Below, piece after piece: positions 1-43,729 of a stretch of DNA of 43,729 nt (the stretch's first letter is position 1; each line of letters begins with the position of its first letter). The DNA lies in assembly GCA_002772995.1 (NCBI GenBank), contig PFCO01000004.1, positions 1 to 43,729 of the forward strand, given 5' to 3'. Source of the DNA: Candidatus Niyogibacteria bacterium CG10_big_fil_rev_8_21_14_0_10_46_36. GTDB lineage: Bacteria > Patescibacteriota > Minisyncoccia > 1-14-0-10-42-19. The notes beneath the pieces are model-generated. The model was not told where the DNA came from. It was given only the letters and a program-made list of their open reading frames with translations, and did no database searches. The position numbers and the translations under genes are program-made.

Positions 1-2
1 TT

Positions 3-680
3 TCTTGTATTGTTCGCATATTTTTATTCTTAGGTGTATTTATTTTGGGGATTGTACTTGTTTCTTTCGTGTATGAAGAATTAGTGGGATGCAATGCTAT
101 CGAAAATTATCCTCCCCCAGATGAATCTTCTTTTCACAGATCATCCCTGGGTTTTGGGGTATATACAGACGCATCTCATTCATGGGATATTACTGATGAA
201 GTACTTTATCAAATAGACGCTCAGTACAAGGAAATTTTAGGATGTTCTGAGGAGGTTCTCAATGCTGAGGTAGATATTAATATTGAACCGGCAGAGCGCC
301 CGCCATCTCTTGTGGGTAACGGTTTCCATATGGATACCGGTTCTTATTCTCAGAAAATACATGCCGTAGAAGGAAGAGACGGCACGGGTTCCCTAGATGT
401 GCAATCTGCTGTTATCGAGGAAGCGCGTCTCCTTACCGGGAAGATAGCAAGCGATTTCAAGATTGTTTTAGTGAGCAAGGATTCCTGCATTGGGGAAAAA
501 GGAATTGAAGGTGCCTATAAATATCTTGGTGATACAATAACAATTTGGGCAAATCAATTAGGTGATGTACTTGGACATGAATGGGAGCATGTTATTGCGA
601 GGGTGCTGGACCTCACAGAGGAAGATGAAGAGAAACTCTATTCGTGTACGCCGTGGATAGAGCATATAGATGTTGAATAA
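3..680 (+). CDS. HExxH-containing membrane-anchored protein, 5' end outside the window
   Basis: The reading frame is open from the very first complete codon, so the gene starts upstream of the window; a TTG at 45 could serve as a start but would cut a hydrophobic segment in half. The first ~24 codons encode a strongly hydrophobic stretch (signal anchor or signal peptide). Near the C terminus lies GHEWEHVIARV (bases about 573-605), an HExxH motif in a helix, as in zinc metallopeptidases; a third zinc ligand is not obvious in the ~30 residues that remain. The rest matches nothing I recognise. A secreted or membrane-bound metalloprotease is possible; a non-enzymatic protein with a chance HExxH is the alternative. 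It ends 3 bases before the convergent 48-residue gene. Confidence 0.6.
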   Translation, partial: SCIVRIFLFLGVFILGIVLVSFVYEELVGCNAIENYPPPDESSFHRSSLGFGVYTDASHSWDITDEVLYQIDAQYKEILGCSEEVLNAEVDINIEPAERPPSLVGNGFHMDTGSYSQKIHAVEGRDGTGSLDVQSAVIEEARLLTGKIASDFKIVLVSKDSCIGEKGIEGAYKYLGDTITIWANQLGDVLGHEWEHVIARVLDLTEEDEEKLYSCTPWIEHIDVE

Positions 681-683
681 AGA

Positions 684-830
684 CTATCTCTTTTTCGTGT
701 CGCCATGCCCCGGTTTTGGAACACGTTCAACCACATGAGTGGATTTTTGTCGGCGTGCTTTCTCCACTGTTGTGAATCTACCTGTTCCGGCATCACGACC
801 ACGTAGAGAAGTTTTTGATTTCTTACTCAT
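684..830 (-). CDS. 48-residue basic protein with GRDAGTGRF motif
   Basis: ATG at 830-828 is preceded by a perfect AGGAGG ribosome-binding site 11 bases upstream and by a consensus promoter at 863-891. The product begins MSKKSKTSLRGRDAGTGRFT and continues with a Lys/Arg-rich stretch to a TAG at 684. Short proteins carrying a 'GRDA-TG-F' signature followed by a basic tail are found scattered in many bacteria, often in accessory regions, without a known role (my recollection of the family; not searched). It is unlikely to be enzymatic at this size; a nucleic-acid- or protein-binding peptide is possible. It is divergent from the LexA-like repressor, which could control it. Confidence 0.7.
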   Translation of the reverse strand: MSKKSKTSLRGRDAGTGRFTTVEKARRQKSTHVVERVPKPGHGDTKKR

Positions 831-862
831 AATGAAAGTGGCCTCCTAGATATATTATTTTC

Positions 863-891
863 ATTCTATCTACAAATGAGATTAGTGTCAA
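863..891 (-). promoter_or_regulatory. Consensus promoter of the 48-residue gene
   Basis: On the minus strand TTGACA (891-886), a 17-bp spacer and TAGAAT (868-863) form a near-perfect sigma70-type promoter. The predicted start lies about 25 bases upstream of the ribosome-binding site. The site sits in the ~107-bp region between this gene and the divergent repressor gene, so repressor binding here is plausible. Confidence 0.75.
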
Positions 892-937
892 GTATTAAGG
901 ACTTTCAATATTTAAGGCCTTATGATAAACTTTACGT

Positions 938-1603
938 ATGCACCCAATACAAGAAAAACTCCTGGAGCTCTCAAAGAGTAAGAATCTAGCGAAGATGAGC
1001 TTGCGGGAGATGGCACACGCTGTCGGCATGCCGAATGAATCACCCCAAAAAATTAAGCATCATTTATTGCAACTTCAGAAGAGGGGCTTTCTGACCATTG
1101 ATAGGGCAAAGGGGATGATGGAACGCACTAGTAACCAGCCTAGCTGGGCTAAGGGCTTGCTCGAAAAGCCTAAAAGTCTCTTTTCAATTCCGATAGTGGG
1201 GGCTGCAAACTGCGGCCCTGCCAACATATTTGCAGAGCCGAATTATCAAGGTTTTTTGCGGGTGTCGAGCAAACTGGTGGGCCGGTCTAAGCCGGACGGG
1301 CTATATGCCATAAAAGCTGACGGCTCTTCGATGAATCGAGTCAATATTAAGGGTAAAGGTATTGATGATGGGGATTATGTGATTATTGACGGTAATGATA
1401 AAGTTGCTGAAGATAAAAATATTGTTGTGGCAATAATTGACGGCAGGGCAACCATTAAGCGATTCATAGATGACAAAAAGAACAAACAAGTTGTACTCAT
1501 GGCCGATTCTTCATTTGATTATGGACCGATATATATTCATCCAGAAGATCAAATCAGTATATGTGGGAAAGTGATCGGGGTAATTAAAAGACCGAAAAAT
1601 TGA
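938..1603 (+). CDS. LexA/CI-like S24-family self-cleaving repressor
   Basis: A transcriptional repressor inactivated by autoproteolysis. The N-terminal ~65 residues look like a winged-helix DNA-binding domain (SLREMAHAVGM, then a KIKHHLLQLQKRGFL recognition region). The C-terminal half is an S24 peptidase: a cleavage-type sequence VGAANCGPA with Cys92-Gly93, a catalytic Ser131 in DGSSMN, and Lys174 in ATIKRF. Cys-Gly is the cleavage pair of UmuD, whereas canonical LexA uses Ala-Gly. The length of 221 residues fits LexA. A TATGAT -10 box at 921-926 lies only 11 bases before the ATG and no Shine-Dalgarno is visible, so the mRNA is probably nearly leaderless. It may be the cellular SOS repressor or a repressor of a local element; the divergent small gene is the obvious first target. 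Confidence 0.85.
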   Translation: MHPIQEKLLELSKSKNLAKMSLREMAHAVGMPNESPQKIKHHLLQLQKRGFLTIDRAKGMMERTSNQPSWAKGLLEKPKSLFSIPIVGAANCGPANIFAEPNYQGFLRVSSKLVGRSKPDGLYAIKADGSSMNRVNIKGKGIDDGDYVIIDGNDKVAEDKNIVVAIIDGRATIKRFIDDKKNKQVVLMADSSFDYGPIYIHPEDQISICGKVIGVIKRPKN

Positions 1604-1742
1604 AAGTGAAGAAACATCCTCGAATGGCGAAAGTTATTATAGGTTACTGTAATTGACCAGCTATCGACGATAATAGGAGCTTTTGAATGCCTTCGCGCCA
1701 TGTTCAAGAGAGTAAGAGAATAATTCCTACAGAATATAAACT

Positions 1743-3005
1743 ATGGAAAACGAAATAACTCCAAATGAAGATACGGGTCTAACGGATATACCGCAACTAC
1801 AACGAAGAGAGGAAAACTTTAGAAGTCATATTACCAACAGGATTAGAGATCTTTTTGCTACTCTATTCTGGCTTTATGTTATTTTAAAGCTCTTCATCTT
1901 TGATATTGATTTGTTCTTGATAAACAAATTCTTCCCGAACTATTCCTGGTTATCGAATTTCAAATTATTCGTTTTGATCGGAAGCTTAGCAATCATTTGG
2001 TTATTCACTAAAAATAGGCATATTGTAACTTGGTCACTCTATATATTATTTTTTCCCCTTATAGTCATTTTTTGGAAAGTCCCAAGATTCGTGCTGAAAC
2101 AAAAGAGTTGGATTTTTACGTTTGCAGTTATCAATGCTCTGCTTTCATTCATCAAGTCAATCAAATATAACTTTATTGTCCTAGCATTCTTTTTGGTATC
2201 AGTAGCTATAATTTTTAACTTTTCGGATCAAAAGTTATTATGGTTTTCTCTTTCAATGTTGTTCATTATACTTACTATAATTTATGTCCATAGATTCATT
2301 CTCGTATTCAAACCATCCAGCATATATCAAGCTCATATCAAAATTTTAACCAGAGTCAGAATGCAAGGATTAGCTCCTTTCGCTTTAGAGGAAAATATCA
2401 GAAATCTACCAGTAGAAAGCTTAGACAAGAAACAGTTAGAAAAATGGACCACTAGCTTACAAACCTCAGTATTATTTAACAGGGTTTGTCTCTTTACAGC
2501 AAAGAAGCTACGAAATTATCAAAATAGTGGCTTCGATGTAGTTTCTGATGTATTGACCATCATATTATTGATATTGATGACAGTATTCTCTTTTTCCATG
2601 ATCAATTTTGGTCTTTATAAAATCAACCATGACGTTTTTACCCTTTCTACTTCGCCATCATTTTTTACTTTCTTTTATTACAGCTTTAACAATCTCTGGC
2701 TTAATTCAATCAATGAGGTTGTTCCAATTATGCCAGTTTCGCAAGTGACGTTTATGATTGAGTCACTGTTTTCTTTTTTCCTCATCGCTATATTCTTATC
2801 ACTCTTGTTTTCAGTTAAAAGTAAGAGGCATGAAGAAGAACTAAATGAAGTTATTAGAGGTATTGAAGGGCAAGGAAAGGACATGGAACATTTTATAAAA
2901 GATGAATACAGAATTAATAGTATTGAAGATGCTATGGCTGAATTGGATAAATTGAAAGCCAGTCTAGCAAAATTCCTTTATAAAATTTCAGAGAGTATAA
3001 AATAA
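1743..3005 (+). CDS. Polytopic membrane protein with C-terminal ion-channel-like module
   Basis: A 420-residue protein with about eight hydrophobic segments (roughly 39-60, 74-89, 95-112, 123-140, 144-160, 165-188, 268-292 and 336-358). Between the last two helices, residues 306-335 contain FFTFFYYSFNNLWLNSINEV and then VPIMP, which has the layout of the pore helix and re-entrant loop of two-TM potassium channels (Ion_trans_2), but the TVGYG selectivity filter is absent. The last ~60 residues are charged, probably a cytoplasmic coiled coil (KRHEEELNEV onward). I see no enzymatic domain. The gene is AT-rich relative to the core genes. Channel-like effectors occur in some abortive-infection systems, which fits the neighbours, but the function here is inference. 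Confidence 0.65.
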   Translation: MENEITPNEDTGLTDIPQLQRREENFRSHITNRIRDLFATLFWLYVILKLFIFDIDLFLINKFFPNYSWLSNFKLFVLIGSLAIIWLFTKNRHIVTWSLYILFFPLIVIFWKVPRFVLKQKSWIFTFAVINALLSFIKSIKYNFIVLAFFLVSVAIIFNFSDQKLLWFSLSMLFIILTIIYVHRFILVFKPSSIYQAHIKILTRVRMQGLAPFALEENIRNLPVESLDKKQLEKWTTSLQTSVLFNRVCLFTAKKLRNYQNSGFDVVSDVLTIILLILMTVFSFSMINFGLYKINHDVFTLSTSPSFFTFFYYSFNNLWLNSINEVVPIMPVSQVTFMIESLFSFFLIAIFLSLLFSVKSKRHEEELNEVIRGIEGQGKDMEHFIKDEYRINSIEDAMAELDKLKASLAKFLYKISESIK

Positions 3006-3289
3006 TTCTAATCAACTGCAAGCTATATTTTTTATCAAATCTCACTTTTATCACTTCCCTATATTTTCCGAAGAGTGATTAAAACCGTTTGCAATAGATT
3101 TCAAATGATCACAACAGAAAATTTTGTTTCTATTCAACGAGCTTTTATTAGAGTCATAAGTTTCATATTTTTCATGGGTTTCCCGAAAATGGCACAAAAA
3201 GGTAAACAGGAATGAATTCGAAATCAAGTAACAACGATGGGGAGCATTCATCTGTACACTTTGGTAATCATTAGAGTATCATTTAATAG

Positions 3290-4015
3290 ATGAACACTTA
3301 CGAACAGATCTTTCCACCTATAGAAACAGTTCTAGACATGGAACCAGAAGAACTCGCTCCTTTAGTTTTGAAACATCTAAGTGAATCAGGACAGCAGAAA
3401 CTAAATATACACAACTACACCTTAGACACTGACCCTGATTTTATTAAATGGGCTGGCGACAACCATAAACGCAGGCAAGAAGTATTACAAAGATTTATCG
3501 TAGCATGGAGGTGGCTCGAACGAGAGCTATTTATTGCTCCGCAACCGGGGGATATAAATTGGGTATTTATAACTCCGCGAGGTCGAGTAGTGCTTGAATC
3601 TCAGGATTTTGATACATATAGAAAAGGACATCTTTTGCCTTCTGAGGGCTTAGACCCGGTTCTAGTTAGAAAAGTAAAACAAGCGTTTATCAGGGGCGAT
3701 TATGATACAGCTGTTTTCCAGGCATTTAAGGAAGTTGAAGTCAGAGTAAGGAATAAAGCAGGACTAAGTAATAGCGACATCGGGGTCAAGCTTATACGTA
3801 AAGCATTTAATCCCACTAATGGTGTGTTCACCGATAAAAGCATGGACGAGGGTGAACAAGCTGCTCGCATGGAACTTTTCACAGGTGCTATTGGCACTTA
3901 TAAGAATCCTGCCAGTCATCGTGATGTTGCTCTTTCAGACCCCAGGGAAGCAGCGGATATAATCCACATTGCGAATCAGCTGTTACGAATTGTCGATTCA
4001 ATTCAAAATTCTTAG
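3290..4015 (+). CDS. TIGR02391 (Hypoth_Ymh) family protein
   Basis: The C-terminal ~110 residues carry the family signature: YDTAVFQAFKEVEVRVRNKA (138-156), LIRKAFNP, then LFTGAIGTYKNPASHRDV (196-213) and an AADIIHIANQLLRIVD tail. The family (TIGR02391/Ymh) is conserved in bacteria and archaea without an established biochemical function; its all-helical layout and the NPxxHR motif (N205-R211) are reminiscent of HEPN-type domains, which is my inference. The N-terminal 120 residues are less conserved. A TATCAT -10-like box at about 3277-3282 lies about 7 bases before the ATG, so translation may be leaderless. The convergent neighbour is an AAA ATPase; a shared defence or RNA-stress role is possible. 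Confidence 0.75.
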   Translation: MNTYEQIFPPIETVLDMEPEELAPLVLKHLSESGQQKLNIHNYTLDTDPDFIKWAGDNHKRRQEVLQRFIVAWRWLERELFIAPQPGDINWVFITPRGRVVLESQDFDTYRKGHLLPSEGLDPVLVRKVKQAFIRGDYDTAVFQAFKEVEVRVRNKAGLSNSDIGVKLIRKAFNPTNGVFTDKSMDEGEQAARMELFTGAIGTYKNPASHRDVALSDPREAADIIHIANQLLRIVDSIQNS

Positions 4016-4171
4016 TTCTGTGATAATAATTTGAACTCAGAAGATTTTTTAACCGCCGCCGCGAGAATGCCTCACCGAAAAACTGAAAAATCATTATTCG
4101 AAACAAATGCTTACTGCGCCAACCAAAATTGTACAGGAGGTGCGTTAGATACTACAAAAAGCTTGGCTACG

Positions 4172-5620
4172 TTACCTAAGTAAAGATATCATTCTTTTGA
4201 TCGAATCAGCTAATTGCTTTGGTGTGAACAAGGGTCGATTTTGATTATCTCCATGATGAATTCGATTTCTAATATATGTCATTAAAGTCTCCTCTTGTAT
4301 GTTACCGTTAGCATCTGTCCACTTTATCTCTTTTGATTGTCCGTTCGAGGTGAACCAGGCTTCGATGTCACAAACACGCTCAAACCCAATTTTATCTTGT
4401 AAGCTTGCGTAAAGATCATCATGAAACTCATTCGTTGGTAAGTTATATGCGAAGTAGCAAATTTCTCCCCACGATGGGCTCCATTGTAATAATCCAAACC
4501 ATTTATCTTTTGCATCACGAACGCGTACTTTGTCATCATTTATCTCTGCAAGCAAAACCTTAATACCAGATCGCTCAAAGCAGTTTTTAAAGAAGAATGG
4601 TGAGTGGGTTGAAGCAAAGACTTGTGAGGTTTTAGAGATATGTTCTAAATGATGGGCAATCTTATCCTGTAATGTTGGGTGTAAATGAAGTTCTGGCTCA
4701 TCAATAATTATACATATTTCACTTTTTGAAATACGTGCTAGTGTCTCCAAAAAAACTAGAGCAGTAATCATTTCTATACCGCTCCCTGCTAATTGGATTG
4801 GGAGTTCAAACCCGTCAAAACGTTTTACGACCTCCGCAGTGTCATATGGAGTCAAGGTTTTGATTAAACTCAAATCAATGGGTGGTATATCCAACCTCTT
4901 AAGAGTCTTGTTGGTTTCTTCGATAGTACTTTTAAGAGTATCGCCGCCGGTATTATCATAGACATGTTTTTCCAAATCAGCTCGTTTATGTTTGAACTTT
5001 TCCGCATCTTCTTTGACACGTTCATTCTTCTCAAATCTCCAATTCAGGTCGTCTATTATATTTGATATTGATGTCTTAAATCTCTTTTGTAAATGTTTAC
5101 CTCTGTCTCTACCGAAATAAAATGCTTTTGGCACTTCTGATGAGGCGTAGGACAAAGCCAAATGCCGCGCTGTAACTTTTAATTCACTTCCTGATTTTCT
5201 AGTTATGCTCCATCCTTCTTCACCCTTTTCTTCAATTGGCAGATAATGATGTTCTGCTACAACTAGATCATTAAAGGCTTTTCCTGGGGCAGACCTATCG
5301 CGTTTCTTTGCAGTTAGCGCGATTCCATTGCATTGTATTGTTTGTGCGTTTCCATATAAATCGGGGATGGAGACATTAAAAGGTTCTTCAAAAAAAGTTT
5401 TAATTTCTATTGGCTTGTCGCTTCCAAGGTAGAAATCTTTGATCGATAATCGTGAGGCTGCATAGCTAGATGATAAGCACAAATTAATTGCTTCTAGAAT
5501 TGCAGTTTTCGATGTGCCATTATCTCCAATAAACAGGTTAAAATTTTCGCACTCAAAAGATGTCGGCTCATCACCGCCAATCCCTCGGAAATTTTTTACT
5601 GATACTGTTTTTATCTTCAT
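4172..5620 (-). CDS. OLD-like AAA ATPase with C-terminal RNxxHH motif
   Basis: A 482-residue ABC/RecF-type ATPase. The N terminus KIKTVSVKNFRGIGG is typical of SMC/OLD-like ATPases. The P-loop reads GDNGTSKT (32-39), with Ser37 where Gly is usual before the Lys. A long helical insertion (~200-245) precedes the signature LAGSGIEM, Walker B ICIIIDEPELHLHP and the H-loop STHSPFF. No TOPRIM nuclease domain follows; instead the C terminus has IRNRIHHGDN (R451 to H456, an Rx4H spacing) and a LADSIKRMISLL helix. Rx4-6H is the catalytic motif of HEPN ribonucleases and of PrrC/RloC-type effectors, so an ATPase coupled to an RNA-cleaving tail is possible. Convergent with the TIGR02391 gene, 156 bases apart. 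Likely a stand-alone defence ATPase. Confidence 0.7.
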   Translation of the reverse strand: MKIKTVSVKNFRGIGGDEPTSFECENFNLFIGDNGTSKTAILEAINLCLSSSYAASRLSIKDFYLGSDKPIEIKTFFEEPFNVSIPDLYGNAQTIQCNGIALTAKKRDRSAPGKAFNDLVVAEHHYLPIEEKGEEGWSITRKSGSELKVTARHLALSYASSEVPKAFYFGRDRGKHLQKRFKTSISNIIDDLNWRFEKNERVKEDAEKFKHKRADLEKHVYDNTGGDTLKSTIEETNKTLKRLDIPPIDLSLIKTLTPYDTAEVVKRFDGFELPIQLAGSGIEMITALVFLETLARISKSEICIIIDEPELHLHPTLQDKIAHHLEHISKTSQVFASTHSPFFFKNCFERSGIKVLLAEINDDKVRVRDAKDKWFGLLQWSPSWGEICYFAYNLPTNEFHDDLYASLQDKIGFERVCDIEAWFTSNGQSKEIKWTDANGNIQEETLMTYIRNRIHHGDNQNRPLFTPKQLADSIKRMISLLR

Positions 5621-6226
5621 CTAAACTTGCATACAATTGATTAATGCTTTCGAGAAACAGAACCTGTTTCGAATTTAGATGACCGGGGCTTTGTCCCTAT
5701 CATCACTACAATAAGATTACATTAGCTTATCCGCGGGTAGAATAGTGTGTTAAATAATAGATTATTTTCAGATAGCTGTCCATTAAAACAAAATAAGCCC
5801 CATTAAATTGGAGATGAGAGGTTGGACCATCTATATTTACCCGTGTTCAGCTTATTTCCAAATAAAGCAGATCAAGATTCCCCTTAGAAATCTTGCCTAA
5901 AAAGGTAAATTTAGCTGTTTTATTGTGTACAAACTGTCTCAGGTATCTGGCATGCTTTAAGAGTCAAATTTCCCCACCTACCTTTAATTTTCCTTTTGGA
6001 TATTCTGGGAAGTATAAAAATTAAATATCACGCCGCTTTTCTAAAATCTCTGAAATCAATAAGAGGTTTATTCTGTATGAGTTCATGTGTCTCAAAAACC
6101 CATTCTTCCCAGCGGTTCCAAGTTTTTAACATCATCTCCACATTGGTATATATTATTCACGTTCTTCCATGTTCCGTCTTGCGCGTCTTAACGGAATGGA
6201 GGTTCTACTGAACCAAACAGCATTAA
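5621..6226. other. 606-bp AT-rich non-coding stretch
   Basis: No convincing gene. The plus strand has only a short open frame without a Shine-Dalgarno; the minus strand has a 35-codon frame (6028-6135) preceded by GGAGATG that is too weak to call. No tRNA, repeat array or strong terminator is visible. It must contain the minus-strand promoter of the ATPase, but I find no clear hexamer pair. Confidence 0.5.
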
Positions 6227-7027
6227 ATGAAAATTAAACCCATTCTCGAAAAAATAAGGTGCTATTCCGAGTCACTTCTGGTGGCAATTTTACGTCGTGG
6301 ACGGAATACTATTTATGTCGAATCTAATATGAGAAAGTGGGTGAAAAAAGTTTTATTCTTCCTCAATCTATTCCTTATCTTTGTTCCGCCAATCATACTT
6401 GCAACTCCATTTCCGCCGTACATTGGTATCTATAAAATAGAACTTGTTCAGTTACAACCGGATGACCCTAAACCAACTGAAATTAGCATTCCTGAAAAAG
6501 CACAGTCACTTGGTGTCCCGTTCTTCTCAAAACTCACCGGTATAGAAGCCTATACACTTAAGACAGAAATCTGCCTGTGGAACAGAAATGACGTATTTCT
6601 GGGAGGTGAATATAAAAGTAAAAAAGCTTTATCTGATGGCGTCGAGGCAGGCGCAATGGAGATTAATATTGAATATGCCGATGGAGAAATATCCCCACTC
6701 TACTCTCCGAGAAATGAACTACGTTGTCTACCATTAAGAGATAATGCTGGAACCCCAACTTTAAAGAATAATCCGATAGTAAGAGGTCCAAATCCATTCG
6801 GGCAACCTATTGTTGAAGACACCGATAATGGTCCTATTGTAAAAATACCCGTGTACTCACAAGGTATTGATTCAAACAAAACAAGGATATTCGCAATACC
6901 GAATTTCAAGTCCAGAGAGTACCTTTTTAATTTAGTCCTATTTTTCTTGGCATGGAGCCTTCTGTATGTACACGCGATAAAAATTGGCAAGATAATAATA
7001 AACACATGGCGGTGGTCGAGAAAATAA
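6227..7027 (+). CDS. Hypothetical two-helix membrane protein with a large external domain
   Basis: Up to 266 residues. A hydrophobic helix near VLFFLNLFLIFVPPIILA (about 43-60) and a second one near the C terminus (about 233-252, YLFNLVLFFLAWSLLYVHA) enclose ~170 residues of mixed, Pro/Asn/Gly-rich sequence likely outside the membrane, followed by a basic tail. ATG35 (6329) just before the first helix, MRKWVKKVLFF, is an alternative start that gives a more usual signal-anchor N terminus; neither start has a good Shine-Dalgarno (a GGAGG lies 24 bases before the first). I recognise no family. It is orphaned between two non-coding regions, with a hairpin terminator 138 bases downstream. Confidence 0.55.
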   Translation: MKIKPILEKIRCYSESLLVAILRRGRNTIYVESNMRKWVKKVLFFLNLFLIFVPPIILATPFPPYIGIYKIELVQLQPDDPKPTEISIPEKAQSLGVPFFSKLTGIEAYTLKTEICLWNRNDVFLGGEYKSKKALSDGVEAGAMEINIEYADGEISPLYSPRNELRCLPLRDNAGTPTLKNNPIVRGPNPFGQPIVEDTDNGPIVKIPVYSQGIDSNKTRIFAIPNFKSREYLFNLVLFFLAWSLLYVHAIKIGKIIINTWRWSRK

Positions 7028-7146
7028 GAGGTTCTAACATATTCCCGCAATCTACCCTAGACGACCCGCGATTCACATGTGCTACTAAATTCTTTTAGAG
7101 ATCGTATATACTGCATATTCTCACAATCACACAAAGAGGTTCTAAC
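7026..7146. repeat. 13-nt direct repeat, two copies 108 bp apart
   Basis: AAGAGGTTCTAAC occurs at 7026-7038, immediately at the end of the upstream gene, and again at 7134-7146. A related GGAGGTTCTACT lies at about 6198. The ~95 bases between the copies hold no gene. The repeat could mark the edge of the accessory block, or be a regulatory or processing signal; there is no integrase nearby. Confidence 0.4.
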
Positions 7147-7164
7147 GTCATTCATTAGGCTCCA

Positions 7165-7206
7165 TAAATAAAAATAATCCTGTTTTAATGGGATTATTTT
7201 TATTTA
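7165..7206 (+). terminator. 16-bp hairpin terminator
   Basis: A perfect stem pairs 7165-7180 with 7191-7206 around a 10-base loop. The 3' arm itself is T-rich (GGATTATTTTTATTT), so it can end transcription from the upstream membrane-protein gene; the A-rich 5' arm makes it active in the other direction as well. Confidence 0.7.
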
Positions 7207-7476
7207 CAGGACTATGATGCGGAGGGGGAATTGAAGGGCGTAGGTATAATTTTGTTTTTGCGAAGCAGAAGGCAAAATTACCGAGCCGGGATCGCGAGAT
7301 TTTCCCGCCAGGGAAAATACTTGTGACCAATTCCCAACTCATTGACAAAGCACCTTTATTTTAGTATTTTGTTTTTGGATGGTATTTATGGTCGGCATTT
7401 TTTGTTTGCCGTGCGTTCTCCATATTCGCAAGCAATCCTATGAAAACGAGAGAATATTTAAAATGAGAGGTGAGAA
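7207..7476. other. Non-coding stretch with nested inverted repeats
   Basis: No convincing gene. Two inverted repeats are visible: AATTTTG (7248-7254) with CAAAATT (7273-7279), and ATTTTCCC (7299-7306) with GGGAAAAT (7311-7318). Between them the sequence is GC-richer than the flanks. It could be a small structured RNA or a degenerate repeat element. A minus-strand open frame (7148-7348) crosses the terminator and was rejected as a gene. Confidence 0.4.
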
Positions 7477-7563
7477 ATGAATAAAGACGCAAAGAGGTTG
7501 CTGATTCTGGGAAGCATCGCAGCCATCGGCATTATTCTTCTGCTAGTTTTTTATCCATGCTAA
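7477..7563 (+). CDS. 28-residue single-helix membrane peptide
   Basis: ATG at 7477 follows GAGAGGTGAGAA, a usable ribosome-binding site. The product is a basic N terminus MNKDAKR followed by one transmembrane helix, LLILGSIAAIGIILLLVF, ending YPC and a TAA directly against a strong terminator (7565-7590). The clean translation signals, perfect helix length and terminator argue for a real small gene. The function is unknown; small single-helix peptides often modulate larger membrane proteins or act as toxins. Its nearest neighbour is the convergent signal-anchored rhodanese. Confidence 0.6.
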   Translation: MNKDAKRLLILGSIAAIGIILLLVFYPC

Positions 7564-7564
7564 A

Positions 7565-7590
7565 CAAAAAAGCCCCCCTCGGGGCTTTTT
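7565..7590. terminator. Bidirectional terminator
   Basis: AGCCCC (7571-7576) pairs with GGGGCT (7581-7586), loop CCTC, with an A-run before and TTTTTAT after. It serves both the 28-residue peptide gene on the plus strand and the rhodanese gene on the minus strand. Confidence 0.85.
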
Positions 7591-7593
7591 ATA

Positions 7594-8001
7594 TTATTCG
7601 CGAATGACTGTGCCTCCGGCGTTTTCCCAATCCACAAGTCCTCCGATATTCTCTACATGGGTAAAGTCGTTTTGTTCGAGGATATCTTTTGCTCTTCCTG
7701 CGCGCGCTCCTCCTTTGCAGTATGCGTATATTGTTATGTCTTGTGATATGCTGGGGAGTTCTCCTGCTTGTAATCGTGCGAGGTCAAAGTGCGTGGAACC
7801 TGCCGCGTAGCCGTCGGTTTGCAATTCCGCATCTGTTCGTACATCTAAAAGAACCGCGGTGCCGTTGTTTACTTCTTCGGTAATGCGCGTAGGGTCAAGT
7901 CGAGGAGATTGTTCGTCGCCGGTGAAGCGAGGCAAGACAAAGGCGTAGACAAGATACCCCGCGGCAATGAGAGCAGGGATGGCAACAAGAGACTTTTTCA
8001 T
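7594..8001 (-). CDS. Membrane-anchored rhodanese-like sulfurtransferase
   Basis: 135 residues from the ATG at 8001; the frame is open further upstream but MKKSLVAIPALIAAGYLVYA is a natural signal anchor, so this start is preferred. Residues ~35-135 form a single rhodanese domain: AVLLDVRTDAEL, a catalytic Cys95 in the loop YCKGGARAGRA (CxxGxR), and the C-terminal GGLVDWENAGG. The domain would lie outside the cytoplasmic membrane and transfer sulfur from donors such as thiosulfate, or move persulfide groups. It shares a terminator with the 28-residue peptide gene. No Shine-Dalgarno is seen before the ATG. Confidence 0.85.
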   Translation of the reverse strand: MKKSLVAIPALIAAGYLVYAFVLPRFTGDEQSPRLDPTRITEEVNNGTAVLLDVRTDAELQTDGYAAGSTHFDLARLQAGELPSISQDITIYAYCKGGARAGRAKDILEQNDFTHVENIGGLVDWENAGGTVIRE

Positions 8002-8128
8002 ATAATGATTGTGTGTGAGATTGATAAAAGAGGCCTTTCTTTGATTGTATATCGGACAAACTCTACACCTTTTTATTCTTGTGTATATGTGATATAGAAA
8101 TAGTGGAATAAGAACCAAGGAGGTTGCT

Positions 8129-9346
8129 ATGGACCTTTTACAATTTGAGAACGATATTCCGCAAGACGCGAAGCAGATACGCGCAACGCTTCAAAAAATA
8201 ATCACGGATCATCATCTTGTTTTTAAGACGAATGAGTGGTGGAGAGCCCATGAGTTTCCGGTGAAAGAGGTTGTCACTATTCTCCAGAAAGGAGATTTGA
8301 TGCGGCTTGATACTGTTGTTGACGAAACATATGGCTGCTGGAGATGCGATTACCTGACATACGGTCTTTTTTCAGAAATGCTTGAATCGGTAGACAGCGG
8401 GCTCCGGAGTTTTCTTCCGTCGGTGACCAAGGGGCTTGTGCGTTATGCTATTCATCAATTTGGCTCTGAAGAGCAGAAACAAAAATATATTCCCGGTCTT
8501 GCTGATGGTTCGCTTATCGGGTGTTTTGCGCTTACCGGTCCTCCCGGGGGTTCTAACCCGCAGGACATGGAGATGAAGGCACGCATGACGCCGGATAAAA
8601 AGCATATTGCGCTCGATGGGAGCAAGATCTGGATTACAAACGGCTCTGTCGCGGATATAGCAATCGTGTGGGCGAGTCTCGGGGCGCGTTATAAAAAATT
8701 GCCGGAGATTCGTGCGTTCATCGTAGAGCGCGGCGAGAAGGGATTTACACAACAAGAAATGAAACATAAGGGAACACTCTGTGCATCAAACACCGGGCAG
8801 CTTTTTTTTGAGAACTGCTGTCTGCCGAAAGAAGCGATGCTCCCCGGAACGGAAAAGGGAATCAGTGCCGCATACGAATGCTTAAACCAGGCGCGGTTTT
8901 CTATCGGGTGGGGTGTTATAGGAGCGGCAAAAGCATGTTTCGCCGAAGCACTTACATTTGCGGGGGGCCGTTCATTCTTCAATATTGAGCGGGACATTAT
9001 AAGTCAGCCGCTCAAGAAGAAGCAGATCATGCAGGCGTATTTCGCGGATATGGGTGCGCGGATAAGTTCTATGGAGGCGCGGGCATGGCGTGTTGCCCGT
9101 TTGATAGATGAGAAGGGGGGCATTACACGCAATCTTGCAGAAGCAATTTCGTTTTTAAAATGGCAAAATGTTGCGGATGCAAGACAGGTGGCGAATACCG
9201 CGCGGCGCATTCTTGCATCAAACGCATATCAGATAGAAGGAACCAACGAAACATATCGGCATTACATTAATTTAGATGCAGTAGAAACATACGAAGGCAC
9301 GCCCGAGATACATCAGCTTATTTTGGGCAATTATTTCACAGCATGA
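8129..9346 (+). CDS. Acyl-CoA dehydrogenase (glutaryl-CoA dehydrogenase-like)
   Basis: A 405-residue flavoprotein of the acyl-CoA dehydrogenase family. Visible motifs are the FAD-binding segment CFALTGPPGGSNPQDMEMKA (usually T-E-P-x-x-G-S; Glu is Gly here), KIWITNGSVADIAIVWA, the middle beta domain with TGQLFFENC, and the C-terminal YEGTPEIHQLILG with the presumed catalytic base Glu389, placed as in glutaryl-CoA dehydrogenase. Full length. A strong AAGGAGG site precedes the ATG and a terminator follows. No electron-transfer flavoprotein, thiolase or CoA ligase is in the window, so the substrate and electron acceptor are unclear. Such enzymes are unusual for fermentative, reduced Patescibacteria. 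Confidence 0.85.
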   Translation: MDLLQFENDIPQDAKQIRATLQKIITDHHLVFKTNEWWRAHEFPVKEVVTILQKGDLMRLDTVVDETYGCWRCDYLTYGLFSEMLESVDSGLRSFLPSVTKGLVRYAIHQFGSEEQKQKYIPGLADGSLIGCFALTGPPGGSNPQDMEMKARMTPDKKHIALDGSKIWITNGSVADIAIVWASLGARYKKLPEIRAFIVERGEKGFTQQEMKHKGTLCASNTGQLFFENCCLPKEAMLPGTEKGISAAYECLNQARFSIGWGVIGAAKACFAEALTFAGGRSFFNIERDIISQPLKKKQIMQAYFADMGARISSMEARAWRVARLIDEKGGITRNLAEAISFLKWQNVADARQVANTARRILASNAYQIEGTNETYRHYINLDAVETYEGTPEIHQLILGNYFTA

Positions 9347-9353
9347 ATACAAA

Positions 9354-9380
9354 AACGGAGCATTGCGCTCCGTTTTTTAT
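9354..9380 (+). terminator. Terminator of the acyl-CoA dehydrogenase gene
   Basis: AACGGAGC (9354-9361) pairs with GCTCCGTT (9367-9374), loop ATTGC, followed by a T-run to 9378. Confidence 0.9.
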
Positions 9381-9403
9381 TTTGAGGAGCAGTGGTTCGG
9401 CTA

Positions 9404-9432
9404 TTGACTTTTTCTAAAAAATATGATATTAT
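9404..9432 (+). promoter_or_regulatory. Promoter of the Nudix gene
   Basis: TTGACT (9404-9409), 17-bp spacer, TATTAT (9427-9432). Initiation near 9439 leaves a ~50-base leader ending in the AGGAGG at 9476-9481. Confidence 0.8.
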
Positions 9433-9488
9433 GGCACCCAGTAAACGCAATTTTAAAAATAGAAAAAACATAAACAGGAGGCATGCAA

Positions 9489-9980
9489 ATGCCAAGAAAA
9501 TCTGCAAGCAAAATGCCGGATACTGTTGCAATGACGGTTAAATTACCACAATTAAAAGCTGCGGGAGGGTTGGTGTATAATGACAGGCACCACATTCTTC
9601 TTATTTTTAAACGCGGCAAGTGGGATTTGCCGAAGGGTCGTTTGGAGACGAGTACTGCAAATGCTGTAGAGACGGCATTGCGCGAAGTCAGCGAAGAGAC
9701 GGGGCTCGACAATACGAAGCTTACCTCGGAGGGCAAAATCGTTTCGACATACCATACGACGCGGCATGGCAACAAAAAGTATATCAAAAAAACGAATTGG
9801 TTTGTTGTGCGCTATCACGGAGTAGACTCCGATGTTTCTCCGCTGATTGAAGAAGGTATTATTGAGTGCAGGTGGGTGCATCTCTCCGATCTCGACAATT
9901 ACCTTCCGTTATTACTGCCCCGGATACATTATGTAATAGATTTTTGGTTAGAGAATCTCGCGTATGCGCCAAGAAAGTAA
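9489..9980 (+). CDS. Nudix hydrolase
   Basis: 163 residues from ATG 9489, chosen because AGGAGG (9476-9481) lies 7 bases before it but only 1 base before the ATG at 9483. The Nudix fold is clear: AAGGLVYND, WDLPKGRLE, then REVSEETGL (65-73) with the metal-binding Glu pair. The first half of the box is one residue longer than usual, and the Glu expected eight residues before REV is Ala. Nudix enzymes hydrolyse nucleoside diphosphates linked to another moiety; the KRGKWDLPKGR context resembles diadenosine polyphosphate or (p)ppN-type hydrolases, but the substrate cannot be read from sequence. A single-gene unit with its own promoter and terminator. Confidence 0.85.
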   Translation: MPRKSASKMPDTVAMTVKLPQLKAAGGLVYNDRHHILLIFKRGKWDLPKGRLETSTANAVETALREVSEETGLDNTKLTSEGKIVSTYHTTRHGNKKYIKKTNWFVVRYHGVDSDVSPLIEEGIIECRWVHLSDLDNYLPLLLPRIHYVIDFWLENLAYAPRK

Positions 9981-9990
9981 ACAATAATAA

Positions 9991-10025
9991 ATCCCCGCCC
10001 AGAGTTTTGGGCGGGGATGTTTTTA
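9991..10025 (+). terminator. Terminator of the Nudix gene
   Basis: ATCCCCGCCCA (9991-10001) pairs with TGGGCGGGGAT (10008-10018) around a 6-base loop, followed by GTTTTTA. Confidence 0.9.
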
Positions 10026-10046
10026 TGCGCCAGTGTGTTAATTGCA

Positions 10047-10075
10047 TTGACAGAAACACTAAGTATTTGTACAAT
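10047..10075 (+). promoter_or_regulatory. Promoter of the alanine dehydrogenase gene
   Basis: Consensus TTGACA (10047-10052), 17-bp spacer, TACAAT (10070-10075). The ribosome-binding site AAGGAGGG follows at about 10098. Confidence 0.85.
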
Positions 10076-10113
10076 ATTCTCGGTTTTGAAAATAAAAAGG
10101 AGGGAATGAATCT

Positions 10114-11082
10114 ATGAAAATCGGCATACCGCGGGAGATCAAGAATCACGAGGGCCGGGTCGGCCTTGATCCAAAGCATGTCTTCTTTCTGGTGCGGAGC
10201 GGAGAGGAAGTCTTTGTAGAGTGGGGCGCGGGGGAATTGTCCGGGTTTTCTGATGCAATGTATGAGGGCGCGGGTGCGCGCATGACAAGCCAGCAGAATG
10301 TCTGGGCGCAAAGCGACATGGTCATCAAGGTAAAAGAACCGCTCGAAAGCGAATACGAATTTTTACGCCCGCACCTTTCCGTAATGGCGTTTTTTCATTT
10401 TTCGGGGAACCCCGAATTAAGAAAGATATGTAAAAAAAAGAAGGTCATTTCTATTCCTTACGAAAATCTTAAAATAGGTGACCGTTATCCCATTTTAAGT
10501 GCAATGAGCGTCATAGCGGGAGAATACGGAGGCCGGGTAGTTGTGAGTAAGCATTTTTTAAAGAAGAGAAACGGAAGACGCATACACATGGAAGATGCCG
10601 CAGCAACTATTATCGGTATGGGCACGGCAGGCAAAGCGGCATTCCAGATGTTATACGAAAGCGGAGTGAAAAGATTCTTTGTTATTGATGAGCGCACTGT
10701 TCCTGCTCCGTACAAAGACATATTCTTTGTTTCTGGGAGCCCGGCCGCGTGTAATATCGTAGACGCATTGGCGCAAAGCGATATCGTTATCGGTGCTGTG
10801 CGTACGACCAAGGGAGCGCCGAAACTTATCACCCGGAGCATGCTTGCGAATATGGAGCCGTTTTCACTGTTCGTCGATATAAGTATTGATGAAGGCGGAA
10901 TCTCCGAAACATCACGGCCCACATCGCATAGCAACCCCACATACATAGAAGAAGGCGTTGTTCATTATTGCGTGCCGAATATACCGGGCATTGTCCCGGA
11001 TCGTTCAACCCCGGCGCTTATAGAGGGAACATTCCAGCTTATTGAGGAATATATACAAAAAAAGAAAGCGCGGTTTTCATAA
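10114..11082 (+). CDS. ald: Alanine dehydrogenase (AlaDH/PNT family), short form
   Basis: Oxidoreductase interconverting L-alanine and pyruvate with NAD(H). Conserved features are MKIGIPREIKNHEGRVGL (substrate-binding Arg15), VIKVKEP (Lys74), the catalytic-type His95 in MAFFHFSGN, the Rossmann glycine motif IIGMGTAGKAA (166-176), DISIDEGG (Asp259) and the family hallmark ETSRPTSHSNPTY followed by HYCVPNIPGIVP. At 322 residues it is about 40-50 shorter than typical Ald, with a trimmed second half of the nucleotide domain and a shortened C terminus after the PGIVPDRSTP segment. All active-site residues I can place are retained, so activity is likely. A transhydrogenase-alpha relative is less likely given the ETSRPT signature. 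Monocistronic, with clear promoter, ribosome-binding site and terminator. Confidence 0.85.
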   Translation: MKIGIPREIKNHEGRVGLDPKHVFFLVRSGEEVFVEWGAGELSGFSDAMYEGAGARMTSQQNVWAQSDMVIKVKEPLESEYEFLRPHLSVMAFFHFSGNPELRKICKKKKVISIPYENLKIGDRYPILSAMSVIAGEYGGRVVVSKHFLKKRNGRRIHMEDAAATIIGMGTAGKAAFQMLYESGVKRFFVIDERTVPAPYKDIFFVSGSPAACNIVDALAQSDIVIGAVRTTKGAPKLITRSMLANMEPFSLFVDISIDEGGISETSRPTSHSNPTYIEEGVVHYCVPNIPGIVPDRSTPALIEGTFQLIEEYIQKKKARFS

Positions 11083-11087
11083 ATAAA

Positions 11088-11123
11088 AATCCCGTCCAAG
11101 GTTTTGGACGGGATTATTTTTTT
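11088..11123. terminator. Terminator between ald and a convergent small gene
   Basis: AATCCCGTCCAA (11088-11099) pairs with TTGGACGGGATT (11104-11115), followed by a T-run to about 11122. The A-rich left flank and the stop codon of the minus-strand gene at 11114 suggest bidirectional use. Confidence 0.9.
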
Positions 11124-11374
11124 GGCAATGTGAGCCATTCGGAACGCGGCAAGAATGGCCGTGTCCATGACACAGTGTGTCCCGCAAGAACGCAGGAAAC
11201 AAATATAACCAAGGATGGGGCGAGAAAATCAATTGGTCCCAGATCGCGCTGTATCGAATATGTCGTTATTTTTAAAAAAAGCAGATACATAAACAATCCT
11301 ATGCTTCCCATTATGCCCGCCGCATACCAAAGACGGAGAACAATATGGCGTGCGTACCATACATATAGCCGCAT
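11114..11374 (-). CDS. Small two-helix membrane protein
   Basis: 86 residues from the ATG at 11374, preceded by GGAGGTG with 5-6 bases spacing, which supports a real gene. Two hydrophobic helices (about 11-36 and 50-70) are separated by a short polar loop and followed by a basic C terminus ending LPKK. No family recognised. The stop codon lies within the 3' arm of the terminator shared with ald. Its promoter at 11405-11433 shares the -35 element with the divergent infC operon promoter, so its expression may be linked to that of the translation genes. Confidence 0.65.
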   Translation of the reverse strand: MRLYVWYARHIVLRLWYAAGIMGSIGLFMYLLFLKITTYSIQRDLGPIDFLAPSLVIFVSCVLAGHTVSWTRPFLPRSEWLTLPKK

Positions 11375-11404
11375 GCTACACCTCCAGATATCTTATTTAC
11401 ATTG

Positions 11405-11456
11405 GATATACCATGAAAGAGGTTCTCTTGCAATCGTGCGGGATGTGTCGTATACT
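11405..11456. promoter_or_regulatory. Divergent promoters sharing one palindromic -35 hexamer
   Basis: TTGCAA at 11428-11433 is its own reverse complement. To the right, a 17-bp spacer leads to TATACT (11451-11456), a promoter for infC-rpmI-rplT. To the left on the minus strand, a 17-bp spacer leads to TATATC (11410-11405), a promoter for the 86-residue membrane protein. Only one polymerase could use the shared element at a time. Confidence 0.65.
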
Positions 11457-11465
11457 CAATACTAT

Positions 11466-11975
11466 CTGCAAGAGAAAACAAACATAAACAATAGCATACG
11501 AGCATCCGAACTCCGCGTAATTGATGCAGAGGGCGGTAACCTCGGTATTCTTTCGAAGGAAGAAGCGCTGGCGCGCGCGAAAGAGAAGGGGCTTGATCTT
11601 ATAGAGATATCGCCGAATGCAAAACCTCCGGTGGCAAAGATTATGGATTACGGGAAGTACCGCTATCAGCAGGAAAAGAAGGGTCGTGAGTCAAAGAAGT
11701 CCCATCAAGTACAGGTACGCGAGGTTCAAGTAGGCCTGAATACCTCCCAGCATGACCTTGAGATGAAAGCCCGGAAGGCGTCTGAATTTTTGAAAGGAGG
11801 GGACCGGGTGCGGGTAGAGATTAGGCTTCGCGGCCGCGCAAAATATCTTGATAAAGAGTTTTTGCATCAAAGATTGAAGCGAGTGCTTGATTTTGTTGCC
11901 GAAGAGTATACTATTGTTGAGGGGCCACTCAAAAGCCCGAGAGGATTTTATCTCTTGATTGAGCGAAAAAAATAA
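11466..11975 (+). CDS. infC: Translation initiation factor IF-3
   Basis: IF-3 binds the 30S subunit, prevents premature 50S joining and proofreads start codons. The N domain begins INNSIRASELRVID, with the signature ISPNAKPPVAKIMDYGKY; the C domain runs from EVQVGLNTSQHDLEMKARKA to the end and contains RVRVEIRLRGR and SPRGFYLLIERKK. The boundary is uncertain: downstream of the predicted promoter there is no ATG, GTG or TTG before the conserved INNSIRA. CTG at 11466 (169 residues) or ATA at 11484 (163 residues) would give a normal length; GTG at 11445 lies inside the promoter spacer. E. coli infC uses AUU for autoregulation, so a rare start codon here would fit. First gene of the infC-rpmI-rplT operon. 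Confidence 0.9.
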   Translation: MQEKTNINNSIRASELRVIDAEGGNLGILSKEEALARAKEKGLDLIEISPNAKPPVAKIMDYGKYRYQQEKKGRESKKSHQVQVREVQVGLNTSQHDLEMKARKASEFLKGGDRVRVEIRLRGRAKYLDKEFLHQRLKRVLDFVAEEYTIVEGPLKSPRGFYLLIERKK

Positions 11976-11977
11976 TC

Positions 11978-12175
11978 ATGGTTATGGCTTCACTAAAAAC
12001 GAACAAATCATTTTCAAAGCGCCTTAGGGTAACACGCAGAGGCAAAGTATTGCGCCGCAAGCCGGGGCAGGATCACTTTTTGGCGAAAGAATCACGCAGG
12101 AAGCAGCTTGCTCGGAAAGGGTGGGAGAATTTTCCTATTTCAAAAAAAGATCTTAGTCAGCGGATACCGTATTAA
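11978..12175 (+). CDS. rpmI: 50S ribosomal protein L35
   Basis: 65 residues, highly basic, with the L35 signature LKTNKSFSKRLRVTRRGKVL near the N terminus and the typical KKDLSQRIPY end (family: KRLLPY). ATG at 11984 (MASLKTNKS) is an alternative start two codons in. It sits two bases after infC and five before rplT, the conserved bacterial order. Part of the large subunit. Confidence 0.95.
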   Translation: MVMASLKTNKSFSKRLRVTRRGKVLRRKPGQDHFLAKESRRKQLARKGWENFPISKKDLSQRIPY

Positions 12176-12180
12176 TTATT

Positions 12181-12531
12181 ATGGCACGAGTAAAACGAGG
12201 GACAACTTCAATAAAGCGAAGACGAAGAGTATTGCGGAAGGCAAAAGGATTCCGTTGGGGAGGCAGTACCAAAGAAAAAGAAGCAAAGGTGCGCTTGCTT
12301 CATGCGGGCGCGCATGCATTTCATGACCGCAGGAAAAAGAAGCGTGTAAATCGTAAGCTTTGGAATATAAAAATAAATGCTGCAAGCCGCAGCGGAGGAG
12401 AACTCTCTTATTCACGGTTTATCGACGCGCTTAAAAAGAAAAACATTGATATCAACCGGAAGATGCTTGCAGAGATAGCAGAACATCATCCGGACGCATT
12501 CCAAAAAATTCTTGAAGAAGCAAAAAAATAA
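12181..12531 (+). CDS. rplT: 50S ribosomal protein L20
   Basis: 116 residues with the canonical MARVKRGTTSIKRRRRVLRKAKG start, WGGSTKEKEAK, and LWNIKINAASR. L20 is an early assembly protein of the large subunit and in several bacteria represses its own operon by binding a leader RNA structure; I do not see such a structure in the short leader here. The last gene of the operon, followed directly by a strong terminator. Confidence 0.97.
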   Translation: MARVKRGTTSIKRRRRVLRKAKGFRWGGSTKEKEAKVRLLHAGAHAFHDRRKKKRVNRKLWNIKINAASRSGGELSYSRFIDALKKKNIDINRKMLAEIAEHHPDAFQKILEEAKK

Positions 12532-12558
12532 TTCCGCCGATATGCGGAATTATTTTTT
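12523..12558 (+). terminator. Terminator of infC-rpmI-rplT
   Basis: A 15-bp stem (12523-12537 with 12544-12558) with GC core ATTCCGC/GCGGAAT and loop CGATAT; the 3' arm ends in seven T. The 5' arm overlaps the last codons of rplT. Confidence 0.9.
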
Positions 12559-12637
12559 TATTGCAAAAAGCTTCTTTCTTGGGCTTTTATTACACCATGT
12601 GTTTTTTGTGTGGCAATGTATCCGCGCTTAAAAATCT

Positions 12638-12646
12638 TGCTATAAT
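12638..12646 (+). promoter_or_regulatory. Extended -10 promoter of the lipoprotein gene
   Basis: TGCTATAAT (TGn followed by consensus TATAAT at 12641-12646). No good -35 is present, as expected for extended -10 promoters. The ribosome-binding site GAGGTGA precedes the ATG at 12684. Confidence 0.7.
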
Positions 12647-12683
12647 ACACCCCAGAATATCTTTGAAACCATGAGGTGATTTC

Positions 12684-13532
12684 ATGAATGCAAAGCATGC
12701 ACTCATAGCCGTACTCTTTTTGTGCGGGTTTGTGTTTTCCGGATGCGGCTCGGTAGCGATATCTGTTATAAAAAAACCCACAGCGGGTAAGAGCGATGAA
12801 GCCTTCATTCCTGAAAGAAGAGCGGATATCCCCGGCAACATCCTGAAGAAAAAAATACAACCGTACACGCACCAGGCTCCCGAGGGTCCTATAATCGTAT
12901 TTGAGGGATACTCGTATGTATATCTGAACAAGGATTGCGGGCGTACCGATTCGTGTATATTGCGCACACTCTCGTTGCGGGAGGAAAAATATGCACTTCC
13001 GCCCACAGAAACTGACTCAACATTTTATAGCACTCTGGGAACAGTAGAGTGGACCGCAGCTGACGGACGCAAAGAAGATTTTCGGGTAGTGCAGTTCGTG
13101 CGCGGACGCAAGTGGGATACAGTAGAGCGCCCAGACGGAACCTATGCACGCTTCGTGTATTGGGAAGAAAAGGAATTTGTTCCGATGCCGGTAGGGTATA
13201 GTTTTCCCGTACAGGTGTTGCCGCGGTCAGAAAAACGGGACGAACAGGGAAATATCATTCCCGCCCATGTGTTAATACTTCCTTCCGGCTCGTATATCGA
13301 TCAAAAGGCGCATTACCCCGGCTATAAAAAGGGCGTTGCGCATAACACCGCTTTTCAGCTCAAGACATGTATCTATAAAGCGGAATATTTTTCAAAGAAA
13401 ATGACCGCTGATGAGGTAACGCAATTAGAGCCCATCGCATGCATAGAATGGTCAAGCGGATTTGTGTACGATTTTACGCAGCAAAAAATGCGCCAAATAG
13501 GCGATATGAATTCATTCTTAAGCCATCAATAA
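12684..13532 (+). CDS. Putative lipoprotein
   Basis: 282 residues with a lipoprotein signal peptide: MNAKHALIAVLFLCGFVFSG followed by Cys21 in FSGC, an acceptable lipobox. The mature part has no domain I recognise; it contains six or more Cys (for example DCGRTDSC, KTCIY and ACIEW) and looks like an exported globular beta-rich protein. It is preceded by an extended -10 promoter and followed by a strong terminator, so it forms its own unit. In a cell without a classical outer membrane it would sit on the outer face of the cytoplasmic membrane. The function is unknown. Confidence 0.8.
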   Translation: MNAKHALIAVLFLCGFVFSGCGSVAISVIKKPTAGKSDEAFIPERRADIPGNILKKKIQPYTHQAPEGPIIVFEGYSYVYLNKDCGRTDSCILRTLSLREEKYALPPTETDSTFYSTLGTVEWTAADGRKEDFRVVQFVRGRKWDTVERPDGTYARFVYWEEKEFVPMPVGYSFPVQVLPRSEKRDEQGNIIPAHVLILPSGSYIDQKAHYPGYKKGVAHNTAFQLKTCIYKAEYFSKKMTADEVTQLEPIACIEWSSGFVYDFTQQKMRQIGDMNSFLSHQ

Positions 13533-13538
13533 CCATCA

Positions 13539-13568
13539 ATACCTCGGTGCTTCACCGGGGTATTTTTA
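13539..13568 (+). terminator. Terminator of the lipoprotein gene
   Basis: ATACCTCGGTG (13539-13549) pairs with CACCGGGGTAT (13553-13563) with one G-U pair, followed by TTTTTA. Confidence 0.9.
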
Positions 13569-13569
13569 T

Positions 13570-13598
13570 TTGCGTTATCCATAAAATATAGGTACCAT
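13570..13598 (+). promoter_or_regulatory. Probable promoter of the histidine-phosphatase-like gene
   Basis: TTGCGT (13570-13575), 17-bp spacer, TACCAT (13593-13598). The match is moderate. GGGAGGG precedes the ATG at 13634. Confidence 0.5.
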
Positions 13599-13633
13599 CG
13601 TGTATACATTCTTTAAAAAGGAAGGGAGGGCGC

Positions 13634-14107
13634 ATGAAGATATTTTTCGTGTTTGTGGGAGATTCCCGTGGCGAAATGCTCACTCCGCTCGGAGTGCGGC
13701 AGGCATACAAAACAGCCGATTTTTTGACGGAATATTTTAAAGAACACGGCATGGAGCCGAAGAAGGCATGTACCGTGCATTCAGACGAAAAAAACACATC
13801 CGATTGTACAAAAATTATCTTTGACATGCTTGGTCCCAAAAAGTGTTTTGAAGCGGACTGGCTTGAAGAAAATTCCCATACGGCGCATACGGAGCTCGCG
13901 CGGTTTTATATGAAGTGCTTTGTTGAGGGGTTTGAGGCCATTGTAGTAGTTGGCCACCAGCGCCAGCTTATGGATATCGTGTACGGTTACGAAAAACAGC
14001 TTTCTTGCACCATGCAAAGCATATGTTTTTATCGTGGCGGCGTGTACAAGATTGATGTGGGCGCAAGGTCTATAGGGCTCATATTTTATCCCGAACAAGA
14101 AAGATAG
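13634..14107 (+). CDS. Histidine-phosphatase-fold protein with degenerate catalytic motif
   Basis: 157 residues with the layout of the histidine phosphatase (phosphoglycerate mutase-like) superfamily: a first beta strand, LTPLGVRQAYKTADFL (family: LTPLGREQA), CTVHSDEKNTSDCTKII where xSSxxxRAxxTA is usual, and VVVGHQ with the second catalytic-type His108. The essential RHG motif after strand 1 is replaced by VGDS (8-11), so the phosphate-accepting His is missing and the arginines of the phosphate pocket are mostly lost. It is probably a pseudo-enzyme or has a changed activity. SixA-like small phosphatases are the nearest by size. Strong GGGAGGG ribosome-binding site; monocistronic. Confidence 0.65.
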   Translation: MKIFFVFVGDSRGEMLTPLGVRQAYKTADFLTEYFKEHGMEPKKACTVHSDEKNTSDCTKIIFDMLGPKKCFEADWLEENSHTAHTELARFYMKCFVEGFEAIVVVGHQRQLMDIVYGYEKQLSCTMQSICFYRGGVYKIDVGARSIGLIFYPEQER

Positions 14108-14111
14108 TACT

Positions 14112-14137
14112 ATCCCGGCACATGTCGGGATTTTTTT
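14112..14137 (+). terminator. Terminator of the histidine-phosphatase-like gene
   Basis: ATCCCGGC (14112-14119) pairs with GTCGGGAT (14124-14131, one G-U pair), followed by a run of T. Confidence 0.9.
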
Positions 14138-14147
14138 GTTTTTACTA

Positions 14148-14176
14148 TTGCGTAGCGGTAGGGCGTATATTATAGT
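14148..14176 (+). promoter_or_regulatory. Promoter of the 58-residue membrane protein gene
   Basis: TTGCGT (14148-14153), 17-bp spacer, TATAGT (14171-14176). The predicted transcription start coincides with the ATG at 14184, implying a leaderless mRNA. Confidence 0.7.
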
Positions 14177-14183
14177 AATTTTT

Positions 14184-14360
14184 ATGCGAGATTTTTTGAA
14201 CGGAACGGTTATGGCGATAACCGTCGGTATCAGTGCCGTCGTTCTTTTTCCATTGCTTCCCATTTGGACATTTGCGATATGGTTTACCGAAGGCGTTGAT
14301 GTATTGGACGCAGCTGCCGATGTATTTGAATCGTATTTAAAGATTATCAAGATTGTGTAA
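14184..14360 (+). CDS. 58-residue membrane protein, probably leaderless
   Basis: MRDFLNGTVMAITVG opens one long hydrophobic region (about 8-34, containing PLLPIW), followed by an acidic amphipathic helix and a KIIKIV end. ATG 14184 is preferred over an upstream TTG because the TATAGT -10 box ends 7 bases before it. No Shine-Dalgarno. It is bounded by its own promoter and by the hairpin at 14388. No family recognised. It could be a small membrane regulator; no toxin-antitoxin partner is adjacent. Confidence 0.55.
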   Translation: MRDFLNGTVMAITVGISAVVLFPLLPIWTFAIWFTEGVDVLDAAADVFESYLKIIKIV

Positions 14361-14387
14361 TTATTGACCTAAAAAAAGTATCTTGAT

Positions 14388-14425
14388 ACGCTGGCTTCAA
14401 TATGAAGCCAGCGTTTTTGTTTTTT
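14388..14425 (+). terminator. Terminator overlapping the start codon of the next gene
   Basis: ACGCTGGCTTCA (14388-14399) pairs perfectly with TGAAGCCAGCGT (14403-14414) around a 3-base loop, followed by TTTTGTTTTTT. The loop and 3' arm contain the ATG (14402-14404) and first codons of the downstream surface-protein gene. It should end transcripts coming from the 58-residue gene. Confidence 0.85.
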
Positions 14426-15832
14426 ATCGCACTATTTCTTCCGTTAGCTGTCAACGCTTCTGTTGGTATCAATGAGGTTGCGTGGATGGGAACCGAGACT
14501 AATACTGCTGATGAGTGGATAGAGCTATTTTCTACGAGCGCAGAAAATCTTGATGGTTGGATATTGGAGGCAGCGGACGGCTCGCCAATAATCTCTTTTT
14601 CAGACAATTGTCCGGGCGCAAATATTTCTGCGGGAGGGTTTTTTCTCTTAGAACGGACGGATGATGAAAGTGTCCCGGGCATCCCCGCGGATTGTATCTA
14701 TGTCGGTGCTCTTGGAAACGGAGGAGAGGCTCTTATACTTCGTAATTCTTCTGGTGCTGTTGCTGACAGCATTGATGCTTCTGCGGGGTGGCCTGCGGGG
14801 GATAGTGCTACAAAACAAACGATGCAAAAATCAGGAAACGAGTGGGTAACTGCAGATGGGACGCCGCGTACGGCGAATGCAGGAAGCGGCGGGGCGGAGG
14901 CAGAGGATACTGCTGACATGTCTGCGGAAGACGACATAGAATATCCCGCAGAAGAAAAGAAAGCGGTGGGATTTATTGAGAAAAAAAATTTTGGAGCAGA
15001 TGCGGGCGGTGATACGGTTGCAATCGTTGGCGTTGAAAAGCTTTTTGAGGGGCGGGGATATGATCTTGATGGAGACCCGCTTGAGTCAGCTGATTTTTTA
15101 TGGACATTCGGAGACGGGGCAAGTGCCCGCGGAATGAATGTACGTCATACATTTGTATATCCTGGAACATATCGGGTTGTATTTGATGTATCCTCGGGTA
15201 TTTATAATGCGTCTGATGCAATTCTTATTACCGTTATCTTGCCCCCGCTTTCTATCGCCGAAGTAAAACCAGGCACGGACGGCTTTGTGGAATTACACAA
15301 TACATCTGAATACGAAATGGACATATCGTATTGGGGGATTGGAAATGGTGCATTGATATATTATTTTCCGCATGGCATGCGCATATTGCCGCGTGCGTAT
15401 CTTGTTGTCCCGTACACTGTTTCCGGGGTAGAATTTTTTTCTTCCGGGGATGCCGCGCTATATTATCCGAATGGCATTATAACCGACTCCATGCAGTATG
15501 GAGGTGCTGCGCAGTATGACGAAAGTTTTCATGTTATAAACGGCGATGCGCGGCTTGGTATCGCAAGCCCCGGGTCCGAACGCTTTGTTGCACGGGCGAT
15601 ACACAGCGTTTCAGGCGTTACCGGAACGGCTCATGTGTCCGTTTCAAAAAATGAACCAATGTCTGTTGTCGCAATGGAAGAAATAAAACAAGACGCAGCC
15701 CTGCAAACCGCAGCAGCATTTTCTTCCGCGGGGCGTATGTATGAGCAGACATGGTTTTGGTTTGCGGCAGCCCTTCTTTTGGGTGCGCTTTCAGGTATCG
15801 GTATTTTTGTGGCGCGAAAATTCATACACTAA
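14402..15832 (+). CDS. Surface protein with lamin-tail and PKD domains and C-terminal anchor
   Basis: 476 residues. A signal peptide (1-19, LFLPLAVNA) is followed by a lamin-tail domain (about 20-150: INEVAWMGTETNTADEWIEL), a linker rich in Ala/Asp/Glu, a PKD domain (about 195-278: DLDGDPLESADFLWTFGDG and YPGTYRVVF), a second, divergent lamin-tail-like domain (about 283-400: LSIAEVKPGTDGFVELHN), and a C-terminal transmembrane helix (451-472) with a basic end. These modules mediate binding or adhesion at the cell surface. A TTGACC (14364-14369) spaced 17 bp from TACGCT would start transcription at about 14399, giving a leaderless mRNA lacking the 5' arm of the overlapping terminator. TTG at 14417 is a possible alternative start. 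Confidence 0.85.
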   Translation: MKPAFLFFIALFLPLAVNASVGINEVAWMGTETNTADEWIELFSTSAENLDGWILEAADGSPIISFSDNCPGANISAGGFFLLERTDDESVPGIPADCIYVGALGNGGEALILRNSSGAVADSIDASAGWPAGDSATKQTMQKSGNEWVTADGTPRTANAGSGGAEAEDTADMSAEDDIEYPAEEKKAVGFIEKKNFGADAGGDTVAIVGVEKLFEGRGYDLDGDPLESADFLWTFGDGASARGMNVRHTFVYPGTYRVVFDVSSGIYNASDAILITVILPPLSIAEVKPGTDGFVELHNTSEYEMDISYWGIGNGALIYYFPHGMRILPRAYLVVPYTVSGVEFFSSGDAALYYPNGIITDSMQYGGAAQYDESFHVINGDARLGIASPGSERFVARAIHSVSGVTGTAHVSVSKNEPMSVVAMEEIKQDAALQTAAAFSSAGRMYEQTWFWFAAALLLGALSGIGIFVARKFIH

Positions 15833-15860
15833 ACGGCTCACACTCCCGTGTGAGCCGTTT
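15831..15860 (+). terminator. Terminator of the surface-protein gene
   Basis: AAACGGCTCACAC (15831-15843) pairs with GTGTGAGCCGTTT (15848-15860), loop TCCC. The stem begins in the stop codon. The following T-run is weak. Confidence 0.8.
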
Positions 15861-15929
15861 CATTATTGCCTTTTTGTGTTTTGCGTGCTAGCGTAGCAGA
15901 AACATTTCTTTCCTAAGGGGGTAGTATGT

Positions 15930-16319
15930 ATGAAAGCATTACCCATGTTTTTCGTGATGGCATGTGCATCCATATTTTTTTTCTGCGGTTCTGATCTAGA
16001 AGATGTGTCGGCGGCAGGAGTTATGAATGCATCCATTGGAGCTGACACGCCGACATTAGTGGAGTTTTACGGTGATGGGTGCTACTACTGCGATGTTGTT
16101 GCTCCGTATATAACGAAGCTCAAAGAGGAAGAGGGAATCCACATAGAGAAGATAGAAGTGTGGCATAACGAAGAAAATGCAAAGATTTGGGAACGGTATA
16201 ATGCCCGTTGCGGAGTGCCGTTATTCGTAAACATGAAAACAGGCGATACGCTATGCGGCGCTGTTCCTTACGAAAAGCTAAAAGCGTGGGCGAAAGAGTC
16301 GTTAGAAAAAACAAAATAG
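15930..16319 (+). CDS. Exported thioredoxin-like protein (CYYC)
   Basis: 129 residues. The N terminus (MKALPMFFVMACASIFFFCG) is a signal anchor or, because of FFFCGS, possibly a lipoprotein signal. The mature part is a thioredoxin fold: PTLVEFYGDGCYYCDVVAPY with the redox pair Cys51/Cys54, and the cis-proline at GVPLF (Pro97). The CYYC active site between aromatic residues resembles DsbA/thioredoxin-like oxidoreductases, suggesting a role in extracytoplasmic disulfide chemistry, for example for the Cys-rich lipoprotein and pilins nearby. AAGGGGG lies 8 bases before the ATG. Followed by a terminator. Confidence 0.85.
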   Translation: MKALPMFFVMACASIFFFCGSDLEDVSAAGVMNASIGADTPTLVEFYGDGCYYCDVVAPYITKLKEEEGIHIEKIEVWHNEENAKIWERYNARCGVPLFVNMKTGDTLCGAVPYEKLKAWAKESLEKTK

Positions 16320-16402
16320 GAAATGGATTTTGGGCGCGCCTGACCAGGGGCTTAACATCATTTGAAAATACTTTTATAGAAAAAATAACCCATTTATATC
16401 CA

Positions 16403-16435
16403 AAAAGAGCGGTAAAAACCGCTCTTTTCTTTTGG
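16403..16435 (+). terminator. Terminator before the glycan operon
   Basis: AAAAGAGCGGT (16403-16413) pairs with ACCGCTCTTTT (16418-16428), loop AAAA, with a T-rich tail. Confidence 0.9.
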
Positions 16436-16467
16436 TGTTTTTCATTGTATAGTAATGAAGATTAACT

Positions 16468-17478
16468 ATGAGGATACTCATTGCAACAGGGCTTTTCCCG
16501 CCCGATATTGGGGGGCCTGCGCAATACGCAAAACATCTCGTTCTTGCTCTTGAGAAGCAGGGGCATACGGTAGATGTCGTTTCTTTCGCAAAAGACCGGG
16601 ATTTGCCCACGGGCATCCGGCATGTTTTTTATTTCGCGCGCATTCTTCCGTATGTGCGGCGGTCTGATTTTATCATCGCAATGGATACATTTAGTGCCGG
16701 GTTCCCCGCGGTGCTTGCTGCGGAATTCTTCGGAAAGCGCATAGCGCTTCGTGTTGGCGGCGATTTTTTATGGGAATCATTTGTGGAGCGTACGCACCGG
16801 ACGATAACGCTCAGAGAGTTTAACCGGAAACGCCCCGCATTGAGCGCAAAAGAAAAAATAGTGTTCACTATGTCTGCGTTTGCCATGAAGCACGCCTCTG
16901 CGGTTGTATTTAATTCTGAATGGCAAAAAAATATTTTTCGTGACAGTTACGGCCTTTCTCCGGGCCGGCTTTTTGTCGTAGAGAATTTTTATGGGGAACG
17001 GATAGCGGGAGAGACGCCACAAAAAAAGAATTTTTTGTGGGCAGGACGGCCGATGTTCTTAAAAAACACGGCAATGCTCAAGCGTGCATTTACGCACGCG
17101 CAAACAGAACGAAGCGGCATAACCCTTGAGTGCATAAGCGGCATGCCATATGAGGAGCTTAAAAAAAAGATAGCGGAATGTTATGCCGTTGTGCTCCCGT
17201 CTTTTTCTGATGTGCACCCGAATTTTATTATTGACGCGCTTCAGGCAGGACGGCCATTCATTATGACGCGGGAGTCCGGGCTTGCCGAAAAGCTCTGCGA
17301 TATCGGCATATGTATTGACCCGTTTGATGAGCGGGGTCTCGTAGAGAGTATCATGCGCTTAGCGGAGGACGCAGAATACCGCGAATATAAAAAACGCGTA
17401 GAATCATTTTTGTATACACATTCTTGGGAGGAGATAGCGCATGAATTTACGAATATATATACGAACATACAATCATGA
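16468..17478 (+). CDS. GT4-type glycosyltransferase
   Basis: 336 residues, GT-B fold. The N terminus MRILIATGLFPPDIGGPAQY is the classic acceptor-domain start of GT4 enzymes, with a glycine-rich loop. The donor domain has VVENFYGERI, FLWAGRP and the region SFSDVHPNFIIDALQAGRP, where the usual EX7E motif is altered (Asp and Val in place of the Glu residues), so its catalysis may be weaker or its donor different. First gene of an eight-gene overlapping operon. A TATAGT -10 box at 16448-16453 lies 14 bases before the ATG, with no Shine-Dalgarno. The sugar transferred cannot be predicted. Confidence 0.85.
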   Translation: MRILIATGLFPPDIGGPAQYAKHLVLALEKQGHTVDVVSFAKDRDLPTGIRHVFYFARILPYVRRSDFIIAMDTFSAGFPAVLAAEFFGKRIALRVGGDFLWESFVERTHRTITLREFNRKRPALSAKEKIVFTMSAFAMKHASAVVFNSEWQKNIFRDSYGLSPGRLFVVENFYGERIAGETPQKKNFLWAGRPMFLKNTAMLKRAFTHAQTERSGITLECISGMPYEELKKKIAECYAVVLPSFSDVHPNFIIDALQAGRPFIMTRESGLAEKLCDIGICIDPFDERGLVESIMRLAEDAEYREYKKRVESFLYTHSWEEIAHEFTNIYTNIQS

Positions 17479-18614
17479 AGGTTTTAGTTATAGGGTCAGA
17501 TAGAAAATTATTTGAAGAGGGTTCGGATGTACGCGGGCGTATTATTGAGTACGGCTCGCTTTTTGAAGAATTGCATATCATCGTATTTTCAACCACGCGC
17601 TTGCAAAAGCAACGGATAGCACCAAATGTATGGATATATCCGACAAATTCACGAAGTAGATTTTTCTATAGCATAGACGCGGTGCATCTCGGCAAACAGG
17701 TATGCAGAAAAGCGCGTTTTGACCGCGCGGCGGATATCATTTCCACCCAAGATCCGTTTGAGGCGGGTTTGTCCGGGTGGCTCCTAAAGCGGGCATCGGG
17801 CATTCCGCTCCAGATGCAGGTACATACTGATTTTTTGAGCCCATATTTCGGCAAGGAGTCCGCACTCAACCGCATCCGTGTACGTATCGCAACATTTCTT
17901 CTTCCGCGCGCAGACGGGATACGCGTCGTATCCGAACGCATCCGGCAATCAATTCTTCCGATTGTTGGAGAGCACAGGAATGCCATATTCGTCCTTCCTA
18001 TTTTTACAGATACAGCAGCGTTTGAGCATGCGTCTCGGGTGTCTGATATGCGCGCCGAGTTTCCGGACGGCAGTTTTGTGCTGTTTATGGCGTCCCGTCT
18101 TACGCCTGAAAAAAACATCCATATGGCGATACAGGCGTTGCGAGATCCATGTATACGCGAATACGATATTTGTCTCTATATTATTGGGGAGGGTCCGCAG
18201 AAAGATATGCTCACGCAGGAAATCTCCGCATACGGCCTGGATAAGCGTGTTAGGATAAAAGAATGGACGAGCGCTGTTGCTTCGTATTACACATCTGCCG
18301 ACGCGTTCGTACTCACATCCGATTACGAAGGGTATGGCAGGACCGCAATTGAAGCGATGGCCGCAGGTGTTCCGGTTATCATGACCAATGTGGGGGTTGC
18401 CGGAGAACTTCTTTTGCATGAAGAAAACGGCATTGTTATTCCGGTGCGGGATACGAAAGCGCTTGCGCGCGCTATACGTGAATTGTATGAAGACCCCGAA
18501 AAAAGAAAGCGGATAATAAAAGCTGCGCATGACACTATACAGCATCTTTCGCAAACCACACATGCTGAATACCTGCATGCGTACAAACAATCACTTGAAC
18601 GATGTCTACAGTAA
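17475..18614 (+). CDS. GT4-type glycosyltransferase
   Basis: 379 residues. Starts MKVLVIGSDRKLFEEGSDVRGRI; the acceptor domain contains IISTQDPFEAGLSG and QVHTDFLSPYFG; the donor domain has FMASRLTPEKNI, IIGEGPQKDML and a good EX7E motif in SDYEGYGRTAIEAMAAGVPV, which binds the nucleotide-sugar. It overlaps the previous gene by 4 bases (ATGA), showing translational coupling. Likely adds one residue to the surface glycan made by this operon. Confidence 0.9.
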   Translation: MKVLVIGSDRKLFEEGSDVRGRIIEYGSLFEELHIIVFSTTRLQKQRIAPNVWIYPTNSRSRFFYSIDAVHLGKQVCRKARFDRAADIISTQDPFEAGLSGWLLKRASGIPLQMQVHTDFLSPYFGKESALNRIRVRIATFLLPRADGIRVVSERIRQSILPIVGEHRNAIFVLPIFTDTAAFEHASRVSDMRAEFPDGSFVLFMASRLTPEKNIHMAIQALRDPCIREYDICLYIIGEGPQKDMLTQEISAYGLDKRVRIKEWTSAVASYYTSADAFVLTSDYEGYGRTAIEAMAAGVPVIMTNVGVAGELLLHEENGIVIPVRDTKALARAIRELYEDPEKRKRIIKAAHDTIQHLSQTTHAEYLHAYKQSLERCLQ

Positions 18615-19717
18615 TAAGAAGAACAAAAGTATGTTATGTGCTACCCGTGTATGATACACGCACGGATACGCATTTTAGTTATCTGTACGACATGCTGGTG
18701 CGTATAGGTGAACGCATGGATGTATTCTTAATCATAGAGCGGGCACCGGGCGGCGTTGCTTCCATCCCGAACATGAGAGGAATATATGTCCAGCAGTTCC
18801 GCTTCTTTCCGCTCCGTATTGTTGAGAATTTTTTAGTTTTGTTTTTTACGCGCCTGCGCGGCTATAGGAATATGTATGTCCATTACTCCTATATTTCTGC
18901 ATGGAACGCGGGGATTGTAACACGGCTTCTTACGGGCAGGTCATATTATTGGAATTGCGGCATGCCGTGGCTTTTTGGAGAAGATGGATTTTTAAAAACT
19001 GCTCTTAGCATGGTGCATGTGCTTGTTACGGGGACCCCGCACATGGCGGATCTCTACGCGGGCGTATATGGCATCTCGGAAAAAAAGATAAAAGTTATAC
19101 CGAATTGGATTTCGGTTGCTGATTTCGCCATCTCATTCTCTGATGAAGAAAAAGCGGCGCTCCGCAAAAAGCTTGCCATTGCTCCCGGGCAGAAAATAGC
19201 ACTTTTCGTGCATCGGTTGTCGGAGCGCAAGGGCACGGGGATTCTGCCGCAGATTATTTCCTCTCTCGTGCCGCGTAACACCGTAACGGTTATTGTGGGT
19301 GATGGCCCTGGGCGCGAGACACTCGAATCTAATATAGTTGAATTGGATATTGCTTCTTCTGTGCGCATGGTGGGGAGTGTCCCGCACGGCGACTTGCCCC
19401 TGTATTACGCAATTGCAGATATTTTTATCATGCCTTCACTTGAAGAGGGATTCCCGCATGTGCTTCTTGAAGCTATGGCATACGGTGTCCCGTTTGTAGC
19501 GACTGACGTGGGCGGGGTGCGGGATATCGTACCACCGTCATTTCAGCAATATGTTGTTTCTTCGGATGACCCGGGAGATTTTGCGGTCAAGGCGGGAAAT
19601 TTGCTATCACGCACCCCTGAAGAAGACCGGAACATGCAAGCATTATTCCGGGGATGGGTAAAACAATATGATATTTCTCTTGTCGCGAATAAGTTTGAAG
19701 AATTGTTCCATATATGA
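18602..19717 (+). CDS. GT4-type glycosyltransferase
   Basis: 371 residues. The acceptor domain starts KVCYVLPVYDTRTDTHFSYL; the donor domain shows FVHRLSERKGTGILP, IVGDGPGRETLE and the EX7E motif in SLEEGFPHVLLEAMAYGVPF. The first 13 bases overlap the end of the preceding gene. ATG 18602 is the natural start, as the conserved beta strand begins at about residue 9. Member of the same operon and probably another step in glycan assembly. Confidence 0.9.
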   Translation: MSTVIRRTKVCYVLPVYDTRTDTHFSYLYDMLVRIGERMDVFLIIERAPGGVASIPNMRGIYVQQFRFFPLRIVENFLVLFFTRLRGYRNMYVHYSYISAWNAGIVTRLLTGRSYYWNCGMPWLFGEDGFLKTALSMVHVLVTGTPHMADLYAGVYGISEKKIKVIPNWISVADFAISFSDEEKAALRKKLAIAPGQKIALFVHRLSERKGTGILPQIISSLVPRNTVTVIVGDGPGRETLESNIVELDIASSVRMVGSVPHGDLPLYYAIADIFIMPSLEEGFPHVLLEAMAYGVPFVATDVGGVRDIVPPSFQQYVVSSDDPGDFAVKAGNLLSRTPEEDRNMQALFRGWVKQYDISLVANKFEELFHI

Positions 19718-19735
19718 TATTGAATAGGTGTATTT

Positions 19736-20299
19736 ATGAATAAAGAACGTATACTCCAAGCAGCACAAGAAACAGCAGAATTGTTGGCACATGAGACGCT
19801 CGCAGACGATTTGGTGCGAACATATAATACGCTTATGCACTCGCTCAAAAATGGAGGGACCATCTTTGTGTGCGGGAATGGCGGGAGCGCAGAACAAGCC
19901 GGGCACTTTGCAGGAGAGCTTGTGGGGCGGTTTAAAAAAGAACGCAAGGGAATACGCGCTGTTGCGCTCGGAATGGCAGTTGCAACGCTTACCGCCTGGT
20001 CAAATGATTACGATTATGAGGGTGCGTTTTCCCGAGAACTTGAAACATTGGGGAGATCGGGCGATGTGCTTGTCGGGCTGAGCACGAGCGGGAATTCAAA
20101 GAATGTTATACACGCCGTAGCCAAAGCAAAAGACATAGGCATGCAGACAGTCGGATTTTTAGGAAAAGGAGGGGCGCTTGCGTCTATGGTTGATGTTGCG
20201 GTCCGCATCCCCGCAGAAGAGACTGCCCGTGTTCAGGAGGCTCATCTCTTTATTATTCATATGTTGTCTGAAGCGATTGAAGATGCATTGTCTGTATGA
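19736..20299 (+). CDS. gmhA: Sedoheptulose 7-phosphate isomerase
   Basis: 187 residues, one SIS domain. Converts sedoheptulose 7-phosphate to D-glycero-D-manno-heptose 7-phosphate, the first step of activated-heptose synthesis. The phosphosugar loop GNGGSAEQAGHFAGELVGRF and the STSGNS loop are clear. The zinc ligands of E. coli GmhA are conserved: His57 and Glu61 in one helix, Gln167 and His175 in the C-terminal helix. Length matches the family. AGGTG precedes the ATG. Followed by a 4-base overlap with the heptose kinase gene, confirming pathway assignment. Confidence 0.93.
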   Translation: MNKERILQAAQETAELLAHETLADDLVRTYNTLMHSLKNGGTIFVCGNGGSAEQAGHFAGELVGRFKKERKGIRAVALGMAVATLTAWSNDYDYEGAFSRELETLGRSGDVLVGLSTSGNSKNVIHAVAKAKDIGMQTVGFLGKGGALASMVDVAVRIPAEETARVQEAHLFIIHMLSEAIEDALSV

Positions 20300-21273
20300 A
20301 CAAGGCACAAAAAGAAAAATTGCATACCATTATAGACGGCTTTGCGGGGAAGTCGGTTGGCGTTGTGGGCGACATTATGCTTGACCATTATATCCATGGG
20401 GATGCAACGCGCATGTCTCAAGAAGCCCCCGCGCCCATACTTCGTGCCGAACGGGAGTCGTTTGTTTTAGGGGGAGCCGCGAATACTGCGGCAAATCTAA
20501 GAGCATTCGGCGCTGGAGTTATGCTTATCGGGCCGCTTGGGAGAGACGAAGAAGCGCGGGCAGTAAAAGCATTATGCAAAAAGGAAGGCATTGCTTGTGA
20601 TGCTTGCATTGAGAGCAAGGCGCGGTCTACCACAACTAAAACGCGTCTTATTGCGAAGGGGCAGCAGATAGCCCGGATTGACCGCGAATCGGTAACACCA
20701 CTTTCTCCATCAGAGGAGAAACAGATACTCCGTGCGATAGAAAAGCATATCCCCGAATGGCATGTTCTTGTCATCTCGGACTATGCGAAAGGAGGCATGA
20801 CGCAATCGCTCGCGAAAGAGTGCGTTCGTCTCGCGCGCCGGTACAACATGCCGATTATCGTAGACACAAAGCCTCAGCACTTTTATTTTTTCAGAAATGC
20901 AACGGCGTATACCCCGAATATCCACGAAGCCGAAGCCGTATTCGGAAGCGCGCTCGCAAATGAAAAAGACATTCGTGATGCCGGCCGGTTTCTGCAAAAA
21001 AAGACAAAAGCAAATATTCTTATCACACGGGGGGCTGATGGGATGACATTATTCCAGGCGAATAGAACATATCACATCCCTTCAAGCGCACGGGAGGTCT
21101 ATGATGTAACGGGTGCCGGAGACACGGTGATTGCGGCGTTTGCGCTTGCGCTTGCGGGAGGCGCTTCGTTCTCGCATTCGGCGACCATCGCAAATACTGC
21201 GGCAGGCGTTGTTGTCGGCAAGCAAGGGACGGCAACCGTATCGCAAGCCGAAGTTAAAAGCGCACTACTATAA
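20296..21273 (+). CDS. D-glycero-beta-D-manno-heptose 7-phosphate kinase (HldE domain 1)
   Basis: 325 residues, PfkB/ribokinase family. Phosphorylates heptose 7-phosphate at C1. Characteristic segments: GDIMLDHYIHGDATRMSQEA and PAPIL (RfaE domain 1 signature), LGGAANTAANLRAFGA, IVDTKPQHF, PNIHEAEAVFG, and the catalytic TGAGDTVIAAFALALAGG. In E. coli this is the N-terminal half of HldE (also called RfaE); here it is a separate gene corresponding to a stand-alone HldA-like kinase, followed immediately by the nucleotidyltransferase half. Overlaps gmhA by ATGA and the next gene by one base. Confidence 0.9.
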   Translation: MNKAQKEKLHTIIDGFAGKSVGVVGDIMLDHYIHGDATRMSQEAPAPILRAERESFVLGGAANTAANLRAFGAGVMLIGPLGRDEEARAVKALCKKEGIACDACIESKARSTTTKTRLIAKGQQIARIDRESVTPLSPSEEKQILRAIEKHIPEWHVLVISDYAKGGMTQSLAKECVRLARRYNMPIIVDTKPQHFYFFRNATAYTPNIHEAEAVFGSALANEKDIRDAGRFLQKKTKANILITRGADGMTLFQANRTYHIPSSAREVYDVTGAGDTVIAAFALALAGGASFSHSATIANTAAGVVVGKQGTATVSQAEVKSALL

Positions 21274-21746
21274 TGAAGGAGAAAAAAATAGTATCTGCTC
21301 CCCGGATGAAAGCGATTGCTTTGCTTTTGCGGAAAAAGAAAAAGACACTCGTCGCAGTAAGCGGTGCATTTGATATACTGCATTATGGTCATGTGCGATT
21401 TTTGCAGACGGCAAAAAAACAGGGAGATAGCCTTCTTGTATTTTTGAATAGCGATTCATCGGTGCGGGCGTACAAAGGCAAGGGCAGGCCAATCAACAAA
21501 GCGCGTGACCGCGCAGAGATGCTTGAGGCGCTTTCTGTTGTTGATTACATCGTTATATTTTCTGAGAAAGATCCGCGCAAGATACTTTCGCTTATTCGCC
21601 CGCATATATTTTATCAGGGGTCAGATTGGGGAAAGAATTGTATTGAACGCGAAACTGTTGAATCGTACGGAGGGGAAATACGAGTATTCCCGCGTATCAA
21701 AAAAATATCAACTACGGCACTGCTCAAACATACAAAGCATTTATGA
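21273..21746 (+). CDS. Heptose 1-phosphate nucleotidyltransferase (HldE domain 2)
   Basis: 157 residues of the cytidylyltransferase-like fold: VSGAFDILHYGHVRFLQTAK with the HxGH motif (His37-His40), LNSDSSVRAYKGKGRPI (family: N-D-D-S-V-R-x-L-K-G-x-x-R-P), RAEMLEALSVVDYIVIF and SGxGST-like KKISTTALL at the end. It would adenylylate D,D-heptose 1-phosphate to ADP-heptose. It corresponds to the C-terminal half of HldE, here as a separate gene whose ATG overlaps the preceding TAA (TAATG). The nucleotide (ADP rather than CDP or GDP) is inferred from the HldE relationship. Confidence 0.9.
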   Translation: MKEKKIVSAPRMKAIALLLRKKKKTLVAVSGAFDILHYGHVRFLQTAKKQGDSLLVFLNSDSSVRAYKGKGRPINKARDRAEMLEALSVVDYIVIFSEKDPRKILSLIRPHIFYQGSDWGKNCIERETVESYGGEIRVFPRIKKISTTALLKHTKHL

Positions 21747-22885
21747 TACCAAACAGATTCAAACGGATAGCATTCATGGCAAAAGCGATACTTTTATCGC
21801 CCATATTCTATAGTATGATATGGAGCCGGGCGCGAAGACGGAACAAAGAAAAGCCATTGCGTATTCTTGTGATTCCGCAATTAACGCGTCTCGGCGATCT
21901 GGTGTGCGCAACGCCGGTTTTTGCCGCTATCAAGAAAAAATACCCTCAGAGTTTTTTGGCGGTGCTTACGACAGACAAGGTAGAAGGCATCATACGAAAC
22001 AACCCCCATATTGATCAGATACTTCTCTACAAGAGCAACGACCTCGGAGGGCTTGTACAAAAAATCAGAAGCCTTCGCTTTGATTGGAGTTTTACATTGC
22101 CGGTATCTCCATTCGGATTATTGCTTTCTTTTGTCAGTCTTATCCCTCGGCGTGCCAAATTGATGCGTGAGGGGCGCCCGGCAAGTGAAATAATGACCGA
22201 CTGGCTCTCGAATGCCCCGCTCCGGTATTATCATCATACATATCTCCCGCATGCGTATGTGGAGCTTCTTGAATATATTCATATCCATAACCCGGGGACA
22301 AAAAAGGAGGTGTATATAGACTCAGAAAGTGAAAAACGCGTTGCCGCATTCTTATCCGAACACGGGGTGAGAAAAAGCGATAGATTGGTGGGCATAAGCA
22401 TTGCTGCGGGAAACGCGATAAAAGAGTGGGGGGATGAAAAATTTACGGAACTTGCTTCGCATATCCGGACGGTTCATCGGGCCCGGGTGCTTTTTTTGGG
22501 AACCGGCAAAGATGGGGATCGGGTAGATGCAATACGAAAATCGCTTGGCGATGATCTGGGTTGCATCAAAGCAACCGGGTTTTCCTTAATGGAACTTCCG
22601 GCGCTTCTTAATGCGTGCACTCTTTTTATTGCGGTAGACACAGGGCCCATTTATATTGCGCATGCCCTTGGCGTTCCGCTTATTGATATTACGGGGCCGG
22701 TAGACATCCGCGAACAGCCGCCGGAAGATGAGCGGAGCATACTCATAGCACCCGAAGGAGTGCCGCCATCAAGTTTTGTATTTAAAAAACCGGGGAGCGC
22801 GGAGGAACGGCGCCGGGCGGTTGAGGCAATACCCGTATCGCAGGTGGCAGCGGGGGTAGACGATATGATGAAGATGTATGGATAA
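21743..22885 (+). CDS. GT9-family heptosyltransferase-like glycosyltransferase
   Basis: 380 residues. GT9 hallmarks: RILVIPQLTRLGDLVCATPV (with the catalytic-type Asp in RLGD), IRNNPHIDQIL, GISIAAGNAIKEWGDEKF, and DTGPIYIAHALGVPLIDITG near the C terminus. Characterised GT9 enzymes (WaaC, WaaF) transfer heptose from ADP-heptose, so this is the likely user of the heptose made by the three upstream genes. An N-terminal extension (1-38) contains a hydrophobic, then basic segment that may bind the membrane. Overlaps both neighbours (4 and 8 bases). Confidence 0.88.
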   Translation: MIPNRFKRIAFMAKAILLSPIFYSMIWSRARRRNKEKPLRILVIPQLTRLGDLVCATPVFAAIKKKYPQSFLAVLTTDKVEGIIRNNPHIDQILLYKSNDLGGLVQKIRSLRFDWSFTLPVSPFGLLLSFVSLIPRRAKLMREGRPASEIMTDWLSNAPLRYYHHTYLPHAYVELLEYIHIHNPGTKKEVYIDSESEKRVAAFLSEHGVRKSDRLVGISIAAGNAIKEWGDEKFTELASHIRTVHRARVLFLGTGKDGDRVDAIRKSLGDDLGCIKATGFSLMELPALLNACTLFIAVDTGPIYIAHALGVPLIDITGPVDIREQPPEDERSILIAPEGVPPSSFVFKKPGSAEERRRAVEAIPVSQVAAGVDDMMKMYG

Positions 22886-24038
22886 CAGTAGTCTTAAAAT
22901 AGTATATGTAACGCATGCGCGCATCCCCACGCAAAAAGCCCATGGCCTTGCAACGGTAAAGTTATGCGAAGCATTTGCGAAGGCGGGCGCAGAGGTAGAG
23001 CTGGTTGTCCCTCGGGTATGGTTTTCGGGGGACGAGGATATCCACTCATTTTATAATACGCAGCGGAACTTTGCTGTTACGCGCCTTCCTGCTATTGACC
23101 TTGGGTTTCTTGGAATGTTTGAGCGGGCAACATTCCCGCTGCGGTTTATTTCGTTTTCAAAAATAGCCGCGTGGTATTGTTTGTGGAAATACAACAAAGC
23201 AAACCGTGTGGTGTATATGTCTCACGATACTATCCCGCTCTATTTTCTCAGCTTTATTGCTAAAAATATTTTTTACGATATTCATGACTTCCCTTCGCAT
23301 TCGCTTTTCGCGCGGCGTGTTATGAAGACCGCGCGGGGGTTTTCCGTCCAGGCGCGCTCAAAAATCCCGTTTTTAATGGAGCACTTCGGCGTATCCCAAG
23401 AAAAGATTGCATATTGGCCGAATGGAACGGAAGTATCTCAATTCATGGCAGAAGGTATTACAAAAGAAGAGGCGAGAAAAAAGCTCTCAATTCCTTTGCA
23501 GAAAAAAATAGTACTTTATACCGGTCAGCTTTTCGGGTGGAAAGGCGTAGACACATTCATCCGCGCATCAAGTATGATTCCCGATGCCGATTTTTATATT
23601 GTGGGAGGGACTAAAAAAGATATCATGCGGACCAAACGCGAAGCCCGCGAATCTCAAAATGCCAACATCCATTTTTTTGGATATCGGCCGCATGATCAGA
23701 TGCCGGTATGGCTCCGTGCAGCAGATGTGGCGGTACTTCCGAACACCGGCCGGGAAGATATTTCGCGGTATTGGACATCCCCCATGAAATTATTTGAATA
23801 TATGGCTTCAGGCACTCCCATTGTTGCATCGCGCTTGCCTTCAATAGAGGAGGTCGTAGATGAGGGGTCGGCATTCTTTGCGGAGGCTGATAGCCCGCAG
23901 TCATTCGCTGATGCAATACAAAAAGCATTCCGTCACGGAAAAGAAAAAGGCGAGCGTGCACAGCAAGAATCAGCGCGCTATACATGGGATGCGCGCGCAG
24001 AAAAAATACTCACACACATCCGTACAGTATTAGGGTAG
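22878..24038 (+). CDS. GT4-type glycosyltransferase
   Basis: 386 residues. The N domain begins LKIVYVTHARIPTQKAHGL, includes an FFYDIHDFP-like segment at FYDIHDFPSHS; the C domain has VLYTGQLFGWKGVDTFI, HFFGYRPHDQMPVWLRAADV and LPNTGREDISRYWTSPMKLFEYMASGTPIV, a pattern of the GT4 donor site with a single Glu. Last gene of the operon; no hairpin is visible between it and the convergent gene 11 bases downstream. Confidence 0.9.
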   Translation: MDNSSLKIVYVTHARIPTQKAHGLATVKLCEAFAKAGAEVELVVPRVWFSGDEDIHSFYNTQRNFAVTRLPAIDLGFLGMFERATFPLRFISFSKIAAWYCLWKYNKANRVVYMSHDTIPLYFLSFIAKNIFYDIHDFPSHSLFARRVMKTARGFSVQARSKIPFLMEHFGVSQEKIAYWPNGTEVSQFMAEGITKEEARKKLSIPLQKKIVLYTGQLFGWKGVDTFIRASSMIPDADFYIVGGTKKDIMRTKREARESQNANIHFFGYRPHDQMPVWLRAADVAVLPNTGREDISRYWTSPMKLFEYMASGTPIVASRLPSIEEVVDEGSAFFAEADSPQSFADAIQKAFRHGKEKGERAQQESARYTWDARAEKILTHIRTVLG

Positions 24039-24049
24039 GCGGAGAAAGA

Positions 24050-24304
24050 TTATTGTCCCGGGAGAATCGCGTTGAATTGAGAGAGGAGCTCTGAAAGCCG
24101 CGCAACATTGCTGGAGAATGCTTCAAGATACGGCTGTACTTTGATGAACCCGATAACAAGCAGCGCAATGACCAGTCCCCACTTTACAAAAAAGAAAAAC
24201 CGGCCCCATAGGCGCGCGCGGTTCAGCGCTTTGAGTATCTTTAATGATTCACGCGATACCTTGAGGTTTTCCTCAAGGAGTTTTTTTAGTTCTTTATCGT
24301 CCAT
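24050..24304 (-). CDS. Small coiled-coil plus transmembrane protein
   Basis: 84 residues. A charged helical N terminus (MDDKELKKLLEENLKVSRES, probable coiled coil to ~30) leads to one transmembrane helix (about 36-53, FFFFVKWGLVIALLVIGF) and a short external tail. Such short helix-TM proteins are frequent in Patescibacteria, with unknown function. On the minus strand TATACT ends 6-7 bases before the ATG, with a CAGACA 17 bp further upstream, so the mRNA is probably leaderless. Convergent with the glycan operon. Confidence 0.65.
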   Translation of the reverse strand: MDDKELKKLLEENLKVSRESLKILKALNRARLWGRFFFFVKWGLVIALLVIGFIKVQPYLEAFSSNVARLSELLSQFNAILPGQ

Positions 24305-24345
24305 AGAGTAAGTATACTACGGGTTTGGGGGAGTGTCTGCATTTA

Positions 24346-24373
24346 TTGACTTTTTGTAATTTTAGTGTATAAT
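24346..24373 (+). promoter_or_regulatory. Promoter of the PD-(D/E)XK-like gene
   Basis: TTGACT (24346-24351), 16-bp spacer, consensus TATAAT (24368-24373). AAGGAGGAG follows just before the ATG at 24440. Confidence 0.8.
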
Positions 24374-24439
24374 AGCATCAGTTTAAAAATCAAATATATG
24401 CTCGGTTTTGTCATATGAGACCGGGCAAGGAGGAGTCGT

Positions 24440-25327
24440 ATGAATGCTGTCGCGGTACAAGAAAAGACGAAGAAAGTTTCGCCGCAGGTTGTCATCAAGA
24501 ATTACATTATGAATGACCTGCGTGCGCTTGCTATGAAAGCTTTTTTGAATGGCAAGGGTGATATTTCTTGTGTCTCGTATGAAATAACAACCCCCGAACT
24601 TGCGAAGATGTTTGAGGGAGGCCTTTTGCCCGGCATCAAACGCAAGCATCTCCAGCAGTATGTGCGGGAGGTTCTCTGTGCGTGCGAGGACAAGAAAGAG
24701 ATATTGCTGGTGCGCGACGGGAAGAAAGCAGTTCGGCGCATTCAATTTCGTATGCATTTTGGAGAGCATGCGGCAGGCATATGCAAGGGAAAACAAAAAA
24801 CAATTCTCCGTAAAAAAAACGGGAACGATGTCCTTGTAGAGAGAATAAAGAACGGGATACAGCGTCCTGCGGGGCGTTTCATTTTTCCAAAGAGCAAGAA
24901 GCGCGGTGAGGCGCATGAGGCATGTAATAAAGGCGACAGGAATGAGATGCGCTTTTACCAGCTTATTTCTCTCTGGTGCGCTCGCATTACTTTTGCGCTC
25001 AAAGAGTTAGGCGTGACAATCCGTACACAAAAGTCAGGCAGACACAGACCCGAAGCAGGATTGTTCGACCGCAAGGACAAAGCGGGAGAGGACGTGGATG
25101 TTCTGGTGTTTCTCGGAAAGAAGCGTTTCTGGTTTATCTTTGATGTGAAGTCCTCGCGGAGCAGGGCGAAAGATTTTAATAAAAATATTTTTCTCACCAA
25201 GCATCAAAAAGACGCGACATTAAAACGGGCGATATTAGTGAATGATGAACGGAGTGATGACGACATTATAAAGGAAGTCATTCGTCACATTGCCCGGGCA
25301 ACTACCGTTACTCTTCCTTTGTATTAA
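24440..25327 (+). CDS. Hypothetical protein with PD-(D/E)XK nuclease-like C terminus
   Basis: 295 residues, strongly basic. The N-terminal ~105 residues alternate helices with short strands and may be a winged-helix module (TPELAKMFEGG). The middle is a Lys/Arg-rich linker. The C-terminal ~130 residues resemble a restriction-endonuclease fold: Glu169 in a helix, then EDVDVLVFLGKKRFWFIFDV with KSS, giving Asp220 and D235-x-K237, the spacing of a PD-(D/E)XK active site. I recognise no named family. It may be a DNA-repair, recombination or defence nuclease. It has strong transcription and translation signals and a terminator, so it is probably well expressed. Confidence 0.65.
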   Translation: MNAVAVQEKTKKVSPQVVIKNYIMNDLRALAMKAFLNGKGDISCVSYEITTPELAKMFEGGLLPGIKRKHLQQYVREVLCACEDKKEILLVRDGKKAVRRIQFRMHFGEHAAGICKGKQKTILRKKNGNDVLVERIKNGIQRPAGRFIFPKSKKRGEAHEACNKGDRNEMRFYQLISLWCARITFALKELGVTIRTQKSGRHRPEAGLFDRKDKAGEDVDVLVFLGKKRFWFIFDVKSSRSRAKDFNKNIFLTKHQKDATLKRAILVNDERSDDDIIKEVIRHIARATTVTLPLY

Positions 25328-25333
25328 AAAACA

Positions 25334-25367
25334 GCCGCCTCTTCTGGCAACAGAAAGGCGGTTTTTT
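25334..25367 (+). terminator. Terminator of the PD-(D/E)XK-like gene
   Basis: CCGCC (25335-25339) pairs with GGCGG (25357-25361), with an inner TTCTG/CAGAA stem and GCAA tetraloop, followed by six T. Confidence 0.85.
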
Positions 25368-25434
25368 GTTACAATTTTTTAAGCACTCGCATCACAGCTT
25401 ATTCGCTCCCGCCGTTTCGGGCGAAAGTGAAAAT

Positions 25435-25505
25435 TGGCGGAGGCGGGAGGATTCGAACCTCCGAACCCTTTTTGGGGTTAATCTCACTTGCGGTAGGATT
25501 GCTTT
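25435..25505 (-). pseudogene. tRNA-Ser 3' remnant with encoded CCA
   Basis: On the minus strand this stretch ends in the long variable arm, T arm and 3' acceptor strand of a tRNA-Ser, nearly identical to the intact copy 50 bases upstream, and it carries a complete GCCA 3' end (25438-25435). An AAAGCAA segment (25505-25499) also aligns with the intact gene. The 17 bases in the anticodon-arm position form a poor stem and lack U33, and there is no D arm or 5' acceptor strand. It is a truncated copy, not a functional tRNA. Confidence 0.7.
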
Positions 25506-25546
25506 GTTTTTGTTCCTTTTGATTTCGCAAAAACCCTGGGTGCGTC

Positions 25547-25659
25547 TTATAAACAATGCGGAGGCGGGAGGATTCGAACCTCCGAACCCCTTTTGGGGGT
25601 TAACACATTAGCAGTGTGTTGCTTTCAGCCACTCAGCCACGCCTCCGCATTGTTTATAA
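25547..25659. repeat. 20-bp perfect inverted repeat enclosing tRNA-Ser
   Basis: Bases 25547-25566 are the exact reverse complement of 25640-25659. The inner 7 bp are the tRNA acceptor stem; the outer 13 bp (TTATAAACAATGC outside the tRNA) extend it beyond both mature ends. Further out, GGGTGC (25538-25543) and GCACCC (25668-25673) also pair. The tRNA therefore sits at the tip of a long helix. Confidence 0.85.
25559..25646 (-). tRNA. tRNA-Ser(GCT)
   Basis: 88 nt on the minus strand. Acceptor GGAGGCG (25646-25640) pairs with CGCCTCC (25566-25560); T8-G9 and D arm GCTGAGTGGC follow; the anticodon stem ACACA/TGTGT holds loop CTGCTAA with anticodon GCT (reads AGC/AGU); the long variable arm CCCC...GGGG is diagnostic for tRNA-Ser; T arm GGAGG TTCGAAT CCTCC; discriminator G (25559). 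The genomic 3' end continues CAT, so the CCA is not encoded. Confidence 0.93.
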
Positions 25660-25675
25660 AATTTGAAGCACCCCC

Positions 25676-25703
25676 GCGAAAAGCAAAATTTTTTGCTTTT
25701 CGC
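25676..25703. repeat. 13-bp hairpin between tRNA-Ser copies
   Basis: GCGAAAAGCAAAA (25676-25688) is the reverse complement of TTTTGCTTTTCGC (25691-25703). On the minus strand it begins within the D-loop region of the 5' tRNA-Ser fragment and folds back on it. Confidence 0.75.
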
Positions 25704-25722
25704 CCACTCAGCCATCCCCTCC
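25694..25722 (-). pseudogene. tRNA-Ser 5' remnant
   Basis: On the minus strand GGAGGGGATGGCTGAGTGGG followed by CGAAAAGC matches the acceptor and D arm of the intact tRNA-Ser (GGAGGCGTGGCTGAGTGGCT), with one extra base before the D arm. It then runs into a hairpin instead of an anticodon arm. No 3' half follows before the intact gene, so it is a fragment. Confidence 0.6.
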
Positions 25723-25782
25723 GTATTTCTTACAAAACAAGAACTTATGCCTCCATGTATGTGTAAAACTATATCATATTCC

Positions 25783-26451
25783 TCATCCCTTCGCTATGGT
25801 TATACCGAATATTTTTTCCGCACCGGCGTCTCGTAATATGCGCGCGCATTCGTTGAGTGTTGCGCCTGATGTGAGCACATCATCAACCAGGATGATTGCG
25901 CGTTCTTTTGGAGAAAAATTCTTTGCCAGAGTGAGCGATCCTCGGATATTTTTCTTTCGTTCCATTTTTGTGCGAAGTGTTGTTTGCGATGGCGTGTGTG
26001 TTGTTTTTAGTATTGCGTGCATATCTGTTTCCCAGTTGCACGCCTTTGCCACATGTTCCATAAATACTTCTGCGTGGTTGTATCCGCGTATTCGTTTTGT
26101 TTTTTGTGATATGGGCACAGGAACCAGAAGGGGGGAATGTGTTTCGGGAAAAAGCGAAGAGAGATCCCGCGCGTAATGTGCGGAGATACCTCCAAACCGC
26201 TCCGCGAGCCGTTTTGCGCGGCGGTATTTAATATGCCGTATAGCTTTCCGTACCGCGGGGGTGCTGTAGTGAAATAGCGAAAGCACGATAACGCCTGAAG
26301 AAAGCCGCGTGCGTTCGGGGCTTGCAAAGAAGCGCTCACACGCCTCGCAAAAAAGCTCATCTGCCTTCCCGCACCCAAAGCATCGCTCGGGGAAAAGGAT
26401 GCCAGACGCCTTTAGGAGTGCTGTGTGGATAAGTCGGAATACCATGCGCAT
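25783..26451 (-). CDS. comF: ComF-family phosphoribosyltransferase-like protein
   Basis: 222 residues. An N-terminal zinc-finger-like CFGCGKADELFCEACERFF (two CxxC pairs) is followed by a core with HYSTPAVRKAIRHIKYRRAK, LLVPVPISQKTKRIRGYNHA and the PRPP-binding motif AIILVDDVLTSGATLNECA. ComF is needed for uptake or processing of transforming DNA in naturally competent bacteria, probably on the cytoplasmic side; here it lies next to the type IV pilus locus, which supports a competence role. The promoter TTGTCA-17-TATAAA (26482-26454) places the transcription start close to the third codon, so translation may begin leaderless at ATG 26445 (MVFRLIHT). Confidence 0.9.
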   Translation of the reverse strand: MRMVFRLIHTALLKASGILFPERCFGCGKADELFCEACERFFASPERTRLSSGVIVLSLFHYSTPAVRKAIRHIKYRRAKRLAERFGGISAHYARDLSSLFPETHSPLLVPVPISQKTKRIRGYNHAEVFMEHVAKACNWETDMHAILKTTHTPSQTTLRTKMERKKNIRGSLTLAKNFSPKERAIILVDDVLTSGATLNECARILRDAGAEKIFGITIAKG

Positions 26452-26453
26452 TT

Positions 26454-26482
26454 TTTATAGTATAATAAAAGGAGATTGACAA
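26454..26482 (-). promoter_or_regulatory. Promoter of comF
   Basis: On the minus strand TTGTCA (26482-26477), 17-bp spacer, TATAAA (26459-26454). The ATG codons at 26451 and 26445 lie 2 and 8 bases downstream of the -10 box; the second fits a leaderless start. Confidence 0.65.
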
Positions 26483-26521
26483 GGCTTTTTGCTTTATAGA
26501 TGAATGATTACGCGCCTTTTA

Positions 26522-26530
26522 TGGTATACT
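26522..26530 (+). promoter_or_regulatory. Extended -10 promoter of the pilus locus
   Basis: TGGTATACT (TGn plus TATACT at 26525-26530) lies 58 bases before pilM. No clear -35. This is the probable promoter for pilM and the genes downstream. Confidence 0.55.
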
Positions 26531-26588
26531 AAATAGACAGCGCTTGTTTCGTGTCTTGTGAATGGCACGACTTTTAGCGTAAGTATAC

Positions 26589-27734
26589 ATGGCCGACATT
26601 TCTTTTTTCAAAAATCTTGGTTTCGGAAAGAAAATTTCATTGTGGAGTAAGAGCACAAAGAGTATTACGGGTGTTGACTTAGGGTTGTCATCGGTAAAAA
26701 TAGTCCAGCTCCGCAGAGAAAAAGAACGCGCAGTGCTTGAAACATACGGAGAGCTTGCAACGGGTCCGTATAGCGGACTTTCCGTAGGGCAGGCGGTTCA
26801 GCTTGTCGACGAAAAAATTGTGGAGATGCTGAAAGACCTGATCAAAGAGTCAGGCATTACCGCAAAAGATGTCGTACTTTCGATTCCGCTTCGTTCAAGC
26901 TTTGTGACACTTATTAAGGTGCCGCTTATGTCCGATGCGGAGATTAATCAGATGGTTCCGTATGAAGCGCGTAAATATATTCCCGTCCCGATTGATGAGG
27001 TGGTTCTTGATTGGTGGGCGATTCCTGAAGGATTTGTCCAAACAAAAGAAGGAGGCCCCGATGCCGGCGAGCCTATTGCTCCCGAAGAAGAAAGAAAGCG
27101 CACCGTTTCCATTCTGCTTGTTGCAATCCATAAAGAAACAATCGCCAAATATAAGGCGATTATGGAGAGTGTCGGGTTAAGTGTACGCGCTCTTGAGATT
27201 GAGGTGTTTAGTATCGCCCGTTCTCTGCTTGCGCGCGATTTAGCGCCTATTTTGCTTGTTGATTTCGGTGCGTCGTCTACAAAAATAACCGTTGTTGATT
27301 ATGGTATTGTGCGCTCTTCACACAGCGTAGACAGGGGGTCGCAGGATATCACGCTGACTATTTCGCGGGCACTCGGTATTGATTTTACGCGCGCCGAAGA
27401 AATGAAGCGCGAAATTGGCCTTTCGCTCCGGCCCGAACACCGGGAAGTGCACGGCGTTATTGAGCCGATGCTTAACCATGTGTTTTCAAATGCGGTACGG
27501 GTAGCGCAGGATTACCAGCGGCGGCATAGCCGCTCCATCAACCGTGTTATTCTTGTCGGGGGAGGCGCAAAAATGTACGGCCTTGTAGATTACGCGGTGA
27601 AAAAGTTCGGCATAGAAACAACGCTTGGAGATCCGTTCCGGCGGGTGCAGTACCCGGCATTCTTGCAGCCGGTATTGAAGGACATAGGACCGTCGTTTGC
27701 GCAAGCAATCGGCCTTGCGGTGCGGGAGCTATAA
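26589..27734 (+). CDS. pilM: Type IV pilus assembly protein PilM
   Basis: 381 residues, actin-like ATPase fold of the inner-membrane alignment complex. Signatures: SITGVDLGLSSVKIVQL (phosphate 1 loop), DVVLSIPLRSSFVTLIKVP, MVPYEARKYIPVPIDEVVLDW, LLVDFGASSTKITVVD (phosphate 2), and NRVILVGGGAKMYGLVDY (adenosine motif). PilM sits in the cytoplasm and binds the N-terminal tail of PilN. First gene of the pilus cluster; typical length. No strong Shine-Dalgarno is visible before the ATG. Confidence 0.93.
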   Translation: MADISFFKNLGFGKKISLWSKSTKSITGVDLGLSSVKIVQLRREKERAVLETYGELATGPYSGLSVGQAVQLVDEKIVEMLKDLIKESGITAKDVVLSIPLRSSFVTLIKVPLMSDAEINQMVPYEARKYIPVPIDEVVLDWWAIPEGFVQTKEGGPDAGEPIAPEEERKRTVSILLVAIHKETIAKYKAIMESVGLSVRALEIEVFSIARSLLARDLAPILLVDFGASSTKITVVDYGIVRSSHSVDRGSQDITLTISRALGIDFTRAEEMKREIGLSLRPEHREVHGVIEPMLNHVFSNAVRVAQDYQRRHSRSINRVILVGGGAKMYGLVDYAVKKFGIETTLGDPFRRVQYPAFLQPVLKDIGPSFAQAIGLAVREL

Positions 27735-27795
27735 TCGTTAGTCGTTAACTTTTAATTTTTACAGTGTTAACAGTTAAGGATTAAAGATAAAAATT

Positions 27796-28356
27796 ATGGC
27801 TGATACCCCATCATTTATTCCAAAACGAGCGCCGTCAGGCATCACACGCCGGCCGGAAGTACGGCGCCAACCGATAGACAAATTCATTATTCTTCCGTCT
27901 ATCGTGCTTTTAATCTCCTTCTTGCTTGCGGGGAGTATTTTCCTGTACCGGCGGTTTTTAGAAAACCGTATTGACGATCTCAACACAAACCTTCGACGGA
28001 TAGAAGGGCAATTTGAAGCGCCTCTCATTAACGAGCTGACGCGCATTTCAAAAGAAATTGAAGCGGCAAAATTAGTGCTTGCAAGCCATGTTGAGAATTC
28101 GGAAGTGTTCGATTTTCTGGAATCATACATACATCCGGATGTCTATTTCACATCCCTCACATTTGATGGAGCGACGGCAACGCTTTCAGGAGAAGCGCCG
28201 AGTTATACGGCTCTTGCCGAACAGATGAAATTATTTGAATCAAGTGGGGTGATAAAGTTGGTTCGTATTTCAAACCTCGGTCTGAAAGAAACAGGGCAGG
28301 TGAGCTTTGATATTGCTCTCGGTTTTGATATATCTATTTTTCACTATCAACCATAA
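27796..28356 (+). CDS. pilN: Type IV pilus assembly protein PilN-like
   Basis: 186 residues. A Pro/Arg-rich cytoplasmic tail (1-29), which in the family binds PilM, precedes one transmembrane helix (30-50), a coiled coil (51-90) and a ferredoxin-like periplasmic-type domain. Sequence identity to classical PilN is low; the call rests on layout and position between pilM and pilO. It forms the membrane-anchored alignment complex with PilM and PilO. Confidence 0.8.
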   Translation: MADTPSFIPKRAPSGITRRPEVRRQPIDKFIILPSIVLLISFLLAGSIFLYRRFLENRIDDLNTNLRRIEGQFEAPLINELTRISKEIEAAKLVLASHVENSEVFDFLESYIHPDVYFTSLTFDGATATLSGEAPSYTALAEQMKLFESSGVIKLVRISNLGLKETGQVSFDIALGFDISIFHYQP

Positions 28357-28359
28357 CGC

Positions 28360-28947
28360 ATGAAACTCATAGCTTCCATTTTCATATTAGCAGGAGCAGT
28401 CGCGGTGTTCTTCTTTATCTCCCGCCCCGAACTCGACAGGATAACGGGACTTCGGGCAGAAGAAGGAGAGATTTCGCAGTCGCTGGCAGAACTTCAGGAA
28501 CTTGCACAGCTCCGGGATTCGTTATTGTCGCAATATAACGCGGTCAATCCGCTGGATATTGAACGGCTGGACAAGATAGTTCCGTCAGCTATTGATTCGG
28601 GGCTGTTGATAGCGGAGCTTGAGGCGTTTGCCCAGCAGTATAATGTCATCCTGAACAGCGTTTCGATAACGGACGAAAAACAACAGCAACAACAGCAACA
28701 ACAGCGGGGAGTAGTTGCGCGTACTGTTGCTGAACAGCCATTCCAGAAGCTCCCGATGTCTCTTCAAATAGCGGGGAGTTATACTTCTCTTCGTGAATTT
28801 TTGAAGCGCTTGGAGATAAATACCCGCATTGTTGATATTTCGGAAATACATTTTTCAGGAGGAGAGGATAATTTTTATGAATTCCAAGTCGAAGCGCATA
28901 CCTATTGGACGGGAGACATCGCGCAGAGTGCAGGAACGGCTAATTAA
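28360..28947 (+). CDS. pilO: Type IV pilus assembly protein PilO-like
   Basis: 195 residues: a transmembrane helix (4-20), a coiled coil (about 28-55), and a ferredoxin-like domain with LPMSLQIAGSYTSLREFLKR and IVDISEIHF, typical of PilO. Three bases after pilN. An in-frame run of eight Gln (encoded by CAA/CAG, 28681-28704) interrupts the globular domain between its first strand and the next. Together with PilN it links the cytoplasmic motor to the pilus. Confidence 0.85.
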   Translation: MKLIASIFILAGAVAVFFFISRPELDRITGLRAEEGEISQSLAELQELAQLRDSLLSQYNAVNPLDIERLDKIVPSAIDSGLLIAELEAFAQQYNVILNSVSITDEKQQQQQQQQRGVVARTVAEQPFQKLPMSLQIAGSYTSLREFLKRLEINTRIVDISEIHFSGGEDNFYEFQVEAHTYWTGDIAQSAGTAN

Positions 28948-28959
28948 TAAAAAGCATAT

Positions 28960-29253
28960 ATGAGTAAAACAAAACAAAACATTCTCGTTGCTGTTCTCGC
29001 CGTTGCTCTTTTGGGCACTGCGTATATTTGGTATTCTCAATCGCCGACTACCGGCAATGAGGGTATATCGCGCGTTGAAGGCCCCTCAAACCAGCAACGG
29101 ATACAGTTTCTTGCGCTATTGCGGACGCTCAAAGGGCTAAAGTTTGATACATCGTTCTTTCAGGATCCGGTATACCAGAGTCTCATTGACTCCGGGGTGC
29201 AAGTGAATATACCGGCGGAGCGCGGGGCGATAAACCCGTTTGAGCCAAGATAA
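28960..29253 (+). CDS. Small pilus-locus protein in the PilP position
   Basis: 97 residues. A transmembrane helix (about 8-25) is followed by a short external domain with RTLKGLKFDTSFFQDPVYQS and a C terminus GAINPFEPR. The NPFxP end recalls the conserved 'RxNPF' segments of PilP-type linkers. It lies between pilO and pilB, exactly where PilP is found in other bacteria, but it is much shorter and there is no secretin in the window, as expected for a cell lacking a classical outer membrane. Probably a pilus accessory or anchoring subunit specific to this lineage. Confidence 0.7.
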   Translation: MSKTKQNILVAVLAVALLGTAYIWYSQSPTTGNEGISRVEGPSNQQRIQFLALLRTLKGLKFDTSFFQDPVYQSLIDSGVQVNIPAERGAINPFEPR

Positions 29254-29276
29254 CAATATAATATACTACAGGCTTT

Positions 29277-31040
29277 ATGGCTGACACCAGAATTTTAAAT
29301 GCGCTTGCCGAAAAAAAGCTCATTGAATCGGATGCGGTTTCTGATATTGCAAACAAAGCCGCGACTGATGCCGATATTGAGCGGGAAGTATTTGAACGGG
29401 GAGTTTCCGAAGAAGATTTTTTAAAAGCGAAATCGGATGTATTGGGCGTTCCATTCCGGTATCTGAAAGGAACGCAAGTTCCGGGAGATGTTCTCCGTTT
29501 TATACCTCTTGATGCGGCAAAGCACTATCAAATGGCTCCCCTCGGAGTTGCCGACGGGGTTCTTGAGGTTGGCATGCTTGACCCTACCGACATTGAGGCG
29601 CGCGAAGCGGTGCAGTTTATAGCGACAAAATTCAATGTTGCGTTTAAGGTGTTTTTGATTGCGCGTTCTGACTTTACAAAAATTCTTGAGGAATATAAAT
29701 CACTCGGGAGCGAAGTGACGCAGGTGCTGGGAGAGCTTGAGAGCGTTATGGTTGAAGAAGGGAAACGCTACAAAACGGAAGTGAAAGAAGAGAAGGAAGA
29801 AGACACATTTAGTGAAAAGGCGCCGGTAACCCGGATGGTTGCCGTTGTTATCCGGCACGCAACAGAAGGAAACGCATCAGACATTCATATTGAGCCGGGC
29901 CGTGATAAGCTGCGCGTGCGTTTTCGTGTTGACGGCGTGCTGCATACAAGTTTATTGCTTCCAATGAAAGTGCATGATGCGATAGTCGCACGCATAAAGA
30001 TTCTCACGAATATGCAGCTTGATGAAAAGCGAAAGCCGCAGGACGGACGCTTTTCAACGCGGGTACAGGGCAGGAACATCGACTTTCGTGTTTCTACATT
30101 CCCTACGAACTTTGGGGAAAAAGTCGTACTTCGTATCCTTGATCCGGAAAAAGGCGTAAAAGATCTCAACGCACTCGGTCTTATGGGGAGAAATCTTGCG
30201 GTAGTAACCGAAGAACTAAAACGTCCGTATGGCATGGTCCTTGTAACCGGGCCTACTGGATCAGGAAAATCAACAACGCTCTATACAATGCTCCAGCTGT
30301 TAAACAAAGAAGGTTCAAACATTGTGAGCTTAGAAGATCCAGTGGAATATAATATCGCGGGGGTTAATCAATCTCAAGTACGCCCGGAAATCGGCTATAC
30401 ATTTGCTACAGGGCTCCGCTCAATTCTCCGCCAGGACCCTGATATTATTATGGTCGGTGAGATTCGTGATAAAGAAACAGCCCAGCTCGCTATTCACGCG
30501 GCATTGACCGGTCATTTGGTACTTTCAACACTTCACACGAATAATGCAATCGGTGTTATCCCGCGTTTGATAGACATGGGTGTAGACCCGTACCTGATAG
30601 CGCCAACGCTTATTCTTGCTATCGGTCAGCGTCTTGTGCAGGTGCTTTGCGAGGATTCAAAACGGGAGGTGCCTATCCAGGGAAAACTTGCGGCAAGTCT
30701 TCAAGAGGAGATAGATAGCATGCCTGCCGACATCAAAAAGAGCACAACAATGCCGAAGGCAATCTATCAGGCAAAGCCCTCAGCGACCTGCCCAAAGGGG
30801 ACAAAGGGGCGAGTGGGCATCTTTGAAGTACTTGCGATGACTAAGGAGCTTGAGGGGATTATTCTTTCAGACGACCCATCGTCTCCGCGCATTGAAAAAG
30901 AAGCGCATCGCCAAAATATGATAAGTATGCGCCAGGACGGAGTGCTTAAAGTGCTTCAGGGGATGATTGGTATGGAAGAATTAGCGGCTGTTGCGCAACC
31001 AGTGTATAATGAAGAAGGCGATGAAGGCGCCAAAGCTTAA
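29277..31040 (+). CDS. pilB: Type IV pilus extension ATPase PilB
   Basis: 587 residues, GspE/PilB family. An N-terminal MshEN-like domain (about 1-150: LGVPFRYLKGTQVPGDVLRF) precedes the ATPase core with ASDIHIEPGRDKLRVRFRVD, Walker A GPTGSGKST (Lys331), the Asp box, Walker B-like DPDIIMVGEIRD (about 385-396) and His box TGHLVLSTLHTNNA. It powers pilin polymerisation at the cytoplasmic membrane. The C-terminal zinc site is degraded: VLCEDSK and ATCPKGTKGRVGIFEV keep one Cys each where the family has CxxC pairs. It ends just before, or overlaps, the next gene. Confidence 0.95.
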   Translation: MADTRILNALAEKKLIESDAVSDIANKAATDADIEREVFERGVSEEDFLKAKSDVLGVPFRYLKGTQVPGDVLRFIPLDAAKHYQMAPLGVADGVLEVGMLDPTDIEAREAVQFIATKFNVAFKVFLIARSDFTKILEEYKSLGSEVTQVLGELESVMVEEGKRYKTEVKEEKEEDTFSEKAPVTRMVAVVIRHATEGNASDIHIEPGRDKLRVRFRVDGVLHTSLLLPMKVHDAIVARIKILTNMQLDEKRKPQDGRFSTRVQGRNIDFRVSTFPTNFGEKVVLRILDPEKGVKDLNALGLMGRNLAVVTEELKRPYGMVLVTGPTGSGKSTTLYTMLQLLNKEGSNIVSLEDPVEYNIAGVNQSQVRPEIGYTFATGLRSILRQDPDIIMVGEIRDKETAQLAIHAALTGHLVLSTLHTNNAIGVIPRLIDMGVDPYLIAPTLILAIGQRLVQVLCEDSKREVPIQGKLAASLQEEIDSMPADIKKSTTMPKAIYQAKPSATCPKGTKGRVGIFEVLAMTKELEGIILSDDPSSPRIEKEAHRQNMISMRQDGVLKVLQGMIGMEELAAVAQPVYNEEGDEGAKA

Positions 31041-31056
31041 TCAATACCAAAGGCAC

Positions 31057-31515
31057 ATGCTTGCACACAAGAAAAAGAATGTCATGTCCGCCGGAGGATT
31101 TACTATCCTTGAGCTTTTGGTTGTGCTTGCGATTATTGGTATGCTTGCATCGTTCGTTTTTGTGCAAACGGGAGGATTTCGTTCAAATTCTCGGGACGCA
31201 AACAGGGAGGAAAGCATCAAGCAGCTTCAAAACGGCCTTGATTTGTATCATGTAACGCATCTTCGTTATCCAATCTGTTCCGAGGTTGTCATAAACGGCA
31301 CTACCGACTGTCTTTCAGCTGCATTGGTGGGTGATGGCGCGTTCAATGCTGCTCCAACCGACCCGCTTGGCCCGGTTACCGGAACATGCGGAGACCCGGG
31401 AGATTATGTATTTTGTTATGAATCTACCGACGGAGTGTCATATACCATTCAGTATCATTTAGAAACAGACACCGTATTAGGGAAGAGCGCGGGGTGGCAG
31501 ACTGTTGGCCCATAA
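31057..31515 (+). CDS. Type IV prepilin
   Basis: About 152 residues from ATG 31057. A basic leader (HKKKNVMSAGG) ends at the prepilin peptidase site GG/FTILELLVVLAIIGMLASF, with Glu5 present, followed by the long N-terminal helix and a C-terminal domain with paired Cys (CSEV/DC, CGDP/FCYES). The start is uncertain: ATG 31021, within the end of pilB, or ATG 31084 are possible; 31084 would remove the basic residues needed in the leader. A pilin or pseudopilin, closely linked to pilB. Confidence 0.85.
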   Translation: MLAHKKKNVMSAGGFTILELLVVLAIIGMLASFVFVQTGGFRSNSRDANREESIKQLQNGLDLYHVTHLRYPICSEVVINGTTDCLSAALVGDGAFNAAPTDPLGPVTGTCGDPGDYVFCYESTDGVSYTIQYHLETDTVLGKSAGWQTVGP

Positions 31516-31525
31516 AGAAGCGCGT

Positions 31526-31912
31526 ATGGCAAAGAAGGATATAAAAAAAATACTTATCGTGGATGATGATGACTTTTTACTGGATGTATACGCGTCACGA
31601 TTCCGCGAAGCAGGGTTTGAGGTAGAGGTTGCGATGAACGGAGAAGAAGGCGTAGAAAAGCTCCGCAATGGATTCCGGCCCGATGTGGTTTCGCTTGATG
31701 TAATTATGCCCCGGAAGAGCGGTTTTGAGGTTCTTGCGCAGATCCAGCAGGAACAACTGATGAGGGGCGGCATTATCGTTATGTTGAGCAATGTTTCGGA
31801 TAAGCATGACATCCAAAAAGGAAAGCGTATGGGCGCACACGGGTATTTCGTAAAGGTGAGTCACACACCATCTCAAATAGTAGATAAAATAGAATCATTA
31901 TTACAAATATAG
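31526..31912 (+). CDS. Single-domain response regulator (CheY-like)
   Basis: 128 residues, only a receiver domain. Acidic pocket in ILIVDDDDFLLDVY (13-16), phospho-acceptor Asp58 in VVSLDVIMPRKSG, Ser88 in VMLSNVSD in the Thr/Ser switch position, and Lys110 in HGYFVKVS. ATG 31526 is preferred over an upstream TTG overlapping the pilin gene. No kinase or output domain is encoded nearby. Its place between a pilin and pilT suggests that it controls pilus motor activity by protein contact, as PilG/PilH do in Pseudomonas twitching (analogy only). Confidence 0.9.
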   Translation: MAKKDIKKILIVDDDDFLLDVYASRFREAGFEVEVAMNGEEGVEKLRNGFRPDVVSLDVIMPRKSGFEVLAQIQQEQLMRGGIIVMLSNVSDKHDIQKGKRMGAHGYFVKVSHTPSQIVDKIESLLQI

Positions 31913-31936
31913 TCTTATCCAATCCCGAGAGAATAT

Positions 31937-33007
31937 ATGCCTACAAAAGATTATTCAAAACTGCTTGAGCAATTTATTTTCGAAGTGCTGAAAACCGGCG
32001 CTTCTGATTTGCATATTACGGCAGCCCGCCACCCAACGCTCCGTATCGCCGGAGAGCTTATTAAGATGAGGACGGCAGAAGTTCTTACTCCCGATGATAC
32101 GAGAGGCATTTTGTATACGATGCTCTCGCCCGAAAAACAGCAGCACTTTGAACAGAACGATGAAATAGACTTCTCATTCATGTTTGAGGATAAGGCGCGA
32201 TTCCGTGTGAACGGCTTTTTCCAGAGGGGATATGTAGGCATTGCCATGCGTTTAATCCCGGTAAAGATACGCACAATAGAAGAGCTTGCGCTCCCGCCAA
32301 TCCTTTCGGAATTTGCACACAAGCAGCAGGGGTTTTTCTTAGTAGTAGGGCCCACGGGACATGGCAAATCAACCACGCTTGCGGCAATAGTAGATATGAT
32401 TAACCATGAGCGGACCGAGCACATTATCACCGTTGAAGATCCTATTGAGTATATCTTTACTCCTGACCAGTCTATTGTAGATCAGCGCGAAGTCGGTCTT
32501 GATACGCGTAGCTTCAGTACAGCACTCCGGAGTATGTTCCGCCAGAATGTTGATGTGGCGATGATTGGAGAGATGCGCGACCACGAAACAATATCCGCTG
32601 CCGTCACTGCGGCAGAGACCGGGCATCTTATTTTTTCGTCATTGCATACAAACAACGCAGCGCAGACCATAGATCGTATCATAGACTCGTTCCCGCCCGC
32701 ACAGCAAAACCAGATTCGCTCACAGCTTGCAAACACGCTCCTCGGGGTATTTTCTCAGCGATTATTGCCGCGCATTTCGGGAGGCTTAATCCCCGCGTAT
32801 GAGTTTCTTATTTCTACAACTGCGGTAAAAAACCTGATCCGCGAAAATAAGATTCACGAGCTTGATTTAGTGATAGAGACCGGTTCAGAGTCAGGCATGA
32901 TTAGCATGGATCAGACATTGCTTGATCTTGTGCGTAAGGGCGAAATTACGATTGATATCGCGCGCTCGTACTCGTTAAATCCAAAAATGCTCGAAGAAAA
33001 AATATAA
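31937..33007 (+). CDS. pilT: Type IV pilus retraction ATPase PilT
   Basis: 356 residues. N-terminal PAS-like region with ASDLHITAARHPTLRIAGEL, Walker A GPTGHGKSTT (Lys144), VEDPIEYIF, the Asp box, FRQNVDVAMIGEMRD (Walker B region), TGHLIFSSLHTNNAAQTIDR, and the PilT-specific C-terminal NLIRENKIHELDLVI. It depolymerises the pilus and so powers twitching or DNA uptake. His replaces the usual Ser in the P-loop. Its presence shows these pili are retractile, unlike pure secretion pseudopili. Confidence 0.95.
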   Translation: MPTKDYSKLLEQFIFEVLKTGASDLHITAARHPTLRIAGELIKMRTAEVLTPDDTRGILYTMLSPEKQQHFEQNDEIDFSFMFEDKARFRVNGFFQRGYVGIAMRLIPVKIRTIEELALPPILSEFAHKQQGFFLVVGPTGHGKSTTLAAIVDMINHERTEHIITVEDPIEYIFTPDQSIVDQREVGLDTRSFSTALRSMFRQNVDVAMIGEMRDHETISAAVTAAETGHLIFSSLHTNNAAQTIDRIIDSFPPAQQNQIRSQLANTLLGVFSQRLLPRISGGLIPAYEFLISTTAVKNLIRENKIHELDLVIETGSESGMISMDQTLLDLVRKGEITIDIARSYSLNPKMLEEKI

Positions 33008-33025
33008 TCGATAATAGTATAGCTC

Positions 33026-34234
33026 ATGCTTTTTAACTACGAAGCAAAAACAGAACAAGGAGATATTCGCAGAGGCACCATTGAGGCACCTACCTCTGAT
33101 CTCGCGGTATCTGCATTGCAGCGCAACAATTTGATTGTTGTTTCGGTTACGGCGACGGAGGGGGATATATCGTTTTCTGAAAAATTCTCAGCGTTTTTTG
33201 AGCGGGTAAAGTTGCGCGATGTCGTTATCATTTCGCGCCAGCTCTCAACGCTCTTTGAGGCTAAGGTTCCTGTTGTTGAGTCGTTTAAGATTCTCGTATC
33301 AGAGGCGCCAAGCAATGTGCTGCGTAAGAATTTACGCGATGTGCTGGACGATATCCAGGGAGGGCTACCGATGTCTCAGGCAATGGCGCGTCATCCTAAG
33401 GTGTTTTCTGATTTTTATGTAAACATGGTGCGCGCAGGAGAAGAGTCAGGAGAGCTTGAGAAGGTATTTTCTTTTTTGGCAGATTATCTAGATCGCTCCT
33501 ATCAGCTGACAAACCGTGTGCGCAACGCCCTGATCTACCCGGCGTTTATCCTTTCCGCGTTTCTTGTGGTTATGATTCTTATGATGACTGTTGTTATTCC
33601 TCGGTTGTCCTCCATCATCATAGATTCGGGCCAGCCGATTCCGCTCTATACGCAAATCGTTATTACCCTATCCAATTTCTTCTTACATTACGGTGTGTTT
33701 TTGCTGGTACTTTTGATTCTTTGCATTCTCGGATTGTGGAGATACACCCAGACAAAGACAGGGAAAGAAACCATCTCAAATCTACAGCTACAGATACCGT
33801 ATATCGGCGAACTGTACCGGAAACTCTATATGGCGCGGTTTGCGGACAACTTACAGACGCTTGTTGCAGGAGGAGTGAGCATTGTGCGCGCGCTTGAGAT
33901 TACCGGGGATGTTGTTGGAAACCAGGTATACCGGAATATTATTTATGATGCACGGGAGGCGGTACGCGCGGGAGCATCAATTTCCGAATCGCTTTTTGTG
34001 TACTCCGAAGTGCCGCGTTTGGTGTCCCAAATGATAAAAGTAGGAGAAGAAACCGGCAAGCTGGACTTTATTTTAGCAACGCTGTCCAAATTTTACCGCC
34101 AAGAGGTAAATAATGCCGTTGACAACCTTATCAACCTTATCGAGCCGATGCTTATTTTGGTGCTGGGGTTAGGAGTCGGGCTTTTGGTTGCGTCAGTTAT
34201 CGTACCAATCTACAATATCTCAAGTTCTATTTAG
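33026..34234 (+). CDS. pilC: Type IV pilus platform protein PilC
   Basis: 402 residues with two GspF domains: the first with LRDVVIISRQLSTLFEAKVP and MVRAGEESGELEKVFSFLADYL, the second with ARFADNLQTLVAGGVSIVRAL and MIKVGEETGKLDFILATLSKF. Three transmembrane helices (about 168-195, 215-240, 370-395). It is the inner-membrane platform that couples PilB and PilT motors to pilin subunits. Last gene of the pilM-pilC run before a separate pilin promoter. Confidence 0.95.
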   Translation: MLFNYEAKTEQGDIRRGTIEAPTSDLAVSALQRNNLIVVSVTATEGDISFSEKFSAFFERVKLRDVVIISRQLSTLFEAKVPVVESFKILVSEAPSNVLRKNLRDVLDDIQGGLPMSQAMARHPKVFSDFYVNMVRAGEESGELEKVFSFLADYLDRSYQLTNRVRNALIYPAFILSAFLVVMILMMTVVIPRLSSIIIDSGQPIPLYTQIVITLSNFFLHYGVFLLVLLILCILGLWRYTQTKTGKETISNLQLQIPYIGELYRKLYMARFADNLQTLVAGGVSIVRALEITGDVVGNQVYRNIIYDAREAVRAGASISESLFVYSEVPRLVSQMIKVGEETGKLDFILATLSKFYRQEVNNAVDNLINLIEPMLILVLGLGVGLLVASVIVPIYNISSSI

Positions 34235-34280
34235 GGCGGGTTTATCCACACCATACGGATTTTTTTGCTGTGTTTTCTTA

Positions 34281-34286
34281 TATAAT
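34281..34286 (+). promoter_or_regulatory. -10 element of the major pilin gene
   Basis: A consensus TATAAT with no good -35 at the expected distance (GATTTT). It would give the pilin its own transcript with a ~90-base leader, consistent with the need for far more pilin than assembly proteins. Confidence 0.55.
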
Positions 34287-34292
34287 GGGGGT

Positions 34293-34310
34293 AAGGCAAT
34301 ATCTTGCCTT
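34293..34310 (+). promoter_or_regulatory. Leader hairpin of the major pilin mRNA
   Basis: AAGGCAA (34293-34299) pairs with TTGCCTT (34304-34310), loop TATC, at the predicted 5' end of the pilin transcript. It may stabilise an abundant mRNA; it has no T-run typical of termination directly after it. Confidence 0.5.
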
Positions 34311-34380
34311 GTTAAAGCTTTAATAAGGTCGTTCTCTTTTATTATTTATTAAAAAGTCGTTTTAATTTACCATCACTTTT

Positions 34381-34848
34381 ATGTTTACTTCTAAGACAAA
34401 CGGCAAAGCAGGTTTTACCTTGATTGAGCTCTTGGTTGTTATTGCAATCATTGGTATTTTGGCTTCTGTTGTTCTTGCGTCTTTGAACAGCGCACGATTG
34501 AAGTCTAGGGATGCACGCCGTGTCGCAGACATCAAGCAAATCCAGCTTGCGCTTGAGTTGTATTTTGACGCAACTCGCTCGTACCCCGCAAACTTGGATG
34601 CACTTGACCCGACATACATTGCGCAGGTCCCGACTGACCCACTGAGCGCGGCATACACGTATGAACAGTGCAGTTCCACCATATACCACATAGGAGCAGC
34701 ATTGGAAGACAGTGCCAACCCAGCGCTATCAAGCGATTTGAACGCAGCTCCAACCGGTTGTACCGGAACATGGGGCGTTGATACTGCTGCATGTTCAGGA
34801 ACAGCAGGAACAAACCAAGGTTCTTACTGCTACGATATCGGTCCGTAA
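34381..34848 (+). CDS. Probable major type IV pilin
   Basis: 155 residues. Leader MFTSKTNGKAG is cleaved before FTLIELLVVIAIIGILASVV; Glu5 is present; ARLKSRDARRVADIKQIQLA continues the helix, and the C-terminal domain contains four Cys in likely disulfides. The sequence is close to the consensus pilins of Patescibacteria, including TDPLSAAYTYEQC. Its own promoter and structured leader, plus the short leader peptide, argue that it is the main structural subunit. No Shine-Dalgarno is evident. Confidence 0.88.
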   Translation: MFTSKTNGKAGFTLIELLVVIAIIGILASVVLASLNSARLKSRDARRVADIKQIQLALELYFDATRSYPANLDALDPTYIAQVPTDPLSAAYTYEQCSSTIYHIGAALEDSANPALSSDLNAAPTGCTGTWGVDTAACSGTAGTNQGSYCYDIGP

Positions 34849-34864
34849 TTGGCCGCATAATCTC

Positions 34865-35659
34865 ATGACGTTCTTTGCATTTCTATTCGGATTGATATTC
34901 GGCAGTTTTGCAAACGTCATACTATTACGCTTAAACACCGGAGAGTCCCTGGTACGAAGGGGCTCCCGGTGTTTTTCGTGCGGAAAACCCATCCGTTGGT
35001 TCGATCTTATCCCGCTTCTTTCGTTTTTTGCACTCAAGGGAAAGTGCCGTGACTGTAAAAGCCGTATTTCTTGGCAATACCCGCTCGTAGAATTCGGGAG
35101 CGGGCTTCTTTTTTTGCTCGTTTTTTTGTATATTCATCCTCCCTTTTTTATATCGTTTGGCCTCTTTTTATATATACTATGCGTTACTGTTGCCTGGTTC
35201 TTTTTATGGATTGCCGCCCTATACGATATCCGGCACATGATATTGCCTGATGTGTTGCTTGCGGTTGCGTTTGCGTTCGGGGTAGGCGGGTTTGCATTAG
35301 GGTGCCAGTTCGCAAACGCCGGGTGCTCTCTGGAAAGCATCGCGTATCAACTGGGCGTTGCTGTGCTTGGGTTTTTGTTTTTCTTTTTTTTATGGCTCGT
35401 TTCCCGCGGGAGATGGATGGGGTTGGGAGATGCAAAGTTTGTCATTGCAATTGCCCCGCTTCTTTCCCCGTATATGCTGCTATTGGCGCTTATGCTCTCG
35501 TTTCTTTTCGGCACGGTGATAAGCGTAGTGCTTTTGGCATTTCAGAGAGCGGGGTTTAAGACCCAGGTGCCATTCGGGCCGTTTTTATTTGCGGGGGCGT
35601 TCGTGAGTTTTCTTGCAGGAAGCAACATTCTCGCGTGGTATATAGGCCTCTTTTCATGA
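34865..35659 (+). CDS. pilD: Prepilin peptidase PilD
   Basis: 264 residues from ATG 34865, where MTFFAFLFGLIFGSFANVIL begins the conserved first helix; the frame is open further upstream but that part overlaps the pilin gene. Cytoplasmic loop with two CxxC pairs (CFSCGKPI and CRDCKSRI) for zinc and methyltransferase function; the two catalytic Asp of the aspartic peptidase lie in ALYDIRHMILPD and MGLGDAKF. About seven further transmembrane helices. It cleaves and N-methylates all pilins encoded around it. Confidence 0.93.
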   Translation: MTFFAFLFGLIFGSFANVILLRLNTGESLVRRGSRCFSCGKPIRWFDLIPLLSFFALKGKCRDCKSRISWQYPLVEFGSGLLFLLVFLYIHPPFFISFGLFLYILCVTVAWFFLWIAALYDIRHMILPDVLLAVAFAFGVGGFALGCQFANAGCSLESIAYQLGVAVLGFLFFFFLWLVSRGRWMGLGDAKFVIAIAPLLSPYMLLLALMLSFLFGTVISVVLLAFQRAGFKTQVPFGPFLFAGAFVSFLAGSNILAWYIGLFS

Positions 35660-35741
35660 GCGGCTTGCCCCGTTAAAAATGTATCGGAATAGACAGCTCT
35701 ATTGCTATTGAGCGCCTGATATGCAGCAATGCATGTATTCA

Positions 35742-35770
35742 TTTACCCTGTATTTGTAACGGGGTATAAT
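35742..35770 (+). promoter_or_regulatory. Promoter of the minor pilin genes
   Basis: TTTACC (35742-35747), 17-bp spacer, consensus TATAAT (35765-35770), 13 bases before the ATG at 35784. It separates the minor pilin operon from pilD. Confidence 0.7.
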
Positions 35771-35783
35771 AAAAATAAGCAAT

Positions 35784-36362
35784 ATGCGACATATTTTTCG
35801 GAACATGCCTGTACACACTGCAGGATTTACTTTGATGGAGCTCGTGGTAGTCATCTCTATTTTTGTTATCATATCAAGCGTTATTCTTGCGGACTATCCG
35901 GGTTTTTCGGAGCGGGTTGCGCTTGAGCGCACTGCGCAAGAGATTGCCCTTTCCTTGCGAGAAGCAGAAACCCTCGCGCTTGCGGTGCGCGAATCATCAG
36001 AGGGTTCTGGCGTGTTCCCAGGCTTTGGGGTCCATTTTGACGCGTCAACTCCGCGCGAATATATTCTTTTTTCGGACGACAATAATAATCTTGTCTACGA
36101 CGGCGTGTCTGAAGAAATTGACCACTTTTTTATAGAAAAAGCGCCCGAAATAATCGCAATATGCGTTGATACAGAGACATCACCCCCGGGTAATTGCAGC
36201 CTTCCGTGGGTGGATATTGTTTATTTGCGTCCCGATCCAACCATAACGATTTGGAGTACTGATGGCGGGCATCCGGTATTCAGTATTACTATTCAGACGC
36301 CGAGAGAGAATTATACCAGAGAAATAATCGGATGGATTACCGGGCAGATTGAGATTCGATAA
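35784..36362 (+). CDS. Minor pilin (GspH/FimT-like)
   Basis: 192 residues. Leader ends HTAG, then FTLMELVVVISIFVIISSVI with Glu5. The C-terminal domain shows EIALSLREAETLALAVRESS and a beta-rich part with FGVHFDASTPREYILFSDDN, the layout of GspH/FimT pseudopilins. Very short leader RNA (13 bases after the -10 box) without a Shine-Dalgarno. First of four consecutive minor pilin genes, which probably form the priming and tip complex. Confidence 0.85.
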   Translation: MRHIFRNMPVHTAGFTLMELVVVISIFVIISSVILADYPGFSERVALERTAQEIALSLREAETLALAVRESSEGSGVFPGFGVHFDASTPREYILFSDDNNNLVYDGVSEEIDHFFIEKAPEIIAICVDTETSPPGNCSLPWVDIVYLRPDPTITIWSTDGGHPVFSITIQTPRENYTREIIGWITGQIEIR

Positions 36363-36364
36363 TT

Positions 36365-36883
36365 ATGGATATGTTCCCAAAGAAAAATCAAAAGTATATG
36401 CAAGGGGGGTTTACGCTGCTTGAGACTATTGTTGCGATATCCGTACTGGTGCTTGCAACTGTAGGTCCGCTAACGCTTGCATCAAGCAGTATCCGAAGTG
36501 CGTCCCTCGCGCGCAATCAAACAGCCGCATATTTTTTGGCTGAAGAGGCGCTGGAATATATTAACAACCGGGTTACTTCAAATAGTTTTTCGGGGGCAAA
36601 TTGGTTACAGGGACTCGATCCCCTGTGCTCTAACCCAACCTGCAAGATTGATGTCCCCGCAAACCAAATTTCCGGCTGCGGCGGTGCTTGTGCTTTGCTC
36701 AAAATTGGCAGTGATGGCTTATACGGATATGGCTCCGGAGAAGAAACTATTTTTAGACGGACAGTTATTTTGGATGAGATTGAAAATGAACGGGAGGCCA
36801 AGGTGCAAGTGATTGTGGAATGGGAGCAGCTTGGAGGAATCCGTCAGGCTGCTGTTGAAGACCATTTATTTAATTGGCGTTAA
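36365..36883 (+). CDS. Minor pilin (PilV-like)
   Basis: 172 residues. Leader MDMFPKKNQKYMQGG, then FTLLETIVAISVLVLATVGP with Glu5 and the NQTAAYFLAEEALEYINNR helix characteristic of PilV/GspI-type pilins. Cys residues (LCSNPTC, GCGGAC) suggest disulfides. Starts two bases after the previous stop and forms part of the minor pilin operon. Confidence 0.85.
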   Translation: MDMFPKKNQKYMQGGFTLLETIVAISVLVLATVGPLTLASSSIRSASLARNQTAAYFLAEEALEYINNRVTSNSFSGANWLQGLDPLCSNPTCKIDVPANQISGCGGACALLKIGSDGLYGYGSGEETIFRRTVILDEIENEREAKVQVIVEWEQLGGIRQAAVEDHLFNWR

Positions 36884-36884
36884 T

Positions 36885-37448
36885 ATGAAATTTTTACTGC
36901 GCATCATCAAACAAAAAAAAGAAGGCTTTACGCTCATAGAAATGATCGTCGCGATAGGCGTGTTTTCAATAGCAATGTTGTTGTCTGTGAGTTCTATTTT
37001 GAGCATCTCTGCAGCGCAAAAACGCGCGATAGCAATCCAGAACATCCAAGACAACATCCGTTTTGCGCTCGAGACCATGTCAAAAGAATCACGCCTTGGG
37101 TATTCGTACCATTGCGGTGTTTCTATCGATGAAGTAACCACAACCCCTCGTGACTGCGGAGCGGGCGGTCCGTCGTTTACTTTTTTTAACTCGCGGGGAG
37201 AAGTCGTATCGTATCAGCTCCGGAACGGCCAGATTGAGCGATGGAGTGAGATTGATGCCCAATTTTTCCCGGTGACTTCCCAAAACATCTCCATAGACCG
37301 CCTTACATTTTATGTTCTGGGTTCGGGTGTAGGCGACAATCTTCAGCCCCGGGTTATTATCGCTGCGCGGGGAAGCGCAACGGTGAAAGGCACGGTTATC
37401 ACGATTGACTTACAAACTACATTAAGCCAGCGCTTGCTCGATTCGTAA
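36885..37448 (+). CDS. Minor pilin (PilW/GspJ-like)
   Basis: 187 residues from ATG 36885 (one base after the previous stop codon). Leader MKFLLRIIKQKKEG, then FTLIEMIVAIGVFSIAMLLS with Glu5; NIQDNIRFALETMSKESRLG is typical of PilW/GspJ. A frame extension upstream into the previous gene is not needed. The C-terminal half is beta-rich with SFTFFNSRGEVVSYQLRNGQ. Confidence 0.88.
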   Translation: MKFLLRIIKQKKEGFTLIEMIVAIGVFSIAMLLSVSSILSISAAQKRAIAIQNIQDNIRFALETMSKESRLGYSYHCGVSIDEVTTTPRDCGAGGPSFTFFNSRGEVVSYQLRNGQIERWSEIDAQFFPVTSQNISIDRLTFYVLGSGVGDNLQPRVIIAARGSATVKGTVITIDLQTTLSQRLLDS

Positions 37449-37449
37449 T

Positions 37450-37944
37450 ATGAATTTTTTAAAATACAAAAAGCGGCATAACAAAGCGGGGTTTACGCTG
37501 CTTTTGTCGTTGCTTGTCATTTCCATTGTGCTGGCTATCAGTTTGAGCGTATTTGGCATTATTGTGCGTGAGATATCGCTTTCAACATCCGCGCGCGAAT
37601 CCCGCCTTGCGTTTTACGGTGCAAATACAGGCGTTGAATGCGCGATTTATTGGGATTTTGTGCAGGGCTCGTTTGCAAGCGATACGCCGCCGTCCGTTAT
37701 TACTTGTAATGGGCAGGACTTTACTGTGGGAGGAGCAGAAACAAGCGTATTAAATAATTTGACGCTAGATAACGGGTCGTGCGCCTTTGAGGTTACGGTT
37801 ACCAAATCATGTGTAAGCGATGTCGGCGGATGCACAACAGGGAATGAGCCCAATAAACGGATATTAACTACTATCCGTTCGCGCGGACACAACACCTGCA
37901 CCGAAGGATTCGTTGTTGAGCGCGGATTGCAGGCGCAGTATTAA
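37450..37944 (+). CDS. Minor pilin (PilX/GspK-like) lacking Glu5
   Basis: 164 residues. Leader MNFLKYKKRHNKAG, then FTLLLSLLVISIVLAISLSV: position 5 after cleavage is Leu instead of Glu. ARESRLAFYGANTGVECAIYWD is the conserved 'AFYAAEAGVE' segment of PilX/GspK-type proteins. GspK lacks Glu5 and caps the tip of the type II secretion pseudopilus, so this subunit may be the pilus tip. Last gene of the pilus locus; Cys-rich C terminus. Confidence 0.85.
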   Translation: MNFLKYKKRHNKAGFTLLLSLLVISIVLAISLSVFGIIVREISLSTSARESRLAFYGANTGVECAIYWDFVQGSFASDTPPSVITCNGQDFTVGGAETSVLNNLTLDNGSCAFEVTVTKSCVSDVGGCTTGNEPNKRILTTIRSRGHNTCTEGFVVERGLQAQY

Positions 37945-37969
37945 TAAATCATGGGTAAAAGGGGGAACG

Positions 37970-40018
<2,049 letters not shown>

Positions 40019-40023
40019 CAAGC

Positions 40024-40317
40024 ATGATATCAGCAGAAGAAATAGAACATCTTGCGCGTCTTGCGCGGATACATATAAACGAACGGGATAAGAATAATCT
40101 TGCACATGACCTGCAAGCGATTTTGGAATATGTAAAGACATTACAGGAAGCCGATGTGGGAGATGAAACATTTACACACTTTGAACATCTCACATCAAGT
40201 TTGCGGGGCGATACAAAAGAAAACACAGAAGACACCGAACTTATAAAGCGTTTGCTTGCTGCGGCACCCATGGAGGAAGACGGCTATATTAAGGTAAAAA
40301 ATGTTTTAGAAAAATAA
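40024..40317 (+). CDS. gatC: Aspartyl/glutamyl-tRNA amidotransferase subunit C
   Basis: 97 residues with the GatC start ISAEEIEHLARLARIHINER and the C-terminal LLAAAPMEEDGYIKVKNVLE. GatC stabilises the GatA-GatB interface of the enzyme that converts Glu-tRNA(Gln) and Asp-tRNA(Asn) to the amide forms. Directly follows ligA and precedes gatA by one base. Confidence 0.95.
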   Translation: MISAEEIEHLARLARIHINERDKNNLAHDLQAILEYVKTLQEADVGDETFTHFEHLTSSLRGDTKENTEDTELIKRLLAAAPMEEDGYIKVKNVLEK

Positions 40318-40318
40318 T

Positions 40319-41749
40319 ATGGCGCTTATCGATCTTAATACGCTTACCATAGCTGACGCTAAAAAAGCTCTTCATGACAAAGATATTTCCGCGCGGGAGC
40401 TTGTCGGGATGTATGCTGAAGAAATAAAAAAGAAGGACAAAGGGGTGCACGCGTATCTTGAAGTATTTGATGACGCGTTTGAGCGCGCACAAGAAATAGA
40501 CGAGCGGCTGGCGTCGGGCGCGGAACCGCGGGTGCTTGAAGGCGTGCCGTTTGCGATAAAAGACAATATGCTTATCCGGGGCAAGCACGCGTCTGCCGCT
40601 TCAAACATATTAGAACCATATATTGCGTCGTACGATGCGTATGTTGTAGAAAAACTCCGTGACGCAGGCGCGGTATTTTTGGGGAGGACAAACATGGACG
40701 AATTTGCAATGGGCTCATCCACCGAACACTCGGCATTCGGTCCCACAAAAAACCCACATGACACAAAACGGGTACCCGGCGGGTCGTCAGGAGGTTCTGC
40801 GGCTGCGGTGTCTGCGGGTATGGCATTAGCAGCGCTTGGTTCAGATACAGGCGGGTCAATCCGCCAGCCTGCGGCATTCTGCGGCGTTGTGGGGATGAAA
40901 CCCACATATGGCGCGGTTTCCCGTTCCGGCCTTATTGCGATGGCGTCTTCTTTAGATCAGATAGGCCCGCTTACGGGGACGGTCAATGATGCGGAGCTCA
41001 TATATAATGTTATCCGCGGAAAAGACGAAAAAGATGCAACCACAGTCTCATCCAAAGAGCATGCAAAAAAAGAAAAGCTCGTTATCGGTATCCCGAAGGA
41101 ATATGGATTAGATACGGAACTTGTTGACGCTGACATGAAAGATGTATGGATGCGTGCGCGTGAAGTTCTTGAAAAAGAAGGGCATATAACGAAAGAAGTA
41201 TCGCTTCCGTACACATCGTACGCGCTTCCGCTGTATTATGTCATTATGCCTGCCGAAGTGTCATCAAATCTTGCGCGGTTTGACGGCGTTCGGTACGGGT
41301 TTTCTCACAAAGGGAAAAATCTTCTTGAGATGTATGAAGAAAGCCGCAGCAAGGGATTTGGTGGTGAGGCGCAGCGGCGGATTCTTTTAGGAACTTATAT
41401 TCTTTCCGCCGGATATTATGACGCGTATTACGCGCGCGCTCAAAAAGTACGGGCGCGGTTTATTGCCGACTTTAAGCGAGTCTTTGGCGAGGTGGATATG
41501 CTTCTTACACCGACTACGCCGTCCCCAGCGTTTGCGTTCGGCGAAAAGTCGGATGACCCGGTGAAGATGTATGCGTCAGATATTTTTACGGTGTCTGCGA
41601 ATTTGGCGGGAGTCCCCGCATTATCCGTGCCATTTGGCACTGGAGAACGCAATGGCGCAACGCTTCCGTTTGGCATGCAGCTTATTGCGCCATGGTTTGG
41701 GGAACCAATGCTTTTTGATGCAGGAAAAGCACTTGAGCGGTATAATTAA
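40319..41749 (+). CDS. gatA: Aspartyl/glutamyl-tRNA amidotransferase subunit A
   Basis: 476 residues, amidase-signature family. The catalytic triad is intact: Lys81 in VPFAIKDN, cis-Ser156 in PGGSSGGSAAAVS and Ser180 in SDTGGSIRQPAAFCG. GatA releases ammonia from glutamine for transamidation of mischarged tRNA. Family-typical length. gatB is not in the window, so it must be encoded elsewhere. Together with gatC it indicates the indirect route to Gln-tRNA and/or Asn-tRNA. Confidence 0.96.
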   Translation: MALIDLNTLTIADAKKALHDKDISARELVGMYAEEIKKKDKGVHAYLEVFDDAFERAQEIDERLASGAEPRVLEGVPFAIKDNMLIRGKHASAASNILEPYIASYDAYVVEKLRDAGAVFLGRTNMDEFAMGSSTEHSAFGPTKNPHDTKRVPGGSSGGSAAAVSAGMALAALGSDTGGSIRQPAAFCGVVGMKPTYGAVSRSGLIAMASSLDQIGPLTGTVNDAELIYNVIRGKDEKDATTVSSKEHAKKEKLVIGIPKEYGLDTELVDADMKDVWMRAREVLEKEGHITKEVSLPYTSYALPLYYVIMPAEVSSNLARFDGVRYGFSHKGKNLLEMYEESRSKGFGGEAQRRILLGTYILSAGYYDAYYARAQKVRARFIADFKRVFGEVDMLLTPTTPSPAFAFGEKSDDPVKMYASDIFTVSANLAGVPALSVPFGTGERNGATLPFGMQLIAPWFGEPMLFDAGKALERYN

Positions 41750-41761
41750 TATATACTGGGT

Positions 41762-42259
41762 ATGGAAGGATTTTTACAGACAGTCTCGGAGGTAGTCTTT
41801 TGGTGGAAGGCGATAGCCATCGTTGTTTCGGTTACGGCGGTAACCGCTATTATTGCAGTGGTGATAAAGACTCAGGAAATAGTCCGGTGGCGTGTTCTCC
41901 GTGAGATTACTGAATTTATTCGTACGGAACATTTCCCCAGAGAAGAACGCAAAGGAAGATGGGAGAATGTTGAGAAAAGAATGCAGTCGAATCACCCATC
42001 TGATTGGAAGCTTGCGGTTATTGAAGCAGACTCCATAATGGATGATCTACTGAAGCGCATGGGGTATGAAGGAATAACGATGGGCGATCGCTTAAAGCAG
42101 ATAGAGCCGAGTGATTTTGAATCGCTCCAGGCGGTCTGGAAAGCCCATAAGCTCCGAAACCGTATAGCGCACGAGCCCGAAACGGCGGTTACAAAGAGCG
42201 AAGCAGAATACACAATAGACCTTTTTAAAAAGGGCCTTGAAGAGTTTGAATACATTTAG
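41762..42259 (+). CDS. Membrane-anchored HEPN-like protein
   Basis: 165 residues. One N-terminal transmembrane helix (about 15-37) is followed by a helical cytoplasmic domain with WKLAVIEADSIMDDLLKRMG and WKAHKLRNRIAHEP, where R132-N133 and His137 form an Rx4H motif like that of HEPN domains. Similar proteins are common in Patescibacteria (recollection, not searched) without assigned role. A TATACT box at 41752-41757 ends 4 bases before the ATG, suggesting a leaderless mRNA rather than continuation of the gatA transcript. RNA cleavage or nucleotide binding is possible but unproven. Confidence 0.7.
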   Translation: MEGFLQTVSEVVFWWKAIAIVVSVTAVTAIIAVVIKTQEIVRWRVLREITEFIRTEHFPREERKGRWENVEKRMQSNHPSDWKLAVIEADSIMDDLLKRMGYEGITMGDRLKQIEPSDFESLQAVWKAHKLRNRIAHEPETAVTKSEAEYTIDLFKKGLEEFEYI

Positions 42260-42322
42260 GTTGTGGCTTGCCGCGGAAGGAGTGTTGGCTGGCGCGTGTT
42301 TCTTTTACAGTATGCGTAAAGA

Positions 42323-42351
42323 TTGATTTTTTGCATAAAAAGAGTTATGAT
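42323..42351 (+). promoter_or_regulatory. Promoter of the 78-residue membrane protein gene
   Basis: TTGATT (42323-42328), 17-bp spacer, TATGAT (42346-42351). Confidence 0.75.
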
Positions 42352-42385
42352 GCGCGCAGTAAATTAAAAAAAGGAGATGAAAAAA

Positions 42386-42622
42386 ATGAGGGTGTTTTCT
42401 TATCTGATAGGATTTCCAGCAGGCTTTATGGGAACGGTGGGAGTGCTTCTTGTTTTAATGGAACTTTATATAATAACGGGGCTCCATTTTGTGGGAGATG
42501 CGCTTGCAGCGTTTGACATAAGCACTCTTCATTTTGTACGGTTTTTTACCATATTCCTATTTCTTGCCGGTATTACCGGGGGCGTTCTGCTGGGTAAATG
42601 GTTCAGAAAGATGCCTGCCTGA
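42386..42622 (+). CDS. Small two-helix membrane protein
   Basis: 78 residues from ATG 42386, which has AAGGAGA 8 bases upstream; ATG 42377 lies inside that site. Two hydrophobic helices (about 4-30 and 46-68) with a short acidic loop and a basic C terminus KWFRKMPA. No family recognised. Own promoter and terminator. Confidence 0.65.
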   Translation: MRVFSYLIGFPAGFMGTVGVLLVLMELYIITGLHFVGDALAAFDISTLHFVRFFTIFLFLAGITGGVLLGKWFRKMPA

Positions 42623-42672
42623 CGAAACCATACAACAAGAAGCGGACACGACATCATATAAAATCAAAGTTT

Positions 42673-42708
42673 TAAAAAAATCTGGAGCAGACGCCCCAGA
42701 TTTTTTAT
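42673..42708. terminator. Bidirectional terminator
   Basis: AAAAAATCTGG pairs with CCAGATTTTTT around an inner GC/GC pair with one mismatch and loop AGAC. It lies between convergent genes and can serve both. Confidence 0.85.
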
Positions 42709-42715
42709 TTTCGTT

Positions 42716-43261
42716 TTATTTGTACTTCGGGTGTTTTTCCTTTTTGCCTGATTTTTTCATCTCACTTCGCGCAAGCGCGAAGAGAAAACTGGACAAGCGG
42801 TTCAAGAACGCGACAGTCTCGGGGGATACTTCTTTTTTCTTCTTGAATCGCACAACCTCCCGCTCCACTTTTCGGGTTACGGCGCGGGCGTAATCAAGCC
42901 ATGCTGATACTTCGTGCTCCCCGGAAATAACAAACTTCTTTGCTGGTTCTATTTCTTTTTCAAGCGCTTCAATGATTGCTTCTAGTTCCTTGATATGACC
43001 CTTTGTAATGCGCGCGGATTCCTTTCCCTTAAAGATAAGGGCGGCGATATGCGCCTGTATGATGAATATTTTTTCTTGCACGCCTCCCAGGTGTTTCCGC
43101 AAGTCTTTCGGGAGTTCCTTTTGAGATTTAATAAGGCCTAAAAGGCTGTTAAGCTCATCAAGCATCCCTAAGAGCTCTGCCTCAAAGCTGCCTTTGTCCA
43201 TCTGCTTTTTGCCGACTTTGCTTTTTCCTTTGTCTCCCTTTCCTGTGTAAAATAATGCCAT
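42716..43261 (-). CDS. PduO-type cob(I)alamin adenosyltransferase-like protein
   Basis: 181 residues of the PduO/MMAB four-helix-bundle family: FYTGKGDKG at the N terminus (ATP-binding), LLGMLDELNSLLGLIKS (family GxLDELNSxLG), QEKIFIIQAHIAAL, YARAVTRKVEREVV (the R-x3-R-x2-E-R motif), and FLNRLSSFLFALAR. The usual PGG segment before the Arg-rich helix is SGE here, and an insertion of Lys-rich sequence precedes FLNRLS. The family makes adenosylcobalamin; no cobalamin-dependent enzyme is in the window. TATAAT lies ~36 bases upstream on the minus strand. Confidence 0.8.
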   Translation of the reverse strand: MALFYTGKGDKGKSKVGKKQMDKGSFEAELLGMLDELNSLLGLIKSQKELPKDLRKHLGGVQEKIFIIQAHIAALIFKGKESARITKGHIKELEAIIEALEKEIEPAKKFVISGEHEVSAWLDYARAVTRKVEREVVRFKKKKEVSPETVAFLNRLSSFLFALARSEMKKSGKKEKHPKYK

Positions 43262-43320
43262 AGTTTGAAATAGTGAATAATAAAAAGTACATATTTATTA
43301 TACGAAAAACACACGGAACA

Positions 43321-43342
43321 CAAAAGCCCCCGAAAGGAGGCT
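43321..43342 (-). terminator. Terminator of the 71-residue gene
   Basis: AGCCCCC (43325-43331) pairs with GGAGGCT (43336-43342) with one G-U pair in the minus-strand RNA, loop of four, then TTTTG on the minus strand. Confidence 0.8.
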
Positions 43343-43352
43343 GTATGTGTTT

Positions 43353-43568
43353 TTAGTGTGAAGAAATCCAATCCATAAAGCGTTTGCGGTGTTTGCGTAT
43401 GGACCATTCGTCGGAGTTTTTGAAGAGATTCGGGTATATATTCCTAAACTGTTCTAATGCCTTAGTTGTTGCGCGTGGAAAGCTTTTGGGGATAGTTTTA
43501 TTATAGTTGGCGAGAAAAATTTCAGAAGTCACAAAATCTTCGTTTATTGTTTGAGGGTTTTTGTTCAT
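43353..43568 (-). CDS. 71-residue hypothetical protein
   Basis: MNKNPQTINEDFVTSEIFLA begins a helical soluble protein with NYNKTIPKSFPRATTKALEQ, YPNLFKN and an end HRKRFMDWISSH. Short proteins with this 'IPKxFPRA...LFKN...HRKxxMDW' pattern recur in Patescibacteria (recollection, not searched); the function is unknown. The aromatic and basic composition suggests nucleic-acid binding. A strong terminator follows; no Shine-Dalgarno is evident upstream. Confidence 0.7.
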   Translation of the reverse strand: MNKNPQTINEDFVTSEIFLANYNKTIPKSFPRATTKALEQFRNIYPNLFKNSDEWSIRKHRKRFMDWISSH

Positions 43569-43632
43569 CTGTAAAGAGTACCATATTTTTTACAAAGAAG
43601 CAAGAGTTTTTGGGAGTACTTAAAAAGAAGGT

Positions 43633-43661
43633 TTGCGGAAACAGTAAATTTGTTGTACGAT
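43633..43661 (+). promoter_or_regulatory. Promoter of tRNA-fMet
   Basis: TTGCGG (43633-43638), 17-bp spacer, TACGAT (43656-43661). Initiation near 43668 leaves only ~5 bases before the mature tRNA 5' end. Confidence 0.65.
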
Positions 43662-43672
43662 AACAATTACAT

Positions 43673-43729
43673 CGCGGGGTGGAGGAGTAGTACCTCGGGA
43701 GGCTCATAACCTCCAGACGCCGGTGCAAT
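43673..43729 (+). tRNA. Initiator tRNA-fMet(CAT), 3' end outside the window
   Basis: CGCGGGGTGGAGGAGTAGTA is the conserved 5' part of bacterial initiator tRNA, including C1. The anticodon stem GGAGG/CCTCC encloses loop CTCATAA (anticodon CAT). Two of the three G-C pairs next to the loop that mark initiators are kept; the third is A-T. The sequence ends in the T arm at the window edge. Confidence 0.88.

Follow-up and report, generated by a model that had tools for sequence, protein, structure and literature searches.

A tRNA-Ser(GCT) gene apparently nested at the tip of a hairpin element within a broken copy of itself

Genes for tRNAs count as some of the most stable in a genome. In Archaea, mobile tRNA introns and split tRNAs involve elements that interrupt tRNA genes and pass from one to another (reviewed in PMC10714607), and tRNA-dependent lysogeny has been described in mycobacteriophages (Guerrero-Bustamante and Hatfull 2024, PMC10865867). 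The mitochondrial DHE/RHE of sponges and Allomyces are short hairpins or double hairpins, non-coding and present in many copies at intergenic and RNA-coding sites, for which no transposase is known (PMC2800124). In the literature that we searched, which took in few subscription papers, no description was found of nested tRNA cassettes or of the repeat sequences reported below.

Here we analyse a stretch of 43,729 nucleotides (the window), contig 4 of the 827-kb genome, 98.7% complete, of Candidatus Niyogibacteria bacterium CG10_big_fil_rev_8_21_14_0_10_46_36 (G000 below). The size of the genome and its relatives suggest a member of the Patescibacteria. A long inverted repeat surrounds its tRNA-Ser(GCT) gene, and we consider it probable that this repeat belongs, as the stem, to a small non-coding hairpin element whose site is the D-loop of a tRNA-Ser gene and whose tip carries a functional tRNA-Ser(GCT), the outcome of a mobile insertion, of replacement by a tRNA of the same isotype and of decay of the outer copy.

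The nested tRNA-Ser(GCT) locus

The sole tRNA that ARAGORN found in the window is Ser(GCT), and tRNA is likewise the only RNA family to attain its Rfam gathering score there; in an E-value scan of Rfam the cmscan matches near tRNAs were weak and far under cut-offs, with no intron family among them. The original prediction had suggested looking for a second tRNA-Ser(GCT), and no other was found among the 44 tRNAs of the genome. The perfect 20-bp inverted repeat is as that prediction described it: its arms (25547-25566 and 25640-25659) are 100% identical over 20 nt and comprise the seven acceptor pairs and 13 Watson-Crick pairs outside them, the first being C-1:G73, and the extension amounts to 15 pairs when G-U is counted. 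With the one spacing tested, 13 flanking pairs were reached at none of 43,509 window positions. The partial pairing said to follow further out is also present in the predicted fold (GGGGGTGC..TTC with GA..CGCACCC), where the 13-bp extension is succeeded outward by a GGGGGTGC/GCACCC foot and then by an adjoining 13-bp hairpin, and where feet, arms and acceptor stem make one long helix with small interruptions (z=-6.5 against shuffled sequence). Extra acceptor pairs number 0-2 in 41 of the 44 tRNAs; the proposed check of all tRNA genes for flanking repeats left three with long ones, namely Pro-GGG (18 pairs), Ser-GCT (15, G-U allowed) and Ile-TAT (10). The last of these (L015, G000:C3:16404-16475) has in addition a distal CATGACATC/GATGTCATG pairing, but no clear outer tRNA halves. 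GCA is indeed what stands at the 3' end of the tRNA-Ser(GCT) gene, yet this is not the peculiarity it had been taken for, CCA being encoded in only nine of the 44 tRNA genes.

Read along the minus strand, the order of the parts is outer 5' half, hairpin 1, hairpin-2 foot, arm, inner tRNA, arm, foot, filler and outer 3' half (Table 1). The outer halves are close copies of the inner tRNA, since 44 of 45 positions are identical in the 3' half and 25 of 28 in the 5' half; in the repeat search they appeared as a 58-nt direct repeat (25437-25494, 86%) and at 25698-25714. The original prediction had noted neither these halves nor hairpin 1. Because the D-loop of the outer tRNA-Ser is split, its anticodon loop is scrambled and without a Ser anticodon, and its acceptor pair 6-67 is mismatched, the outer copy appears to be dead, the inner copy doing the work. 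The 44/45 identity also favours the outer gene as the source from which the tRNA of the element would have been copied recently. The whole insert covers about 210 bp (~25496-25703) and therefore has no room for integrase or phage genes, and the filler may be what is left of a further hairpin insertion. Judged from its sequence, the sole tRNA-Ser(GCT) of this genome is thus the apparent tip of a double-hairpin element interrupting an older copy of itself.

Table 1. Parts of the tRNA-Ser(GCT) locus in window coordinates
Feature	Position	Strand	Basis or remark
Outer fossil tRNA-Ser 3' half, AGATTAACCCC...CCGCCTCCGCCA (variable arm, T arm, acceptor strand, GCCA)	25435-25484	minus	
Decayed filler, about 40 nt folding back, GTTTTTG/CAAAAAC palindrome	25496-25534	minus	predicted fold; interpretation
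Hairpin 2 3' foot and element end, GACGCACCC-AGG	25535-25546	minus	predicted fold; compared by eye with the CCC-xGG end of model copies
3' arm, CATTGTTTATAA	25547-25558	minus	13/13 pairing with G73 included
Inner tRNA-Ser(GCT), functional	25559-25646	minus	ARAGORN (25558-25646); Rfam tRNA 61.9 bits
5' arm beyond acceptor stem, TTATAAACAATGC	25647-25659	minus	repeat search
Hairpin 2 5' foot, GGGGGTGCTTC	25665-25675	minus	pairs with 25538-25546 in predicted fold; fits R1 GGG..CCC foot
Hairpin 1, GCGAAAAGCAAAA-AA-TTTTGCTTTTCGC, perfect 13-bp stem	25676-25703	minus	R1 match G000:C4:25632-25707, E=1e-5
Outer fossil tRNA-Ser 5' half, GGAGGGGATGGCTGAGTGG	25704-25722	minus	D-loop break directly after GTGG
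comF-like phosphoribosyltransferase gene	25783-26451	minus	syntenic neighbour marking the ancestral tRNA-Ser(GCT) locus

The same locus can be followed in relatives, as pilM and comF adjoin tRNA-Ser(GCT) in G002, which belongs to the same genus, and in G036, G033, G006 and G053 of other families, where the extension measures 1, 4, 1 and 0 bp, respectively. The syntenic tRNA-Ser(GCT) of G002 is identical to the inner tRNA of the window at 70 of 72 positions, and its T-loop is interrupted by a different double hairpin; downstream of this broken copy lies a new tRNA-Ser(GCT), extended by 10 bp and with arms unlike those of the window in sequence and length. Because the broken copy and the new tRNA differ from the window arrangement, two species of the same genus seem to have had the gene at this locus remodelled in different ways. 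For the window insertion itself, no homologous site without the insert was found. Between the tRNA and an ORF at 24050-24304, which in G002 directly follows the tRNA, the window has a 295-aa ORF (24440-25327, plus strand, convergent to the tRNA) without a Pfam match. Broken-tRNA T-loops of G002 (L051, L207, L217, L218 and L221) contain a different double hairpin, CCCGATCATCCGATCGGGCG-CCCAGTCGAATGACTGGGCG and variants of it, exactly after GGTTCG.

These comparisons bear on two other readings of the repeat. A fold so much more stable than shuffled sequence would suit a regulatory or processing structure (a terminator, or a control of RNase P or RNase III) selected for the maturation of tRNA-Ser. 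However, the hairpin has no T run and received no terminator call, and the only downstream terminator of the scan lies further off (25334-25351), which speaks against the terminator role that had been considered; no promoter was found at the hairpin either. Moreover, the syntenic extensions in the other families are as short as given above and the arms of the congener differ, so that we hold such a function to be very improbable. The least credible reading is that a palindrome was misassembled in a draft genome. Palindromes can mislead short-read assembly, the assemblies searched consist of multiple contigs, and one of the deep nests described below (L399) lies near the end of its contig; against this, unique asymmetric sequence flanks the locus on both sides, the outer and inner copies are not identical in sequence, and similar architecture is found at Pro-GGG in the same genome and in many independent assemblies. 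The original prediction had held that absence of the repeat from close relatives would point to an artefact of assembly or of local duplication; the four genomes of other families do have only 0-4 bp, but G002 carries its extension and a broken tRNA-Ser(GCT) of its own.

A dispersed family of double hairpins

Many copies of about 75 nt without a tRNA are found in G010, laid out as hairpin 1 - GGG - hairpin 2 - CCC - xGG. Among ten aligned copies, both sides have changed in 12 of 20 pairs, shuffled and slid controls giving far lower values. A covariance model built on the family (R1) matches 63 of 286 genomes of the class, with at most 17 matches per genome; the window copy scores E=1e-5, and the copy adjoining Pro-GGG, which was part of the model seed, 3e-9. 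The occurrence of this family in the class and the position of the window copy within the remains of a tRNA of the same kind lend support to the mobile or inverted-duplication origin that the original prediction had offered.

The insertion targets are D-loops, entered after GG (AGTGG^; GTGG^..AAGAGC), the loops of variable arms and the loops of palindromic repeats, and in tRNA-Pro (Pro-GGG) the anticodon loop, entered after GGGG. One palindromic repeat of G039 is present in 14 unoccupied copies (e.g. GTCATTCCCGCGAAGGCGGGAATCC; GTCATTCCCGCGAAGG^CGGGAATCC), and its occupied copies have the element after GAAGG; such unoccupied copies beside occupied ones are the best evidence for mobility of the elements. 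Nesting similar to that of the window is found in its own genome at Pro-GGG, and in other genera as Ser-in-Ser (L056) and Thr-in-Thr (L063).

Remains of a tRNA of matching isotype lie in the flanks of 5/44 tRNAs in G000, 18/42 in G002 and 9/44 in G039 (32/130 in total), the null obtained from other isotypes in the same flanks being 1.8%, 0.5% and 1.1%, respectively. In 12 cases both flanks contain a half, the upstream flank the 5' half and the downstream flank the 3' half, and the split point falls near the anticodon in most fossils and in the D-loop in others. Extensions of at least 8 bp are associated with such remains (10/17 vs 22/113, p=0.0013). In G039 (L056, L197-L206), which is 99% complete, no intact tRNA-Ser(UGA) was found and the sole candidate anticodon lies in a split outer copy (C33:40823-40865), a finding most simply explained by missing sequence.

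Ile-TAT (10 bp), together with Asn (15) and Tyr (11) of G002, is extended without detectable outer halves. Because Ile-TAT has its 10 bp without clear outer halves, some acceptor extensions may arise otherwise than by nested insertion. These three would agree with template switching at the acceptor palindrome (quasi-palindrome correction), by which a complementary copy of the 5' flank would have been made after the 3' end without any mobile element, as would the fact that perfect pairing begins at the acceptor stem. Yet this process leaves unexplained the outer tRNA-Ser halves and hairpin 1, the GGG..CCC-AGG feet shared with the 63-genome family, and the identical CCCCGTTAGAAAT arms around five kinds of tRNA across assemblies (see below), and for the window we find it unlikely.

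Cassettes with CCCCG..CGGGG arms

Nested tRNAs are also met with a second kind of arm. At least 118 stretches contain the pair CCCCGTTAGAAAT..ATTTCTAACGGGG at a spacing like that around a tRNA, and among the matches listed it ranges over Patescibacteria, Omnitrophota, Planctomycetota, Deltaproteobacteria and others; exact matches in viral contigs numbered zero. Among these listed matches, 112 of 120 copies are free of a tRNA, and a 4-bp target duplication is found in 68 of 119, about ten being expected. With a length of about 100-130 bp, terminal inverted repeats and target duplication, the CCCCGTTAGAAAT family has the features of a MITE, an assignment that applies to its mostly tRNA-free copies and not to the window element. 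The tRNA-bearing copies among the matches listed are eight, and all eight lie inside a broken tRNA whose isotype, read by eye, is the same as that of the tRNA carried; they sit usually in the anticodon loop, without target duplication and mostly between TTCA[..]CRRG flanks or their reverse complement. In a separate scoring of 36 cassette loci, the outer halves best matched the inner isotype at 26, the outer isotype being unmatched at ten. Identical CCCCGTTAGAAAT arms recur in different assemblies around tRNAs for Ala, Val, Pro, Met and Leu.

Under a looser pattern, CCCCG...tRNA...CGGGG cassettes are present in 56 of 384 genomes of the class (a reversed control pattern gave one match), and under a stricter, phylum-wide pattern, which is not comparable with the looser one, in 3 of 380. 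The window's own genome has no match to the cassette pattern, its arms being TTATAAACAATGC and not CCCCGTTAGAAAT. At L263 and L339 (within L250-L367) the CGGGG end appears to rebuild the GGG start of the tRNA gene that was entered. Deep nests of tRNA-Val, with six and three levels, occur in G195, where the anticodon loop of the outer copies is interrupted by TTCA-CCCCGTTA... around one complete central tRNA: L401 (G195:C76:950-1700) has three levels whose acceptor strands match throughout, and L399 (G195:C16:4350-4848) has five successive 5' halves, each followed by TTCA-CCCCG, and then a sixth, complete tRNA-Val, after which the contig ends.

The matching acceptor strands at all three levels of L401 raise the question of whether an outer tRNA could be functional, as an intron-containing or split tRNA from which the insert would be spliced out, the inner tRNA being intron-borne. 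Outer halves at several loci do keep acceptor and T-arm pairing, and G039 has no intact tRNA-Ser(UGA) apart from its split outer copy. On the other hand, no Rfam intron family was matched, and removal of the element reformed no outer tRNA at the tested loci, except at one that overlaps an intact tRNA-Leu (eight loci were misread); brute-force removal followed by ARAGORN was uninformative, giving many arbitrary anticodons. The outer copy in the window is without a Ser anticodon, in the outer tRNAs of the cassettes the anticodon-loop bases are replaced by TTCA..CAAG, and all four Ser anticodons found in the window genome have intact tRNAs. We regard functional outer tRNAs as very improbable, and return to insertion followed by replacement from within as the preferred reading.

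Proposed mechanism and known systems

Under that reading, mobile hairpin elements would insert into loops, both those in tRNA genes and those in other palindromes. Because each tRNA is single-copy, an insertion would survive only where a tRNA of the same isotype is present, which here would be inside the element itself, and the interrupted outer copy would then decay. For the CCCCG..CGGGG cassettes we propose homing-like recombination, with the tRNA halves on either side serving as homology arms; if so, the same isotype, the same site, the absent target duplication and the repeated nesting of this family would follow because the element homes by way of the tRNA halves. In its general form this idea is tentative, and we give it somewhat less than an even chance: mobile tRNA cassettes, minimal non-coding hairpins each with a complete tRNA, would home into the loop of a resident tRNA whose isotype they share and would assume its function repeatedly, for instance by natural transformation with the displaced halves as homology arms for the following transfer, the essential tRNAs of this class of small-genome bacteria turning over like nested Russian dolls.

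Candidates for the mover were sought in the genomes concerned. The Y1 transposase (PF01797) is absent from G000, G010, G039 and G073 (at most 17 element matches each) and present in five other genomes, and an IS200/IS605 or REP/RAYT-type element was set aside on its absence from these four element-bearing genomes. Reverse transcriptase (PF00078) is absent from G000, G002, G010, G039, G073, G218 and G272, only G122 among the eight genomes having one; with seven of eight lacking it, a retroelement or retron was likewise rejected. An autonomous transposon between two CCCCGTTAGA repeats was discarded, the ORFs between distant pairs looking by eye like ordinary cellular genes and none like a transposase, and so was a group I or group II intron, no intron covariance model being matched and the host tRNA not being restored at tested loci.

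What these loci suggest is that tRNA genes of very small genomes, where each tRNA has a single gene, would be repeatedly broken by small hairpin elements and replaced from within by their own kind. If true, this would be a mode of essential-gene turnover, selfish DNA could inhabit essential single-copy genes without killing the cell, nested tRNA loci would be a trap for tRNA annotation, and both the processing of large hairpins around a tRNA and the agent moving the elements would become testable.

Compared with tRNA-dependent lysogeny, the window element likewise carries a replacement tRNA of the same isotype (Ser in Ser), but the inserts described here are non-coding hairpins of about 100-200 bp without integrase or phage genes, occupy either the D-loop or the anticodon loop and can form nests of several levels. 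In contrast to archaeal tRNA introns and split tRNAs, the interrupted tRNA is not restorable, its anticodon being lost, and the inner complete tRNA supplies the function; an archaeal-type split or permuted tRNA was rejected, the outer halves together encoding no complete tRNA with an anticodon (the anticodon loop is scrambled in the window and replaced in the cassettes). With TIR MITEs the CCCCGTTAGAAAT family shares terminal repeats and a 4-bp target duplication, whereas its tRNA-bearing copies lie in tRNA loops without target duplication, mostly between TTCA/CRRG flanks, and the window element has other arms. Anatomically the closest known system is that of the mitochondrial double-hairpin elements, with which the R1 family shares two adjacent hairpins, dispersed copies and no coding capacity, a likeness of anatomy; the present family is bacterial, however, is inserted after GG in the loops of tRNAs and palindromes, and in some copies carries a whole tRNA gene. 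The defining features of tRNA-dependent lysogeny or of DHE/RHE do not cover the nested tRNA element.
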